Positions 1 through 64,000 are shown, counted from the first letter of the stretch. The stretch is DNA of 64,000 nt from Aquihabitans sp. G128 (GCF_019048865.1 NZ_CP077604.1:4216001-4280000), one strand, 5' to 3'. Notes: generated by a model not told the origin, from the sequence alone. Made by a program: numbers and translations.

Positions 1-17
1 TACTACGCAATGTAGGA
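1..17. promoter_or_regulatory. BlaI-type operator 1
   Basis: The palindrome TACTAC-GCAAT-GTAGGA matches the 6-5-6 layout of eight other sites in the first 21 kb. It lies 23 bases past the stop of the cyclase-YHS gene, so it probably serves a gene beyond the left edge of the window. The right arm is the weakest of the set. Confidence 0.5.
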
Positions 18-39
18 CAGGGCTCGGGTCGGCCTGAAG

Positions 40-717
40 TCAGACCTCGGGCATGAACGCAACCGGGTTGGCCAGGAACCGGCTCGCGCACTCCGGGGAA
101 CACAGGTACCAGACCGTCCCCGCCATGGTGATCGCCGCGATCTCGCGGCCCACCGCCAGGCGCATCTTGCAAACCGGGTCGATTCGATAGCTGGGTGTGC
201 GTACCGTCGTGAGCTCGAACAGCTCGAGTTCCTCGGCGACGTTCTTGAGCTTCCTGTGCCCGATCGACGTTGCGATCTCTACGGGGAGTCGTCCGGCCAC
301 CGCCGCAGTGGCCAGAACCTGCCCCCCTGCTGCTTGGCCGGCGACCCTAGAAGCGATGTTGACCGTTGCGCCATAGGGATCGCCTCGCCGCCACGTCAAC
401 GGTCCGTGATGCAGGCCCGCTCGAAGTTCCGGGAAGGTCAGGTCCCGCGACGTCCGGTTGACGATGCGCAGGATCGCCGTGACCGCCTGAGCCGGGTCGT
501 CGAACACGAGCAGTCCTGCGTCGCCGATCATCTTGAGGAGCCGACCACCATCGGGAAGGTCTCGGGTCAACGTCTCCTCGAAGAGGTCGATCAGCTCGAC
601 GGCATGGTGGTCGCCGTGCGCTTCGGTCACCGCGGTGAACCCGGCAAGGTCGACGAAGGCCACCGACGCCTCGTCAGGTTCGAACGGGGGAGTGATGGGG
701 AGACGGTGGATCGACAT
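40..717 (-). CDS. class III nucleotide cyclase-like protein with C-terminal YHS metal-binding domain
   Basis: This 225-residue protein has a class III adenylate/guanylate cyclase homology domain (about residues 17-170) followed by a YHS domain (about 180-225). The cyclase part keeps the two metal-binding aspartates (D23 in FVDLAGFT and D66 in MIGDAG) and the transition-state pair N120/R124 (NIASR), so it may be catalytic. The YHS part has DPVCKM and CSPEC, with cysteines 183, 206 and 210. YHS domains are common in copper and mercury handling proteins. No membrane segment is visible. It is the last gene of a probable leftward operon starting at 1576, after a 101-base gap. The fusion suggests metal-sensed cyclic nucleotide signalling, which is inference; the substrate (ATP or GTP) cannot be told from the sequence. 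Confidence 0.85.
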   Translation of the reverse strand: MSIHRLPITPPFEPDEASVAFVDLAGFTAVTEAHGDHHAVELIDLFEETLTRDLPDGGRLLKMIGDAGLLVFDDPAQAVTAILRIVNRTSRDLTFPELRAGLHHGPLTWRRGDPYGATVNIASRVAGQAAGGQVLATAAVAGRLPVEIATSIGHRKLKNVAEELELFELTTVRTPSYRIDPVCKMRLAVGREIAAITMAGTVWYLCSPECASRFLANPVAFMPEV

Positions 718-818
718 GAACCTAGGTCAAGTGGAGTTTTCGGCCGGCGACGGATCGACCTGGGCGGTGGCGCTCATGCCCGACGCTCCGGTCCGACCTC
801 GGTGATCACGGTACGAGG

Positions 819-1124
819 TCAAGCGGGCTGGTCGAGGGCACCGAACCACCATGCACTCGAGGCCGCGACCAGCAACCCGACCAAGAACCAGATGTGGCCA
901 CCGAAGGCATGGATGTTGCCGATGTCCGCCTCGCAAGAGATGAACAGCGAGACGCCGCCTATGAGGAGCACGGCGCCAACGGCCTTGTGCCAGCCCGGTC
1001 GGAAGATGTAGGTGAATCGCTTCGGTGGGGTGTAGCGCTCCGACGCCCCCACCCCAGGCTCCACCGTCACGGTCCGACGGCGTGGACCTTGGTCCGGTTG
1101 CCGGCTGCGCTTCTGCTTCTTCAT
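819..1124 (-). CDS. small membrane protein of unknown function
   Basis: The 101-residue product starts with a basic stretch (MKKQKRSRQP) and has two probable membrane segments near residues 48-64 and 77-95. A cysteine (64) and two histidines (72, 77) lie between or beside them. The start was chosen because its ATG overlaps the stop of the upstream membrane gene by four bases (ATGA), which implies translational coupling. A longer upstream reading in this frame is arginine-rich and overlaps the neighbour throughout, so I rejected it. I do not recognise a family. Context in a repressor-controlled copper cluster suggests a metal-related envelope role. Confidence 0.65.
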   Translation of the reverse strand: MKKQKRSRQPDQGPRRRTVTVEPGVGASERYTPPKRFTYIFRPGWHKAVGAVLLIGGVSLFISCEADIGNIHAFGGHIWFLVGLLVAASSAWWFGALDQPA

Positions 1125-1576
1125 CTCGTGCCATCCTTCGGGTGTTGGTGTGCGGAGGCGGAGAGGCTGTCGTCGGACGGTGCTGGGGACTGGCACCTTC
1201 GAGGCTCGACGCCCGCAAGGCTGAGCAACGCAGCCACCGCCAACGCCCCGATGCCACCCGAGATGATCAGGTGCGCCCCCGGCCGCTGGCTCGCCGCCCC
1301 CCAGATCCCAGCGAAGCAGGCTGAGCCACCAGCAGCGAGGAGCGCCAGCTGCCACCGATCGGACACCTGCGGGAGCCTGCCCGCCGCGACCGACGTCGCG
1401 ACGGCGAGCACGACGAGGACGGAACCCACGACGATTCCGCCAGCGAGGACTGCGCCGGCGGAGACGGCCCCGACCAGCACGAGCATCGGGATCCCGCAGC
1501 AGAGCGCACATGCGGTGACGCCCCCGGCTCGGGCAAGGACACCGGCGCCGCCGTTTCGGTTTCGGTTCAGCTGCAT
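1121..1576 (-). CDS. Cys-rich integral membrane protein, possible heavy-metal transporter subunit
   Basis: The 151-residue protein has about four predicted membrane segments (roughly 17-48, 50-66, 75-98 and 103-122) and a cysteine cluster, CALCCGIP, at residues 23-30 in the first segment. Paired cysteines next to a proline in a first helix recall MerT-like small metal transporters, although overall similarity is not certain. The start is supported by an AGGAG-like site about 8 bases upstream. A perfect operator (1605-1621) lies 28 bases upstream, so the gene is probably the first of a leftward unit with 819-1124 and perhaps the cyclase gene. Confidence 0.7.
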   Translation of the reverse strand: MQLNRNRNGGAGVLARAGGVTACALCCGIPMLVLVGAVSAGAVLAGGIVVGSVLVVLAVATSVAAGRLPQVSDRWQLALLAAGGSACFAGIWGAASQRPGAHLIISGGIGALAVAALLSLAGVEPRRCQSPAPSDDSLSASAHQHPKDGTR

Positions 1577-1604
1577 CCGTGCTCTCCTGCGTTCAGGCAG
1601 ATGA

Positions 1605-1621
1605 TACTACAGTGCGTAGTA
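1605..1621. promoter_or_regulatory. BlaI-type operator 2, divergent
   Basis: TACTAC-AGTGC-GTAGTA has perfect 6-base arms around a 5-base spacer. It sits in the 63-base gap between divergent genes starting at 1576 (leftward) and 1640 (rightward), so one bound repressor could silence both. Confidence 0.8.
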
Positions 1622-1639
1622 ACTCATCGAGGAGGCATC

Positions 1640-2116
1640 ATGCCAGTTCGTATCCCGGTCCTGCCGCTCCGCGGCCGCCGAAAGGCTGGCCCGAAAGAGT
1701 CCGGGCTCCGATGGTTGGAGTTTGGCTCTACTGCCGTTGCGTTGGGGGTTCTCGCGCAGGCGACGCTCGCCGGTCAGATTTTGACCGGGAGGCACTGGCT
1801 CGTGGCAACCCATCGGATCCTCGCCGAGGTGCTGCCGGTGCTCGCTGCGGGTCTCGTGCTGCTCGGTTGGAAGCAGCGGATGATCGACCCAGCACGGGCG
1901 TGGCTCGTGTGGTCCCTGTCGGCGGCGCTGGTCGTTCTGGTCGCACAGACGGGTCTCGGCTTCGTAGGGCGCTCCTCGCCAGCGGCCATCGCCATTCATG
2001 TTCCCCTCGGCGTAGCGCTACTTGGGATCTATGTGGTCGTAGCGACTGCTGCCCGGGCACTTCGATCTCCCGGATGGCGCCGCGCTCGTGGTCATGGCTT
2101 CGAGGTCGCCTCGTGA
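1640..2116 (+). CDS. four-helix membrane protein, DUF6220-like
   Basis: The 158-residue protein has four hydrophobic segments (about 25-45, 58-78, 88-108 and 117-140). Histidines fall at helix starts (ATHRILAE and AIHVPLG), a layout resembling the DUF6220 family and other small haem- or quinone-interacting four-helix proteins. That family assignment is tentative. The start at 1640 has a strong GGAGG seven bases upstream. An in-frame ATG at 1601 lies on the operator side and lacks such a site. Expression is probably controlled from operator 2, 18 bases upstream. Confidence 0.6.
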   Translation: MPVRIPVLPLRGRRKAGPKESGLRWLEFGSTAVALGVLAQATLAGQILTGRHWLVATHRILAEVLPVLAAGLVLLGWKQRMIDPARAWLVWSLSAALVVLVAQTGLGFVGRSSPAAIAIHVPLGVALLGIYVVVATAARALRSPGWRRARGHGFEVAS

Positions 2117-2158
2117 CGCCGTCGGCGCCCTCCTTGGCAAATTGCTTGGCCGAGGTTG

Positions 2159-2175
2159 ATACCCCTAGGGGGTAC
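2159..2175. promoter_or_regulatory. CsoR-type operator upstream of copZ
   Basis: The sequence ATACCCCTAGGGGGTAC is a G-tract/C-tract inverted repeat of the kind bound by CsoR copper sensors. It lies about 40 bases before copZ. A csoR gene and a second copy of the motif are 3.5 kb downstream, which supports the assignment. Confidence 0.75.
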
Positions 2176-2216
2176 GGGTAGGGTAGGTTCTACCGACGAC
2201 GAAAGAGTCAATTGCC

Positions 2217-2429
2217 ATGAGCACCAGCAACGCCACCTACAAGGTCCAGGGAATGACGTGCGGTCACTGCGTGAACTCGGTCGCCACCGAGATCAGGCGC
2301 ATCGACGGCGTGACCGCCGTCGAGGTCGATCTGGCCACCGGCACAGTGATCGTCTCCAGCTCCGGTCCCATCGAGGATGACACCGTGCGGGCCGCCGTGG
2401 ACGAGGCGGGTTACGAGGTCGTCACATGA
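2217..2429 (+). CDS. copZ: copper chaperone CopZ
   Basis: The 70-residue protein is a single heavy-metal-associated (HMA) domain with the metal site GMTCGHC (Cys15 and Cys18). CopZ proteins carry Cu(I) in the cytoplasm and hand it to the P-type ATPase CopA or to the CsoR sensor. The length is typical. A CsoR-type operator lies upstream, and the stop codon overlaps the start of the next gene (ATGA at 2426). It therefore heads a tightly coupled unit of copZ, the secreted copper-binding protein and copA. Confidence 0.92.
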   Translation: MSTSNATYKVQGMTCGHCVNSVATEIRRIDGVTAVEVDLATGTVIVSSSGPIEDDTVRAAVDEAGYEVVT

Positions 2430-3388
2430 ACGTTGCGACCAAGCTCGGCGCCTACAGCGCTTCGCTCGTGCTGGTCTTCGCCGGCGCCCTGGCACTGGGA
2501 TCTGCTGTTGGACCCATCGGCGGATCGAATGGTGCAAGCCACGGAGCGATCGGCCAAGACGAGGCCACCAGGGGTGGACACGACATGGCGGCCAAGGAGG
2601 TCGACCAGGCGGCGGGGCTCCAGATCTCCAGCGACGGCTACACGCTGGTACCGACGGCGACGGTGTTCGAGCCTGGCCGTGCAGTCGGCTTCTCCTTCCG
2701 CATCGACGGGCCGGACGGCAAGCCGGTCGACGACTACAAGAAGCTCCACGACAAGGAGCTCCACCTGATCGTGGTCCGCCGTGACCTGTCCGGCTACCAG
2801 CACGTCCACCCGGTCCGCGACACGAACGGGACCTGGACGGTGCCGCTGGACCTGGCCACCCCCGGTACCTATCGGGTCATGGCGGACTTCAAGCCCGCCA
2901 GCAGCGAGACCATGTCGCTCACGCTGGGCGCCGACGTCACCGTGCCAGGCAACCAACGGACCACCCCGCTTCCCGGGCCGGCCTCGACCGCCACCGTCGA
3001 CGACTACGACGTTACCCTCGCAGGAGACCTCGTGGCCGGCGAAGAGTCCACTCTCACCCTCTCGGTGTCCAAGGACGGGGAACCGGTCGAGGACCTCCAG
3101 CCCTACCTCGCTGCCTACGGGCACCTCGTCGCCCTGCGGGGAGGAGACCTCGCGTACCTCCACGTCCACCCTGACGGTGCGCCCGGCGACGGCCGCACCA
3201 AGGCGGGTCCGGAGATCACCTTTCACGCACAGGTTCCCTCCGTCGGGACCTATCGGCTCTATCTCGACTTCCGCCACGAAGGACAAGTCCGCACCGCCGA
3301 GTTCACCGCAGAGGCCGCACGCCGCGGCTCCGACACGACGCCGGACACCCACAGCGACGGCCACGACCAGATGGACATGGGTTCATGA
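2426..3388 (+). CDS. secreted or membrane-anchored copper-binding protein with two HVHP motifs
   Basis: The 320-residue protein has an N-terminal hydrophobic segment (about 8-30) that can act as a signal or anchor. It then has two similar beta-rich halves, each ending in an HVHP motif (residues 126-129 and 246-249), and a His/Met-rich tail (GHDQMDMGS). Proteins of this kind sit between copZ and copA in many actinobacteria and are thought to bind copper outside the membrane. The Met/His motifs fit that, but the exact role is inference. Four-base ATGA overlaps with both neighbours indicate coupled translation. Confidence 0.75.
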
Positions 3389-5694
3389 GCAACACCACCA
3401 GCACGAACCGAATCGACCTCGACATCACCGGGATGACCTGCGCATCCTGCGCCAACCGGATCGAACGGCGCCTCAACAAGGTCGAGGGGGTCACCGCCAC
3501 CGTCAACTACGCGACCGAGAAGGCGTCGGTCACGTTCGACGAGAACGTCGAGCCTTCGGACCTGATCGCCCAAGTCGAAGCAGCCGGGTACCAGGCCCGA
3601 CTTCCGCACGGTGATGCCGACGAGGCCGACGGGAACCCTGATGAGGACCCGACCCGAGCGTTGCGGACCCGGTTGATCATCTCGACGATCCTGACCGTTC
3701 CCGTCGTCGCGATGGCCATGGTGCCGCTGTTCCAGTTCGACAACTGGCAGTGGCTGTCGCTCACCCTCGCTACGCCGGTGATCGTGTGGGGAGCGTTTCC
3801 GTTCCACCGGGCCGCCTGGGTCAACCTGCGCCATGGCGCGGCGACCATGGACACGCTCATCTCCATCGGCACCCTCGCCGCGCTCGGTTGGTCGCTCTAC
3901 GCACTGTTCTTCGGCGATGCCGGCATGGCGGGCATGAAGATGGCCTTCGAACTCACGATCCAGCGCGGCTCAGGCGCTGACGAGATCTACCTCGAGGCCG
4001 GTGCAGCGGTGACGACGTTCATCCTGGCTGGCCGCTACTTCGAGGCCCGGGCCAAGCGGCGCAGCGGCGCTGCCCTCGAAGCGCTGCTGGAACTCGGCGC
4101 CAAGGATGTCGTCGTCCTGCGAGACGGGCGAGAGGACCGGATCGGTATCGACCAGCTGGTGGTCGGCGACCTCTTCGTCGCTCGGCCCGGCGAGAAGATC
4201 GCCACCGATGGTGTCGTCGACGACGGGACCTCTGCCATCGACGCCTCGCTGCTGACCGGCGAGAGCATCCCCGTGGAGGTCGGCCCCGGTGATCCCGTCA
4301 CCGGAGCCACGGTCAACGCTGGCGGTCGTCTCATCATCCGAGCCACGCGCGTCGGCTCCGACACCCAGCTGGCCCAGATCGCCCGTCTCGTCACCGACGC
4401 CCAGAACGGCAAAGCCGCCGTCCAGCGACTGGCCGACCGCATCTCCGGCGTGTTCGTGCCGGTCGTCATCGCCCTCTCACTGGCGACCCTCGGCTTCTGG
4501 ATCGGTACCGGCGAAGGTGCAGCGGGGGCGTTCACGGCCGCAGTCGCCGTCCTGATCATCGCTTGCCCCTGCGCCCTCGGGCTCGCCACTCCCACCGCGC
4601 TGCTCGTAGGCACCGGACGCGGAGCCCAACTTGGCATCCTGATCAAGGGGCCTGAGGTGCTCGAGTCCACCCGCAAGATCGACACCGTCGTGCTGGACAA
4701 GACCGGCACGGTCACCACCGGAAAGATGGCCCTCGTCGAGGTGATCGTGGCCGACGGCACCGACCGGGACGACGTGCTGCGTCTCGCCGGTGCGCTCGAA
4801 CACGCCTCGGAGCACCCGATCGCCCAGGCGATCGCAGCGAGCGCCATCGCCGAAGTAGGTGACCTCTCGCCGGTGGAGTCCTTTGCCAACCACGAAGGCC
4901 TGGGTGTCTCCGGGATCGTCGACGGCCACGCCATCGTCGCCGGGCGCACCTCGCTTCTGGCCGACTGGGCCCTGCACCTCACCCCGGAGCTCGAAGCGGC
5001 CAAGGCGTCCGCCGAGGCCAAAGCGCAGACCGCCATCGTCACCGGCTGGGACGGGCAGGTCCGCGCCGTCCTCGTGGTGGCCGACACGGTCAAGCCGACC
5101 TCGGCCGAAGCGATCCGCCAGATGCGGGACCTCGGGTTGTCACCCGTCCTGCTCACCGGCGACAACGAGGCTGCGGCGAAGGAAGTCGCCCGCCAGGTCG
5201 GCATCGACGAGGTCATCGCCGAGGTCCTGCCATCGGAGAAGGTCGACGTCGTCCGCCGCCTCCAAGGCGAGGGCCGAGTCGTGGCCATGATCGGCGACGG
5301 CGTCAACGACGCCGCCGCCCTCGCCCAGGCCGACCTCGGACTTTCCATGGGCACGGGCACCGACGCAGCCATCGAGGCCAGCGACCTCACCTTGGTCCGA
5401 GGTGACCTTCGTGCGGCGCCCGATGCCATCCGCCTTGCCCGGCGCACCCTCGGCACCATCAAGACGAATCTGTTCTGGGCCTTCGCCTACAACGTCGCCG
5501 CCATCCCCTTGGCCGCAGCAGGTTTTCTCAACCCGATGATCGCCGGAGCAGCGATGGCGCTCTCCAGTGTCTTCGTGGTGTCGAACAGCCTCCGACTGCG
5601 CAGGTTCACGCCGCTCACCAGCCACGCGGAGCCGGGGCCCGGAACGCTCGAGCTCGTTGCCGGAACCAGCCCCGAGCCAACAGTGTTGGCGTAG
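3385..5694 (+). CDS. copA: Cu(I)-exporting P1B-1 ATPase CopA
   Basis: The 769-residue P-type ATPase has one N-terminal HMA domain (GMTCASC, Cys19 and Cys22) and the membrane CPC motif at residues 394-396. The phosphorylated aspartate is D438 in DKTGT, followed by the SEHP nucleotide-binding motif and the GDGVND hinge. CPC together with the HMA domain marks a P1B-1 Cu(I) exporter that pumps copper out of the cytoplasm. The start overlaps the stop of the preceding copper-binding gene. Family length and domain order are complete, and I see no defect. CsoR probably regulates it from the operator upstream of copZ. Confidence 0.95.
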
Positions 5695-5696
5695 AC

Positions 5697-5716
5697 TACG
5701 GTACCCCCGTACCGTA
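5697..5716. promoter_or_regulatory. CsoR-type operator upstream of csoR
   Basis: TACGGTAC-CCCC-GTACCGTA is a perfect inverted repeat with 8-base arms between copA and csoR. It is suited to autoregulation of csoR and also to control of the copB gene downstream. Confidence 0.75.
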
Positions 5717-5742
5717 TGTGACAGGTTCAGACGAGGAGCAGC

Positions 5743-6024
5743 GTGGCCGGATACCAGATGCAGAAGGAAGACATCCTCAAACGGCTGGGGAGGGTCGAAG
5801 GGCAGGTCCGTGGCATCAGTCGCATGATTGAGGACGACCGGTACTGCATCGATGTGCTTGACCAGGTCGCGGCGGTCACCCGAGCTCTCCAACAGGTCTC
5901 CATCGGCCTCATGCACGACCACCTCAGCCACTGCCTCGTCGAAGCCGTCGCCAACGGCGGCGACGAAGCCACCAGCAAGATCGACGAAGCCACAGCAGCA
6001 ATCGCGCGACTCGTGAAGTCCTGA
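5743..6024 (+). CDS. csoR: copper-sensing repressor CsoR
   Basis: The 93-residue all-helical protein belongs to the CsoR/RcnR family. It carries the Cu(I)-binding triad Cys35, His60 and Cys64 (in the DRYC and HDHLSHC segments), which is the CsoR copper signature. Without copper it binds DNA and represses copper export; Cu(I) releases it. The GTG start follows a GAGGAG site. A likely operator lies 27 bases upstream, so it is probably autoregulated. It sits between the two copper ATPase genes. Confidence 0.93.
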   Translation: MAGYQMQKEDILKRLGRVEGQVRGISRMIEDDRYCIDVLDQVAAVTRALQQVSIGLMHDHLSHCLVEAVANGGDEATSKIDEATAAIARLVKS

Positions 6025-6064
6025 CCGACCAAGGCCGCCCCAAGCGGCCACTGAGGAAGCCACC

Positions 6065-8143
6065 ATGGCCACCCACACAGATCACACTGCCAGCACTGGC
6101 AACGGTCACGTCGAAAGGCCCGATCACGACGGCCACGACCCAGACGTCGCCGCCAATGAGCAGGCCGGACATGGCGCTCATGCTGGTCATCACGTGGAGA
6201 TGTTCCGGCGGCGGTTCTGGTGGAGCCTGTTGCTCACCGTGCCGCTGGTCGCCACCAGCCACATGGTCATGGACTGGTTCGGCTACTCCCTGGACTTCCC
6301 GGGCATGGGCCTGGTCGGGCCGGTGCTGGGCACGTTCGTGTTCCTGTGGGGCGGCTGGCCGTTCCTGACCGGCGGGGTCCAGGAGGCCAAGGCCCGCCAG
6401 CCCGGGATGATGCTGCTCATCGCCATGGCGATCACCGTCGCCTACGGGGCGTCGATGGCCACGTCGCTCGACTGGTTCGACCTCGACTTCTGGTGGGAGC
6501 TCGGCGCCCTCATCTCGATCATGCTGCTCGGCCACTGGCAGGAGATGAAGGCCCTCGGCCAAGCCCAGGACGCCCTCGCCGCCCTCGCTGCCCTGCTGCC
6601 CGACGAAGCCGACCGCATCAACGCCGACGGCTCGACCGAGACCGTCCCCGCCGGCTCGCTCACCGTCGGCGACCTCGTCCTGGTCCGTTCCGGGGGCCAC
6701 GTCCCGGCCGACGGGGACATCACCGAAGGTGAAGCCGAGCTCGACGAGTCGATGATCACCGGCGAGTCCCGCCCGGTCGCCAAGGCGCCCGGCGACCACG
6801 TCGTCGCCGGCACGATCGCGACCGACTCCTCGATCCGGGTCGAGGTCACCGCCGTCGGTGACGACACGGCCCTGGCCGGCATCGGCCGGCTCGTGGCCGA
6901 AGCCCAGGCCTCCGGGTCCCGGACTCAGGTCCTGGCCGACCGCGCCGCTGCGCTGCTCTTCTACGTGGCCACCACCTCAGCCGTCATCACGGCCATCGCC
7001 TGGTCTCTGGTCGGCGACCCGAACGAGGCCGTGGTCCGGGTCGTGACCGTGCTCGTCATCTCCTGCCCCCACGCCCTCGGGCTCGCCATCCCGCTCACCA
7101 CGTCGCTCTCCAGCGCCATGGCCGCCCGCAACGGCATCCTCATCAAGGACCGCTTGGCCCTCGAAGCCAGCCGCACCCTCGACGCGGTCCTCTTCGACAA
7201 GACCGGCACGCTCACCAAGGGCCAGCACACCGTCATCGGCACCGCCGCCGCACCCAGCTCGACCAACGACGACGTCCTGCGCATCGCCGCCGCCGTCGAG
7301 GCCGACAGCGAACACCCCCTCGCCCGGGCCATCGTCCGTGCCGCCGACGACGCGGGCGATCACGCCCAGGCGACCGACTTCCGCTCCATCACCGGCCGCG
7401 GCGTCGAAGCCACCGTCGACGGCGGCCGCTTTGCCGTCGGTGGCCCCGCCCTCCTTCGCCAACGAGACCTCACCACCCCCGCAGAACTGACCGACGACAT
7501 CGACGCCTGGACCAGGCGTGGAGCTGCGGTCCTCTACCTCGTCCGAGACTCCACCGTCATCGGGGCCCTCGCCCTCGAGGACGAGATCCGGCCCGAGGCC
7601 CGCGAGGCCATCGAGGCCCTGCACCGCATCGGGCGGCGCGTCGTCATGATCACCGGTGACGCCCAGCAGGTGGCCGACGCCGTCGCCGCCGACCTCGGCG
7701 TCGACGAGGTCTTCGCCGAGGTCCTCCCCGAGGACAAGGCCAACAAGGTCGCCGAGCTCCAAGGGCGAGGACTCAAGGTCGCCATGGTGGGCGACGGCGT
7801 CAACGATGCCCCCGCCCTCGCCCGAGCCGACGTCGGCATCGCCATCGGCGCCGGAACCGACGTTGCCATCGAATCCGCCGGTCTCATCCTCGCGAGCTCC
7901 GACCCACGCGGCGTCGTGTCCATCATCACCCTCGCCAAGGCCACCTACCGCAAGTCCCTCCAGAACCTCACCTGGGCCGCCGGCTACAACATCATCGCCA
8001 TCCCCCTCGCCGCCGGAGCACTCCAGTGGGCCGGCGTGTCGATGCCCCCCGCCGTGGGCGCCATCCTCATGAGCGTCTCCACCATCGTCGTCGCCCTCAA
8101 CGCCCAGCTCCTCCGCCGGGTCGACCTGCGGTCGGGTTCCTGA
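6065..8143 (+). CDS. copB: CopB-type P1B-3 copper ATPase
   Basis: The 692-residue P-type ATPase lacks an HMA domain and instead has a His-rich N terminus (HTDHT, GHGAHAGHH). The membrane metal motif is CPH (residues 334-336), and the phosphorylated aspartate is D378 in DKTGT. SEHP and GDGVND motifs are present. CPH marks the P1B-3 (CopB) group, associated with Cu(II) or Cu(I) export. It follows csoR after 40 bases with a GAGGA site, so it is probably co-transcribed with it. CopA and CopB side by side gives the island two copper exporters of different specificity. Confidence 0.92.
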   Translation: MATHTDHTASTGNGHVERPDHDGHDPDVAANEQAGHGAHAGHHVEMFRRRFWWSLLLTVPLVATSHMVMDWFGYSLDFPGMGLVGPVLGTFVFLWGGWPFLTGGVQEAKARQPGMMLLIAMAITVAYGASMATSLDWFDLDFWWELGALISIMLLGHWQEMKALGQAQDALAALAALLPDEADRINADGSTETVPAGSLTVGDLVLVRSGGHVPADGDITEGEAELDESMITGESRPVAKAPGDHVVAGTIATDSSIRVEVTAVGDDTALAGIGRLVAEAQASGSRTQVLADRAAALLFYVATTSAVITAIAWSLVGDPNEAVVRVVTVLVISCPHALGLAIPLTTSLSSAMAARNGILIKDRLALEASRTLDAVLFDKTGTLTKGQHTVIGTAAAPSSTNDDVLRIAAAVEADSEHPLARAIVRAADDAGDHAQATDFRSITGRGVEATVDGGRFAVGGPALLRQRDLTTPAELTDDIDAWTRRGAAVLYLVRDSTVIGALALEDEIRPEAREAIEALHRIGRRVVMITGDAQQVADAVAADLGVDEVFAEVLPEDKANKVAELQGRGLKVAMVGDGVNDAPALARADVGIAIGAGTDVAIESAGLILASSDPRGVVSIITLAKATYRKSLQNLTWAAGYNIIAIPLAAGALQWAGVSMPPAVGAILMSVSTIVVALNAQLLRRVDLRSGS

Positions 8144-8253
8144 GCCAGGCCTTGGCCGGTGGCAGGACAGGTTCTCGTGTCATCACCGACGCGCTCATGC
8201 AAGGCCCGCGGGAGGGCCGTCCGGGGTGTACGCCTCGCGTGGTCCTCACGTCG

Positions 8254-9108
8254 TCACCTCCGGCGGTCGACTTGGTCGGCGTGACCTTCGACCGACAACG
8301 GGGGCGAGGTGCGAGGTGCCACCTCCCCGCGTCCCGTCAGCCGGAGTGCAATCGCGGCGCCGACGATCGCAATTCCGCTGACCCAGAGGTTGATGCGAAT
8401 GCCGAAGACGAGCGAGGCGGCGTCGGATCGAAGCGCTTCGACCCACAAGCGACCGACCCCGTAGCCGAGTACGTAGAGGCAGAACAGCTGACCGCGACGC
8501 AGCGTGGCTCGGCGGCCGAGCCAGATCAGACCGGCGGCGAGCGCGAGGTTCCACAACCCCTCGTAGAGGAAGGTGGGATGGAAGGTGGCGGCGTCGAGGT
8601 AGCGCGTAGGCCGGTTCTCGCGATCGATGCGTAGCGCCCAGGGCAGTCCAGAAGGGCGGCCGAAGACCTCCTGGTTGAACCAGTTGCCCAGTCGCCCGAT
8701 TGCCTGCGCAACCGGCAGGGCCGGCGCTACGGCATCAAGCATCTCGGGAACGCGAACGCCGCGCCGCCTGGCGATCCAGACCCCCACGACGACGCCACCG
8801 GCGATGCCCCCGGGTATCCCGAGGCCCCCGTTCCAGATGGCGAGCGCCGCTCCCCAGTCTGCCCGATAGGTCTTCCAGTCGGTGGCCACGTGATAGGCCC
8901 GTGCTCCGATCACGCCAGCCGGCACCGCCCAGAGCGCAATCGTTCCGACATCGTCTGGGTCCCCTCCTTGGGCCTGCCACCGGCGAGTGGTCATCGACAC
9001 GGCTGCGATGACGCCCAAGGCGATCATCAGGCCGTACAAGCGAAGCTGCAGTGGGCCGAGGTGCACCGAATCGAACGGCGGACTCGGGATGGCGCTGAGC
9101 ACCGTCAT
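8254..9108 (-). CDS. lgt: prolipoprotein diacylglyceryl transferase Lgt
   Basis: The 284-residue membrane enzyme moves a diacylglyceryl group from phosphatidylglycerol to the lipobox cysteine of pre-lipoproteins. It keeps the family signature RLGNWFNQEVFGRPS and the usual opening IPSPPF, with about seven membrane helices. The start at 9108 was chosen because it places IPSP at the usual distance from the N terminus. A TTG at 9189 would add 27 residues, but neither start has a strong ribosome site. It stands divergent from a DUF305 lipoprotein gene, with two BlaI-type operators between them. This copy is presumably dedicated to lipoproteins of the copper regulon. That is inference. Confidence 0.9.
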   Translation of the reverse strand: MTVLSAIPSPPFDSVHLGPLQLRLYGLMIALGVIAAVSMTTRRWQAQGGDPDDVGTIALWAVPAGVIGARAYHVATDWKTYRADWGAALAIWNGGLGIPGGIAGGVVVGVWIARRRGVRVPEMLDAVAPALPVAQAIGRLGNWFNQEVFGRPSGLPWALRIDRENRPTRYLDAATFHPTFLYEGLWNLALAAGLIWLGRRATLRRGQLFCLYVLGYGVGRLWVEALRSDAASLVFGIRINLWVSGIAIVGAAIALRLTGRGEVAPRTSPPLSVEGHADQVDRRR

Positions 9109-9192
9109 CCCAGCGCCGGGTTCAATCGGCCGCGGAGCCTGGCTCGGCGCGTCTGGGTGATAGCGGGGGCGACGTGGATCACGAAGCAAAAC

Positions 9193-9209
9193 TACTACAC
9201 TATGTAGTT
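9193..9209. promoter_or_regulatory. BlaI-type operator 3
   Basis: TACTAC-ACTAT-GTAGTT lies in the lgt/DUF305 divergent gap, on the lgt side. Eleven of twelve arm positions pair. Confidence 0.75.
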
Positions 9210-9231
9210 GAGAAGCTCCCCGCGACGTAGC

Positions 9232-9248
9232 TGCTACAGGGCGTCGTA
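9232..9248. promoter_or_regulatory. BlaI-type operator 4
   Basis: TGCTAC-AGGGC-GTCGTA is a second, weaker copy of the operator in the same gap, 36 bases before the DUF305 start. Two sites in one divergent promoter would allow each gene its own control. Confidence 0.6.
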
Positions 9249-9284
9249 GATAGCCTGAAGTCCAACCCTTCCAAGGAGATCTCC

Positions 9285-9893
9285 GTGAAACGCATCATCG
9301 CCGCCCTGTTCGCCGCCACCCTTCTGCTCGCAGCGTGCGGGGGCTCCGACTCCGCCGGGTCCGGTTCCGGCTCGGGCTCAAGCGCGTCCGCCGACTTCAA
9401 CGATGCCGATGTGGCCTTCGCCCAAGGGATGATCCCGCATCACAAGCAGGCCGTCGAGATGGCGGATCTAGCGCTCAAGAACGCCAGCTCTGACAAGGTG
9501 ACCGCTCTGGCCAAGAAGATCAAGGCGGCCCAGGATCCGGAGATCAAAACCATGGAGGGCTGGCTGTCGGACTGGGGGCAGTCCGAGACCACATCGTCCT
9601 CAGACATGGGCGGAATGAATCATGGGTCTGACACGACCATGGGGAGCGACATGGGCGGCATGGGAATGATGTCTGACAAGGACATGGCGGATCTCGAAGC
9701 GGCCACCGGGTCAGAGTTCGACACGATGTTCCTCAAGATGATGGTCAAGCACCACAAGGGCGCTGTCGAGATGGCCAAGATCGAGAAGGCCGACGGTCAG
9801 AACGCCGATGCCAAGGATCTGGCCGACAAGATCATCGCCGCCCAGGAGGGCGAGATCACGGAGATGCAGGCGCTCCTCGACGGTGGCGTCTGA
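9285..9893 (+). CDS. DUF305 copper-binding lipoprotein
   Basis: The 202-residue lipoprotein has a signal peptide ending in the lipobox LLAAC (Cys18) and two DUF305 repeats. Each repeat has the motif HHxxAVEMA (His52/53 and His156/157). A Met/His-rich linker (DMGGMNHG and similar) joins them. DUF305 proteins include CopM-like periplasmic copper binders, and paired HH with Met-rich stretches fits copper binding outside the membrane. The GTG start follows AAGGAG. It is transcribed divergently from lgt, the enzyme that would lipidate it. A strong hairpin follows the stop codon. Confidence 0.88.
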   Translation: MKRIIAALFAATLLLAACGGSDSAGSGSGSGSSASADFNDADVAFAQGMIPHHKQAVEMADLALKNASSDKVTALAKKIKAAQDPEIKTMEGWLSDWGQSETTSSSDMGGMNHGSDTTMGSDMGGMGMMSDKDMADLEAATGSEFDTMFLKMMVKHHKGAVEMAKIEKADGQNADAKDLADKIIAAQEGEITEMQALLDGGV

Positions 9894-9898
9894 GATCC

Positions 9899-9934
9899 GC
9901 GGCGGGAGGGTGGTCGCCCGTCCCCTCCCGCCGC
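9899..9934. terminator. hairpin terminator after the DUF305 gene
   Basis: Twelve-base complementary arms (GCGGCGGGAGGG and CCCTCCCGCCGC) flank a 12-base loop directly after the DUF305 stop. No T-run follows, as is common in high-GC actinobacteria. It separates this gene from the blaI-type regulator. Confidence 0.7.
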
Positions 9935-10000
9935 GAGGTCGCGAGCTCGGTCAGGACCCTGCTTGACTCATAGAGAACGGGCCGGCTCGATGGAGGACTT

Positions 10001-10360
10001 GTGATGTCGCAGCGCCGCCCGATGGGCGCACTCGAAACGGCGGTGCTCGAGCACGTGTGGGCAAGCCCTCACGGTTTGACGCCCCGCCAGGTCTTGGATG
10101 CCCTCGAGGGTGACCTTGCCTACACCACCGTCATGACCATCATGAACCGCTTGTGGACCAAGGGCGTTCTCGAGCGTGAACGGGAGGGCAGAGCCTTCCG
10201 GTATGCACCGGTGTTCTCGGAGTCTGAGCTCGTCGCCGGTCGGATGGCCAAGGCGCTTGAGGTGGCTAGCGATCGAGAAGCCACGTTGAGCCGGTTCGTC
10301 CGAGAGCTCACCAACGAGGACGAGGCCCTCCTTCGGTCGCTGTTGCGCAAGGAAGGCTGA
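10001..10360 (+). CDS. BlaI/MecI/CopY-family transcriptional repressor
   Basis: The 119-residue protein has the winged-helix domain of BlaI/MecI/CopY repressors (about residues 8-75, including YTTVMTIMNRLWTKGVL) and a short helical dimerisation tail. It has no cysteines, so it lacks the CxC copper-binding tail of enterococcal CopY. Derepression by proteolysis therefore seems more likely than direct metal binding. Its partner would be the M56 protease encoded 2 bases downstream. It is the best candidate for binding the nine TACKAC-N5-GTMGTA palindromes. Either GTG 10001 or ATG 10004 could start it, with GGAGG just upstream. I see no copy of the palindrome before this gene. Confidence 0.88.
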   Translation: MMSQRRPMGALETAVLEHVWASPHGLTPRQVLDALEGDLAYTTVMTIMNRLWTKGVLEREREGRAFRYAPVFSESELVAGRMAKALEVASDREATLSRFVRELTNEDEALLRSLLRKEG

Positions 10361-10362
10361 GG

Positions 10363-11256
10363 GTGTCGTTCGGATTCATCGCCCCGCTCCTGGTGGCCGC
10401 GATGGTTGCGCTGGTCGCCGGTCTTCTGCAGTCGAGGCTTCGCCCCCAGGTCGCCGCGCAGAGCCTCGCGGTTGCTTGCGTCTCAGTCGCCGCAGCCACC
10501 ATCTGGGCCCTGCTCACGTTGGTGCTCGGTGCCCTGGCGGAGAACTCGTTCATTGATCGGTGGTCAGCATGGTGCCCGGAGCTCTACCGCGCCGATGACC
10601 ACGTCTCCGCATGGATCGGCTTGGGCGCAGGACTCATCCTCGGCGCAGTGCTCTACCGGGCAGGTTGCGCCGCACGGCGCGAACGACGGACGCGCCAACG
10701 GCTCCCCGATTGTGAGCACGGCGTGCTCATCTTGGAGAGCGAGCAGCCTGCTGCGTATGCCGTGCCGGGCCGCCGCGGGGGCATCGTCGTGTCTCGGGGG
10801 ATGATCGAAGCCCTTGAGCCCTCGGAGCGTGCGGTCCTGTGGGCGCACGAGCGTTCGCATCTCAACCACAAGCACCACCGGTACCTCGTGGCGACCGAGA
10901 TGGCGGCGGCGATCGTCCCCCCACTTCGGGGCCTGGCGGATCAGGTCCACTTCGCCACCGAGCGTTGGGCCGACGAGGACGCGGCGATGGAGGTTGGTGG
11001 GGATCGGCAGTTGGTTGCTCGGGCCATCGCTCGCGCCGCGATCGCCTCGGTCGACCACGGCCGAACGGCCATGGCAATGGCGGACACCGGCGTCGGCGAC
11101 CGTGTCCGCGCCATGATCGACATCGATCGTCGGTTCCTCGCTCCGGCGATCGGCGCCCTCGTCGGGTTGGTGGTGATGACCTCCACCCTTGCGGGCTCGG
11201 GTCTGCAGCTCCATCACCTCTTGGCCTTCGTCGCTCACGTCTGCGGAGGCAGCTGA
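10363..11256 (+). CDS. M56 family (BlaR1/MecR1-like) membrane metallopeptidase
   Basis: The 297-residue protein has membrane segments near residues 5-24, 34-58, 81-100 and 262-285, and the zinc motif HERSH at 162-166. M56 proteins such as BlaR1 sense a signal and cleave the partner BlaI-type repressor. This one lacks a C-terminal penicillin-binding sensor domain, so its signal is unknown; copper or envelope thiol stress would fit the regulon. The GTG start lies 2 bases after the repressor stop, forming a two-gene operon as in many actinobacteria. Confidence 0.85.
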   Translation: MSFGFIAPLLVAAMVALVAGLLQSRLRPQVAAQSLAVACVSVAAATIWALLTLVLGALAENSFIDRWSAWCPELYRADDHVSAWIGLGAGLILGAVLYRAGCAARRERRTRQRLPDCEHGVLILESEQPAAYAVPGRRGGIVVSRGMIEALEPSERAVLWAHERSHLNHKHHRYLVATEMAAAIVPPLRGLADQVHFATERWADEDAAMEVGGDRQLVARAIARAAIASVDHGRTAMAMADTGVGDRVRAMIDIDRRFLAPAIGALVGLVVMTSTLAGSGLQLHHLLAFVAHVCGGS

Positions 11257-11278
11257 CCTCGCGGCACCGGGGCCCATC

Positions 11279-11295
11279 GACTACAGCTTGTAGCA
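11279..11295. promoter_or_regulatory. BlaI-type operator 5
   Basis: GACTAC-AGCTT-GTAGCA lies 27 bases before the Lgt-like gene at 11323. The inner CTAC/GTAG arms are perfect, but the outer bases deviate. Confidence 0.65.
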
Positions 11296-11322
11296 GATGG
11301 TCGCATCGGAGGGCTGGTCGAA

Positions 11323-11985
11323 GTGAGCTTGTACGGATGGGTTTGGAGCCTCGTGGTGGCGGGGGGCGTGGCGGTCGGGTCGGTGTACGTGGTGGCCCCG
11401 GCGTCGATGGCCGTCGAACGGTTCGCCGACCGGCTCGTCTTCGGTGGGTTGGCGGGAGTGCTGGTCGGGAGGGCCGTTGCGATAAGCGCCGGCCAGGCCA
11501 CGTTCAGCGATCCTCTCGGCGGGATCGGCGGCGACGTCGAGTTCTGGTTCGTGGTTGGGGTCCTCGGGGCGTTCGTCGCGCTGGCCTCTCGGCCCGGCCG
11601 GTGGCGCAAGGGGTCGGAACGGCTGAGCGACGTGGCCCCGTGCCTGCTGGCCGCCTTCGGCGTCTTCCAGGTGCTGTGCTGGCTGAGGTCCTACTGCAGT
11701 CCGACCGGGGCTCCCCGTTTCGGTCTGGAGCTGATGCTTGGTGGCGGCCTCGTCGCACTGGCCCTTGCGCTGCACGTGAAGTGGTCGTTGTCGCCGAACG
11801 CGCGAACCGTTCTTGCCGTCGGGGTGATCGCCGGCGACCGCCTGCTCCTGGCGAGCGGGTCGTCTGGGTTGGCCGGGGCCTGGATGTCGGCCCTCGTCCT
11901 TGCCGGGGCGATCGCGTTCCTCGGTCTTCGAGCGGCGCGCGGCTGGCGACTGCGGCAGGCAAGGCGCCACCTGCTTCGTGGCTGA
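11323..11985 (+). CDS. divergent Lgt-like membrane protein
   Basis: The 220-residue protein has about seven hydrophobic segments arranged as in Lgt, with GVLVGRAVAI in the position of the first conserved glycine/arginine helix and a DVAPCLLAAFG helix. The Lgt signature RIGNxxNxExxG is not present; the region reads FQVLCWLRSYCSPTG instead. It may be a catalytically altered lipid-binding relative. Similar degeneracy is seen in 17120-17836. The GTG start follows CGGAGGG and operator 5. Assignment to the Lgt superfamily rests on topology and weak motif similarity. Confidence 0.55.
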   Translation: MSLYGWVWSLVVAGGVAVGSVYVVAPASMAVERFADRLVFGGLAGVLVGRAVAISAGQATFSDPLGGIGGDVEFWFVVGVLGAFVALASRPGRWRKGSERLSDVAPCLLAAFGVFQVLCWLRSYCSPTGAPRFGLELMLGGGLVALALALHVKWSLSPNARTVLAVGVIAGDRLLLASGSSGLAGAWMSALVLAGAIAFLGLRAARGWRLRQARRHLLRG

Positions 11986-11992
11986 GCTGTCC

Positions 11993-12009
11993 AACGACAG
12001 TCTGTAGTA
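11993..12009. promoter_or_regulatory. BlaI-type operator 6
   Basis: AACGAC-AGTCT-GTAGTA lies 8 bases before the ATG of the small Met/His-tailed gene at 12018. Confidence 0.65.
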
Positions 12010-12017
12010 TTCGAAGC

Positions 12018-12201
12018 ATGGCAACCCCCCCTCCCCGACGAAGTCTCGACCGACCACGCGGCATCGGCGTCCACCTCGCGCCTGTTCGTCGTGGCGCTTG
12101 TGCTGTTGGCGATCGTCGTCCTCGCCTACTTCGCTCTTGGCATGCCCGGGATGGATCACGGCCCGGCGCCCGAGGTGGAGCACGAGCAGATGGACATGTA
12201 G
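12018..12201 (+). CDS. small membrane protein with Met/His tail, interrupted by a 7-C frameshift
   Basis: ATG 12018 opens MATP, then a run of seven C (12025-12031) shifts the frame. If one C is removed, a continuous 60-residue protein results. It has a membrane helix (FVVALVLLAIVVLAYFAL) and a metal-ligand tail (GMPGMDHG, HEQMDM). The tail resembles those of the copper-binding proteins nearby, and the gene has its own operator immediately upstream, so I believe it is real. Read as given, the ATG frame yields an arginine-rich sequence with no such features. The shift is either a base-call error or true slippage. Confidence 0.65.
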
Positions 12202-12222
12202 CCCGGGGGTCATGGCTGATCT

Positions 12223-12242
12223 ACTACACACTGTCGTAGTAA
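12223..12242. promoter_or_regulatory. BlaI-type operator 7
   Basis: TACTAC-ACACT-GTCGTA, followed by GTA, keeps the 5-base spacing and ends 9 bases before the ATG of the acetyltransferase gene at 12252. It heads a five-gene run to 16492. Confidence 0.75.
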
Positions 12243-12251
12243 GGTCTGGGG

Positions 12252-12926
12252 ATGGCTCTGCTGGCACCCGCCGAGGAATCGACCTTGACCCTGCGACTGG
12301 TCGAGCTCGGCGACGTCGGGCCGACGGCGAGGCTCCATGCCAAGGCACTCCCTGGAAGCTTCTTCGTCTCCCTTGGCCCACGCTTCCTGCGGGCCTACCA
12401 CCGCACCTTCCTCACCAGCCCCGCAGGGATCGCACTGCTCGCTGAATGCGACGGGATGACCGTCGGCTTCGTGGTGGGTACCGTCGACGAAGCCACGCAC
12501 TATCGACACGTCGTCCGCCGGGACCGGACGGCACTGGGCGTACGAGGTATCGCATCGCTCGCCAGCCGGCCGGCGTTGGCCGGTCGCTTCGTCAGGACCC
12601 GGCTTCTTCGATACCTCAGAGGCCTCGTCCGCCTCTCGCGTCGCTCGTCGATCACCTGCGCTGATGTCGTCCACCTGCCGACGGCCGGCGTTCTCAGCCA
12701 CATGGCAGTCGATGCCCCGCATCAGGGAGAGGGCATCGGCAGGATCCTCTTGGAGGCGTTCGCCGAAACCGCGAAGGCGCAAGGAGCACGAACCGTTCGG
12801 CTGGCGACGGCAACGGACAACGAGGGAGCCCGCCGCTTCTACGAGCGCGCTGGCTGGCAGCAGGGGGACGAACGCGCGGACGTCGACGGTCGACGTTGGA
12901 TGCACTACTCGCGAGACCTCCGGTGA
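12252..12926 (+). CDS. GNAT family N-acetyltransferase
   Basis: The 224-residue protein carries the GNAT acetyl-CoA binding motif (VDAPHQGEGIGRILLEAF, near residue 160) and the downstream RFYERAGW element in its C-terminal half. The N-terminal half is less typical. The substrate is unknown. It is the first of five genes joined by 4-base overlaps (GTGA, TTGA, GTGA, ATGA), ending at 16492. The operator ends just upstream, so the message may be nearly leaderless. A role in modifying cell-wall or polyamine amines would fit the linked envelope genes, but nothing in the sequence shows this. Confidence 0.75.
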   Translation: MALLAPAEESTLTLRLVELGDVGPTARLHAKALPGSFFVSLGPRFLRAYHRTFLTSPAGIALLAECDGMTVGFVVGTVDEATHYRHVVRRDRTALGVRGIASLASRPALAGRFVRTRLLRYLRGLVRLSRRSSITCADVVHLPTAGVLSHMAVDAPHQGEGIGRILLEAFAETAKAQGARTVRLATATDNEGARRFYERAGWQQGDERADVDGRRWMHYSRDLR

Positions 12927-13954
12927 GGGCACAGCGCACGGTCGCTCTTGGTGGCCTATCGATCGCCTTGCTGCTTGCTGGATGCGGGGGCGGCGCGCGG
13001 TCGGCAACCCCTAGCAGCGACCCGAGGGCGAGCACCACGACCTCGACGGTGCTGGCGGCCGACACCTCGAGACCGGCGGTCTCCACCTCGACTCCAACTT
13101 CTACCTCGTCGACGACTTCGACCACGATCGCACCAGAGCCAACCCTGTACGCGCCGCCGCCGGGCGAGCCTGAGGCAGACCTCAAGTCCGCGGCCGCACG
13201 GTTTCTCGAGACGCTGACCACGTTCGGTCCTGGCGGTGCCCAGGAGGCATCTAGCCGAGCCCGGCTCGCGGGTGCCGGCTACGACCCCTCGCTGGCGATG
13301 CAGGCGCCACTGCTTCTCGCCGGTGCCGAGGAGTCGGTCGGAGAGATCGTGTACCCGCAGCTCGGAGGCCTGACGGGTGACCAAGCTTCGGTGATGGCGG
13401 TGCTGCGTCTTCGCAGGCGGACCTCCTCAGGCACGACGGAGACCGTCGTGCGCACCGTCGATGTTCGACTCGAACGTAGTGGCGACTGGAAGGTCACCGG
13501 AGTTGCATCCGACGGAGGCACGGCTCCGCTCGCTGCACGGCCAGACGGTCTGGCTGCGGAAGTGCTGCAGAGCCCTCGGCTCGAGATGTCCGACTCGGCG
13601 CGATGGGACGTTGCGGCGGGTCGTATCGACCAGAGGATCTTGCAACTGGTCCTGGACCTTTCCGCAACGAAGAGCCTGAGCATCACGGTCTTCGCATCGG
13701 GACATCCGACCAACGTGTTCGGCGAGAGCTCCGTGTCCAACCACACGCAAGGCCGGGGCGTCGACATCTGGGCAGTCGACGGCAAGCCGGTCGCAGGGTC
13801 TCAACCCGATGGCCCCGCCCACGAGGTTGCGGCGTCGGCTCTGGCTGCGGGCGCGACCGAGCTCGGTGCTCCCTGGGATCTCGACGGTCCCGGCGGACCG
13901 TCGTTCACCAACGCCTTGCATGCGGATCACCTCCACATCGCCTACGACAGTTGA
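12923..13954 (+). CDS. lipoprotein with C-terminal M15-like (LAS) peptidase domain
   Basis: The 343-residue lipoprotein has a signal peptide with lipobox LLAGC (Cys21), a Ser/Thr-rich linker (about 40-70) and a C-terminal domain with HTQGRGVDIW and LHADHLHI. The H...D...HxDHxH pattern is that of LAS/M15 zinc DD-peptidases that trim peptidoglycan, with the last motif at residues 333-338. GTG 12923 was chosen because it overlaps the previous stop and leaves a standard signal peptide. An ATG at 12896 would add nine residues. Peptidoglycan is the inferred substrate. Confidence 0.75.
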   Translation: MRAQRTVALGGLSIALLLAGCGGGARSATPSSDPRASTTTSTVLAADTSRPAVSTSTPTSTSSTTSTTIAPEPTLYAPPPGEPEADLKSAAARFLETLTTFGPGGAQEASSRARLAGAGYDPSLAMQAPLLLAGAEESVGEIVYPQLGGLTGDQASVMAVLRLRRRTSSGTTETVVRTVDVRLERSGDWKVTGVASDGGTAPLAARPDGLAAEVLQSPRLEMSDSARWDVAAGRIDQRILQLVLDLSATKSLSITVFASGHPTNVFGESSVSNHTQGRGVDIWAVDGKPVAGSQPDGPAHEVAASALAAGATELGAPWDLDGPGGPSFTNALHADHLHIAYDS

Positions 13955-15504
13955 CCGATCCATCGCTCTCCCGACCCGCTCTCGGGATGGCCCTGGCAAC
14001 AGGAGCGAGCCGAGCGACTGGTTTCTTCAGGACCGCCGCCCTCGCATCGGTGCTGGGGGTCACGGGCCTCGGCGATGCGTACAACACGGCGAACACCATC
14101 CCCAACATGGTCTTCACGCTGGTCGTCGGCGGTGTGCTCACGGCCGCTGTCGTTCCGATCCTCGTCCAGTCGCACGCTCTGCAGCCCGATGAACCGTCCG
14201 CAGCGAGCGCGCTCCTCGGTGTCACGCTGGTCGTCGGCATCCTCGCCAGCGTCGCCGTCGCCGTGTCTGCACCAGCGCTCGTGCGGGCCCTCACTGCGGG
14301 CGCCTCGGACCGAGCCGGCTACGAGGCCTACGTGGCGCTGACAACGAGTTGGCTTCGCTGGTTCGCTCCACAGATCGGGCTCTACGCCCTTGGGGTACTC
14401 GCCGTCAGCATCATGACGGCGAAGCGGCGTCTGTTCCTCGGGGCTGCCGCCCCCATCGCCACGAACCTCATCACCATCGGAGTGACGCTCTCCGTGGTGG
14501 GTGGCGGTGGAAGCGTTCGAGGTGGCGTGGGCAAGATCGACCCAGGCACCGTGTCGGCGCTCGGCGCAGGTACGACCTTCGCCGTCGCTGTGGCCACCGT
14601 GGTCCAGCTGTGGGGGGCATGGCGAGCAGTGCCGGGTCTTCGGCCGCACTGGAACCCTGGTCACGTTGCGGTGCGCGGCCTCGGTCGGCGTGCCGGGTGG
14701 ATGCTGCTCTACGTCGGAGCGAACCAAGTGGGGCTGACCCTCGTCGTCGCCATCGCCACGTCCACCCCGGGTGGGGTGTCGGCCTACCAGTGGGCCTTCA
14801 CCTTGATGCAACTGCCGTACGCCCTCATTGCCGTGTCCATCATGTCGGCGGCTTACCCAGCAATCAGCCGGGCGGTCGAGGCAACGGTCAGCGTTGCCCC
14901 GGCGGTGCGTCGGACGATGACGTCGACCTTTCGGCTACTCGTACCGGCGGCGATCGGTTTGGCCATGTTGGCTACGCCGATCGCCATCGTGCTGGTTGGA
15001 AGGAGTGGGGCAGGACTGGTCGCCGCTGCGGCCCTCGGCTTCGCGGTATCGCTCATCCCGTTCACTGCCTTCCAGCTGCTCACGAGGGTTTGCTACGCCC
15101 ACCATGACACCCGCGGCCCGGCATTTGTGAACGTCGCTGTCAACCTGGTGAACGTCGGAGCAGCGTTCGGGCTGGTCGCCGTTGCTTCCTCAGCGACCCA
15201 GGTCCTCGGCGGCCTGGCCCTCGCCCACGCAACGTCCTACGGGGTCGGGGTCTTGTTGCTGGTTGCCAAGCTCGCTCACCGTCAGATCTTGACCTTTCAG
15301 GATCTGTTCGCCGGTCACTTGGGAACCTTCGCCGCTGCTGCGTTCATGGGGTTCGTCGTTTGGGTCGGCAACCAAACGGCCGGTCCTGTCGGCTCGCGCA
15401 CAGAAGCTCTGGTGGTGACCGGAGCGCTGTCGGCCCTGGGCCTCGCGACCTTTGCGGTGGGCACGAAGGTCTCCCGGGTCTTGACGGGTTGGAATCGGCC
15501 GTGA
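13951..15504 (+). CDS. MurJ/MviN-like polytopic membrane protein
   Basis: The 517-residue protein has about 14 hydrophobic segments and the MurJ/MviN opening (GASRATGFFRTAALASVLG, then DAYNTANTIPN). MurJ flips lipid II, the peptidoglycan precursor, across the membrane. As an accessory copy in a metal-regulated operon, its true cargo is uncertain. TTG 13951 is chosen because it overlaps the previous stop (TTGA), matching the 4-base overlaps throughout this operon. ATG 13987 is the alternative and removes 12 residues before the conserved opening. Confidence 0.82.
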   Translation: MTDPSLSRPALGMALATGASRATGFFRTAALASVLGVTGLGDAYNTANTIPNMVFTLVVGGVLTAAVVPILVQSHALQPDEPSAASALLGVTLVVGILASVAVAVSAPALVRALTAGASDRAGYEAYVALTTSWLRWFAPQIGLYALGVLAVSIMTAKRRLFLGAAAPIATNLITIGVTLSVVGGGGSVRGGVGKIDPGTVSALGAGTTFAVAVATVVQLWGAWRAVPGLRPHWNPGHVAVRGLGRRAGWMLLYVGANQVGLTLVVAIATSTPGGVSAYQWAFTLMQLPYALIAVSIMSAAYPAISRAVEATVSVAPAVRRTMTSTFRLLVPAAIGLAMLATPIAIVLVGRSGAGLVAAAALGFAVSLIPFTAFQLLTRVCYAHHDTRGPAFVNVAVNLVNVGAAFGLVAVASSATQVLGGLALAHATSYGVGVLLLVAKLAHRQILTFQDLFAGHLGTFAAAAFMGFVVWVGNQTAGPVGSRTEALVVTGALSALGLATFAVGTKVSRVLTGWNRP

Positions 15505-16193
15505 ACATCCACATCCAGCGTTGCCCAGTGCCGAGGTTGCGGGAGCGCGACGTGTTGATCTTCTCCTCAGTTCTGGCTCGATGTCACGAGGGAGATTCGT
15601 TGTACCGCTCCCTGATGCCCAACGAGGCCGATCGTGCTCAGCAGCTCGTTGCCATGTTCGAACACGACATCCGTGTGGGGCTGGGGCGAGCGCAGGCGAT
15701 CTTCGAGGAGGGCAGGCGAGCGATCTCGTTCTGGCACCCTCCAAACGGAACCCGCCCCCGGTTCCCCATGCCCGGAGCGGTGCCAGCGGCCCGACCCGTT
15801 CTCAGAGGCCGGCTCTGGCGAGCGCAACGTTCGTTGGGTCGAGCCGAACAGCGGCTCGCACCCGCTGATCACTGGTTCCTCAGTCACTTCGCTGTCTCGC
15901 CGTCGGTGCAGGGGCGCGGCATAGGTGCCTCGATGCTTCGGGCGGGGCTCGACCTGGTCGATGCCGACGGACGAAGTTGTTGGCTCGAGACGACCCGGTC
16001 CAGCGATAGCTCGTTCTACGAGTGCGCCGGGTTCGTCACCGTTGCCGTCCTGACCGCTGCTGGCGTTCCCGCGACTGCGGTCATGCGGCGAGAGGCACGG
16101 ATCCGTCCCAACTCCGATGGTGCAGGCCCCCAGCTGAGCGGGCCCGCAGGACTGTGGCCAATGTCTGTCGATCTCTCTAGGAGCAAATCATGA
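15501..16193 (+). CDS. GNAT family N-acetyltransferase
   Basis: The 230-residue protein has the GNAT acetyl-CoA motif (VSPSVQGRGIGASML, about residues 132-146) and a following SSFYECAGF element. It is unrelated in its N-terminal part to the acetyltransferase at 12252. GTG 15501 overlaps the MurJ-like stop (GTGA). The substrate is unknown. Two acetyltransferases flanking cell-wall genes in one operon suggest surface-polymer or precursor acetylation, which is inference. Confidence 0.72.
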   Translation: MNIHIQRCPVPRLRERDVLIFSSVLARCHEGDSLYRSLMPNEADRAQQLVAMFEHDIRVGLGRAQAIFEEGRRAISFWHPPNGTRPRFPMPGAVPAARPVLRGRLWRAQRSLGRAEQRLAPADHWFLSHFAVSPSVQGRGIGASMLRAGLDLVDADGRSCWLETTRSSDSSFYECAGFVTVAVLTAAGVPATAVMRREARIRPNSDGAGPQLSGPAGLWPMSVDLSRSKS

Positions 16194-16492
16194 AGGTTCT
16201 GATGTTCGGCGTCGCAATCGCTCTCGCCGTCGCTCTCGGTGGCTGTACCAACATCAACCGGGGCCCTTCGAGCTACACCTCATCTGTCCGCCGAGACTTC
16301 CTCCGCGGCTGTGAGCAACAGTCCGAGCGCGATGGCGTTCGGCGGCCAGTGGCGATGTGCACGTGCGCCTACGACCGGCTCCGGTCCTCGCTGCCCTTCG
16401 GGGAGTTCCGCGATCTCAACGATCGATTGACGGATCGACCAGCGCCGCTGCCGCTCGAGGTACGTCTGCTGTTCCGGACGTGTCTGGAGTGA
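16190..16492 (+). CDS. small cysteine-containing lipoprotein
   Basis: The 100-residue protein has a signal peptide and lipobox ALGGC (Cys19). The mature part has further cysteines in GCEQQS, MCTCAY and the C-terminal RTCLE, spaced in a way that allows disulfides. I do not recognise a family. It overlaps the previous gene by ATGA and ends the operon. Its cysteines would make it a candidate client for the TlpA/CcdA thiol system encoded next. Confidence 0.6.
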   Translation: MKVLMFGVAIALAVALGGCTNINRGPSSYTSSVRRDFLRGCEQQSERDGVRRPVAMCTCAYDRLRSSLPFGEFRDLNDRLTDRPAPLPLEVRLLFRTCLE

Positions 16493-16553
16493 GGCCGCCC
16501 GAGACGGTTGCCGCGACGCCTGGTTGGACGCTGACTTTCTTGGATCCCGTATC

Positions 16554-16570
16554 TACGACATACTGTCGTA
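16554..16570. promoter_or_regulatory. BlaI-type operator 8 abutting a start codon
   Basis: TACGAC-ATACT-GTCGTA is a perfect palindrome (8-base arms when read as CTACGACA/TGTCGTAG). It ends one base before ATG 16572, so the repressor would cover the translation start, and the transcript is probably leaderless or the true start lies inside the gene. Confidence 0.8.
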
Positions 16571-16571
16571 G

Positions 16572-17123
16572 ATGGGAGATCGGCCGGTCACGGTTCGTCG
16601 GGCACGGTCGTGGCTGACCTGCGTCGTGGTGCTCGTCGTGGTCGCGGCCGTGGGCGCCGCCGCTCTGCGGGAGCCGGCACCCACATCCTTCAGCGCCTCG
16701 GGGGCGCCGCGAAGGATGCCGGAGGCGGGGACGTTTCCGAACGTCGGGGAGCAGGACTTCGAGGGGATCCTGGTCGGCCTTCGTGGCAAGCCGGTCGTGG
16801 TCAACGTCTGGGCGTCGTGGTGCGCTCCGTGTCGCACGGAGATGCCGCTGCTGCAACGAGCCGCCGATACCTACGGAGACCGCGTCGTGGTTCTCGGCGT
16901 TGCATCGAAGGATGATCCAGCGGCGGCTCAAGGGTTCCTCGATGACTTCGGATTGACCTATCCGAACGTCTTCGACTCCACGGGTCGCATCCGCGTGGCG
17001 CTGCAGGTCAGTGCGTACCCGACGACCTATGTCTTCGACCGCCGCGGAGCGTTGGTGAGCACGGTGAAGGGCGGCGTCTCGGAGCAACGGTTGGCTGCCC
17101 TCATCGAAGGGACGCTCAGATGA
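16572..17123 (+). CDS. TlpA/ResA-type membrane-anchored thioredoxin
   Basis: The 183-residue protein has one N-terminal membrane anchor (about 14-32) and an extracytoplasmic thioredoxin fold with the active site WCAPC (Cys84 and Cys87) and the cis-proline segment AYPTTYVFD. TlpA-like proteins reduce disulfides outside the membrane, often for cytochrome c or copper-site assembly, and draw electrons from CcdA/DsbD. A CcdA gene lies two genes downstream in the same operon. It is the first gene of a six-gene coupled run to 20482, with operator 8 directly at its start. Confidence 0.85.
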   Translation: MGDRPVTVRRARSWLTCVVVLVVVAAVGAAALREPAPTSFSASGAPRRMPEAGTFPNVGEQDFEGILVGLRGKPVVVNVWASWCAPCRTEMPLLQRAADTYGDRVVVLGVASKDDPAAAQGFLDDFGLTYPNVFDSTGRIRVALQVSAYPTTYVFDRRGALVSTVKGGVSEQRLAALIEGTLR

Positions 17124-17836
17124 TGGACTTCGGGCTGCTGATGAGCGTGATCGTCGCCCTGGCCGTCCCGGCAGCGCTGGCGCGGCGACGGCCCTTGCTG
17201 GGCTTCGAAGAGGGTGAGTCGGTCATCGATGTCTTCGTCGTCCCAGGAGCAGTGGGCCTCTTGGTCGGGAGGCTCGTGACCTTGGCCCTGGATGACCCCC
17301 GATCGATCGGGGGTCTGTCTGACATGTTGGTCATCCGCAGTGGTGTCGAGTTCTGGCCAGCTGTGCTATCGGCTGCGCTTGTCGTCGCATGGCAATCCCG
17401 ACGTGCTGGCGTCCAAGCATTGACGCGGCTCGCTGGCCTCGCGCCCTGGGCCATGGTCGGCTACGCGTCCTACGAAGCGGCCTGCATCTTTCGGGACGGA
17501 TGCTTTGGTCCGGTCGGCTCGCTCGGTCTGAAGCCGGACGGGATGGACCAGCGAATGTTCCCAATCGGTCTGGCCCTCGGGGTGGCGGTCGCTTCTGCTG
17601 CGGCCTTCGTCACGTGGGTTCATCGCCTCGGTTGGCCGCCACTCGCCATCGTCGCCAGTGCCACGGCCTTGGTGGCGCTCGCACGCAGTTGGGCGTCGAT
17701 CTGGCTTCCTCGGGTCGGCGAGGCGATGACCCGCCAACAGCGAAGCTCGATCGTGGTCGCGATCCTCGCTGCCACCGCTTGTCTCGTCGAGGTCTGGTTG
17801 CAGCGGCACCAGAGGACATCGGTGGTGTCGGCGTGA
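17120..17836 (+). CDS. divergent Lgt-like membrane protein
   Basis: The 238-residue protein has about seven membrane segments and an Lgt-like layout (GAVGLLVGRLVTLAL, then a segment with CIFRDGCFGPVG where Lgt has its RIGNF signature). Catalytic Lgt residues are not conserved. It resembles 11323-11985 in size and design. Its start overlaps the TlpA stop by ATGA, and its end overlaps ccdA by GTGA, so it is locked into the thiol operon. A lipid- or lipoprotein-related function is possible but unproven. Confidence 0.55.
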   Translation: MMDFGLLMSVIVALAVPAALARRRPLLGFEEGESVIDVFVVPGAVGLLVGRLVTLALDDPRSIGGLSDMLVIRSGVEFWPAVLSAALVVAWQSRRAGVQALTRLAGLAPWAMVGYASYEAACIFRDGCFGPVGSLGLKPDGMDQRMFPIGLALGVAVASAAAFVTWVHRLGWPPLAIVASATALVALARSWASIWLPRVGEAMTRQQRSSIVVAILAATACLVEVWLQRHQRTSVVSA

Positions 17837-18705
17837 CAGGACCCGGACTCCTCCTTGCCCTGACGGCAGGCATGGTCGCTGCTATCAACCCTTGCGGGTT
17901 CTCGCTGCTGCCGGCCTACATCGGGTTCTTCGTCACCGGCGATGGAGCAGAGGTGTCGCTCGAGCGTCGGGTCAGCCGGGCGGTGTCATCGTCTGCGTCG
18001 GTCACGCTCGGTTTCGTGATCGTCTTCGTACTTCTCGGGGTCGTCTTGAGCTCGGTAGCGGATCGTGTTCGCGGCCAGCTTCCCTGGGTGACCATCGTGG
18101 TCGGATCGGTGCTGGTGGTCGCCGGTGTGGCCACGATGCTGGGCCGGCGTCTCCCGATGCCGTCGATCGCGGTTCGGGCGTCGAAAGGGAGAGGACTGAC
18201 CGCCATGGTCAGCTACGGCGCGGTCTATGCGCTGGCGTCGCTGTCGTGCACGATCGGACCGTTCCTCGCCATCACGACGTCTGCGATCCGTCAGTCGTTG
18301 ATCGGCGGCATCGAGGCCTACGTCGCCTACGCGTTCGGAATGGGCGCGATCATCCTCGCCATCGCGTTCTCGGCTGCACTGGCCCGGCCCAGACCCGTCA
18401 GCGAACTTCGCCGCCTCTCTCGTTTCGCACCTCGGTTCGGCGGCGTGCTGATGGTCGTCAGCGGTTCGTATGCCATCTGGTATGCGCGCTGGGAACTTGC
18501 GGTCTACCGCGGCGACCTCGCCCATGACCCGGTCGTCGATGCTGGGGAACGTTGGCGGCTGGCGGCGGTTGGCTGGGTCGAGCGGATCGGCCCCATAGAG
18601 CTCAGCTTGGCCATCGTGGGTGCTGTTGCGCTCACGGTCCTCATCGCCGGACTTCGGGCCGAACGGCGTCTGTCGTCGTCAGGGAACGACCCGGCCGAAC
18701 CATGA
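17833..18705 (+). CDS. ccdA: CcdA-like thiol:disulfide interchange membrane protein
   Basis: The 290-residue protein has at least six membrane segments and the two redox cysteines of CcdA/DsbD-TM, Cys21 in INPCGFSLLPAY and Cys139 in LSCTIGPFL. CcdA passes electrons from cytoplasmic thioredoxin across the membrane to TlpA/ResA-type proteins. The C terminus has an extra hydrophobic segment beyond the core fold. The GTG start overlaps the previous stop. Two TlpA-type genes in the same operon are its obvious electron acceptors. Confidence 0.87.
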   Translation: MTGPGLLLALTAGMVAAINPCGFSLLPAYIGFFVTGDGAEVSLERRVSRAVSSSASVTLGFVIVFVLLGVVLSSVADRVRGQLPWVTIVVGSVLVVAGVATMLGRRLPMPSIAVRASKGRGLTAMVSYGAVYALASLSCTIGPFLAITTSAIRQSLIGGIEAYVAYAFGMGAIILAIAFSAALARPRPVSELRRLSRFAPRFGGVLMVVSGSYAIWYARWELAVYRGDLAHDPVVDAGERWRLAAVGWVERIGPIELSLAIVGAVALTVLIAGLRAERRLSSSGNDPAEP

Positions 18706-19142
18706 CCGGACTGTGCGGGTTTGCATCCATCGAAACGTCCGTCGATGACCGTGACCAGATGAGGTGGCTGGGTCTCGTCGCAATTGGGGGCCTCGTCCTC
18801 GCAGCGGGACTTGCGGTGTTCGGACCGCTCCCGGTCGACATTCCGATGCCGACACATGCGTTTGGCTGGGTCGAGCCGACGTGCGGGCTGACTCGTGGGT
18901 CGACAGCGATCGTGCGAGGAGACCTAGCGCTCGCATGGCGATACAACCCCTCCTCGTATCTGGTCATCGCAGCCGGCGCCCTTGGCTCCGTTCGGTTCGT
19001 TTCAGGCGCGGTCACGGGGCGGTGGCTGAACGCACGTCTCCACCCTCGTCCGCTGGGCTGGGTGGCGGTCGCCCTGGTCGTCGCCCTCCTGTGGGCACAT
19101 CAGCAGCGGAACGCACAGTTCGTCATGGACAGCCGAGCGTGA
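18702..19142 (+). CDS. DUF2752 membrane protein
   Basis: The 146-residue protein contains the DUF2752 signature (PTHAFGW, then PTCGLTR at 59-65, then the NPSS segment) and three membrane helices. The biochemical role of DUF2752 is not known. The conserved CGLTR cysteine and its position between ccdA and a second tlpA suggest a link to thiol or metal chemistry in the membrane, which is inference. ATG 18702 overlaps the ccdA stop. Confidence 0.75.
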   Translation: MTGLCGFASIETSVDDRDQMRWLGLVAIGGLVLAAGLAVFGPLPVDIPMPTHAFGWVEPTCGLTRGSTAIVRGDLALAWRYNPSSYLVIAAGALGSVRFVSGAVTGRWLNARLHPRPLGWVAVALVVALLWAHQQRNAQFVMDSRA

Positions 19143-19870
19143 CGCAGTCGCTGCGGGCTCGAGCAGAACAGCTCCGCTCGAATCCACTCCTCACGCTGCA
19201 CGGTGCTACCGGCGGCGGGTCAGACGCCAGGGCCGAGGCGATCCGCACGTACGCGTTCGCCGTTCCGTCGGATGCTGCGCTCGACCTCATCCAACGCATT
19301 GCGTCCTCTGGCGTCGTGGAGATCGGCGCAGGGACCGGCTACTGGGCGGCGCTTCTGGCCGCACGAGGTGTCGATGTCGTCGCCTACGACCCGGCCCCAG
19401 CTCCTTCTAGCGATAACCACCTCTTCGCCGGTCGGCAGCCTTGGTACGACGTCCGCGTCGGCGATGAGCACGCCGTTGCAGCCCACGTGGACCGAACGCT
19501 CCTCCTCGTGTGGCCGACCTTCGATGAGGCCTGGCCCGCCGAGGCAGCAGAGCGCTACCACCGACGGGGCGGCAGACAGGTGATCTACGTCGGGGAACCG
19601 GCTGGGGGCCTGACCGGAGACGCCCGCTTCCACGCACTGTTCGGGATGCTCGAACACTGCTTCGCCTGCGCCTACGGCCTGCTCGACAGTCCCTGCATCT
19701 GCGGCACCGAATCGATCTGGAGGCAGGCCCGGACCATGGACATCCCCCAGTGGGAAGGCTGTGAGGACCGCCTCTACATCTTCGAACGGGTCGACCCTGG
19801 TCTCGGCCACGTAGTCCCGAACCCACTTCAGAGGCGTCGTTGGCCGTGGCGGAAGGGAGCCCTTCGATGA
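19139..19870 (+). CDS. SAM-dependent methyltransferase-like protein
   Basis: The 243-residue soluble protein has a methyltransferase motif I (VVEIGAGTGYWAALLAARG, from residue 59) followed by an acidic ribose-binding end (VVAYD). The C-terminal part has several cysteines (HCFACAYG, SPCICG). The substrate is unknown. It does not resemble a prenyl or protein-isoprenylcysteine methyltransferase. GTG 19139 overlaps the DUF2752 stop, and its own stop overlaps the second tlpA gene. Confidence 0.7.
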   Translation: MTQSLRARAEQLRSNPLLTLHGATGGGSDARAEAIRTYAFAVPSDAALDLIQRIASSGVVEIGAGTGYWAALLAARGVDVVAYDPAPAPSSDNHLFAGRQPWYDVRVGDEHAVAAHVDRTLLLVWPTFDEAWPAEAAERYHRRGGRQVIYVGEPAGGLTGDARFHALFGMLEHCFACAYGLLDSPCICGTESIWRQARTMDIPQWEGCEDRLYIFERVDPGLGHVVPNPLQRRRWPWRKGALR

Positions 19871-20482
19871 CTATTGGCGATGAGCTGGATCCTGCGCCAA
19901 GGAGTTCTCTCAGGCCTCCGTCCAGGCGCGCAACGGTGGTCGCCGGTCTCCTCGTCGCCGCAGTGGTACTGCTCGGTCTGGGGCTGGAGTTCGGGGCATC
20001 GGGGTCGGGGGAGAGCAGCACCCCCCCGACCCTCGTCTTCGCCGACCGTGCCTGCGGACCTCGACGGTGAGCCACTGCTCGCGACCCCACTCGCGCTGCC
20101 GGGCAGCGACTCCTTGACCCTGGCTGAACTGGCGGGATCCAAGATGGTCATCATCAACTTCTGGGCGAAGTGGTGTGCTCCATGTGTGGCCGAGATGCCG
20201 ATCCTCGAGCAGGTCCACCGGACTGATGACCGGGTGGTCTTCGTGGGAGTGAACGAACGTGACCCTGCGGAGCAGGCGACAGCGATGGCTCGGCGAACCA
20301 AGATCACATACCGCTGGGTCCTGGACCCACGCGGAGACCTTGCCGCCGAAGCCCGAACGATCAACCTGCCCACGACCCTGATGATCAGCGCAGATGGCCA
20401 GGTGTTGGCGGCCAAGGTCGGAGCCTTCCACTCGGTGTCAGAGCTGGAGCGATGGATCGCATCAGGCATGGCAACGCCGTGA
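19867..20482 (+). CDS. second TlpA-type thioredoxin, interrupted by a 7-C frameshift
   Basis: The first frame from ATG 19867 encodes the N-terminal anchor (VVAGLLVAAVVLLGLGLEF). The thioredoxin domain with active site WCAPC lies in the +1 frame and ends at 20482 with the cis-proline segment NLPTTLM. A run of seven C at 20021-20027 lies in the stretch where both frames are open, and removing one C joins them into one protein of about 204 residues. The fold and cysteines are otherwise intact. It ends the TlpA-Lgt-like-CcdA-DUF2752-methyltransferase operon. Confidence 0.75.
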
Positions 20483-20550
20483 CCCAGCCGCACCGGGGTG
20501 TGGGTGGTCCCATTGGCATGGGCGGCCCGACTCGGGACCTTCGACCCTGG

Positions 20551-20567
20551 TACGACAGGCCGTAGTA
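20551..20567. promoter_or_regulatory. BlaI-type operator 9
   Basis: TACGAC-AGGCC-GTAGTA lies 33 bases before the Met-rich peptide gene and would control it together with the multicopper oxidase gene. Confidence 0.72.
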
Positions 20568-20600
20568 GCGGACGCTGAAGTCCTACCAGAGGAGCGTTCC

Positions 20601-20825
20601 ATGGACCTGAAGAACTCGAAATCGCTGATCATCGCTGGGGTCGTCCTCGCGGCGGCTGCCGTAGCAACTGCCGCAGGTCTTCCGCCCGGCTTCCTCCTCA
20701 TCCTCTTGGTCTGCCCGCTGATGATGGCGCTCATGATGATGGGCATGGGGGGCATGGGCCGCCGACACGGTGGAACAGAAGGCGAGACGGCGAAGCCGAA
20801 GGACAGGGCAAGCCATGAGACCTGA
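20601..20825 (+). CDS. small Met-rich membrane protein
   Basis: The 74-residue protein has two hydrophobic segments with a methionine-dense stretch (MMALMMMGMGGMG) and a polar tail. Methionine clusters bind Cu(I), so a copper-related role next to a multicopper oxidase is likely. AGGAG precedes ATG 20601, and operator 9 lies upstream. No family name is certain. Confidence 0.65.
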   Translation: MDLKNSKSLIIAGVVLAAAAVATAAGLPPGFLLILLVCPLMMALMMMGMGGMGRRHGGTEGETAKPKDRASHET

Positions 20826-20955
20826 GGGCCCCTGCGCCGCCCGTGAGCGTCCATTCGACGGGCATGACGCCGACCTCGCCGAAGGGATGCGACTCGTCTA
20901 CGGCCGGCGCCCGACACGAGTGCGAAGGGCCTACCAGAAAGGCAACCAGCGATGA
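20815..20955 (+). CDS. short coupled reading frame before the multicopper oxidase gene
   Basis: This 46-residue frame overlaps the end of the Met-rich gene by 11 bases and overlaps the oxidase start by ATGA. It encodes a charged peptide without membrane segments. It may be a true small protein or may only keep ribosomes moving into the oxidase gene, which otherwise has a poor ribosome site. Confidence 0.35.
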   Translation: MRPEGPCAARERPFDGHDADLAEGMRLVYGRRPTRVRRAYQKGNQR

Positions 20956-22475
20956 GGCAAACCTCAAGAATCGGGCGAAGGGAGTTCCTCGTCCTGACCG
21001 GTGGCGCAGGTGCAGCGCTGTTGGCCGGGTGCGGGACCGGCTCGTCCAACGACCGGAGCACCGCAACGGTGGCGAAGAAGCGCGCCACGGTCGGTCCAGG
21101 AGATCCGTCCGTGGCAGCGCGCGAGCTGGAGCGACCGGGCACCGGGAGGGTGTCCGCTTTCGACCTGACCGCTGCCGCCACCACCCTCTCCATCGGCAGG
21201 CGCCAGGTCAACACATGGGCCTACGGCGGCCAGGTTCCTGGTCAGCCGTTGCGGGTGCGTCAAGGCGACACGATGGCTGTGAGGCTTCGAAACGAACTGC
21301 CGGAGGCGACAACGATCCACTGGCACGGTCTCGCCGTTCGGAACGACATGGATGGAGTGCCGGACATCACGCAGGCGGTCGTGGGGCCAGGTGCTTCCTT
21401 CGACTACCGCTTCGTGGTTCCGGATGCCGGCACCTACTGGTTCCACCCGCACATGGGCCTGCAACTCGACTGCGCCCTCTACGCACCGCTCATCGTCGAG
21501 GAGAAGGACGATCCCGGTCCCTACGACCTCGACCAAGTCGTGGTTCTGGACGATTGGCTCGACGGCATCGATGGGAATTCGCCCGAGAAGGCCTTGAAGG
21601 ACCTCGTCTCCATGGGCACCGGATCCATGGACATGGGCGACACGACGCCCATGGCCAAGTCGAGCGTGCTCGGAGGCGACGCGGGTGACGTCACCTATCC
21701 ATTGCACCTCATGAACGGCCGGCCACCCGAGGACCCTGAGACGTTCACAGTCCCCGCCGGTGGACGAGCACGGCTCCGGTTCATCAACGCTGGCTCGGAC
21801 ACTGCGTACCGAGTCGCGGTCGGCGGCCACCGGATGACGGTGACCCATGCCGATGGGTTCCCGGTAGCTCCCGTCGAGGTGGACACGATCCTCATTGGCA
21901 TGGGGGAGCGTTACGACGTCACGGTGGATCCGTTGACCGGCGCATGGCCACTGGTTGCGCTCGCCGAGGGAAAGGACGCCACAGCGCGGGCGATCATCCG
22001 GACCTCGGATGCCGTGACCTCTTCCGCCCCACCGGCAGCGGCTCGTCCCAAGGAACTCGATGGCAAGCGACTCAGGTACAGCGACCTCGTTGCAACTGAG
22101 GAAGCCCGACTATCGACACGCCGAGCGGACCTCCATCAAACCCTCGGACTGACGGGGTCGATGATGGGCAACTCCTGGGGCTTCGACGGCAAGCCCTTCG
22201 CCGACCATGCTCCCATCGAGATAGAGCAGGGACAGCGTGTCCGCCTCACGTTCGAGAACACGACCTCGATGTGGCACCCGATCCACCTGCACGGCCACTC
22301 GTTTCGGCTTGGTACGAACGCAGCCGGCGCCCGGAAGGACACCGTCAACGTGCTCCCAGGCGAGTCCGTAACCATCGACTTCGACGCCGACAACCCCGGC
22401 CAGTGGATGACTCACTGCCACAACACGTACCACCTCGAGCAGGGGATGGCCCTGCTCGTCTCCTACGTGACCTGA
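20952..22475 (+). CDS. Tat-exported multicopper oxidase
   Basis: The 507-residue oxidase has a twin-arginine signal (GRREFLVL, Arg9/Arg10) that also contains a lipobox (LLAGC, Cys27), so it may be a Tat-exported lipoprotein. Copper ligands are complete: HWH (123-125), HPH (165-167), HPIHLHGH (442-449) and HCHNTYHLEQGM (488-499) with an axial Met. Such enzymes oxidise Cu(I) to less toxic Cu(II) or oxidise phenols outside the membrane. Tat export implies that copper is loaded in the cytoplasm. The gene is coupled to the short frame before it and lies under operator 9. Confidence 0.9.
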   Translation: MRQTSRIGRREFLVLTGGAGAALLAGCGTGSSNDRSTATVAKKRATVGPGDPSVAARELERPGTGRVSAFDLTAAATTLSIGRRQVNTWAYGGQVPGQPLRVRQGDTMAVRLRNELPEATTIHWHGLAVRNDMDGVPDITQAVVGPGASFDYRFVVPDAGTYWFHPHMGLQLDCALYAPLIVEEKDDPGPYDLDQVVVLDDWLDGIDGNSPEKALKDLVSMGTGSMDMGDTTPMAKSSVLGGDAGDVTYPLHLMNGRPPEDPETFTVPAGGRARLRFINAGSDTAYRVAVGGHRMTVTHADGFPVAPVEVDTILIGMGERYDVTVDPLTGAWPLVALAEGKDATARAIIRTSDAVTSSAPPAAARPKELDGKRLRYSDLVATEEARLSTRRADLHQTLGLTGSMMGNSWGFDGKPFADHAPIEIEQGQRVRLTFENTTSMWHPIHLHGHSFRLGTNAAGARKDTVNVLPGESVTIDFDADNPGQWMTHCHNTYHLEQGMALLVSYVT

Positions 22476-22728
22476 GTCCTCGAGGCCCCGGCCAAGTCGG
22501 GCCGGCTGGTTCAGGCGGCTGCCCTCGGTTTTGTCGAGCCCGGAGGGACTGTCGGTCCCCACCGACGGTCGATCGCTGGCCGGAGCGACAGAGTAAGCAG
22601 GCCCTCGACCGAAGCGGGATGGTCGCGTATCATCCAGGGCGCAGTGCTCGGGTTTGCCGATTGGACGTCTCGGCCCGAGTTCGTTGCCGCTCGGTGTCCC
22701 TTTCGTGAGTCTCCGAAGGGAACCGGCC

Positions 22729-23912
22729 ATGCGCGGCAGCATCCAGAAGAAGGGCACGCGTTGGTACGCGGTCGTGTACGACGGAGTGAACCCGAAGACC
22801 GGGAACTACGTCCGCCGGTGGGTTCCCGCCGGCACCCGGCGCTCCGATGCCGAGAAAGTGCTCGCCGACCTGGTGAAGCGGAGCCACGGCGGTGAGACCG
22901 TGGTGAGCGAGCGCACGACCCTCGGCGAGTATCTGACCGAGCGGTGGCTGCCGATCCAGAAGGCGCGCCTGCGCGCTGGGACCTTTGACTCGTACCGTCG
23001 AAACGTCGAGCTTCACGTTCTGCCGGCGTTGGGCCTGCGCCCGCTCGACCGGCTGAGCGTCGAGGACATCGACCTCTTCTACGCCCAGCTCCTCACCACC
23101 GGGCGCAAGAGCAATAAAGGCCACGGCGAGGGACTCAGCCCGAAGACAGTCCACAACATCCACGTGATGCTCAACAAGGCCATGAGCGATGCCCACCGGA
23201 AGGGCACCGTCGTCCGCAACGTGGTGGCCCTGGCTGACGCCCCGTCGGTGGGAGCTCGCAAGCGGGCCGAGATCCGAGCCTGGGAAGCGGCGCAGCTCGC
23301 GGTGTTCTTGGATGCGACGGAGACCACCGACTCCATCCGGCGTTCCACCTGTCGTCGCACACAGGGATGCGCCGAGGCGAGGTGTTGGGGTTGAGGTGGG
23401 GGGACATCGATGTCGACAACGCTCGGCTCTCAGTCCGCCAGGCGCTGATCTCGGTTGCGTACGAGGCGCAGATCTCCGACGTGAAGACCGGGGCTGGTCG
23501 GCGGGTGATCGACCTGGACCCAGGCACCGTGGGCGTGCTGCTGGAGTGGCGCAACAGGCGGGGTGAGGAGCAGGGTGGTCGGAAGACCGGAGCCGAGGAG
23601 ATCGTGTTCACGAAGGAGGACGGCTCGTGGATCCACCCTGACCTCTTCAGCCAGAGCTTCGACCGGGCGGTTGCGAAGCTCGACCTGCCGAGGATCTCGC
23701 TGCACGACCTCCGCCACACCCACGCCACGCTCCTCCTCAAAGCCGGCGTGCCGGTAAAGGTGGTGAGCGAACGACTCGGCCACGCCAACGTCGCGTTCAC
23801 CATGAGCGTCTACCAACACGTCCTCCCCGGCATGCAGGCCGAGGCGGCCGAGGTGTTCGCTCAGCTGCTGTCGGATCGCAGCTCCACCGACGAGGAGCCG
23901 GACGATGCGTGA
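22729..23912 (+). pseudogene. tyrosine integrase, frameshifted
   Basis: ATG 22729 opens a typical phage/ICE-type integrase (MRGSIQKKGTRWYAVVYDG). It has an arm-binding AP2-like domain, an N-terminal core-binding SAM-like domain and a C-terminal catalytic domain with R (TGMRRGEVLGLRW), HDLRH, LGHANVAF and the tyrosine nucleophile in MSVYQHV. The N-terminal part stays in frame to about 23335, and the catalytic part continues in another frame from about 23340. One missing base near TCCATCCGGCG would explain this. It may be dead or a base-call error. The gene sits 475 bases left of a tRNA-fMet attachment core, the usual place for an integrase. Confidence 0.85.
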
Positions 23913-24240
23913 GCAACAGGCCTGGGGCGAGCCATGGAACGATGGCTCGATGAAGTTCGACGAGAGCGCACCGGACAGTCCTGCGCTTGCCGAGTGGCGT
24001 GAGCGGCTGGCGAGTTACCTGGACAGTCAGGAGAGCATCGAGGGCCTCCGGTCCCGGCAGCAGCCCAACCCGCCGTGGCCGGAGCCGGACAATCCGATGC
24101 TTGGCTACCTCCTGGCGCGAGCCGCAGAGATCGCCGAGGCGGAGGGGTTGCAAGCCGCGATCACGTGGGCGGCGGTCCACGCCTGGTTCGAGTCGGCCAT
24201 CGAAACGCGGGCCGCCGTGATCCGGGATCTCGGGGCCTGA
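23905..24240 (+). CDS. small protein encoded beside the integrase
   Basis: The 111-residue soluble protein overlaps the integrase end by 8 bases and lies between it and the attachment site. It is acidic and helical with a central PNPPWPEPDNP segment. I do not recognise it. The position is typical of small excision or accessory genes, but it has no obvious DNA-binding motif. Confidence 0.45.
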   Translation: MREQQAWGEPWNDGSMKFDESAPDSPALAEWRERLASYLDSQESIEGLRSRQQPNPPWPEPDNPMLGYLLARAAEIAEAEGLQAAITWAAVHAWFESAIETRAAVIRDLGA

Positions 24241-24252
24241 AGGCATGGCCAC

Positions 24253-24273
24253 TTCTACTGTCGCTTCTACTGT
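24253..24273. repeat. paired TTCTACTGT repeats, probable integrase arm sites
   Basis: Two direct copies of TTCTACTGT (24253-24261 and 24265-24273) lie about 115 bases left of the attachment core. A similar pair occurs at the same distance from the right core copy. Spacing and position fit arm-type integrase binding sites. This is inference. Confidence 0.55.
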
Positions 24274-24387
24274 GCGGCGCGATACGGGTGGGTACGGACC
24301 GGGAAGAGACGCCCGTTCGAACGAATGAAACCCCAGCTCAGAGGTACTGACCGGTACAGGCAGGGATGGCCCGGGAGGGCGAGTCCT

Positions 24388-24437
24388 GGGCTCATAACCC
24401 GAAGGTCGCAGGTTCAAATCCTGCCCCCGCCACCATC
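24388..24437 (+). other. attachment core: 3' half of initiator tRNA-fMet (CAT)
   Basis: These 50 bases are identical to 45529-45578 and encode the tRNA 3' half through CCA (ends 24435). The anticodon stem has three G-C pairs around CTCATAA, a hallmark of initiator tRNA, followed by the T arm GCAGGTTCAAATCCTGC and acceptor strand CCCCGCC. No matching 5' half (GGCGGGG) precedes it. It is therefore an integration-generated remnant rather than a working tRNA. The intact gene should lie left of the window. Confidence 0.82.
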
Positions 24438-24443
24438 GAAAGC

Positions 24444-24480
24444 GCAGGTCAGGCCCCACTTCTCGAGGTGGGGCCTTCTG
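24444..24480. terminator. hairpin after tRNA remnant, left copy
   Basis: GGCCCCAC and GTGGGGCC flank a short loop, followed by TTCTGCTTTCC. The first 22 bases of this segment are identical to 45595-45616 after the other tRNA remnant, so the tRNA terminator is part of the duplicated attachment region. Confidence 0.65.
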
Positions 24481-24494
24481 CTTTCCTCGGGCGC

Positions 24495-24515
24495 TTCTAC
24501 AGTTTTTTCTACAGT
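24495..24515. repeat. paired TTCTACAGT repeats right of the core
   Basis: Two copies of TTCTACAGT (24495-24503 and 24507-24515) lie right of the left core, differing by one base from the left-side pair. Arm sites on both sides of one core are expected where two elements are joined head to tail. Confidence 0.5.
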
Positions 24516-24638
24516 CCGACGAGCCTTCAAGCGCTCGAAGCACGGTGAGCCCGACGCCCTGACCTGCGGGTTCCTCGGCCCAAGGTCGTCGCAAGGGCCA
24601 GACCTTCGAGTGCCCAGCCCGAAGGTCATCGCTGCGGC

Positions 24639-25484
24639 TTAGGCGACGTCTCTGCGGCTGAGGACGACGGTGCCAGCGACGAGCGTGAGCAGGGAGTAGG
24701 CGGTGAAGACGAGGGCGTACTGAGACCGGTGGAGGGTGGCGGCGAGGATCTCGGGGGTGTCGAAGTCGGAACCGACGCCGAGCATCCGGTAGCCGGCGTC
24801 GAAGGGCAGGTAGCGGCCGATTGTCGGCGGGGTGAAGGTCCGCAGGAGGTTCTCGGCCACGAACCACCAGACCAGGAGGCCGGATACGGCCCCGGCGCTG
24901 TGGTGGACGAGCAGGCCGAGCCCGAGCCCGAACGTGGCGGCGGCGCCGGTGTATAGGAGGGCGTACCCACCGGTTAAGGCCAGGTCCGATGGTCGGCCGA
25001 GGGCGAGGCCACCAGTGGCGGCTCCGAGTGCGGCGGCAAGCATGCCGGCGGTCCCGAAGGCGATTCCGACGCCTGCGGTCAGGATCGCTTTGGCCAGGAT
25101 GACGTACCGGCGTCGGGGCTGGGCGATGAACGTGGCGGCGAGGGTGCCGTGCTGGGCCTCGGAGGTGATGGCCAGGACGCCGGCGATGGCGGCGAAGACG
25201 GCGGTGAACACTGCGGGGTAGACGAAGACCTGGGAGACCGTCAGGACCTCATCGGTGACCAGCTTGGAGGTGGCGTAGGCGGCGAGGGCGTCGACGACGA
25301 CCGTCAGGCCGAACAACACCCGGTTCGACCGGACCGTTGCCAGCTTGATCCGCTCGCTGCGGAGGGCGTCGGCGATCGCTCGACGTTCACGTTCCCACCT
25401 CCGGCTCAGGCCGGGGGAGACGGCTGCGGGCGCATGGGGCATGAGCGGGGTGGTTGTCATGGAGGTTCCTTCGGTGTGGGTCAT
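24639..25484 (-). CDS. ABC-2 type transporter permease (module 1)
   Basis: The 281-residue protein has six hydrophobic segments and the typical opening RSERIKLATVRSNRVLFGL and motif TSEAQHGTLAATF seen in ABC-2 permeases of bacitracin- or lantibiotic-type exporters. It has a soluble N terminus of about 40 residues. The start overlaps the ATPase stop (ATGA), so the two are translated together. It is clearly paralogous to the permease at 30929-31759 (SEAQHGTL versus GEAQHGTL, and HHSAGAVSGLLVW versus RHSAAAITGLLLW). The substrate is unknown. Confidence 0.82.
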   Translation of the reverse strand: MTHTEGTSMTTTPLMPHAPAAVSPGLSRRWERERRAIADALRSERIKLATVRSNRVLFGLTVVVDALAAYATSKLVTDEVLTVSQVFVYPAVFTAVFAAIAGVLAITSEAQHGTLAATFIAQPRRRYVILAKAILTAGVGIAFGTAGMLAAALGAATGGLALGRPSDLALTGGYALLYTGAAATFGLGLGLLVHHSAGAVSGLLVWWFVAENLLRTFTPPTIGRYLPFDAGYRMLGVGSDFDTPEILAATLHRSQYALVFTAYSLLTLVAGTVVLSRRDVA

Positions 25485-26377
25485 CGGGCGGACGCGAACT
25501 CGGCGGAGGCCTGAGTCAGGTCGAGCAGGCTGTCTTCGAGCGAGCGGGTGGTCTCGGTGAGCTCGTCCAGGCGGATGCCGTGGTCGAAGGCCAGCTGCGA
25601 GACGGCGGCCAGGCTCGTCCCCGTCAGGTGGAGGCGATCTCCGACGGTTCGGACGGTGAGGCCCTGCGGGTCGAGGGCATCGAGGAGCTCAGCGCGCTGG
25701 ATGGTGCGGACCACGACGGTGGTCTCGTTCCGGGCCATGATCGCGGCGAGCGGTTCGGCGGCGATCAGTCGGCCGCCGCCGACGACGACGAGGTCGTCGG
25801 CGAACATGGCGAGTTCGCTGATGAGGTGGCTGGAGACGAACACGGTCCCGCCTCGTTCGGCGAAGGCGCTGAGGTGGTTGCGCAGCCAGCGGATGCCATC
25901 GGGGTCGAGGCCGTTGGAGGGCTCGTCGAGGAGCAGCACGGAGGGATCGCCGAGGAGCGCTCCGGCGAGCGCCAGGCGCTGGCGCATGCCCAGCGAGAAG
26001 CTCCGGGCCCGCTGATCTGCGACGGTCGCCAGGCCCACCTCTTCGAGCACCTCGTCGACCCGACTGCGGCTGATGCTGCTGAGCGCTGCCATGGCTCGGA
26101 GGTGGTTGCGTGGTGTGCGCCCCGGGTGGGTGGAGGCGTCCAGCACGGCTCCGACGGTTCGCGTGGGGTGCGCCAGGTCGCCGAACTGCGTGCCGTCGTA
26201 GCGGACCTCGCCGGCGTCGGGCCGCGTGAGGCCGACCATCATCCGCATGGTGGTGGACTTGCCGGCACCGTTGGGTCCGACGAAACCGGTGACGCGACCG
26301 GGGTGCACGTCGAAGGTGAGGTCGCCGACGGCGCTCCGGTCGTCGTACCGCTTGGTGAGTCCGGTGATGCTGATCAT
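25481..26377 (-). CDS. ABC transporter ATPase (module 1)
   Basis: The 298-residue ATPase has Walker A GPNGAGKST, signature SLGMRQRLALAGALLG and Walker B VLLLDEPSNGLD, in the arrangement of BcrA-type export ATPases, with a regulatory C-terminal tail of about 90 residues. It overlaps the preceding small gene and the following permease by ATGA. It probably energises the permease for efflux of a hydrophobic or peptide compound. It is nearly parallel in sequence to the ATPase at 31812-32708. Confidence 0.9.
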   Translation of the reverse strand: MISITGLTKRYDDRSAVGDLTFDVHPGRVTGFVGPNGAGKSTTMRMMVGLTRPDAGEVRYDGTQFGDLAHPTRTVGAVLDASTHPGRTPRNHLRAMAALSSISRSRVDEVLEEVGLATVADQRARSFSLGMRQRLALAGALLGDPSVLLLDEPSNGLDPDGIRWLRNHLSAFAERGGTVFVSSHLISELAMFADDLVVVGGGRLIAAEPLAAIMARNETTVVVRTIQRAELLDALDPQGLTVRTVGDRLHLTGTSLAAVSQLAFDHGIRLDELTETTRSLEDSLLDLTQASAEFASAR

Positions 26378-26622
26378 GGGGTGGCGCTCCGTGGTCGATG
26401 GTCTGACTGGTCTGTGAGGGGTGCGATGGAGATCACCTCGGCGTTGACCGAGGCCAGGTGGGCGAGGAGGCCGTGTAGATGAGCGGTGTCGGTCACCGGG
26501 CCGATCAGGCCGGTCGTTCCGTCGTCGTGGTGTTCGAAGGTGAAGTCATCGAGCAGCGGGCGCAGGAGGCGAGCGCTGGGCCGGCCCCGGATGACGATCT
26601 CGTAGGTCGTTCGATCGGGCAT
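26374..26622 (-). CDS. small protein leading ABC module 1
   Basis: The 82-residue soluble protein has segments resembling the small protein of module 2: FTFEHHDDGTTGLIGPV against FSLTEQHDGSTVLQGAT, and HLHGLLAHLASVNAEVISI against ALHGLLHKLRDLGITLLSV. It precedes the ATPase with an ATGA overlap in both modules. I do not know its function. Its conserved pairing suggests a regulator or adaptor of the transporter. A 20-base palindrome lies 48 bases upstream. Confidence 0.65.
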   Translation of the reverse strand: MPDRTTYEIVIRGRPSARLLRPLLDDFTFEHHDDGTTGLIGPVTDTAHLHGLLAHLASVNAEVISIAPLTDQSDHRPRSATP

Positions 26623-26669
26623 GGGTCCATCATCCGATCGGTGGACTGGCTCCGCCTCGCCTCCTCGTC

Positions 26670-26689
26670 GATCTCACCCGGGTGAGATC
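26670..26689. promoter_or_regulatory. perfect 20-base palindrome in a divergent promoter
   Basis: GATCTCACCCGGGTGAGATC is a perfect inverted repeat in the 92-base gap between the ABC module 1 operon and the MalT-type regulator gene. It is the natural operator for that regulator or another factor that controls both. Confidence 0.65.
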
Positions 26690-26714
26690 TCTGCCGTGCC
26701 CGTAGGGTCGGGAC

Positions 26715-28911
26715 ATGGGGGCCGGGGAGGACGACCGGTTCGCAGCCACCAAGGTCCGGCCGCCGTTGCCGCCCGATCGCCTGGTCCATCGGCAGCGGCT
26801 GCTCGCCGTGCTCGATGCGGCGGTGCAGGGTCCGCAACGACTGGTGCTCGTGAGCGCTCCGGCCGGCTCGGGGAAGTCGACCCTGCTGGCGTCATGGGTC
26901 GACGTTCGACAGGAACCGGTGGCGTGGTTCCAGGCCGAGGAATGTGACTCGGATCCGGTGGCGTTCTGGTCCTACCTGGCCCGCGCCATCGCCGTAGCGC
27001 TACCGATCGACGGACCTCGGTTGGCAGCGCTCGTCGCCGGCTCGAGAGGCGACGACCTGGTGGTGGTCTCGGCGTTCGTGAACGAGCTGGCTGTGGTCGA
27101 GGGCGGCCTCACCATCGTGATCGACGACCACCACCTCGTCGCCGATGCCGGGGTGCAGCGAGGCGTCGAGCGCTTCGTCGATCTGTGCCCTCCGGGGGTC
27201 ACCCTGGTGATCGCCACCCGGTTCGATCCGCCGTTCCGGCTCGGACGCCTTCGCGTCCGCAACCAGATGGTGGAGCTGCGAGCTGCCGATCTCCGCTTCG
27301 ACGAAGGCGAGGCGAGCGCTCTGCTCGGGACCGTCGCCGGCGACCTCGAAGCGCTCCCAGGTGGCCGCACTGTGCGAGCGGACCGAGGGCTGGGCGGCGG
27401 CGCTCGTGTTGGCGGGGATCTCGATGGGCCGGGCCGCGAGCGCCGAAGACTTCGTGACTTCCTTCCGGGGTGACGACCGCCTGGTGGTCGAGTACCTCCA
27501 CGACGAGCTCCTCACCGGCATCGACCTCGCCGAGCGCCGACGTCTCCTGCAGGTCTCCGTCGTCGACCAGCTCAACGGCGACCTGGTCGACGCGATCAGC
27601 GGGACCGAGGACGGAGCGGCGTGGCTGCGATCGGTGGCCGAGGAGAACCAGCTCCTCATCGCGCTCGACCGCACCGGGACCTTCCGCTTCCACCACCTGC
27701 TCCGGGACCTCCTCCGGCTCGAGGCGGCGACAGAGCTGCGCGGCGAGCTACCCGAACTGCACACCCGAGCAGCCGAGTGGCTCGAGCTCCACGGCGAGCT
27801 CGATGCAGCGATCGCCCACCTGATCGCCGCGGGTGACGCGCCCGCTGCGGCGCGCATCTTGCGGATCCGCGGCGTCGAGCTCCTCGCTGCCGGCCAGATC
27901 GACACCCTGCGGCGTCTGCTCCTGCAGCTCGGCGACGTGGCCCGCACGGTGACCTGGTGCGCGCTGCTCATGGGCTGGTGCGAGTTCATCGGTGGGCGGG
28001 CGACCCTCGCCTCCGGTTGGCTCGACGACATGGCCGCGGCCGCGCCGGCCGACTTCGATCACACCGTGGCCGCTCCGCTGCGCATGAACATCCTCCTCGC
28101 CGAAGGCGACGTGTCCGCCGCGCTCACCCTCGCCCGGTCGATGGACGACCCCGACCGACTTCGGTCTCGGTCGGCCGAGCTGTCCACCGCCGTGGGTGCG
28201 GCCTACGCCTGGGCCGGCCGGTCCTCGGATGCCCGTCGGGTCCTCGACCTCGCCGTGGCGAAGGCTTCGAACGACGACCTCCGCAGCGCATGGGTGCTCG
28301 CCCTCGTGTACCGGGCCGTCGTCGAGCTCGACGCCGGGACCCGAGCCTCGGCATCGGCGACTGCCGCAACCGCCGTGGAGACGGCCGAGCGCCTCGGTCT
28401 CGGGGAGTACCACGGCATCGCCGTGGCCCTTGCCATCCGAGGCCGCACTGCGGAGAGCGCCGAGGAGGCGGCCGACGATGCTCGGCGGGCTGTTGCGCTG
28501 GCTCGCAGGGCCTCGACCGACCTGGCGCTGGGTTACGTCCTCTGCCTAGCCGGCGACACCCTCCTGGACCTCGACGACCCCACCGGTCGACCTCTGCTGG
28601 ACGAAGCGCGGTCCGTGATCCACCGCGCGGCCGACCCCGGGATCGTCGGCCGCCACCTCCAGCTCGCTGAGTCCCGGCACCACATCGCTTCCGCCCGGCC
28701 TCGGGTCGCAGCCTTGGTCGAGCAGCTCACCGACCGGGAGCTGGCGGTGCTCCGACACCTGCCCAGTGCTCGGTCCCAGCGCGAGATCGCCGACGAGCTC
28801 TACGTGTCGCTCAACACCGTGAAGACGCACTGTCGCGCCATCTACCGCAAGGTCGGCGCCGCCGACCGCAAGGGAGCGGTCCAGTCCGCCCGAGACCTCG
28901 GCCTGCTCTGA
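26715..28911 (+). CDS. MalT-type LuxR (LAL-like) ATP-binding regulator, frameshifted (module 1)
   Basis: The locus encodes a large STAND-type regulator of about 730 residues. It has an N-terminal ATPase with Walker A SAPAGSGKST (47-56), a middle domain (RTEGWAAALVLAGISM), TPR-like repeats and a C-terminal LuxR HTH (LTDRELAVL, then LYVSLNTVKTHCRAIYRKVG). The frame breaks near 27352. Reading CTCCAG instead of CTCCCAG joins the two parts as DLEALQVAALCERTEGW. It is divergent from ABC module 1 and probably activates it when a ligand is bound, as MalT does. The break may be real or a base-call error. Confidence 0.8.
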
Positions 28912-28943
28912 ACGGCGGTCACGGTGGGTGCGCCGGGGCGCTC

Positions 28944-30200
28944 CTATGCGGGCGAGACTCCGACGATCGTCGCTCCGGCGCCGCTGGGGAGCTCGACCGG
29001 TGGGCGGCGGTGGGCGAGCACAGCAGCGGCGCAGAGCAGCGCGGTCAGGCCGCCGAGGACGAACGGCACTCGAGGTGATGAGGCCTGGATGATCCACCCC
29101 ATGGCGAGCGCACCGATCGGGGTGCTGCCGAACAGAGCCATCTGGTGGAGCGCCATCACCCGGCCCTGCATGGCCGGGTCGGTCGCTTGCTGGACCACGA
29201 CGGTGTTGACCGACTGGAACGAGGCCGAGGCGAACCCGAGGAGGATGCTGATGGCCACGAAGGCCCAGAACGTGGGGGCGGCGGCGAGGGCAACGCAGGT
29301 GGCCCCGAAGCCCGCAAGAGCGATGGCGAGGGTGCGGCGGGGGTGCGGCTTCACGCCGGCGATGTAGAGGCCGCCGAGGATCGAGCCGATGGCGCTGACG
29401 CTCATCGCGGTCCCGACCGAGCCGGCACCTCGGTCGAAGCCGAACCGGACCATCGAGGGAAAGGTGGTCGGGAAGTTGAGGGCCACGGTGCCGACGATGG
29501 CCATGACCAGCAGGGGACGGAACACCTCCGGGCGGGTCCTGACGTACGCGAGGCCTTCTCGCAGCTGGCCCTTTGCTCGGGCCAGGCGGGGACGAGGCAC
29601 GAACTCGTCGGTGCGGAGTGCGAGGAGGGCGACGACGACCACCACGTAGGAGGCGGCGTTGACGACGAAGCAGACCTCGACGCCGACCGTTGCGATGAGC
29701 GCACCGGCCAGGGCCGGCCCGATCAGTCGTGACACCGAGTTGATGGTGCTGTTGGTCGCCACCGCGCTGGGCAGGAGGTCCGGGCCCACCAGTTGGAAGA
29801 GGACCGCCTGCATGGTCGGCCGTTCGAGGGCCAGGATCAGGCCGAGCAGGGTGGTGAGGGCGTAGACCCACCAGATGGTGACGTGGCCGCTCGCCACCAC
29901 GATGGCGAAGGTGAGGGCGACCAGGCCCGAGAGCGTGGAGGTCGCCAGCAGCACCCGGCGGTTGTCCAGTCGGTCGGCCAGGACCCCGGCCGGGGCACCG
30001 AGCAGGAGCATCGGCAGGAACTGCAGGGCGAGGGCCAGGCCGAGGCGGTCGCTGCGTCCGGTGATCTCGAGGACCAGCCAGATCACCGCCAGGGACTGGG
30101 CCCAGGAACCGACGCTCGAGATGGTCTGGCCGAGGAAGTACCGCCGGAAGTTGCGATTGGAGAAGGCAGCGAAGCGCTGGTTGGCCGGTGCGGAGGACAT
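28944..30200 (-). CDS. MFS exporter
   Basis: The 418-residue protein has about 12 membrane segments and typical MFS motifs (GVLADRLDNRRVLL between helices 2 and 3). It resembles the enterobactin-exporter (EntS/MFS_3) group. The start at 30200 (MSSAPANQRFAAF) gives the usual N terminus. Longer in-frame starts would overlap the divergent regulator. Its substrate is probably a siderophore-like or toxic small molecule, which is inference. The divergent XRE-cupin gene is its likely regulator. Confidence 0.82.
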   Translation of the reverse strand: MSSAPANQRFAAFSNRNFRRYFLGQTISSVGSWAQSLAVIWLVLEITGRSDRLGLALALQFLPMLLLGAPAGVLADRLDNRRVLLATSTLSGLVALTFAIVVASGHVTIWWVYALTTLLGLILALERPTMQAVLFQLVGPDLLPSAVATNSTINSVSRLIGPALAGALIATVGVEVCFVVNAASYVVVVVALLALRTDEFVPRPRLARAKGQLREGLAYVRTRPEVFRPLLVMAIVGTVALNFPTTFPSMVRFGFDRGAGSVGTAMSVSAIGSILGGLYIAGVKPHPRRTLAIALAGFGATCVALAAAPTFWAFVAISILLGFASASFQSVNTVVVQQATDPAMQGRVMALHQMALFGSTPIGALAMGWIIQASSPRVPFVLGGLTALLCAAAVLAHRRPPVELPSGAGATIVGVSPA

Positions 30201-30239
30201 GCTGCGAGCTTGACGACTCCATGTCTCTGTGGCAACGGT

Positions 30240-30258
30240 GTTTGTCATGCAGGCAAAC
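30240..30258. promoter_or_regulatory. inverted repeat over the XRE-cupin start
   Basis: GTTTGTC-ATGCA-GGCAAAC pairs at six of seven arm positions and covers ATG 30247. It lies in the MFS/XRE divergent region and could be the regulator's own operator. Confidence 0.4.
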
Positions 30259-30825
30259 GACGACCCCGGCGAGACGATCGATGCACGGGTCCGGCGGCGG
30301 CTTCGTGAGCTGCGAGCCGAACAAGGGCTCACGCTTCAACAGGTCAGCGAGCGGGCGAACATCGACATCTCGATGCTCAGCCGGCTCGAGTCCGGCAAAC
30401 GTCGCTTGGCCCTCGACCACATCCCCGGTCTCGCAGCAGCGCTCGGGGTGAGCGCAGATGATCTCCTGCGGGGTGCGCCCCCGGTGGACCCGCGGGTCCG
30501 TACCGAGCCGGCGACCTACGACCGCCTGACGGTGTGGCCGCTCACCAACCGGCAGGTCGGCGGGCTGCGGACCGTCAAGGTGCGCATCGACCCGAAGCGC
30601 CGCAAGCCGCCGGCCCGCTTGCGCGTCCATGACGGCCACGACTGGATGTACGTGGTCGAGGGCCGCCTGCGCCTGATCCTCGGCGACCAGGACCTGGTCA
30701 TCGAGCCCGGCGAGGCGGTGGAGTTCAGCACCTGGATGCCGCACTGGTTCGGGGTGGTCGACGAGCCGGTGGAACTGCTCGCCGTCTTCGGCGCTCACGG
30801 CGAACGCACCCACCTCAGCCCGTAG
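30247..30825 (+). CDS. XRE-family regulator with C-terminal cupin domain
   Basis: The 192-residue protein has an XRE helix-turn-helix (about 16-74, including LTLQQVSERANIDISMLSRL) and a cupin sensor domain (about 115-180, including HDGHDWMYVVEGRLRLILG). This pairing is common in repressors of divergent transporter genes. ATG 30247 is preferred; GTG 30229 would add six residues. It is divergent from the MFS exporter and probably controls it. The ligand is not evident. Confidence 0.82.
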   Translation: MQANDDPGETIDARVRRRLRELRAEQGLTLQQVSERANIDISMLSRLESGKRRLALDHIPGLAAALGVSADDLLRGAPPVDPRVRTEPATYDRLTVWPLTNRQVGGLRTVKVRIDPKRRKPPARLRVHDGHDWMYVVEGRLRLILGDQDLVIEPGEAVEFSTWMPHWFGVVDEPVELLAVFGAHGERTHLSP

Positions 30826-30885
30826 GCCGGCCGATGCCGTGGGCCGACCATCGCCGTTCGGTTCCGAGGACGTCCGGACGCGCCA

Positions 30886-30910
30886 GAGCCCGGGCCCTGG
30901 GCCCGGGCTC
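30886..30910. terminator. perfect 25-base hairpin between convergent genes
   Basis: GAGCCCGGGCC-CTG-GGCCCGGGCTC has perfect 11-base arms. It lies between the convergent XRE-cupin and ABC permease 2 genes and can terminate from both sides. Confidence 0.75.
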
Positions 30911-30928
30911 CAGCACGATGTCGGTGGG

Positions 30929-31759
30929 TCAGGCAGCGTCTCGGCGATAGAGGAGGAAGGTGCCGACGGCAAGGGTGGCCAGGGCGTAGCCGGCGAAGAT
31001 GAGTGCGTACTCGGGGCGGGCCAGCTGGTGGGCGATGGCGACGGGGGCCTCGAAGTTGGGGCCGGCGTCGAGGAGCCGGTAGCCGGCGCTGAAGGGGAGG
31101 GCGTGGCGGACGCCTTCGGGCAGGGCCGGAGCGAAGAGGCTCTCGATGACGAACGACCAGAGGAGCAGGCCGGTGATGGCGGCGGCGCTGTGGCGCACGA
31201 TCATGCCCACGCCGAGCCCGATCAGGGCGGCCAGTGCGATGTAGAGCAGCGCCCAGAGGGCACGGGACGTGAGGGCCGAGCCGCCGCCGAGGTCGACCCC
31301 ACCGAGGGCGGCGCCGCCGAACCCGGCGACCATCCCGGTGGCACCGAGGGTCAGGCCAATGGTTGCGGCGGTGGTGGTCTTGGCGGCGACGATCACCCAG
31401 CGGGCGGGGCGGGCGGCAAGCGTGGTGGGGAGGGTGCCGTGCTGGGCTTCGCCGGTGAACAGGAGGATCCCGGCGACTGCGGCCATCATCGCGACCAGCG
31501 GGAGCGGATAGATGAAGAGCTCGCTCGCGGTGAGCGTGGCGTCGGTGGCCGTGGCGGCGAGGCCGTAGGCGACGAGTCCGCCGACGAGGGCGGTCAGGGC
31601 GAGGATGGCGCGGTTGGCTCGGAGGGCGGTGAGCTTGATCCACTCGCTCCGTAGGGCGAGGGGGAGCGCTCGAAGGTCGTCGCCGGGGCTGCGGGCCGTG
31701 GAGCCGTCGGTGGTCCAGGCGATGGTCGGGCTGGCGATGGTCGGGCTGGTGGTGGTCAT
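30929..31759 (-). CDS. ABC-2 type transporter permease (module 2)
   Basis: The 276-residue protein has six hydrophobic segments and the motifs LRSEWIKLTALRANRA and GEAQHGTLPTTLAA, closely matching the permease of module 1. ATG 31759 gives an N terminus of comparable length; the upstream extension in this frame is Ser/Pro-rich and runs under the ATPase gene. A 52-base gap separates it from the ATPase. Substrate unknown. Confidence 0.82.
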   Translation of the reverse strand: MTTTSPTIASPTIAWTTDGSTARSPGDDLRALPLALRSEWIKLTALRANRAILALTALVGGLVAYGLAATATDATLTASELFIYPLPLVAMMAAVAGILLFTGEAQHGTLPTTLAARPARWVIVAAKTTTAATIGLTLGATGMVAGFGGAALGGVDLGGGSALTSRALWALLYIALAALIGLGVGMIVRHSAAAITGLLLWSFVIESLFAPALPEGVRHALPFSAGYRLLDAGPNFEAPVAIAHQLARPEYALIFAGYALATLAVGTFLLYRRDAA

Positions 31760-31811
31760 GGGTTCGGTCCTTGGGTTCGAGGTGACGTGAGGGCTGTGGT
31801 GCGTGGCGAGA

Positions 31812-32708
31812 TCAGGCGGAGGCGTATTCGGCGGAAGCGCCGGTGAGGTCGAGAAGGGTGTCCTCGAGGGACGGGGCGACCTCGCTGAGCTCGACGAGGC
31901 GGATGCCGTGCTCGAAGGCGAGCTCGGAGACCGTTGCCTTGTCGGCGCCTCGGATCGACAGCCGGGCGCCGGTGACCTCGACGGTGGCGTGCGCCTCGGT
32001 GAGGACCCGGGCGAGTTCGGTGGGCTGAGTCGTCTCGGCGACGACAGAGCCGGTGGAGCGGGCGGTGAGGGCGGTGACGGTGTCGGCGGCGAGGAGCTTG
32101 CCGCCACCGACCACGACGAGGTCATCGGCAAACAGGCTGAGCTCGCCGATCAGGTGGCTCGACACGAACACGGTCCCGCCCCGGCCGGCGAAGTCGGTGA
32201 GGTGGTTGCGCAGCCACCGGATGCCGTCGGGGTCGAGGCCGTTCGACGGCTCGTCGAGCAGCAGCACCTGCGGGTCGCCTAGCAGCGCTCCGGCCAAGGC
32301 CAGGCGCTGGCGCATCCCGAGGGAGAAGCCTCCGGTGCGTTGGCCTGCGACCGACTCGAGGCCGACTTCGGCCAGGACCTGGTCGATGCGGGCGGCGGGG
32401 AGGGCGCTGAGCGCGGCCATTGCTCGGAGGTGGTTGCGGGCGCTGTGGCCGGGGTGCATGCATCGGGGGTCGAGGACGGCGCCGACGAGTCGAGCGGGGT
32501 GGCGCAGGTCGGCGTAGCGGACATCGCCGTAGTGGACCTCGCCGTGGTCGGGGCGGGTGAGCCCGAGCATCATCCGCATGGTCGTCGACTTGCCGGCGCC
32601 GTTCGGGCCGACGAACCCGGTGATGCGGCCGTCGGCCACGGTGAAGGTGAGGTCGTCGACGGCGGTGCGGTCGTCGTAGCGCTTGGTGAGTGCGGTGACG
32701 TTGATCAT
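31812..32708 (-). CDS. ABC transporter ATPase (module 2)
   Basis: The 298-residue ATPase (same length as module 1) has Walker A GPNGAGKST, signature SLGMRQRLALAGALLG and Walker B VLLLDEPSNGLD. ATG 32708 has AGGAG nine bases upstream. As given, the upstream small gene reads into it without a stop, but this follows from a frameshift at a 7-C run. After correction the small gene ends with an ATGA overlap here, exactly as in module 1. Confidence 0.9.
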   Translation of the reverse strand: MINVTALTKRYDDRTAVDDLTFTVADGRITGFVGPNGAGKSTTMRMMLGLTRPDHGEVHYGDVRYADLRHPARLVGAVLDPRCMHPGHSARNHLRAMAALSALPAARIDQVLAEVGLESVAGQRTGGFSLGMRQRLALAGALLGDPQVLLLDEPSNGLDPDGIRWLRNHLTDFAGRGGTVFVSSHLIGELSLFADDLVVVGGGKLLAADTVTALTARSTGSVVAETTQPTELARVLTEAHATVEVTGARLSIRGADKATVSELAFEHGIRLVELSEVAPSLEDTLLDLTGASAEYASA

Positions 32709-33017
32709 GAGGGTGCTCCTGGGTGGTCGGGGTGGTGGGGCGCGGGTTGGGTGGCGGTGGCGTCCGGGGGGGAGCTGGGTGACCGAGAGGAGGGTGATCC
32801 CGAGGTCGCGCAGCTTGTGCAGCAGGCCGTGCAGGGCGGCTTGATCGACGGTTGCGCCCTGCAGGACCGTGCTGCCGTCGTGCTGCTCGGTGAGCGAGAA
32901 GCCGTCGAACCACGCTGCCCAGCGGCCGCTGAGCCGGCCGGCAACGTGCACGTCGTAGGCCGAGGTGCACGGTTGGCCGGCCGCCGTGACGGGGGTGTGC
33001 GTCTCGTCGGTGTCCAT
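32705..33017 (-). CDS. small protein leading ABC module 2, interrupted by a 7-C frameshift
   Basis: The first part from ATG 33017 (MDTDETHTPV) encodes a domain like the module 1 small protein. A run of seven G on the plus strand (32766-32772, seven C in the coding strand) shifts the frame after VTQLPP. Removing one base gives a 103-residue protein ending in DHPGAPS with a TGA that overlaps the ATPase start. Without correction a 401- to 414-residue fusion with the ATPase is predicted. The paralogue in module 1 supports the separate-gene reading. Confidence 0.6.
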
Positions 33018-33123
33018 GTCGGGACCGTACGAACGGACCTGGTGAGCCCACATCACATCGTGTGGTGATTCGACGTGGGGATCTTCTTCGGCGGCGATGC
33101 CTGGCCGGGGGTGAGCGGTGCTT

Positions 33124-35817
33124 CTAGAGACCGAGCTCGGCGGCGCGGCGCAGGGCTTCGCGGCGGTTGTTGACGGCGAGCTTCGTGTAGATGTGCTTGG
33201 TGTGGGTCCGCAACGTGTTCAGCGAGACGTGCAGCTCACGGGCGATCTCGGGGCCGCCCAGCTCGCTCTTGAGCAGCCGGAGCACGTCGAGCTCGCGAGC
33301 GCTGAGGTCCTCGACCAGCCCGGTCGATCGGACGCCCCGGCCCGGTGAGGTGCCCGAGCCTTCGATCGCTGCCAGGGCCCGGTGGGTGAGGGTCGGAGCA
33401 CCGTTCACCGAGGCGAGCTTGCGGAGGAGGCCGACGATGCTCGGGCCGGCGTCGACGAACACCTGGAGCTGGCCCTCGGGTTCGGCGCGGCGTGCTGCGT
33501 CGGCCAGGCTGGCGACGGCGGCCCGGGAGTCGCTGGCGGCGTGCTGCGCCGATGCCAGCAGGGTGAGTGCTTCGATCGCGCTCGCCGTTCGGTGGCCGTC
33601 CTCCGCAGCGGTCAGCAGTCGTCCCAGCAGTTGGGTTGCTCCGGCCAGGATCGTCGGGTCGCCGCTGGCCCGGTGGTGGGCCAGGAGGATCCGGGCCAGG
33701 GTGAGGTGGGCGTACTCGTCGACGTAGGTCGGCTCGTCGTCGATGGAGAGGTGCCTGTCCGTCGCCCATCGCTGGGCAGCTCCCAGGTCGCCTTCGGCCA
33801 GCTGGACCCGCGCCCGGAGGGCGGTGACGGGGCGCACTGGCGGGGAGAAGTCGGTGTCGTAGAGCGGAACCGCCTCCTCGAGGAGGGTGCTTGCCTCGGC
33901 AAACGAGCCCCGGGCGGCGCAGAGGCGGGCGGCGGCGACGCGCCGCCGGTAGGGGTGCTGCGGTAGCCCTGCCGGGTCACCGAAGTCGGCGCTTGCTGCG
34001 AGGTGCTGTGCCGCCCCTTCGAGGTCACCCTGCTCGAGGAGCACCTCGCACAAGCCGACGTGCATGTCGGCGGCCCCGCGGAGGCCCGCGTCCTCGGCGG
34101 TGAGTCGGAGCCCCGCTTCGAGAGTGTGGGCGGCGTCGCCGAGGCGACCCTGAGCCAGCAGGATGTCGGCGAGGGCGATCGAGCACCCGAGCGCATCGGA
34201 CAGGTAGCCCGCGTTGCGCAGGTGTTGGACGGCGTCGCGGTACCTGCGTTCGGCCTCCACCAGATCGCCTCGGGCCCAGAGGGCCAGCCCGATGAGGGCG
34301 TTGGCCGAGCCCCGACGGAGGTGGTCGTCGGGCCCGACGAGGTCGAGGACTCGGGTGGCGTGGGTGATGGTGGCGTCGAGGTCGCCGGTGAGCAGCGCCA
34401 GCCCGGAGCGTTGGACGGCGACCTGGGCGGGGAGGCGCTCGAAGGCCGCGGCGTCGACGACGATCGGTGGGGGAGATGTTCTCGACATCGCTGCCTCCAC
34501 GAGTTGGAGTAAGGCCTCGACGCCGGCGGTCGCTCCGGTGGCCATCCGTGTGCCCACCAGCGTCAGCGCCAGAACGGGCCGATCGGCGTACACGTCGGCG
34601 GGGAGGCGTTCGAGCCAATCCCGAAGGGTGCGCTCCTGGCGGCTCTGCTGCATCGCAGGTGCGGCGACCTCGATGAGCTCGGCCGCCCGCTCGGCATCCC
34701 CACCCTCGAGGGCGTGCACGATGGCCTCGCCGGCCTGTCCGATCCCGTCGTACCAGTCGCTCGCCCGACGGTGGAGCTCGGGGACCCGGTCTGCTTCCTC
34801 GTCGAGGAGGTGGGCTCGGAGGACATCGGCGAAGAGGTGGTGGTAGCGGTACCAGCTGCGCCGGTCGTCGAGCGGGACGACGAAGAGGTTGTCCCGATCG
34901 AGGTGCTCGAGCGTCGTCCGACCGTCGTGGCCGCCGGTCACGGCATCGCAGAGCGGCCCGGTCAGGCGCCCGAGGATCGAGGTCTCGAGCAGGAACGTCC
35001 GGACGCTCGGGCCCTGCCGGTCGAGGACCTCGCCGACGAGGTAGTCGAGGATGAAGCGGTCGTCGCCTGCGAAGTCGGCGATGAACCCGGCGACGTCCGC
35101 TCGCCCCTGCATCGAGAGCGCGGCCAACTGGAGCGCTGCGATCCACCCTTCGGTCCGAGCGCCGAGCCGTTCGACGTCGTCGGTGGTGAGGGTCAGGCCC
35201 ATGGTTTCGGTGAGGTAGGCGGTCGCCTCCTCGCTGGTGAAGCGGAGGTCCGCGGCACGGATCTCGAGGAGATCGCCCTGCGCTCGCAGCGCAGCGAGTG
35301 GCAGCGGTGGGTCGGCACGGGTGGCGATGACGAGCCGGACGTGCGACGGGAGGTGCTCGAGCAGGAAGGCCACCGCCTGGTGGATCTCGGCCGTCTCGAT
35401 GACGTGGTAGTCGTCGAGGACCACTACCAGTTGCTCGCCGGCGGCGTGCAACTCGTTCACGAGCGTCGTCGTGATGGTCTCGATCGAAGCCGACGGGTCT
35501 CGCACCAGGGCTCCCGCTTCGGATGCGAGCCGGTGATCCACGGTCTGGATCGCGGCGATGACGTAGGCCCAGAAGGTCGCCGGATCGTTGTCGCCGCCGT
35601 CGAGGGAGAGCCACGCGGTCGAGGGTCCGAGGGCAAACCACTCTGCGACCAGCGTGGTCTTGCCGAATCCTGCCGCAGCCGAGACGAGGGTGAGTCCGGG
35701 CTGACCCCGACGCTCCATCTGCGTGCGAAGTCGTGCTCGGGGAACGAGGTCCGGGCGGAGAGGGGCGTGCAGCTTCGTGGCCAGCAACAGTGGGCCGGTG
35801 GCGGCCTGGTCGGTCAC
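33124..35817 (-). CDS. MalT-type LuxR (LAL-like) ATP-binding regulator (module 2)
   Basis: The 897-residue protein has Walker A SAAAGFGKTT (46-55), a Walker B-like VVVLDDYHV, the GARTEGWIAALQLAALSM segment, a long TPR-like helical region and a C-terminal LuxR HTH (LSARELDVLRLL, then LHVSLNTLRTHTKHIYTKL). Such proteins bind ATP and an inducer, then activate transcription. GTG 35817 gives VTDQAATGPLLLATKLHAP, the usual opening, with GAAGG upstream. The long N-terminal extension in the same frame has no family features. It lies upstream of, and co-directional with, ABC module 2. Confidence 0.85.
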   Translation of the reverse strand: MTDQAATGPLLLATKLHAPLRPDLVPRARLRTQMERRGQPGLTLVSAAAGFGKTTLVAEWFALGPSTAWLSLDGGDNDPATFWAYVIAAIQTVDHRLASEAGALVRDPSASIETITTTLVNELHAAGEQLVVVLDDYHVIETAEIHQAVAFLLEHLPSHVRLVIATRADPPLPLAALRAQGDLLEIRAADLRFTSEEATAYLTETMGLTLTTDDVERLGARTEGWIAALQLAALSMQGRADVAGFIADFAGDDRFILDYLVGEVLDRQGPSVRTFLLETSILGRLTGPLCDAVTGGHDGRTTLEHLDRDNLFVVPLDDRRSWYRYHHLFADVLRAHLLDEEADRVPELHRRASDWYDGIGQAGEAIVHALEGGDAERAAELIEVAAPAMQQSRQERTLRDWLERLPADVYADRPVLALTLVGTRMATGATAGVEALLQLVEAAMSRTSPPPIVVDAAAFERLPAQVAVQRSGLALLTGDLDATITHATRVLDLVGPDDHLRRGSANALIGLALWARGDLVEAERRYRDAVQHLRNAGYLSDALGCSIALADILLAQGRLGDAAHTLEAGLRLTAEDAGLRGAADMHVGLCEVLLEQGDLEGAAQHLAASADFGDPAGLPQHPYRRRVAAARLCAARGSFAEASTLLEEAVPLYDTDFSPPVRPVTALRARVQLAEGDLGAAQRWATDRHLSIDDEPTYVDEYAHLTLARILLAHHRASGDPTILAGATQLLGRLLTAAEDGHRTASAIEALTLLASAQHAASDSRAAVASLADAARRAEPEGQLQVFVDAGPSIVGLLRKLASVNGAPTLTHRALAAIEGSGTSPGRGVRSTGLVEDLSARELDVLRLLKSELGGPEIARELHVSLNTLRTHTKHIYTKLAVNNRREALRRAAELGL

Positions 35818-36005
35818 GTCGGTGCCTTCGCCGTCGGTGCGCTGGGCCTCTGAGTGGTCCCAGCCATGAGCTTCGTCGTCATCGCACGGTCCCCTCTCGT
35901 GATCCGCCCGGACAGATGTGTACTGCGTCGGACCCCTTCGGGCACCGCTCGTGCTCGAAGTGCCCCGAGGAGCGTGAGCCTCGAGGACCTGTGGGACGAT
36001 GCCCC

Positions 36006-36962
36006 ATGACAACCAGGGCTGGGCGCATCGCGAGATCGGGTCCACGCCTGGCCGGCGGTCTGGCGGTGGCGGGGCTGGTGGTGAGCTTCTCGCTCAGCTC
36101 GACGTTGGTGAAGCGGGCCGAGACCCCAGGGGTGCTGGTCGCCTTCTGGCGGCTCGCCATCGTGTCGCTGGTCTGGAACCTCTGCCTCCTGGCCACCGGT
36201 CGACGCGTCACGGTGCGAGACGTAAAGCAGGCGCTCGTTCCCGGTGTGCTGTTCGGGCTAAACCTGGCGTTCTTCTTCGTCGGAGCGACGAACAACAGCG
36301 TGGCCAACGCCGCGCTCATCGGCTCCCTGGCACCACTGCTGATCGTTCCCCTCGGAGCCCGTCTCTTCGGCGAGCACCTCGACCGGCGGGCGCTGGGATT
36401 CGCAGCGATCGCGTTCATCGGGCTCGGCGTGGTCTTGTTCAGTGCGCCGGCGAGTGGCGACGCATCGCTGCTCGGCAACACCCTCGGGCTGGGGGCGATG
36501 CTGCTGTGGACCGGCTACGTCGTCTCGACCCGGCGCCGCCGCGGGGACATGGATGTCGCCAAGTTCATGGCGACGGTGAGCCCCATCGCCACGTTCGCCG
36601 TCTTACCCCTGGCGATCGGCCACGGCGGCCTCCTCACGATGAGCCGCACCGGTTGGGGCTACACGTTGATCCTGGCGTTCCTGGTCGGCATCGCCGGTCA
36701 CGGGCTGATGGTGTTCGCCCAGTCCACCATCGCCATCGGGACCATCGGCATCGCCCAGGTGGTCCAGCCGGGATTGGCTGTCGTGTGGTCGTTCCTGTTG
36801 CTGAGCGAGCAGGTCCGCGGTTGGCAGGTGGTCGGCATCACGATGGCGACCGGTGGGCTCGCTGCATACCTCGTGCAGAACCGACAAGGCGAGGCCGATC
36901 GGCAAGCGGCCGTGCGGTCGCCCTCGGATCCTGCGGGTCCGGCTTCGCCGCAGCGCGCCTGA
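36006..36962 (+). CDS. EamA/DMT-family transporter
   Basis: The 318-residue protein has about ten membrane segments forming two EamA repeats. The first includes ETPGVLVAFWRLA and ATNNSVANAALIGSLAPLL, and the second GIAQVVQPGLAVVWSFLLL. DMT transporters export metabolites or amino acids; the substrate cannot be told. The start has no strong ribosome site but fits the family N terminus. It is convergent with the SARP/AfsR-like gene, the stops being 3 bases apart. Confidence 0.82.
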   Translation: MTTRAGRIARSGPRLAGGLAVAGLVVSFSLSSTLVKRAETPGVLVAFWRLAIVSLVWNLCLLATGRRVTVRDVKQALVPGVLFGLNLAFFFVGATNNSVANAALIGSLAPLLIVPLGARLFGEHLDRRALGFAAIAFIGLGVVLFSAPASGDASLLGNTLGLGAMLLWTGYVVSTRRRRGDMDVAKFMATVSPIATFAVLPLAIGHGGLLTMSRTGWGYTLILAFLVGIAGHGLMVFAQSTIAIGTIGIAQVVQPGLAVVWSFLLLSEQVRGWQVVGITMATGGLAAYLVQNRQGEADRQAAVRSPSDPAGPASPQRA

Positions 36963-36964
36963 CG

Positions 36965-39900
36965 TCAGCAGCGGGGGCGCACCCAGTGGGCGTCGACGCG
37001 ATCGTGTTCGCTTATGAAGGCCGAGGTCGCGACAAGGCGGTCGTCGGCCTGCTGGCAGAGGAGTCGCGCCTCGGTCGCCCGACCCGCTGTGGCGGCGATC
37101 CGGGCGAGCGCGTCGAGGGCGAACACCTCGACGTGGGCGGCATCGTCGGTGCGGGCTCCGTCGAGGAGGGCGAGGAGGCGATCCGGTGCACCGCCGTCGC
37201 CGTCAGCGCTGTCCATGGCGGCCAACAGGCATTCGCCGAGCGCCGCCTGCTCGCCGCCGCCGGCCGCTCGGTGCCACGACGCTGCTGCTTCGAGCGCGGT
37301 GCGGGCTTCGTCATCCCGACCGAGGCCGCGCAAGATTCGTCCGAGGTGGATTCGTGCCAGTGCGGCAAGGCGCACGTCTCCGATGGTCTCGGCCCGCTCG
37401 ATGGCCGACTGCAGGGTGGTGGCGGCGGTCAGCCGGTCGCCGGCCTGCGCGTGGGCTCGTCCCAGGCTGGACAACTGGTACGCCTCGGTCTGGAGGAAAC
37501 CCAATCGCCGTGAGGTGTCCGAAGCCTGTCGCAGGTGGGTGACGGCGTCATCGAAGCGGTGTTGGGTGCGAGCGAGTTCGCCGAGCACGGTTTTGCCTCG
37601 GACGTGGAGCCACGGGTCTTGGACCTGACCCAGCCAGTGCTCGACCTCCCGGCACGCCTCCTCGCTCCGGACCGGATCACCCTCGCTCAGTGCCGCTCGG
37701 GCGGCAAAGAGCCAGGTGGCTGCGAGGTCCCAGGGACGGTCGCAGCCCTCGTAGAGCGAGACGCTTCGGTCGGTGAGGGCGAGGGCCCGGCGGAACTCGC
37801 CTCGGTGGGAGACCACGTAGGCGAGGTAGTAGGCGCACTGGGCCTGCAGGTCGATGTCACCTGCCGATGTCGCGATGTCGTCCACCTGTGCGAGGTGGTC
37901 CGTGGCGAGGTCGAGATGGCCGGTCGACGCCTCGATCCATGCGGCGAGCAGGAGCGCGCTCGCCTCCTGGACGGCCGGCGCAGCGTCACCGACAGCGGCT
38001 CGGGCGGACAGGAGCCGCTCGGCCCCTCGGCTGTCGCCGAGCACGATCCACGCCCAGCCGAACCCGACGGCGACGTCGAGCGCGAGTTGCGGATCGTGTT
38101 CGCATCCCCAGGCGAGTGCAACGTCGATGTTGGCTCGTTCTCCCCGGGCGAAGGCCACGTGCTCGGCCTGATCACCACTCCGCACGCCGGGGGTGGAGGT
38201 TCCGGCGGCCTTCGCGTACCACTCGGCGTGCGCTGCTCGAGCGAGGCGGGTGAGACCTGCGTCCTCGAGAGCTTCGAGCGCGAAGGCACCGATGCTGTCG
38301 AGCAGCCGGTAGCGGATGGTCCCGCCGGCGTCCTCGTCGACGATCAGCAGCGATCTGCTGGCGAGACGCCCGAGCACGTCGATCGCCGTGGACATCGGAA
38401 CGTCGAGGGCGGCGAGCACGGACTCGACCGCAGGCAGGGGAGCGCTACCGGCGAAGGTGGCCAGCGCCCACAGGCCACGCTGATCGTCCGGGAAGAGCAG
38501 GTCGTAGCTCCAGGCGATGGTCGCCCGGAGGGCTCGGCGTCGCTCCGGGCGGTGGCCGCTCGGATCGCTGAGCACGTCGAACCTGCGGTCGAGCCGAGTG
38601 GTTATCTCTTCGACGGACAGGGTCTTCGTCCTGGCGGCGGCCAACTCGATCGCCAATGGAAGACCATCGAGCGCCAGACACAGACCTCGGACGGCCGCAC
38701 GGTCCGGTAGCGACCCTCGCTGCTGGCGCTGGGCCATCGACCGACGGTCGAACAACGTGACGGCGTCGTAGGGCGGGAGCGGGGAGAGCTCGTAGAGGAC
38801 CTCGCCGTCGACGTCGAGGGGGACCTGGCTGGTACAGAGGATCCGCAGGGCAGGAGCGGCGTCGAGCAGCCGGACGGCAAGCGCTCCGGCAGTGGCGGCG
38901 ACGTGCTCGCAGTTGTCGAGGATCAGCAGGGCAGGCTCGCTCTTGAGCCGTTCGATCATTGCGTCCTCGCTGCCCACGCCGAGGGTCGAGGTCAGCACAT
39001 CGACCACGTCGGCAGGTCCTCTGGCGGCTTCGAGGCGAGCGAGCCACGTTGCCCCGACGTGGGCCCCTCCTGTTGCGTCGAGCGATCGTCCGGTTGCGAT
39101 GGCCAACGCCGTCTTTCCGACGCCGCCAGCCCCGAGGATCTCGACCAGGCGCCCGGTCGCGACGAGGCCGGCGACGGCGGCGATGTCGCCGGCACGTCCG
39201 ATCAGGTCGATCGGCAGCGAGGGAAGGTTGCCTGGCGGCCGGAGCGTATTGAGCCCTCGCGCCGCGAAGTCGGGCAGGCCGAGGAGCGGATCTTGGTCGA
39301 GGATCTGCCGTTCCAGCTGTTGCAGCTCACGGCCGGGATCGAGGCCGAGGTCGTCGGCGAGTGCGATGCGGATCCGTTGGAACGCAGCCAGCGCATCGGC
39401 CTGTCGTCCGCCTCGGTACAGGGCGATCATCAGCAGCGCCCACAAGGCCTCCCGAAGGGGATGGTCGGTGATCAGGGCCTCCAACTCTCCGACCGCATCG
39501 CCCGGGGTCCCCAGCTCGATTCGGGCCCCCAGGTGGCCCTCGAGGAGGTCGAGGCGTGCGTCCCCGAGGCGAGCGCGGTGCGGGACGATCCAGTCGCCAT
39601 CACCGCCCCCCGAGAGGATCTCGCCATCGAACATCGCCAGCGCCGCGGTGCACGTCTCCAACGCTGAGCCTGGATCTCCCGCTCCTCGGAACACCGACGC
39701 TCGATCCACGAGACGGAGCACCTCGAGCGCATCGACCGCGCCGGGTTCGACGTTGAGGGTGTAGCCGACGCTGGTCCCGGTGACCAGGCCCGGGTCACCC
39801 AGGGACCGCCGGAGCCGAGACACCTTCGTCTGCAACGTGTTGCGGGCCGTCCCGATGGCCGCATCCGTCCACAGGTCCTCGATCAGCCGGTCGGTCCGAA

Positions 39901-40021
39901 CCAGTGCGCCCGCTTCGAGGGCCAAGCGGACCAAGACCTCGGCGGTCTTGCCAGCCCGGACCGGCACCCGCTCACCGTCGCGCTGGATCTCGACCGCATG
40001 GAGCACCGAGACCGCGATCAC
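36965..40021 (-). CDS. AfsR/SARP-type regulator with BTAD, ATPase and TPR domains
   Basis: The 1,018-residue protein has an OmpR-like winged helix (about 5-92), a BTAD domain (96-241), a STAND/NB-ARC-like ATPase with Walker A GAGGVGKT (297-304) and LLILDNCEHV, and a long TPR-like C terminus. AfsR/SARP proteins activate neighbouring genes, often for secondary metabolism or export. The divergent genes at 40088-43336, ending in an MMPL exporter, are its likely targets. The domain set is complete, with no visible defect. Confidence 0.87.
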   Translation of the reverse strand: MIAVSVLHAVEIQRDGERVPVRAGKTAEVLVRLALEAGALVRTDRLIEDLWTDAAIGTARNTLQTKVSRLRRSLGDPGLVTGTSVGYTLNVEPGAVDALEVLRLVDRASVFRGAGDPGSALETCTAALAMFDGEILSGGGDGDWIVPHRARLGDARLDLLEGHLGARIELGTPGDAVGELEALITDHPLREALWALLMIALYRGGRQADALAAFQRIRIALADDLGLDPGRELQQLERQILDQDPLLGLPDFAARGLNTLRPPGNLPSLPIDLIGRAGDIAAVAGLVATGRLVEILGAGGVGKTALAIATGRSLDATGGAHVGATWLARLEAARGPADVVDVLTSTLGVGSEDAMIERLKSEPALLILDNCEHVAATAGALAVRLLDAAPALRILCTSQVPLDVDGEVLYELSPLPPYDAVTLFDRRSMAQRQQRGSLPDRAAVRGLCLALDGLPLAIELAAARTKTLSVEEITTRLDRRFDVLSDPSGHRPERRRALRATIAWSYDLLFPDDQRGLWALATFAGSAPLPAVESVLAALDVPMSTAIDVLGRLASRSLLIVDEDAGGTIRYRLLDSIGAFALEALEDAGLTRLARAAHAEWYAKAAGTSTPGVRSGDQAEHVAFARGERANIDVALAWGCEHDPQLALDVAVGFGWAWIVLGDSRGAERLLSARAAVGDAAPAVQEASALLLAAWIEASTGHLDLATDHLAQVDDIATSAGDIDLQAQCAYYLAYVVSHRGEFRRALALTDRSVSLYEGCDRPWDLAATWLFAARAALSEGDPVRSEEACREVEHWLGQVQDPWLHVRGKTVLGELARTQHRFDDAVTHLRQASDTSRRLGFLQTEAYQLSSLGRAHAQAGDRLTAATTLQSAIERAETIGDVRLAALARIHLGRILRGLGRDDEARTALEAAASWHRAAGGGEQAALGECLLAAMDSADGDGGAPDRLLALLDGARTDDAAHVEVFALDALARIAATAGRATEARLLCQQADDRLVATSAFISEHDRVDAHWVRPRC

Positions 40022-40087
40022 CGCCGGAGGCTACGCCTCGGATCGCCGTGTCAGCCCCGTGTCAGGGCCTCCACACACCCTGGACCT

Positions 40088-40438
40088 GTGCCCGCCGACC
40101 CCGACAACATGATCCACGAACTAGCGGTCGGCGGCCCGGCCGTCGTGGCAAGGATCGTCGGGCGGGCCCGGAGGAGCGACGACGTAACCGCCGTCGTCGC
40201 TGCGGCCGTGTTCCAGCCGGGTGGCGATCCGGCGCTGATGGATCGAGCAGCAGCACTGGCGGTGTCGACGCGAGACCGACAGCTCGTGTCGATCGCGTTG
40301 GCCCACCTCGACGGCGACGTCGACCGCGTCGACGACATGGCACGCGACCACCTCGTCGACCATCCCGACAGCGTCCTCGTCGCCTGGATCGCCGCCGCGA
40401 GCAGACAAGCCGACCCGACCCGAGAGGATCCCCGATGA
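40088..40438 (+). CDS. small helical protein of unknown function
   Basis: The 116-residue soluble protein (VPADPDNMIHELAVGG opening) is acidic and helical with a repeated short-helix character (DRAAALAVSTRDRQLVSIALAHLDGD) that recalls a TPR-like fold. GTG 40088 or ATG 40109 could start it; neither has a clear ribosome site. Its stop overlaps the next gene by ATGA. Divergence from the SARP/AfsR-like gene suggests co-regulation. I do not recognise the family. Confidence 0.6.
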   Translation: MPADPDNMIHELAVGGPAVVARIVGRARRSDDVTAVVAAAVFQPGGDPALMDRAAALAVSTRDRQLVSIALAHLDGDVDRVDDMARDHLVDHPDSVLVAWIAAASRQADPTREDPR

Positions 40439-41031
40439 CCACCATCCGAGACGCCAGCTCACGCCACGGCCAAGCGCCCAGCGGTCCGAGGACCACGACC
40501 TTCCGTCGACCCTGGTTCCGGTGGTTGCTCACCGCCGCCGCCTTCCCGCCGGCCGGGTACGTCGCGCACATCGTCGCCGGTCGCGTCGAAGCCGTGCCGC
40601 CTGCGCTGCTCGCCGGCATGATCGCCGGGGGAGGGATCGGCGCCGCGCAGTGGGCGTTGCTCCGGCACCGAGGCATCGGGCCAGCGTGGATACCTGCCAC
40701 CGCCATCGGACTCGCCGGTGGCGTCGCCGCAGGTGCCGCCCTCGTCTCCTACCGGACCGACATCAGCTCGCTCGCCCTCATGGGCGCCGTCTCCGGACTC
40801 GGCATCGGCATCGCCCAGGCGCCGCTCCTCCGCAGCCCAGTCAGCCGGGCACTGGGCTGGGCGCTGGCCACCGCCGGCCTCTGGGCCTTGGGCTGGACCA
40901 TCACCACGGCGGCGGGGATCGACGTCGACGAGCAGTGGGTCGTCTTCGGCAGCTCTGGATGCCTCGCCATCACCCTCATCCAGAGCACCTTCATCGACGC
41001 CGTGGTGCCGGCCCGAGCAGACGAACCGTGA
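40435..41031 (+). CDS. polytopic membrane protein with Gly-rich helix repeats
   Basis: The 198-residue protein has about five membrane segments with repeated glycine-rich helices (MIAGGGIGAAQWALLRHRG, ATAIGLAGGVAAGAAL, AVSGLGIGIAQAPLL). The GxGIGxAQ repeat resembles a recurring pattern in actinobacterial membrane proteins of unknown role. It overlaps its neighbours by ATGA and GTGA. It may assist the MMPL exporter encoded downstream, which is inference. Confidence 0.62.
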   Translation: MTTIRDASSRHGQAPSGPRTTTFRRPWFRWLLTAAAFPPAGYVAHIVAGRVEAVPPALLAGMIAGGGIGAAQWALLRHRGIGPAWIPATAIGLAGGVAAGAALVSYRTDISSLALMGAVSGLGIGIAQAPLLRSPVSRALGWALATAGLWALGWTITTAAGIDVDEQWVVFGSSGCLAITLIQSTFIDAVVPARADEP

Positions 41032-41207
41032 CCCCGCCCCACGAGCGACCCCCGGCCGGCCGCGTCCGATCGCACTACCCGTCCCAGCGACCCGTCCACG
41101 ATCTCGATCACGAACCAGAAGGTGAACCCATGAAGGATCCACGCAACTCGCCGGCTCGCCGGCGCACCACCGCACCCCGATCTGCCCGATCGGTGGTGTC
41201 GCGATGA
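41028..41207 (+). CDS. short coupled frame before the MMPL gene
   Basis: A 59-residue frame starts at GTG 41028, overlaps the previous stop by four bases and overlaps the MMPL start by ATGA. The product is basic and Pro/Arg-rich without membrane segments. A shorter start at ATG 41130 has GAAGGTGA upstream. It could be a genuine peptide or a coupling frame. Confidence 0.35.
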   Translation: MTPPHERPPAGRVRSHYPSQRPVHDLDHEPEGEPMKDPRNSPARRRTTAPRSARSVVSR

Positions 41208-43336
41208 GAAGGCTCGGCCACCTCGTCGTCCGGCGGCGGCGAACGGTCATCACGCTCTGGATCCTGCTCCTCATCGCAACAGCAACGATCGGCAGCTCCG
41301 CGTTCTCGGTCCTCTCGACCGACTTCGGCGCCGGCACCAGCACCGAGTCCGGCCGGGTCGCCGAACGACTTCACGACCTCGACGAGACCGGCGGCCAGCT
41401 GGCCATCATCGCCGACGACATCGACCTCGACGACGCCGCAACCCAGCGCCGCATCACCTCAGGAATCGAACCCATCGCCGCCCTAGACGGCGTCCTCGAC
41501 GTCGCCGACCCCTGGTCGACACAGGCCGATGCCCTGAAGGCAACCGACGGGCGAGCAGCACTCGTCGTGGTGACCCTCGCCGGTGACCTCGACGAAGATG
41601 CCGAGCTCGCTGTGGCCCAGGAGGTCCAAGACCTCGCCCACGACCTCGACGCCCCCGACGTGCTCGTCGGCGGGAACGTCCTGGTGAGCGAAACGTTCGC
41701 CACCGCGTCGGAGAGCGACCTCCTCCGAGGCGAAGCGATCGCACTCCCCATCGCCATTGTCGTCATGGTGCTCCTGCTCGGCGGACTGGCCGCCGGCCTC
41801 CTCCCGCTCCTCGTCGCGCTCGGCGGCGTGCTGACGACCCTTGCCGTGCTCGTGGCCGCCACCGTGTTCGGCGACGTCTCGATCTTCTCGGTCAACGTCG
41901 TCAACATGCTCGGCATCGGCCTCGGGATCGACTACGGGCTCCTCATGGTCAACCGCTTCCGAGAGGAACGCGGCCGGGGCCTCGAGCTCCACGACGCCGT
42001 CGCCGCAACCGTGGCCTCGGCCGGCACGACCGTCGTCTTCTCGGCGCTCACCGTCGCCGTCGCCATGTCCGGCCTATTCGTGTTCGGCGTGCCGCTGCTC
42101 ACCTCGTTCGGCATCGCCGGACTGTCCGTGGTGCTCCTGTGCATGGCCGCTGCGGTGACACTGCTCCCTGCCACGCTGGCAGCGGTGGGCGGACGCATCT
42201 CACCCGTCGCCGTTGTGGCCGACGACGGAGGCCGTTTCTACCGGCTCACCCGCTGGGTCCAGAACCGACCCGTGCTCGTGGCCGGCGCAGCCGCACTCCT
42301 GCTGGTCCTGCTCGGCACCCCCTTCCTCGGAGCCCGCTTCGAGGCCGGCGACGCCCGCACCCTGCCCCGCTCCTCCGAGGTCCGTGCCACCGCGCTCGCC
42401 CTCGCCGAACGGTTCCCCGCACGCGGCACCGACCCCGTCACCGTCGTCGCTGCAGCAGACGCATCCGATCCGGACCTCACCACCTGGCTGGAGGACGTGT
42501 CCACGTCCGACGGCGTGCTCGGCGCCTCGATCCGTCCCGGGACCCCAGCGGGCCTCACCGTCGTGGACCTGGTGCCCGCCGGAACCTCGCAAGGCGCCGC
42601 AGCCACGGCACTCGTCGAGCGGGTACGCAGCGCAGACCTCACCTTCGACGCCGAGGTCGGCGGACCAGCTGCAGAGCTCACCGACGTGAAGGATCGGCTC
42701 ACCGCCCGACTCCCGGTGGCAGGAACGATCGTGGCCATCGCCACCCTCGTCCTGCTCTTCATGATGACCGGCTCGATCATCGTCCCGATCAAAGCCGTGG
42801 CCATGAACATCCTCAGCCTCGGCGCCAGCTTCGGCGCCCTCGTCTGGATCTTCCAGGACGGACACCTCTCTGGCGCCCTGGGCTTCGAGTCCGTCGGCGC
42901 CCTCGACCTGTGGATGCCCGTGCTCATCCTGATCTTCGCCTTCGGCCTCTCCATGGACTACGAGGTCTTCCTCCTGTCCCGCATCAAGGAGGTCCACGAC
43001 CAGACCGGCGACAACGACCTCGCCGTCGCCGTCGGCCTCCAGCGCTCCGGCAAGATCATCACCTCAGCAGCCGCCCTCATCGTGGTGGTCTTCGCCGGCT
43101 TCGCCGCCGGCGAGGTGCTCGCGATCAAGCAGCTCGGCGTCGGCCTGGCCATCGCCGTCATCATCGACGCCACCCTCGTCCGCACCCTCCTGGTCCCGGC
43201 CACCATGAAGCTCCTCGGCGAACGCAACTGGTGGGCTCCAGCCCCCCTGCGCCGCTTCCACGACCGCTACGGGCTCCACGAGGCCCCGTCGGCACCGACG
43301 ACAGAGGTCGTGCCTGCGGTGCCCGTTCCTGTGTGA
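41204..43336 (+). CDS. MMPL-family RND exporter
   Basis: The 710-residue protein has two halves, each with an extracytoplasmic domain and a bundle of about six membrane helices. MMPL signatures are NMLGIGLGIDYGLLMVNRFREE in the first half (conserved core GLGIDYGL) and FGLSMDYEVFLLSRIKE in the second. MMPL proteins move lipids or hydrophobic drugs using the proton gradient. The length is that of the shorter, drug-type members. It closes a unit probably controlled by the divergent SARP/AfsR-like regulator. Confidence 0.88.
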   Translation: MRRLGHLVVRRRRTVITLWILLLIATATIGSSAFSVLSTDFGAGTSTESGRVAERLHDLDETGGQLAIIADDIDLDDAATQRRITSGIEPIAALDGVLDVADPWSTQADALKATDGRAALVVVTLAGDLDEDAELAVAQEVQDLAHDLDAPDVLVGGNVLVSETFATASESDLLRGEAIALPIAIVVMVLLLGGLAAGLLPLLVALGGVLTTLAVLVAATVFGDVSIFSVNVVNMLGIGLGIDYGLLMVNRFREERGRGLELHDAVAATVASAGTTVVFSALTVAVAMSGLFVFGVPLLTSFGIAGLSVVLLCMAAAVTLLPATLAAVGGRISPVAVVADDGGRFYRLTRWVQNRPVLVAGAAALLLVLLGTPFLGARFEAGDARTLPRSSEVRATALALAERFPARGTDPVTVVAAADASDPDLTTWLEDVSTSDGVLGASIRPGTPAGLTVVDLVPAGTSQGAAATALVERVRSADLTFDAEVGGPAAELTDVKDRLTARLPVAGTIVAIATLVLLFMMTGSIIVPIKAVAMNILSLGASFGALVWIFQDGHLSGALGFESVGALDLWMPVLILIFAFGLSMDYEVFLLSRIKEVHDQTGDNDLAVAVGLQRSGKIITSAAALIVVVFAGFAAGEVLAIKQLGVGLAIAVIIDATLVRTLLVPATMKLLGERNWWAPAPLRRFHDRYGLHEAPSAPTTEVVPAVPVPV

Positions 43337-43421
43337 CCACCAGGAGGCGGCATCTGCTGGTCCTTGGTTGTGGGCCGAGCAGATCTAAGGGGTGGTATCC
43401 GATGACTCGGCGGCGGCCTTA

Positions 43422-43475
43422 GGACGATCGTGCATGACAGCAGCCGACCTGAGGAGCAGTCATGCACGGTCGTCC
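43422..43475. repeat. long inverted repeat (17-base arms) after the MMPL gene
   Basis: GGACGATCGTGCATGAC and GTCATGCACGGTCGTCC pair at 16 of 17 positions around a 20-base loop. The stretch 43337-43672 has no firmly supported gene. The structure may be a terminator, although no T-run follows, or a regulatory hairpin, since it contains two ATG codons. Confidence 0.6.
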
Positions 43476-43577
43476 CACCTTGAATCCGACAGCGAAGTGC
43501 ACGCCAGCCATCCGGAGAGGTGGCGGATCCTCGTCGTCTTGGCGCTCGCCCTCGTGGTCACCTCGGCAGCTGCCTGA
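43434..43577 (+). CDS. possible 47-residue single-pass membrane peptide
   Basis: ATG 43434, inside the inverted repeat, opens a frame with a polar N terminus (ARSSHLESDSEVHASHPE) and a C-terminal hydrophobic helix (WRILVVLALALVVTSAAA). A tail-anchored membrane peptide is plausible, but no homology is evident and the ribosome site is weak. Confidence 0.3.
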   Translation: MTAADLRSSHARSSHLESDSEVHASHPERWRILVVLALALVVTSAAA

Positions 43578-43672
43578 GCAGTCGAGACAGGTCGCGGGCC
43601 TCGCCACTCGACCAGGGTGGGGATGCGTAGAGGTTGTTCGTCGTGTCGGCCGCTTCGGCTTCGTAGCCGCCT

Positions 43673-44785
43673 TCAGCGACCCCGGGGTGCCACGCATCGG
43701 TGGAGGTATCCGTCGGCGTTGGGTCCGACCAGTTCGATCCGCCTTCCCGCCAAGGCTCGGCTCATCGCCTTGTTGAAGTAGGACCGATCGGTCTTCGTCA
43801 GAGATCCCCCACCACCTGCTGCGTGGACCCGCTGATACACGGTCTTCACGGGCACGGAGCGACCTTCCGCCTCGACGAAGGCCACGAGGTAGACCGCCAA
43901 CCGCTCGGGTGAGCACTGGTCGGCTCGCTGGACTCCGCCCGCCGGTGGCCATCTGCTGGGTGACGGGCGGGTCTTCGGCGGTGGTGTGAGGTTCCCTGCG
44001 GGCGAAAGGACAGCTGGTCGTGACGGAGCTTTCGTCGTCCTCGATCGAGTCGCAGCCGGCTCAGTCCCGGTAGCCAGCAGCAGCGAGGTAGCCGTGCGTG
44101 TGCCGGACGGCTCGGGCTTCTGCGCCATCGGTGCTGGGATTGCTCGGGTCGGGATGGGGGCCTGCGACGGCTGAGGTTTGAGTGCTCCCAACCCGGCGCC
44201 CCGCACAGCTGACCCTGTGGCCGCGGCGGCTTCCTCTCGCTTCCCAGCAACCATGAGCCACGCGATGCCTCCCACGACGGCGAGGCCGAGCAGCAGCGGT
44301 CCGAGCGGAGGGTACGACTGGGGCCAGAACCCCGGTTCCTCCCACATGTCGGAATCAGCCTCGCTCCTTGGGATACCCGCCTCTCCGCCCCCGACGGGAC
44401 CGGGGACGTCGCTGCTCAAGCCGCTCGAGTCCGGGCCTCCCGTAGGACCGTCGTAGTCGGAACCGCCTGCGACGCCGCCGTGATAGGAGCACGTTCCCGG
44501 TCCAGTCGAGTACGACATGCTCCCGTCGGCACAGAGGGTTCTAGGGCCACCGGTCGGGGCACCTGCTCCGGCCGACCCACCAGAGGTGCCGCCCGAGCTC
44601 GACGAACTGCCCGAGCCGCTGATCCCGCCATGTTGAGAGCACGTCCCGGAGCCCGACGATGACGAGTAGGTCCCGTCGCTGCATGTCTCGGCGCCTACGA
44701 CCTGAGCCGGGAGCAGGCCGAGGACCGTCAGCGAACCGACAAGAACCGCCGCAGCCGCCGCTGATCTCACCCGCCTCCACCCCAT
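43673..44785 (-). CDS. exported membrane-anchored protein with two DUF3761-like Cys motifs
   Basis: The 370-residue protein has a signal peptide, then two copies of a cysteine motif (CSDGTYSSSSGSGTCSQHGG and CADGSMSYSTGPGTCSYHGG) like the DUF3761 repeat. After these come a Gly/Ser-rich region, a membrane helix (PLLLGLAVVGGIAWLMVAG) and a long Pro-rich cytoplasmic part. The C terminus (about 290-370) looks like a small folded helical domain. Such Cys repeats occur near nucleases and secreted proteins in actinobacteria. The function is unknown. Confidence 0.65.
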   Translation of the reverse strand: MGWRRVRSAAAAAVLVGSLTVLGLLPAQVVGAETCSDGTYSSSSGSGTCSQHGGISGSGSSSSSGGTSGGSAGAGAPTGGPRTLCADGSMSYSTGPGTCSYHGGVAGGSDYDGPTGGPDSSGLSSDVPGPVGGGEAGIPRSEADSDMWEEPGFWPQSYPPLGPLLLGLAVVGGIAWLMVAGKREEAAAATGSAVRGAGLGALKPQPSQAPIPTRAIPAPMAQKPEPSGTRTATSLLLATGTEPAATRSRTTKAPSRPAVLSPAGNLTPPPKTRPSPSRWPPAGGVQRADQCSPERLAVYLVAFVEAEGRSVPVKTVYQRVHAAGGGGSLTKTDRSYFNKAMSRALAGRRIELVGPNADGYLHRCVAPRGR

Positions 44786-44796
44786 GGCGCCCGAAG

Positions 44797-45245
44797 CTAG
44801 ACGGCCTGTACCAGCGCAGTGCGCGCCGGCGAACGACCAGGTTCACTGCCGAGCAGGCCTTCGAGAACGTGGCGCCCCAGCACGATCCTCGATCCGGACT
44901 CAGGGAGCAGTCGTAAGAGACCTACCGCAGGCCGCGGCTGGCCCCACAGCGGCAGGAGGACGTCGTCGATGATGTGCTCGAAGTCGACGCGGTCCAGTGA
45001 GCGGCCGGTCGTCTGAGGCAGGGTCGTGAGGAGGCCGATGACTACGGCGAGATCGATCGAGGCGTCCGGCCAGGCGGGGTCGGTCGGTTCGCCGAGGTGC
45101 GGAGTCGAACGGTCACCGTCGCGTTGACGTGAGGCCTCGACGTCTGCGGCCAGGGATTCGGCGACGGCGTTGGTGAAGCGGGTCCGCAGGGCTTCGACCA
45201 GCTCGGTCCGGTCGTCGCCGGTGTTGAGCAGTGCGCCGAGGATGC
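44797..45245 (-). pseudogene. C-terminal fragment of a TetR-family regulator
   Basis: This minus-strand frame has no start codon but encodes about 145 residues resembling a TetR C-terminal ligand domain (RILGALLNTGDDRTELVEAL, then LAVVIGLLTTLPQ and VLLPLWGQP). It ends at a stop at 44797-44799. The DNA-binding half is absent; reading further right gives an arginine-rich nonsense frame. The break is near 45245, where a plus-strand fragment begins, so a deletion or rearrangement joined two gene ends here. Confidence 0.65.
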
Positions 45246-45392
45246 GTCGGCGGCGTGCTCCTCGCCGGCAACCAACAGGCCCAGTCCGTCGTGCGGGTCG
45301 TCGCTGTCGACGCCGACGGCCAGATCCACTTCTCGGTCCTGCCTGGCTCGGTGGTCAAGAACCGGCACCTGCTCGACCGAACGGTGGCCTGA
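45246..45392 (+). pseudogene. C-terminal fragment of an unknown gene
   Basis: The plus-strand frame from about 45246 to the stop at 45390-45392 encodes VLLAGNQQAQSVVRVVAV, then DGQIHFSVLPGSVVKNRH and LLDRTVA. It reads like the end of a longer soluble protein cut off at its left side. It lies immediately before the arm repeats of the right attachment site, where an integrase-linked gene would be expected. I do not recognise the parent. Confidence 0.5.
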
Positions 45393-45394
45393 GC

Positions 45395-45415
45395 TTCTAC
45401 TGCTGCTTCTACTGT
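45395..45415. repeat. TTCTACTG repeats left of the right core
   Basis: TTCTACTGC (45395-45403) and TTCTACTGT (45407-45415) repeat the pair found at 24253-24273, at a similar distance from the tRNA-fMet remnant. They fit integrase arm sites. No pair occurs right of this core. Confidence 0.5.
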
Positions 45416-45528
45416 GCCGGTCGGGACGGGATCACACGGGCGGGCACGGACGGGCAGGCCTGGTCCGCAGTTGCCCAGCTCAGCGGTACTGCCGGGCACG
45501 GAACGGGACCAAGCGAGACGCCGAGCCG

Positions 45529-45578
45529 GGGCTCATAACCCGAAGGTCGCAGGTTCAAATCCTGCCCCCGCCACCATC
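45529..45578 (+). other. attachment core: second 3' half of initiator tRNA-fMet
   Basis: Fifty bases are identical to 24388-24437 and end in the tRNA CCA at 45574-45576. The sequence before it does not supply a 5' half; the base before the shared part differs, so the anticodon stem is not extended in the same way. It marks the right end of the second element. Chromosomal backbone is inferred to start here. Confidence 0.82.
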
Positions 45579-45594
45579 TAGCAGGGCGAAAAAT

Positions 45595-45632
45595 GCAGGT
45601 CAGGCCCCACTTCTCGGAGTGGGGCCTTCTGC
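45595..45632. terminator. hairpin after tRNA remnant, right copy
   Basis: GGCCCCAC and GTGGGGCC flank an 8-base loop, followed by TTCTGCTGTC. It repeats the structure after the left remnant and is probably the original tRNA-fMet terminator. Confidence 0.65.
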
Positions 45633-45961
45633 TGTCTCCCCACCGCTGCGGATCGACGCAGGCAGGGCGGTGACGAGGGCGTGGACCCATGCGGTTGCCG
45701 CGGTCGCGTCGCCACCGGACCATAGAGGTACCGCAGTGCGTCTCGGTGACCGGCAGCGCCGGGAACGTGGCCCTGGCTCGAGCCCGAGATGGCCAGCGGC
45801 GTCGCAGGCGCCTCGCCGCGGTGGAGGCGGGCCACGGCACGCGAGGACCCGACCGAGGTCGAACCGAGCGTCGCTGTTCGTCGGAGCACACAGCCGCCCG
45901 CTTTGCTCGCCTTCCTCGACCCGCGGCAAGCCCCCCCCGCCCGGCGAACTTGCAAACCCAG
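45633..45961. other. gene-free stretch between the tRNA terminator and the hsp20 promoter
   Basis: Open frames here are Arg/Pro-rich on both strands and have no recognisable motif or ribosome site. A run of eight C lies at 45931-45938. I see no gene or RNA in it. Confidence 0.5.
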
Positions 45962-45990
45962 TTGACAGTTTGGTCGTGGCGGAGTTATAG
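45962..45990 (+). promoter_or_regulatory. sigma-70-type promoter of hsp20
   Basis: TTGACA (45962-45967) and TTATAG (45985-45990) are separated by 17 bases, an ideal vegetative promoter, 40 bases before the hsp20 start. No clear HAIR repeat (CTTGAGT-N7-ACTCAAG) is visible. Confidence 0.7.
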
Positions 45991-46030
45991 GTTTTCCGTC
46001 CGGTTCAGCGAGGCGAGGAAGGAGCCTCTG

Positions 46031-46525
46031 ATGTTGATGCGTACCGATCCGTTCCGTGAGCTCGACCGTCTGGCGCAGCAGGCGCTGGGGACGGCGAGCC
46101 GTCCGGCAGCGATGCCGATCGACGCCTACCGCCGTGGCGACGAGTTCCTCGTGGAGCTCGACCTGCCCGGGGTCGACGCGGAGTCGATCGACCTCACCGT
46201 GGAGCGCAACGTGCTCACCGTCCACGCGCAGCGCCGCCGCACCGCCGACGACGGTGACATCGAGCTGCTGGTCGGCGAACGTCCGCAGGGCACCTTCAGC
46301 CGTCAGCTGTTCCTCGGTGACACCCTCGACACCGCGAACATCGCGGCGGACTACACCGACGGGGTGCTCACCCTCAGGCTTCCCGTCGCCGAACGGGCCA
46401 AGCCGCGCCGCGTGCCGATCAGCCGCCCCCGCAGCGACAAGGCCATCGACACCAGCGCCGACCGCAGCGCCGACGCGACCAGCGGCGATCGCGAGCTGGC
46501 GGGCGCGTCGGCAGGGACGGGCTGA
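46031..46525 (+). CDS. Hsp20 small heat-shock protein
   Basis: The 164-residue protein opens with the actinobacterial Hsp20 signature ([16 protein letters not shown]) and has an alpha-crystallin domain (about 35-125, including [14 protein letters not shown] and [10 protein letters not shown]). It holds unfolded proteins and prevents aggregation. GAAGGAG precedes ATG 46031, and a strong promoter lies upstream. A MerR gene follows at once. Confidence 0.9.
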
Positions 46526-46530
46526 ACGAG

Positions 46531-46863
46531 GTGGGCATCCGCTTCGACGACGAGGATGCGCCGATGTTCAGCGTCGGCCAGGTCGCCGACCTCCTCGGGG
46601 TCCAGTCGGCGTTCGTGCGCCGGCTCGACACCGAGAAGGTCGTGCAGCCCGCCCGCTCCTCGGGCGGTCAACGGCGCTACAGCCAGCTGCAGGTCCGCTT
46701 GGTCGCCCAGGTGTCGGAGATGGCCTCCCAGGGGCTCAACCTCGCCGGCATCCGCCGCATCCTCGTCCTCGAAGCCGAAGTCGACCGCCTCAAGCGACAG
46801 ATCAAGCGCCTGCAGCCCCCGGCCGGCAGCGGGGCCGAGGCGACGAACACCGATCAAACATGA
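46531..46863 (+). CDS. HspR-like MerR-family regulator
   Basis: The 110-residue protein has a MerR winged helix (FSVGQVADLLGVQSAFVRRL, then SSGGQRRYS) and a C-terminal coiled coil (LEAEVDRLKRQIKRL), as in HspR repressors of heat-shock genes. It lies 5 bases after hsp20, so it probably regulates its own operon. The GTG start was chosen because it is nearest the hsp20 stop. Confidence 0.82.
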   Translation: MGIRFDDEDAPMFSVGQVADLLGVQSAFVRRLDTEKVVQPARSSGGQRRYSQLQVRLVAQVSEMASQGLNLAGIRRILVLEAEVDRLKRQIKRLQPPAGSGAEATNTDQT

Positions 46864-46880
46864 TCGAGGAGGTAGCAACG

Positions 46881-47195
46881 ATGGGATTCGCGGCAACACG
46901 CGACCTCGACCCGACCCCGCCCCGGCCTCCGGCGCCGATCGCCACACCCGCCTCCGTCGTCCGGCTCGTCATCGACGTCGAGGCCGCCCACCTTGCCAAC
47001 CCGCTCGTCGCCGCGTCCCGGCTCCTTGCCAGCGAGGCCGGTGCGCTGGCCCACGTCGACGGCGACGAAGGCCACTTCGAGGTCACCGTCGCGGTCCCGG
47101 ATCGGAGCCCGGAGATCGTCGACCAGGCCGAGGCCTGGGTCCGATGGGCGATCCACAACGCGGGCATCCGAGGCGAGATCCGTCGCGTGCACTGA
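46881..47195 (+). CDS. small protein downstream of hsp20-hspR
   Basis: The 104-residue protein has a Pro-rich N terminus and an alpha/beta domain (VVRLVIDVEAAHLANPL, then GHFEVTVAVPDRSPEIVDQ and EAWVRWAIHNAG). GAGGAGG precedes ATG 46881; ATG 46860 overlapping the previous stop is an alternative. Function unknown. Operon position suggests a stress role. Confidence 0.6.
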   Translation: MGFAATRDLDPTPPRPPAPIATPASVVRLVIDVEAAHLANPLVAASRLLASEAGALAHVDGDEGHFEVTVAVPDRSPEIVDQAEAWVRWAIHNAGIRGEIRRVH

Positions 47196-47285
47196 CCCGA
47201 CCGCCGATGGCGAGCGGTCGGCCTCCTCCCGGGGAGCGGGCGCCGGGCACCATCGGAGGCCCTCCGCACCCCGATGGGCGCGTCG

Positions 47286-48116
47286 TCAGGTGCGGCCCAG
47301 AACCGGGCGCTGGTTCGACTGCTCGCGCCGGAGGATCGAGGCGAGCGCCTCGGCCGTCACCGGCGGGCTGATGGCGTGGCCGAAGGCCCGGTCGTAGCCG
47401 AGCAGGGCCAGGTCCTCCAGCACGTCGGCGTCTTCGACCTGCTTGGCGACCGCGAGGGCGCCGAGCTCGTGGGCCCGGGTGAGGGCGTCACCCACGGAGC
47501 GGTGGAGGCCGCCCCGACGATCGCGGCCCGGGATGGCGACCTTCCACGCGTCGGCGGTGATGGTGTCGAGCGAGTCGAACGAGGCCCCGGCGCCCACGCC
47601 GTCGATCACGACGCCGACCCCGAGGGCGGCGATGCCATCGGTGACCCGGCGGAGGCCGACCGGATCGGTCGCCAGTGCCGGGAACGGCACATCCAAGGCC
47701 AGGGCAGAGGGTTCGAGGCCGTGCGACCGCAGCGCGGCCTCGACCGAGTCCAGGAACCGTCCGCCGACCAGCCGGGATCGGGTCACGTTGAGCGCGATCT
47801 GGATGGGCGCTCCGGTCGAGGCCCACGCTGCGCCCTGCCGGCAGACCTCGCCCAGGGTCCAGTCCTCGAGGTCGTGGATCCGCTCGGCGAAGCGGGTGCC
47901 GGGGAGCGAGAGGCCCGGGCGCACCATCCCGAAGTCCGGGTGCCACCAGCGCAGCAGGGCTTCGCACGACCGGATCGACCCGTCGCGGAGCGCCACCTCC
48001 GGCTGGTAGTAGAGGCAGAACCGACCGGGCATGCCCGGGAGCTCCACGGAGCCGGCGCGGGCTGGCGGCTCTGCGGCCTCCGTCCGGGTTCGTGACCGGG
48101 CGATGGTGGGGTGCAT
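47286..48116 (-). CDS. EAL-domain protein with degenerate active site
   Basis: The 276-residue protein is a stand-alone EAL (cyclic-di-GMP phosphodiesterase) domain. It keeps the EALLRW motif and the ALNVT segment, but the DDFGTG loop is changed to VIDGVGAGASF and the downstream ExxE region reads LDVPFPAL. It is therefore probably a cyclic-di-GMP or protein-binding domain without activity. AAGGAG precedes ATG 48116. An upstream motif (48178-48192) is shared with two rightward signalling genes. Confidence 0.78.
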   Translation of the reverse strand: MHPTIARSRTRTEAAEPPARAGSVELPGMPGRFCLYYQPEVALRDGSIRSCEALLRWWHPDFGMVRPGLSLPGTRFAERIHDLEDWTLGEVCRQGAAWASTGAPIQIALNVTRSRLVGGRFLDSVEAALRSHGLEPSALALDVPFPALATDPVGLRRVTDGIAALGVGVVIDGVGAGASFDSLDTITADAWKVAIPGRDRRGGLHRSVGDALTRAHELGALAVAKQVEDADVLEDLALLGYDRAFGHAISPPVTAEALASILRREQSNQRPVLGRT

Positions 48117-48177
48117 GGTCCTGCTCCTTGGGAGAGATCGGTTCCGACGGGCGGCGCCCACCATGCAGGAGCGGTCG

Positions 48178-48192
48178 TGACCGAACGATGAA
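48178..48192 (-). promoter_or_regulatory. shared upstream motif, copy A
   Basis: On the minus strand this reads TTCATCGTTCGGTCA, facing the EAL gene that starts at 48116. Copies B and C differ from it by one base. Confidence 0.5.
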
Positions 48193-48210
48193 GCGGCCCA
48201 GGGGGCGGCC

Positions 48211-48225
48211 TTCATGGTTCGGTCA
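48211..48225 (+). promoter_or_regulatory. shared upstream motif, copy B
   Basis: TTCATGGTTCGGTCA lies 69 bases before the receiver gene. It is followed by a further similar block (GCTCG, then CACGATC) also present after copy C, so the conserved unit is about 35 bases and promoter-like. Confidence 0.5.
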
Positions 48226-48293
48226 TCGCTCGGCGGCCACGATCGACCTGCCCTCGCCCTCCGCGATGGCCCAGACCACGAGGGACGAGCGCG

Positions 48294-48725
48294 ATGCACC
48301 GGATACTCCTTGCCGAGGACAACAAGATCAACCAGGTCGTCGCCGCCGGGGCCCTGAAGAAGCTGGGCTTCCTGGTCGACATCGTCGACGACGGCGTCGC
48401 CGCAGCGGCTGCGTGCGCCGCAGACGAGTACGACGCGGTGCTGATGGACGTGATGATGCCGGTGATGGATGGCTACCAAGCCACGAGGGCGATCCGCCAG
48501 CACGAGCGGTGGCTCGGCCTGGCGCCCGTGCCGATCATCGGTCTCAGCGCCCGGGCCCTGGCCGGCGACCGCGAGGTCGCGCTGGACGCGGGGATGGACG
48601 ACTACCTCACCAAGCCGATCCGCACCGCCGAGCTCGAGGCCGCGCTCGCCCGCTTCCTCCCCGCCTCCGGCGACCAGGAGCACGACCCGACCGCTCCGAC
48701 GGCGCTGTTCGCAGCGAGCAGCTAG
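48294..48725 (+). CDS. stand-alone response-regulator receiver protein
   Basis: The 143-residue protein has the CheY-like fold with acidic pocket (AEDN near residue 8), phosphoacceptor aspartate in VLMDVMMPVMDG (Asp52) and conserved lysine in YLTKPI. A 20-residue tail follows. No output domain is present, so it acts by protein contact. It lies among cyclic-di-GMP genes. No histidine kinase is encoded in the window. Confidence 0.87.
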   Translation: MHRILLAEDNKINQVVAAGALKKLGFLVDIVDDGVAAAAACAADEYDAVLMDVMMPVMDGYQATRAIRQHERWLGLAPVPIIGLSARALAGDREVALDAGMDDYLTKPIRTAELEAALARFLPASGDQEHDPTAPTALFAASS

Positions 48726-48747
48726 CGGACCGGCACCCGGCTCTGCG

Positions 48748-48762
48748 TTCATGGTTCGGTCA
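48748..48762 (+). promoter_or_regulatory. shared upstream motif, copy C
   Basis: TTCATGGTTCGGTCA repeats copy B exactly and ends 24 bases before the EAL-like gene at 48787. Confidence 0.5.
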
Positions 48763-48786
48763 CGGCTCGACCGTCACGATCCGTCC

Positions 48787-49431
48787 ATGCTCGATGCCTA
48801 CTCCGACACCTTGGAGCTCCTCTGCCAGCCGGTGTGCAGCCTTCGCGACGTGACGGTCCAGTGGGAGCTGCTCCACCGGCTCCCCTCGACCCGGCAGCTC
48901 GACGAACGGGTCCTCGGCCAGGCGATCGACATGATCGCCGCCTCCCGACGCCATGGGTTCCGGCTCGAGCTCGAGCTCAAGCTCTCCGGCCCCTCGCTCC
49001 GGGACCTGCGCTTCGCGGACGCAGCCGCCGATCGGCTGCGAGGCTCCGGCATCGATCCCTCGTGCCTGATCCTGGAGGTGAGCGAAGCCGACCTCGAGGT
49101 GGGCCTGGACGAGATCCGGTACACGGCGACCCGGCTGCGGGCGCTCGGGTGCCGCATCGCGCTCGACGACGTCGGCCCGCGATGCGACATCGCCGGGCAC
49201 CTGCGGCGCTTCCCTGCGGACTTCGTCAAGGTCGGCTGGCCGTTCACCCACTGCCTCACCGCCGACATCCACGCCCAGCTGATGGTCCGCACGATCATCG
49301 ATCTCGCCCATGCGATGAACCGGAAGGTGATCGCTGCCGAGGTGGCCGACGAAGCAACCTTGGTCCTGCTGCAGTCCTACGGCGTGGACTTCGCCCAGGG
49401 CTCCCACATCGGGCTCCCCACGGCCTGCTGA
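48787..49431 (+). CDS. divergent EAL-like protein
   Basis: The 214-residue protein follows the EAL fold but reads WELLHRL where EALLRW is expected. It keeps LILEVSE, ALDDVGP, FVKVGWPF and an AEVADEATLVLLQSYGVDFAQG segment. Some catalytic positions are therefore present, but the eponymous motif is lost, and activity is uncertain. It is shorter than usual. The GGDEF gene follows after 10 bases, suggesting joint action in cyclic-di-GMP signalling. Confidence 0.72.
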   Translation: MLDAYSDTLELLCQPVCSLRDVTVQWELLHRLPSTRQLDERVLGQAIDMIAASRRHGFRLELELKLSGPSLRDLRFADAAADRLRGSGIDPSCLILEVSEADLEVGLDEIRYTATRLRALGCRIALDDVGPRCDIAGHLRRFPADFVKVGWPFTHCLTADIHAQLMVRTIIDLAHAMNRKVIAAEVADEATLVLLQSYGVDFAQGSHIGLPTAC

Positions 49432-49441
49432 GGCGGCGGCG

Positions 49442-50623
49442 ATGGGCATGCGGCTTCCCAGGCGTGGCCACCGGACGAGGCCGTCCACGGCTCGGTCGTG
49501 CCGTCCCGGGAACGCTCGGCCGGCGAGCAGCGGTCTCGGTGCTCGGAGCCGGCCGACGTCGATCGAGGTGCGGGCTTCGGCGGTCGAGCGCGAGCGGGAG
49601 GTCTGGCGCGTCTACGCCCGGACCGGGCACGTGCTCAACCTGGTGATCGTGGTCATCGACACGGCCTACGTCGTGGCGACCTGGGGCACGGGCCCCCACC
49701 GGCTGTTCCTGCTCTGGCTGAACCTCTTCGCCATGCTGGGCTTGGTCGCGGCGATCGCCGTCGTGCCCGAGGTGAAGCTCGCGGCATCGCCGAACCGCGA
49801 CCTGATCTTCGCCGCGTGGATCACGTGGGGGACCGTCCTGATCACGGTGGCGGCGTCGGCCGACGGCGGTCTCGTCAGCCCGATGGTCTGGCTGCTCCCG
49901 CTGAGCGTGATGTTCACCGCCGTCGCCCACCGGGCCACGGTCGTGGCGTTCTCGGGGGGCCTCGCGCTCGCCGGGTACCTGCTCCTGGCGGCAACCGACG
50001 GCTCCGGGTTCGCGCCGGCCCCCGCTGGGCTTCACGCCGTCTACCTGCTGGCCCTGACCTATGCGGCCGTGAGCGCCACCCGATCGCGGTGGACCCACCA
50101 CGACGAGCAGGTCGTGCTCCACGAGGAGCTCGCCCACCTGGCCGACCGGGATGGGCTGACCGGGCTGCTCAACCATCGGGCCTTCCACGAGCAGCTCGCC
50201 GCACGCCTCGACCGCTGCAACGTCGATCGGCTGGCGGCCACGGTGCTGCTGGTCGACCTCGACCACTTCAAGGGCATCAACGATCGGCTCGGCCACCAGG
50301 TCGGCGATGAGGTCCTGCGGACGGTCGCGCTGGCGATCACGAGCGCCGTGCACGACCGAGACCTGGTCGGACGGGTGGGCGGCGAGGAGTTCGCGGTCTA
50401 CCTCGGCACGGTTCCACCGGCGGAAGCCCACGAGATCGCCGAGGGCATCCGGACCACCATCGCCCGCATCGAGGATCCCGAGCCGCTCACCGCGAGCATC
50501 GGCGCCGCGACGTCACGCGACGGGCTGGCGGTGGCGAACGACCTGCTGGCGTGGGCCGACGAAGCGATGTACGTCGCCAAGCGCCAGGGCCGGAACCGGA
50601 CCTGTTGGTTGCGCGCCGCCTGA
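49442..50623 (+). CDS. membrane diguanylate cyclase (GGDEF)
   Basis: The 393-residue protein has about five to six membrane segments (about 62-210) and a C-terminal GGDEF domain with LADRDGLTGLLNHRAF, LLVDLDHFKGIND and the active GGEEF motif (in VGRVGGEEFAVYL). It should make cyclic-di-GMP. The membrane part resembles no specific named sensor. ATG 49442 is nearest the previous stop. A GTG at 49568 would remove 42 Arg-rich residues and is a credible alternative. Confidence 0.85.
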   Translation: MGMRLPRRGHRTRPSTARSCRPGNARPASSGLGARSRPTSIEVRASAVEREREVWRVYARTGHVLNLVIVVIDTAYVVATWGTGPHRLFLLWLNLFAMLGLVAAIAVVPEVKLAASPNRDLIFAAWITWGTVLITVAASADGGLVSPMVWLLPLSVMFTAVAHRATVVAFSGGLALAGYLLLAATDGSGFAPAPAGLHAVYLLALTYAAVSATRSRWTHHDEQVVLHEELAHLADRDGLTGLLNHRAFHEQLAARLDRCNVDRLAATVLLVDLDHFKGINDRLGHQVGDEVLRTVALAITSAVHDRDLVGRVGGEEFAVYLGTVPPAEAHEIAEGIRTTIARIEDPEPLTASIGAATSRDGLAVANDLLAWADEAMYVAKRQGRNRTCWLRAA

Positions 50624-50917
50624 GCGCACCGCCGCCGTCGGCGAGGACCCTGCCTCCCGGGCCGAGCCTCGCTCCTTGGTGCGGGGCCTGCTGCTGACCG
50701 GGCCCCGCTCCAGACGGGCATCGAACACGGCGATGGCGTTGCCCGCCCCACGGAGGGTCCGGCAGAAGCATGGAGCGCGACGAGCGCGAAGCGGTCTGGA
50801 CCACCGGGACGACTCGCCGAGCCAAGAGGTGGCCACCTGGTGACGACGTTCACGATCCGTGCCACGATCGGTTCGCCCGGGCGCTTGGGCCTGGGGCGGT
50901 GCACTTGGAGGCGTGGA
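50624..50917. other. gene-free stretch upstream of a Tat protein gene
   Basis: No frame here has a recognisable motif. The final 15 bases hold the GGAGG ribosome site of the next gene. Confidence 0.4.
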
Positions 50918-52414
50918 ATGGGCGATGGGCATGATCCCGTGAGGGACGAGGTGGCAGAGCTGCGAGGTCTGCTTGCGGCAGCGCTGGCGCGGATAGAGGT
51001 CCTGGAGGCGGCGACCGCCACGGGCGGTCCCGCGCGGGCGCTCGAGGTCCCGACCGGGGAGGGCCGTCCCGGCGATGTCCAGCCGGCCGCCATCGACCGG
51101 CGCAGGGTCTTCGGCCTGCTGGCCGGGGCCGGGGCGGCGACGGCCGGCGCCGTGCTGCTGGGAGCGCAGCCGGCCGCCGCAGAGGTGGGCGACAGCGTCC
51201 GCGTCGGCTACGAGACCCAGTCGCCGGGGCCTTGCTACATCTACATGACGGGCAACAGCGCACACCAGGGCTTCGCCGTCTACGACGGCCCCGACAACAA
51301 CTTCCTCGTGGACGCGGCCGTCTGCGGCGCAGCGTCGAGGTCCACGTTCGACTACGGGGTCCACGGACGGGGCAAGGGCACCAGCGGCGGCGTGCGGGCC
51401 GACGCCGCCGATGCCGGGATCGCCGTCTACGGCACCTCCAACACCAACGTGGCGGTCGCTGGTGAGGCGCAGAGCAGCTACGGGGTCTCGGGCAAGTCCC
51501 AGACGAACGTGGGCGTCTACGGGTACACGGCCGGTTCCACCTACGCCGGCGTCTTCGGTGACTCGTCTGCGGCACAGGGGGTCCACGGCCGGTCGGTCAG
51601 CAACGTCGGGGTGTACGGCGAGTCCACGAGCACGACCGCCACGGGGGCCTACGGCGTCCAAGCGGTGTCGGCCGGCGGGACCGGCCTCAAGGCGACGGGC
51701 AAGGTGTACGGCGTCGTCGCCCAGTCGTACTCGACGACGGCCACGGACTCGGCGGTGTTCGCCACCACGATCCAAGCGACGGCGATCGGTGCCTACGCCG
51801 ACAGCGGGCTGGTCATGTCCGGCCGTTCCGAGACGGGTGGCGGCGTGGAGGTCAAGGCCCCCACGTTCCACCTCCGGCTCGCCAACGCCACGACCCGCAA
51901 CGCCCCCACCGCCGACGCGTTCGCCCACCAGGCCGGCGAGATCGTCCAATCGACGGCGGGGGACACCTGGGTGTGCGTCAAGGGCGGCACGCCCGGAACC
52001 TGGCGGAAGCTCGCAGGGCAAGCCACCAGCGGTTCGTTCCACGTGCTGCCCGCTCCGGTGCGGGTCTACGACTCCCGCCCGGGCACGGCGCCGGCGACCG
52101 GGCCCAAGACGCCGCTCACCGGCAACACCGCCCGCACGATCGACCTCCGGGGCAACTCGTCGGGCGTACCGGCGGGAGCGACCGCAGCCCTCGTCACCGT
52201 CCTGCTCCTCAACACGGCGAGCGGGAACGGCAACTTCACCCTGTGGGCGAACGGCGTCGCCAAGCCCTCGGCGAACACCATGGTGTGGGGTGGAGCCGCT
52301 GGCGGTCGATACACCGCCAAGGAGGTCTCCGCGCTCGACAGCAACGCGCAGATCCAGGTCTCCTCGAGCCTGAAGGCCGATGTGGCGCTCGACGTCGTCG
52401 GCTACTACCGGTAG
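50918..52414 (+). CDS. Tat-exported repetitive surface protein
   Basis: The 498-residue protein has an N-terminal coiled coil (8-34), then a twin-arginine signal (RRRVFGLLAGAG, from residue 61) ending near AQPAAA. The exported part is Gly/Ser/Thr-rich with short repeats of the type GVYGxS (TNVGVYGYTAGS, SNVGVYGESTS), suggesting a beta-helix or trimeric fibre. The C-terminal domain starts LPAPVRVYDSRPGT and resembles a domain seen at the end of many actinobacterial surface proteins. GGAGG precedes ATG 50918. The signal is unusually far from the N terminus. Confidence 0.7.
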   Translation: MGDGHDPVRDEVAELRGLLAAALARIEVLEAATATGGPARALEVPTGEGRPGDVQPAAIDRRRVFGLLAGAGAATAGAVLLGAQPAAAEVGDSVRVGYETQSPGPCYIYMTGNSAHQGFAVYDGPDNNFLVDAAVCGAASRSTFDYGVHGRGKGTSGGVRADAADAGIAVYGTSNTNVAVAGEAQSSYGVSGKSQTNVGVYGYTAGSTYAGVFGDSSAAQGVHGRSVSNVGVYGESTSTTATGAYGVQAVSAGGTGLKATGKVYGVVAQSYSTTATDSAVFATTIQATAIGAYADSGLVMSGRSETGGGVEVKAPTFHLRLANATTRNAPTADAFAHQAGEIVQSTAGDTWVCVKGGTPGTWRKLAGQATSGSFHVLPAPVRVYDSRPGTAPATGPKTPLTGNTARTIDLRGNSSGVPAGATAALVTVLLLNTASGNGNFTLWANGVAKPSANTMVWGGAAGGRYTAKEVSALDSNAQIQVSSSLKADVALDVVGYYR

Positions 52415-52572
52415 CCAGCGCATCGACGCCGACGACCGACGAGGGCGTCGGCGTGCCGGACCTCGAACCGGCCCGACGGGCAGTCCGGACTACGTAGTTG
52501 GCTACGGATGCGCTGACCTGGGCTGATCGGGTCCACTTTCCCGGGTTGGACCTCGATGTCAGTGGAGTCACC

Positions 52573-55500
52573 GTGGGCAGGTGTGGACGGGCCATCTCGA
52601 TCGTCGCGGCGCTGGGCATCTTGCTCGGCGTCCTGGTCCTCGCGCCCCAGGTCGCACCGGCTGCTGACGCCGAGCCGCCGCCGGTCCCCGGTCCGGCGAA
52701 GGTCACGATCACCTCCTCCGGGTTCAGCCCGTCGACCGTCGAGGTGGTGGTCGGCCAGAGCGTCGTGTTCACCAACAGCAGCGGCGCCACCCGGAAGGTC
52801 GTCGGCGACGACGCCATCTTCGACTCGGGTGACATCCCCGACGGCGGGGCGTTCACCGTGGCCATCCCCGACGACCGGACCGTCGACTTCACCTCGCCGG
52901 GGACGCCGACGTTCACCGGCACCCTGCAGGTCGGGGTGAACGGCTTCAGCGGCCCCGCCGCAGGCCCGATCCGGGACCACCTCCCGAACACCCCGCCGCA
53001 CGTCGAGGACCCGGCCAGCTTCGGGTCGGTGGAGCCGTGGGGCATCGTGGCCTCCCGCACCGAGATCCTGGTGACGTTCGCCAGCACGGCGACGGTGCAG
53101 GACGGCAACCGGCTGCTCGGCGCGATCAGCGGGCGGCTCTCGGGGCAGATCGGTACGAGCGGGATCGTGGTGATCACGATCCCCCGGAGCAGCGACGGCA
53201 GCTTCGACGACCTCAAGGCGGCGCTGGCCCTCCTGCGCAGCGACCCGGCGATCACTGCTGCGGCGATGGACACCATGGGCCAGGACGACCGGGTGGAGCC
53301 GCCGCCCAGCCAGGCGATCGGCTTCTCGTGGCAGCCGTATCCGCTCACCGATCCGACCCGGGACCGGGCCTTCGGGCTGCTCCAGGCCCGCGTCCCCCAG
53401 GCGTGGAACCTGCTCGACGCGATCCGGCGGAAGAAGAACCGGGTCGACATCGGGATCCCCGACAGCGGGTTCGACCTCGACCACCCCGAGATGGACGGCG
53501 AGCCGGGCCAGGGGAAGCGGATCTCGTACGTCCCGCTCTGCTTCACCGCCTCGCCCTGCTTCACGAACCCGGCAGGCCTGACCCAACGGACCCACGGCAC
53601 CGGCACCGCCTCGCTCGCCGCCGGGAACCACGTGGGCGTCGACCCGCTGGCCAACGTCGTCGCCATCGCTGCCCGAGGCGACCAGATCGACCTGCCCGCC
53701 GGGACGACGCTCATCGCCAGCAACCTCGCCGCCGAGACCCTGCTCGCCGAGAAGAAGGCGGGCGGCAAGGCGCCGAACCTGCGCGTGATCAGCCGCAGCC
53801 TCAGCCCGGTGAAGTTCGCCTTCGTGGACGACCAGGAGTCCCGCGGCAAGATCTGGGACTTCGAGTTCGCCGGCTCCCTGTGCGGCCCCGGGGAGCACGA
53901 CGACGCCACCGTCAAGACCCAGTACTGCACGCCCAACAACGAGGACGGCTACCTCGCCGAGCACGCCGAGATCGGCAAGCTCGCCCGCACGATGGCCGAG
54001 GAGGCCGGGGACGAGGGCGTCTTGATGGTCCAATCGGCCGGCAACCAGAGCACCGACTTCTGCGTGCCCTTCGACCTTCCCCGCGACCAGTGCCACAACG
54101 AGAAGATCCGCGCCGACGTCATCGCCGAGTACGGCTGGGCGGCACGGCACATGAACCCCACCACCAACAACATCATCATCGTCGGCGCGATCGGTCCCAC
54201 CGCCCGCCGCGACGACTACTCCAACATCGATGCCGACGTCTCCGCCGCCGGCCAGTACGTCAAGGCGGCGGCGCCCAACCTCCCCCTGGCCGGTCGCTAC
54301 CAGGACTTCAACGGGACCTCGGCGGCCGCCCCGCAGGTGGCGGGCCTGGCCGGCCTGGTGTGGCAGTACGACCCCTCGCTCACCCCGGTCCAGGTCCGCC
54401 AGCACATCCTCGACCACGCGGTGGACGACACCACCGACGACGCCGCCCCCCGCATCGACGCCTTCGCCACCATGACCTCGCTCGACGGGGCCCTCTTGGA
54501 CCTGGTCGACGTGAACGACCCCTCCGCCGACGGCAACCGGCGCGCCGTGGCGCCGGCGGACACGCCCGGCGCCCAGCCGGCACTGGACCTGCGCCGCGGC
54601 ACGACGGTCGACGGGCGCCAGCTGGACGACGCGGCCGACGGCGCCATCGACATGCGTGACCTCCGCCGCTTCCGCGACGCCTGGCTCCAGGGCTGCGCGG
54701 ACTACCCCGACGGCGGACCGAACTGCCCGACCGGCACGATCATCCTGGACGGCGGCGCCGACCACGTGAAGTTCGATCAGAACCTCGACCGGTGCGTCAC
54801 GACGAGGACCAACGGGTGCTTCGCGTTCGAGAGCCTCTACCCGAGGATGGACCCTGCGGGCACCGGCAGCCTCCGCGCCGACCGCACCGCGACCGTCGGG
54901 ACCAACGGGGCGGGCACCCCGTCTGCCGCCGGCACGACGATGAGCGGGCTCGACGTCCTACGGGCGATGTGGGGGAAGAAGACCGCGTCGGGAGCGGCGC
55001 CGGACACCGAGGGCTACGCCGCAGCGGACCTGCCCGCGCTGCTGCGCTCGGCCGACATCGAGGTGCACGCCGACGACATCTCGGCGCGCGGCGCGGTGAC
55101 CGGCACCTTCTCGGCCGAGACCAGCACCGACGGCGGCAAGACGTGGAGGCCGATCGGCATGCCGCGGACGACGTCGGTCACGAACCCGACCGACGGTGTG
55201 GTGGTCCTCACCGTCCCGCTGCCCGACACCGCGTCGGCGACGATGCTCCGCGTCGGGATCACGGCGAACGTCGGCGGGCAGCAGATCGAGACGCTCAAGC
55301 CGGTGGTGGCCGTGCGGCCCGGCTACGACATCCGGGTGGATCCGAAGGTCGTCACCTACGACCTGGCCTTGGAGCCCACGACGCTGGCCAAGGGGAAGAA
55401 GGGCAAGGCCACGGCGACGCTGAAGGTCGGCGGCAAGAAGGTCAAGAAGAAGTCGGCCGCCTCGCCGATCCCTCGACCCAACGCCAGGAGGGCGGCGGCC

Positions 55501-58500
55501 GCCGATGCCGAGCCGGTGGTCGGGCTGCTGGACGACGGCACCAGCGCCCTGTTCGGGGCGCCGGTCGAGTTCACCGCCGAGGGCCGGGGCACCGCCCCCG
55601 CCGATCCGTCCGTCGGCGAGGCCGACGAGCAGATCGCCGATGACGGGACGGCCAGCGCCGACATCGAGGCAGGGGACCAGGGCGGAGGTGCCGAGATCGG
55701 GTCGGTCGTCACCGTCGACGGTCAGGAGATCTCGGCCTCGCTGGACACGCAGGTCACCGCGCCGGCGCACCTCGTCTACACGTGGGAGCAGAAGATCACG
55801 GCGTTCCACCGCCACTTCCACGGGCTCAGCGATCCGGACCCGGCGCACCCCGGGCTCGAGGGCACCTACGACTACGACGAGGACCCGGCGGCCGGCAGCC
55901 TCCCCGTGATCCTGAAGCGCACGGGGACGATCGACCTCGACGCGGCGACGCCCACCCTGGACGAGACGGTGGGCTCGGCGGACTACTCGCTCGTGGAGAC
56001 GTCGCCGTTCGGCACCACCACGAGGAGCCACAGCATCCTCCCACCGCAGCGCGAGACCGAGGGCTACCTGCTGGACCGGGTGAAGGTCGAACGCGACGAC
56101 ACCTCGGCGACGATCGAGGGGCTGCGGCAGGTCAGCGACATCAACTACCGGTACGACTGCGGCCAGGCGAACCCGAGCAACTGCTCGCCGTCGAGCCGGC
56201 TGCGGTTCTTCGACTCCTGGCTCTCGATCTCCACCCGGCGCGACCCGAACACCTACACGAACGGGCAGACCTCCGGGTACCGAGGCGGGGACGGCACCTC
56301 CTTCCTGCACGCCCCCGACGCGGATGCCGACCTGCACCTCCGCAAGGACAGCTCGGGCCAGTGGATCCCGCTGACCTACTGCGGGTCCGGCGACGTCACG
56401 CTGCCGAACCTCGACGGCCGGATCTACGACGAGTCGGGGACGGCCAAGCAGGAGACCCGCTTCACGGCGACGATCGTCGACGACGGTGGCGACCCCGTGC
56501 TGACCCTGCCCGACTGCAGCAACCCGTCCCCGCCGACGGCCCGGTTCAAGCTCTCCCCGACCACGGGCAAGGCCGGCTCGCCGGTGACCTTCACCGATGA
56601 CTCCACCGCTCCGGCGGGCATCGCCTCGTGGCGGTGGGACTTCGACGACGGCACGACCTCCACCGATCCGAGCCCGGACCACCTCTTCGCCGACTCGGGC
56701 GGCTACACGGTCAAGCTCACCATCACCGACGGCAAGGGCCGCACCGCATCGGCGACCAGGACGATCACGGTCGACCCCGGTCCGCCCACGGGGTCGATCG
56801 ACGACCAGACCGCATCGGCGGACGCCGACGTGCGCCTCCACGGCCGGATCGGGTCCCCCGGCTCGTTCGAGAACCGGTCGCTCCAGGTCGACCTCACGTC
56901 GTCGGCCCCCGGGTTCCCCAAGCAGGTCACCCGTCGCCTCCCGGGTGGGGTGATCGACGTCAACCTCGGGCGGGTGCCCGTCGGTACCTATCCGATCAAG
57001 CTGACGGTCACCGACAGCGCCGGGCAGAAGGCCACCGCGACGGCGACCCTGGTGGTGGTCCCCGGCTCGCCGCCCCCTTCGGTGGACCCGGCGCCCGTGG
57101 AGCAGCCGCTCGTCGAGGGGTGCACCACGGCGTTGACGATCCCCGGCGAGGCCGACCAGCTGATCACCCAGCTCGGCAGCCTGCGCAACCGGGCCGGTCG
57201 GCTCGAGGTGATCGCCTCGCCCGCCCTCATGGAGGCGGCGGAGCGCCACGCCGCCGACCTGGCGGCCCACCCCGACCTGGTCGACACCGGCAGCGACGGG
57301 AGCACCGTCGCCGTCCGCACCGCGGCTGCCGGCTACCCGGACGGCTACGACGTGGACGAGCTGGTGCTGCGCGGCCCCAAGCTGCCGGCCGACGCGCTCA
57401 CGACGTGGCAGAACCAGGCGGCCGCGTCCCAGAAGCTGGTGGACCGACGCTGGGTCGGGGCCGGAGCGGCCCGGGTCCAGGCCGGGAGCTCCTGGGTGTG
57501 GGTGCTGGTCGTCGGCGAAGCCATCGACTGCGCGCCCGACGACGGCGCGACCGTGTTCGCCCGCCTCGCCGCCGCCCGGCCTGCAGCGGTCGCCCCGAAG
57601 GCGGCCCCGGTTGCAGGCCCGCAGGGGGCCATGGCTCCGGCCGTGGAGGCCGCACCGAGCACGGCGCCGCCGCCGAAGCGCGCCAGCCGCCCGGCAGCAG
57701 CGGCGGGTGCGAGCGCTCGCAGGGGCGCAGCGGTCGCGACCTTCACGGGCGGGGACGCGGTGGCCTCCGACGCGACGGTCCTCGGCCTGCCGAGCGCGGC
57801 CGTGCCGGCGTTCACCGTCGACGACGCCACCCCGGCGACCGGGGCGACGGTGCTCGTGCACAACCGCACCCGCAAGGCGGGCACCCTGGCCCCGGCCACG
57901 TTCCGCTCCGACGACGTCCGCCCCGGGCTGGCGCTCGAAGCGGGAGCGACCCGGTCGACGTCGTGGTACTCCGCAGGGGTCTGGACGCCTTCCATCAAGG
58001 CGACGGCCGACGGCATCTCTGCCTCCACCTCGGTCACGGCGACCGGGGCCACGATCACCCCGGCGCTCGTGTACTCCGGTCCGGCGTCGGCCGCGCAGGG
58101 GGCCACCGTGGCGGTGGTGGCCACGGTCACGAACCTCGGCACCGGCCAGCCGCTGGCGGGCCGGGCGGTCAGCTTCACCGTCGGCACGTCGTCGGCCACC
58201 GGGACCTCGGGCGCGGACGGGAAGGTGCGGGCGGACCTGGTGATCGCGCCGACCACCCCGGCGGGGAGCACCCAGCTCGTGACCAAGGCCCTGGCCGTCG
58301 GGCCGAGCGCGGCGACCCAGATCTCCTCGCCGTTCACCGTCACCACCAACGCCGCGCCGGTGGCCGACGCCGGCGGGCCCTACGAGATCCCGCTCGGCAG
58401 CGACCTGGTGCTCGACGGCACCGGCTCGAGTGACCCGAACGGCGACGCCCTCACCTTGGGCTGGGACGTCGGCGGTGACGGTACGTTCGACGCCGACGAC

Positions 58501-61500
58501 GGCTTCAGCCCCGTGTTCGGGCCCGATGACATCCGGCGGTCCATCTGCAAGGGGGACTGCCAGGTCGACGTCGCGTACCCGATCGCCCTGCGGGTCACCG
58601 ACACCAACGGCGCCTCGAGCACCGACGAGACGACGGTGACGCTGCGGCGCGACTTCGCCCTGACGATCACCCCGGCGTCCACCGTGGTGGTCCCGGGTGC
58701 GACCACCAACTACCAGGTCACGGTGCTCTCGACGAGCGGCTTCGACCAGCCCGTGAACCTGTCGGTGTCCGGGCTGCCCACCGGCGTCCGGGCCTCCGTT
58801 CCAGCCACGGCCGATCCCAACACCACCGTCATCCTGAGCCTCACCGCCGCTGCCGACGCGCCCGAGACGTCGGCGACGATCACGGTCACCGGCACCGCGG
58901 GCGGGCTGACCCGCAAGGCGGGGGCTGCCGTCGAGCTCGAAGTTCGGCCTCATCCCCCAGTGCTTCGGCACCGTCGAGGGGACCGTCACCGACCGCGAGA
59001 CGGGCCTGCCCGTGGCCGGGGCCTTGGTGTCCGGCAGCGGCTTCGGCATCCACACCACCGGTGCCGATGGCTCCTTCCGGTCCGAAGGCCTCCGGGTGGG
59101 GCGGACCAACGGGCCGATCCAGTACACCTTCAGCACCGACAAGACGGGCTACTGGTCCGGTCCCAAGACCGTGACGGTGGCCTGCGGCATCACCGTCCAC
59201 GCCGACGTCTCGCTCATCCAGGTGCGCAAGGGCGTCGTCACCGGGCGGATCACCGAGGGCACCCGCGACCTGAGCGACCCGACCAGCCCCGTCGTGTCGA
59301 CCGGGGTCCCCATCGCCGGGGCCCGGGTGTCGGTGGACAAGGAGTACCGGACCGCTGCGGACGGCACGTACCGGAGCGACCCGATCACGCTCGGCCAGGA
59401 CAACGCCCCGGGTGAGGTCTCGATCCAGGCCTACGCCGACGGGTACTGGTACGGCGCCACGACCCCGGCGTTCGTGCCGTTCACCGAGGCCGGGCCGAAC
59501 GTCTACGACCTCACGATCCTGAAGGCCTGCTTCGGCGACGGGTACGTCAAGGTGGTCGACCGTGCGACGGGCAAGGTCGTCCCGAACGCCCTGGTCGCGG
59601 TGAGCTCCCAGCTGCCCTACAACGGCCAGCAGCCGGCGCGTGCGCAGCGGGCCCGACGGCATCGCCCACATCGAGCACATCCCGCTCGGGCCCGACAACC
59701 GCCCGGTGGGGGCCCAGGTCGCGGCGGCGGCGCCGGAGGGCAGCGACTACTACGCCAACAGCACCACCGGCAGCATCCAGCTGAAGAACTGCGGTGACAC
59801 CGGGCTCGGGGTCGTGTACCTGAGCCGTCCGGATCCCTTCTACACCTACGGCGTCGACGTCCGGGTCGTCGACGACGAGACCGGTGCGCCCCTGGCCGGC
59901 GTCCCGTTCTCCCTGTTCGGCGGAGACTCGAAGGTCACCGACGCGGACGGCCTGGCCCAGTTCCGCGACGTGCCCTTCGGCGTGCGGGGCATGACCACCT
60001 CCACCGCTTCGTTCATCGTCGAGCTCGCCGGCTACTACCGCGAGAACCGCGACGTGAAGGTCAACCGAGACGAGGTCTCGGAGCTGACCATCCGCATGCA
60101 CCGGAACCGCCCGGCCACCGTGACCGGGACCGTGCGCGACGCCATCAGCGGCGCGCCCCTGCCCGGCATCGACGTGCACGTGAACACCGACAGCAACCTC
60201 GTGCTCCACACCGACGCAGACGGGCGGTACTCCTACACCGCCCCGTTCCTCCTCCCGTACGGCAAGCCCACGCCGATCACGGTGACGACCGACGGCAACG
60301 AGACCTACTGGGGCTCGGAGGTCCCGGCGACGATCACCGCCACCCTCGACGGCCCGAACGTGGCCGACGTGAGGATGGCGCAGCGCTGCGCGCCGGGGAG
60401 GATCCACGGCCTCGTCCGCAACGCCGTCACGAAGGAGCCGATCGAGGGTGCCAGCGTCTCGACCGGCATCGGCAAGCCGTCGGTCACCGGCGTCGACGGC
60501 CGCTTCCTGATCACCGAGCAGAAGTTCCCCTTCGACAAGCCCGGGGCGGTCACCGTCACCGCCTTCAAGAGCGGCTTCATCTCCTCGTCGAAGAACGTGA
60601 CGATCTACTGCGGCGCCGACATCGAGGTGAACTTCGGGGCGGCGACCCCGACGACGTCGATCACGGGCACCGTGACCAAGGCGTCCGACGGCTCGCCCGT
60701 GGCGGGTGCGTTCGTGGGCTCCGGGTTCGGCGGCACCGCGACGACCGACAGCCAGGGCCGCTACGCGCTGGCCGACGCCCCCCTCGGGGAGGGCGGGGCC
60801 GACAAGGAGTGGCTGGTGTCGGTCATCGCTCCCACCGCCGCCAAGCTCGGCTCCGCCGAGAAGACGGCAACGGTCCGCAGCGCCGGGCCGACGACCCTGG
60901 ACTTCCAGCTCGCCGGCCAGACGTCGGCGGCGCCCCCCGATGCGGTCGACGACCGGTTCGACGTGTCCGCCACCGACGTCACCCGGGTGGCCCCGGCGAG
61001 TGGCGTGCTGGCGAACGACACCGGCACCGGGCTCACGGTGGCGAAGGTCTCGTCGCCCGCCAAGGGGACCCTCGCGCTCGACCCCGACGGCGGCTTCTCG
61101 TACACGCCGACGGGCGACTTCGTGGGCGACGTCACCTTCACCTACCGGGCCACGGCCACGGGCGGGCTCACCGACGTCGCCACCGTGACCCTGCACGTCG
61201 TGGGCCCCGACGCCCCCACCGCTGCGGACGACACCGGAACGACGCCGTTCGAGACGGCGCTGGTGGTCGGCGCTCCCGGCGTCCTCGCCAACGACACCGG
61301 TGCCGGCCGGAAGGTCACGGCGAACAGCCAGCCGGGCCACGGCTCGGCGACGGTGGCTGCCGACGGGTCCTACACCTACACGCCCGTGGACGGCTTCTCC
61401 GGCGCCGACTCGTTCACCTACACGCTGACCGACCCCTTCGGCCGGACGAAGACCGCCACCGTGCGCATCACCGTGGGCGCAGCGCCACCGGTGGTGCGCT

Positions 61501-63380
61501 ACGCCCTCGGCGATCGGGCCTTCCGGGACCTGGACGGGGACGGGATCCAGGACGCCGGCGAGCCGGGGGCCTCCGGCGTGGCCGTGCAGCTGCTCGGCGC
61601 CGGTGGCGGCGTGCTGGCGTCCACCACCACGAACGCCCAGGGCACCTACGCCTTCGACGACCTGGCCGCCGGTGACTACGGCGTCCGGTTCACCGCACCC
61701 GTCGGCTTCGCCTTCTCCGCCGCCCGCCAGGGCACGAACCGTGCGGTCGACTCCGATCCCGATGGCTCCGGCGCGGTGGCCACGTTCCGGCTCGAACAGG
61801 GGCCGGACGTGCGCCTCGAGGCGGTCGGGACCGACCCGCTCATCTCGAAGGCCACCCTCGTCGACCGCACCATCGACGCCGGGCTCGTCGCACTGCCCGG
61901 CGGCGTGGCGATCACCGCCACCGCCCGCCCGGCCGGGTCGACCGGGCCGTCCACCGCCCTCGCCCAAGCGCCGTGGGGGACCGCGTTCGAGGTGCACGTG
62001 GCGGTCGTCAACAACGGCGACGCGCCGCTGGGAAGCGTGGCGGTCAGCTCGTCGCTCCTCGCGGGCTGCGCCCGGACCGTCGGCTCCCTGGCCGTCGGGG
62101 CCACCGAGTCCTACGACTGCACCGGCCCGTTCACGCCCACCAGGGACGCCGAAGCCGCCCTCCACGTAGAGGGCAGCACGCCAGGCGGGGATCCTGCTTC
62201 CTCGGCCCCGGTGGAGGCGGACAGCACCGTCCGGTTCCAGCTCACGTACTCGATCGGCGACCGGGTCTGGGAGGACCTCGACCACGACGGCAGCCAGGAC
62301 GCCGGCGAGCCGGGGATCGAAGGCGTCGCCGTCGCGCTGCTCGACGGCGGCGGGGCGACGATCCGGACCACCGCCACCGACAGCGACGGCCGCTACCGGT
62401 TCGACGCCGTGCGGCCGGGCTCGACGAGGGTCGAGTTCCGCCGCACCGGCGCCTACCGCTGGACGAGCGCCGACGTCGGCAACGACGCGCTCGACTCCGA
62501 CGCCGCCGCCAGCTCGCCCTCGGCCACCACGGCCACCTCCGGCCCGATCGCCATCGCCGACGGCCAGGCCCCGGCGGCGAGCGGCAACCCGGCGACCCTG
62601 ACCGATCCCTCGATCGACGCCGGCCTCTGGCGCCCCGCCTCCCTGGCCGGCACGGCCTACGCCGACGCCGACCACGACGGCCGCCGCGGGTCCGGAGAGG
62701 CCGCCATCCCCGATGTGGCCGTCGACCTCCTCGACGTCGGCGGAGCCGTGGTCGGCTCCACCAAGACGGGCAGCGGCGGGACCTACGCCTTCACCGACCT
62801 CGTCCCCGGCAGCTACCGGATCCGCTGGACCCTCCCGGCCGGCTACCAGGATCCGAACGGCGTCGCCTCGAAGGCGGCGGATGGGACCGGCACGTCCGGG
62901 TCGGTGGTCGTCGCCTCCGGCCAGGCCGTCACCGGCGTCGACATCGCCCTCTGGCCGACGGTGGTCGTCCCCACGACCACCACGACGACGACCACGACCA
63001 TGCCGACGACCACGACCACGACCGTTCCGTCGTCCACGACGACCTCGACCCTGCCGACGTCGACCTCGACGACGACGACGACCACGACCGTGCCGTCGTC
63101 CACGACCACGACCGGGCCGACGACCCCGTCGTCGACCTCGACCTCGACCACGCTCGTCGGGTCGACCTCGACGACCGCAGCCGGCCCGACGACCTCGACC
63201 GGGCCGGCGGCCGTGTCGCCCGCCGACACGACGCCGTCCGGCGGAGCGTCGGCCCCCACGGCGTCCCCGCTGCCCCGCACGGGGAGCGACCCCGGACCGC
63301 TCGTGGCCACCGGCTTGGTCGCCCTCGCGATCGGCTGCGTCGTCCTGCTCACCCGCCGCCGCCTCCGCCGCACCTCCTGA
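52573..63380 (+). CDS. giant LPXTG-anchored surface protein with subtilase, PKD, CAP and Ig-like domains (two frameshifts)
   Basis: GTG 52573 follows AGTGGAG and opens a signal peptide. In order come a cupredoxin-like beta domain without copper ligands, a subtilisin (S8) domain with Asp297, His341, Asn491 and Ser583 (HGTGTASLAAGN, NGTSAAAPQVAG), a dockerin-like EF-hand segment, PKD near 1320-1400, a CAP/SCP domain near 1514-1646 and PKD near 1925-2026. Five carboxypeptidase-regulatory-like domains, two LANDTG Ig/cadherin-like domains and three SdrD-B-like domains follow. A Thr/Ser stalk (62968-63220) and LPRTG (63270-63284) with a membrane tail end it. The frame shifts by +1 near 58940 and near 59638. 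One extra base at each place explains this and gives about 3,600 residues. Sortase should attach it to the wall. Confidence 0.8.
62968..63220 (+). repeat. low-complexity ACC/ACG repeat coding the Thr/Ser stalk
   Basis: Short imperfect ACG/ACC/TCG units encode long Thr runs with Ser and Pro between the last SdrD-B-like domain and LPRTG. Such stalks lift surface proteins through the cell wall. The tract is prone to length change. Confidence 0.75.
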
Positions 63381-63408
63381 GGCGGCGGGCGCTCCTGGGT
63401 CCGCCGGC

Positions 63409-64000
63409 TCAGGAGCGGGTGGCCGGTGGGTCCAGCGCCGCCGCCAGGTCGCCGCGGCGGTGGAGGCCGAGCTTGGCGAACGCCCGTTGGAGGTGGGTCT
63501 CGGCGGTGCGCACCGAGATGCCGAGGGCACCGGCGATCTCCTGGTTGGCCTGCCCGGCGGCGGCCCGGGTGGTGACGTCGAGCTCGCGGTCGGTGAGCCC
63601 GACCACCAGCTCACCGAAGCGAAGCGCCGGCGTGGCCGCGCCCGGGCACCGGGCCCGCTGGGCGTCGCTCAGCTGCTTGGCGGCCGCCGCCAGCGCGTTC
63701 GACCCGGCGCGCCGGTGGGCGCCGGCGCCGAGGGCGAAGGACTCCGCGGCATCCAGGTGCAGGCCGAGCTCGGCGTAGGCGGCGCCTGCCGCCACCAGCC
63801 CGGCACCGTCGTCGGCGGCGAGGGCGGCGATGTGGGCGGCCTGGGCGCGGGCCCACGGGCTCTGCTCGACGACCGACGTGGTGGCGAAGGCGGCCACGTG
63901 CGGGGCGACCGGCAGCCCGGCGCGCACCGCCTCGTACCGGAGGCGCAGGGCGCGCGTGGCCATGCCCTCGCGCTCGGCCCAGGCCAGCGCGGCCTCGAGC
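63409..64000 (-). CDS. LuxR-family regulator, C-terminal part (runs off the window)
   Basis: The visible 197 or so residues are helical, TPR-like and end in a LuxR HTH (LTDRELDVTTRAAAG, then LGISVRTAETHLQRAFAKLG). The frame is open to the window edge, so the internal ATG at 63963 is probably not the start. The ending is typical of MalT/LAL-type or other large LuxR regulators. It is convergent with the giant surface protein gene, with a 28-base gap. Confidence 0.8.
   Translation of the reverse strand, partial: LEAALAWAEREGMATRALRLRYEAVRAGLPVAPHVAAFATTSVVEQSPWARAQAAHIAALAADDGAGLVAAGAAYAELGLHLDAAESFALGAGAHRRAGSNALAAAAKQLSDAQRARCPGAATPALRFGELVVGLTDRELDVTTRAAAGQANQEIAGALGISVRTAETHLQRAFAKLGLHRRGDLAAALDPPATRS

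Follow-up and report, generated by a model that had tools for sequence, protein, structure and literature searches.

Copper resistance in bacteria is usually put down to export, oxidation, and sequestration. The copper island of Aquihabitans sp. G128 poses the question of what a MurJ homologue, a peptidase-like lipoprotein, and an acetyltransferase are doing under the same operators as copper genes. The window analyzed here is the whole 64,000-nucleotide stretch of this genome (GCF_019048865.1, NZ_CP077604.1:4216001-4280000), and positions are counted from its first letter unless given for the genome.

The operon and its candidate regulator

Five open reading frames on the same strand (12252-16492) are chained by GTGA, TTGA, GTGA, and ATGA stop/start overlaps (Table 1). 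An earlier note on this DNA had described them as five overlapping genes downstream of a seventh operator; the frames, all four overlaps, and the rank of the operator proved correct.

Table 1. Features of the operon and of the region around it, in window coordinates
Feature	Position	Strand	Remarks
Second lgt of the genome	8254..9189	-	PF01790, 220.6 bits; divergent from the DUF305 gene across operator 9193
BlaI-family repressor, candidate regulator	10001..10360	+	119 aa, no cysteine; Pfam PF03965
Short M56/M48-like membrane protease	10363..11256	+	297 aa; HERSH zinc motif
BlaI-type operator TACTACACACTGTCGTA	12222..12238		Perfect dyad, 13 bp upstream of the GNAT1 ATG
GNAT1	12252..12926	+	Start ATG; acetyltransferase fold with basic amphipathic helical insertion
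Lipoprotein	12923..13954	+	Start GTG; lipobox LLAGC; NTF2-like domain; C-terminal LAS/M15-type zinc-peptidase domain
MurJ paralogue	13951..15504	+	Start TTG; third full-length MurJ of the genome
GNAT2, second acetyltransferase	15501..16193	+	Start GTG; outside the conserved core
Small Cys-rich lipoprotein	16190..16492	+	Start ATG; paralogue in the upstream copper region
Next perfect operator	16554..16570		Upstream of a TlpA/ResA-like gene (16572-17123)

Allowing up to three mismatches, nine dyads are found in the window (1, 1605, 9193, 9232, 11279, 11993, 12222, 16554, and 20551), all in its first 20.6 kb, the one at 12222 being the seventh. When up to two mismatches to TACKACAnnnYGTMGTA are tolerated, the window contains 18 strand-matches, whereas 0.46 would be expected, and no shuffle out of 100 attained this count. 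Across the 4.94-Mb genome mismatch-free dyads are restricted to this island and to positions 4176360 and 4176435; the latter two belong to an upstream set (4174438-4178913), 40 kb from the window, which has BlaI-like, M56-like protease, DUF305-like, and copper-ATPase-like genes. The genome has just two BlaI genes, which sit in the same two copper regions; from these data we surmise that the regulon is confined to them. That the wall-related genes share their control with copper genes, as had been proposed, is congruent with these data, since the same operators precede both.

The repressor scores 90 bits against the Penicillinase_R domain (PF03965; cut-off 22.6). It falls outside the copper-sensing CopY subgroup (TIGR02698, 35.8 vs 121.95 bits), as it has no cysteine and hence no C-terminal Cys-x-Cys. 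The protease scores 37 bits against PF01435 (M48), which is above the cut-off, and 12.2 bits against PF05569 (M56), which is below the cut-off of 31; Pfam recognizes in it no transpeptidase or PBP-type sensor domain such as characterizes BlaR1 and MecR1. Because BlaI lacks cysteines, any effect of copper on it would be indirect, by way of envelope damage or of the protease, and what triggers this protease-type repressor may be damage to the envelope and not copper as such.

The BlaI-family repressor, its M56-type protease partner, the TACTACA/TGTAGTA dyads, and the PBPs in the modules of relatives are all reminiscent of BlaI-BlaR1 and MecI-MecR1, which control beta-lactamase and PBP2a. Unlike those systems, the protease is short, without a recognized PBP sensor, and linked to copper genes; a flippase, a peptidase, and a GNAT take the place of beta-lactamase; and the dyad halves in this genome are 3 bp apart. 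The operators of CopY and CopR share the core KACA..YGTM, RNYKACANNYGTMRNY (PMC7253601). The window dyads possess this core and copper exporters are among their targets, as in CopY/CopR operons, whereas BlaI here has no Cys-x-Cys metal site, an M56 protease is present, and the half-sites are separated by 3 bp in the window but by 2 bp in most relatives.

Dyads with the 2-bp spacing number 29 in 368 kb of BlaI-positive loci versus one in 1,123 kb of BlaI-negative loci. At nine further loci, in several lineages, a dyad stops 2 bp short of the GNAT1 frame (L034, L037, L038, L042, L043, L044, L047, L048, and L063). At L035, in a genome of the same family, a dyad adjoins the GNAT1 frame; dyads there precede the genes for the lipoprotein, GNAT1, and a copper ATPase, and 3-bp-spaced dyads lie near TlpA and DUF305. 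On the Rhodococcus plasmid L031 a variant dyad, TACTATGnnnCATAGTA, is found 2 bp upstream of the ctaD and TlpA frames. Lipoprotein homologues lie near ctaD, coxB-like, and cytochrome c biogenesis genes on this plasmid, on a second Rhodococcus plasmid (L030), and at L036.

Predicted products of the core genes

GNAT1 scores 57.3 bits against PF00583 (cut-off 20.7), and its AlphaFold model (pLDDT 93) matches GNAT structures in the PDB with Z of about 20, which places it in the GNAT family. The core is interrupted by a helical insertion of some 64 residues (about 78-141), and among 52 relatives the net charge of this insertion ranges from +6 to +16 (mean +9.3), the rest of the protein averaging +1.3. 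In the window protein the insertion contains an amphipathic stretch. Such a basic, amphipathic element is probably membrane-binding and would attach GNAT1 to the inner face of the membrane.

The lipoprotein consists of an NTF2-like domain (residues ~81-200) and a C-terminal domain (~214-343) resembling the hedgehog N-domain, with a zinc motif, H274-x6-D281 and H336-x-H338, which is invariant in 54-59 relatives. The spacing of H333, H336, and H338 is reminiscent of the endopeptidase MepA. Foldseek ranked only NTF2-like chains at the top, and the peptidase domain surfaced only with a second aligner, which superimposed it on hedgehog N-domains with a moderate Z of about 8.3 (rmsd 2.5 over 99 residues), a fold that the motif backs; the alignments used for structure prediction omitted plasmid-record sequences. 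The window protein itself has no Pfam match, nothing useful in NCBIfam, and no match in a PDB sequence search, and no member of the family reaches the Pfam M15, VanY, or Extensin cut-off, the weak matches being to Extensin-like_C (42 of 54) and M15_4 (40 of 54) with a best E of 0.0014. The M15-like character ascribed to the lipoprotein by the earlier note nevertheless agrees with the family and fold evidence. LAS enzymes are defined by the zinc ligands H-x(3-6)-D ... H together with H-x-H (PMC4087270); both motifs and the hedgehog/VanX-like fold are present here, and the protein is therefore likely to be an active peptidoglycan zinc peptidase. It thus resembles the LAS metallopeptidases VanX/VanY, MepA, and LdcB in fold and motif, and differs from them in that the domain is joined to an NTF2-like one within a lipoprotein and belongs to no Pfam family at the curated cut-off.

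The assignment of the third gene product to MurJ was confirmed with Pfam (PF03023, 177.8 bits vs a cut-off of 27.4). Like the MurJ/MviN lipid II flippases it is a full-length MOP-type member of the family, and flipping is predicted; unlike them it is a third, island-borne paralogue from a clade found only in modules, with a changed residue in TM2. Its score on the NCBI equivalog model is below the cut-off (TIGR01695, 187.7 vs 235.55), and the two other full-length MurJs of the genome score 207.0, which also misses, and 236.8, which passes. In the MurJ tree the window protein clusters (support 98/99) with five other module MurJs from Acidimicrobiia/Nitriliruptoria-type genomes, separate from the other two MurJs of its own genome. 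The modules of Pseudonocardia, Brevibacterium, and Nocardiopsidaceae/Streptosporangiaceae use other branches, and module MurJs occupy at least three separate places in the tree. By this phylogeny, MurJ variants have been recruited to the module several times independently, which argues that MurJ function matters to it. Weak members are the MurJ of L041, about 7 kb off and on a long branch, and the distant MOP proteins of L062 and L064. A class-wide MurJ search returned chiefly chromosomal copies and was little informative.

The acidic residue usual in TM2 of chromosomal MurJs is missing from 11 of the 17 better-placed module MurJs, T, V, or M replacing it in several lineages, and the substrate may therefore differ. 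Conceivably, the MurJ homologue flips another lipid-linked glycan, such as a surface polymer that binds metal or has a protective role; the GNAT would N-acetylate the amino sugar of this glycan, and the lipoprotein would anchor the wall or open it for the polymer. The low equivalog score of the window protein and the basic, membrane-type insertion of GNAT1 would suit such a role, which we nonetheless consider unlikely. No glycosyltransferase is recognized in the window operon, and PBPs, VanW, VanY, and M23 genes recur with the module instead; furthermore, in Pseudonocardia the module MurJ scores above the equivalog cut-off (242.8 vs 235.55), and the module MurJs of Nocardiopsidaceae and Streptosporangiaceae retain the acidic residue.

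Recurrence in other actinobacteria

The GNAT and LAS lipoprotein core recurs in Acidimicrobiia, Nocardiopsis, Nonomuraea, Pseudonocardia, and, without MurJ, on Rhodococcus plasmids; a MurJ paralogue accompanies it in some 20 loci. Searching with the lipoprotein family led to 80 genome loci, and searches with MurJ and the lipoprotein revealed plasmid copies in Pseudonocardia and Rhodococcus. A GNAT1 homologue adjoins the lipoprotein gene in 60 of 89 loci, some 50 of these pairs being on the same strand and mostly overlapping or abutting. The order GNAT1-lipoprotein-MurJ is also found in Acidimicrobiales (L039), Nitriliruptorales (L051), another actinobacterium (L056), and Pseudonocardia (L010, L028, L095, and L116); Nocardiopsidaceae and Streptosporangiaceae have the same genes, chiefly divergent and adjoining BlaI-M56. 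Pairs beyond Actinomycetota were seen in Pelagibacterium (L068 and L113) and in a MAG labelled Planctomycetota (L041), which suggests wide horizontal transfer or, in the case of the MAG, mis-binning.

A wall role of the set is strengthened by the PBP, VanW, VanY, and M23 genes in the modules of relatives. Class A PBPs (transglycosylase plus transpeptidase) are found near the Pseudonocardia module and between the GNAT and lipoprotein genes in the Rhodococcus contigs L101 and L105; at L035 the genes for GNAT1 and MurJ flank one for a class B PBP, and that copper island also has a VanY-like gene. The window operon contains no PBP. MurJ, PBP, or VanW genes lie within 10 kb in 31 of 59 loci with the GNAT versus none of 29 without it (p ~1e-7), BlaI plus M56 in 18 versus none, and copper genes in 20 versus two (p 0.008); these counts leave out the window itself and treat related loci as independent, and because the loci are related and many contigs are short, the p-values are indicative only. 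The Jiangella PBPs, 5-9 kb away, may be plain chromosomal neighbors and are included in the counts, though not in the argument from operons.

A set of five metal-linked wall genes, as the earlier note had it, thus stands for GNAT1, the lipoprotein, and MurJ, and falls for GNAT2 and the Cys lipoprotein, both rejected as core members since neither is linked to the module elsewhere. The core is narrowed to GNAT1-lipoprotein-MurJ, with PBPs as a variable part. The gene-neighborhood comparison proposed in that note found this core beside BlaI/M56 and copper genes in other islands, rather than absent from them. The two unlinked genes and the mosaic nature of the island are what one would expect if unrelated genes had merely gathered there by chance without a joint function; because the core recurs, this is very improbable for GNAT1, the lipoprotein, and MurJ, the coupling of GNAT1 to the lipoprotein extending over many actinobacterial families and MurJ having joined several times independently.

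The paralogue of the Cys lipoprotein lies at genome positions 4186887-4187144, in the upstream copper region, and this family of small Cys-containing lipoproteins is present in 31 of 61 related genomes. In several relatives remote GNAT2 homologues (L168/L170) and a chromosomal MurJ are ~6-8 kb apart, with other genes between (1659405 and 1665696 in this genome; 3020426 and 3026697 in G020). A tRNA-Met is found at 24359-24435 of the window, and at least its last 40 bases are repeated 21 kb rightward (~45537-45576); putative recombinase-like ORFs lie at 22654-23912. These are possible integration sites of mobile elements.

Copper genes are within 10 kb of only about one third of the module loci, at several Jiangella loci both BlaI and copper genes are missing from the stretch in view, and a two-component system adjoins some modules instead of BlaI/M56. 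The module could accordingly be a response to wall damage, for example of the beta-lactam type, which merely co-travels with copper genes on plasmids and islands: BlaI/M56 is the classical pair of beta-lactam signaling, relatives possess PBPs, and most GNAT-positive loci show no copper gene. We hold this to be quite unlikely, given that in the window and in L035 operators of this type are placed before genes for copper ATPase, DUF305, or TlpA, that copper genes are enriched near the module, that the short protease has no PBP-type sensor, and that the genome has no BlaI beyond its two copper regions.

A proposed wall module within a copper island

On balance, we favor the reading that the module is an inducible, mobile "spare" set for cell-wall synthesis and remodeling carried by the copper island. 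Its operon, operators, protein families, active-site motifs, recurrence, and independent acquisitions of MurJ are read from sequence. A close comparison is with lgt2/lit2, copper-induced genes found on mobile copper-resistance elements of Listeria and Enterococcus (PMC8275575). In both cases second copies of envelope-biogenesis genes are located inside copper elements, and the window also has a second lgt (the other being at 3625901), copper control being predicted here. The differences are that peptidoglycan genes (MurJ, the LAS peptidase, and PBPs in relatives) rather than lipoprotein acylation genes are carried, that the host is an actinobacterium, and that a protease-type BlaI stands in place of the cysteine-bearing CopY. 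Two further Lgt-like or Lgt-sized membrane proteins are encoded in the island, at 11323-11985 (no family match) and 17120-17836 (20.9 bits, below the cut-off).

For such a spare set we infer the following induction, substrates, activities, and order of events. Envelope stress caused by metal would activate the short M56-type protease, which would clear BlaI from the operators of both the wall operon and the copper genes. With its basic helices holding it at the inner face of the membrane, GNAT1 would acylate an amino group of a lipid-linked wall precursor, and the extra MurJ would flip lipid II or the modified precursor. Polymerization would fall to PBPs, either the cell's own or, in relatives, module-borne ones, and the LAS-type zinc-peptidase lipoprotein would trim stem peptides or cross-links outside.

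The walls of many actinobacteria depend on LD-transpeptidases. Copper inhibits these enzymes (PMC11390936), so that wall growth would continue with a set of PBP, MurJ, and DD-peptidase, which may plausibly explain the link to copper. In its boldest form, which we regard as possible yet doubtful, this would be a dedicated, BlaI-controlled bypass in which a lipid-linked precursor modified by a membrane-bound GNAT, a special MurJ, and PBPs with the LAS lipoprotein make the wall independent of copper-poisoned LD-transpeptidases; if true, target bypass would be added to the known forms of metal resistance. In the literature searched, a limited library and set of terms, no description of a copper-linked MurJ module was found.

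If a recurrent, transferable wall module is under the regulator of copper genes, then the peptidoglycan machinery would be a target that metal islands protect or replace as well. Selection by metals would be tied to the physiology of the wall, and perhaps to tolerance of wall antibiotics, and the module offers a testable role for the uncharacterized GNAT and LAS lipoprotein families of many actinobacteria.
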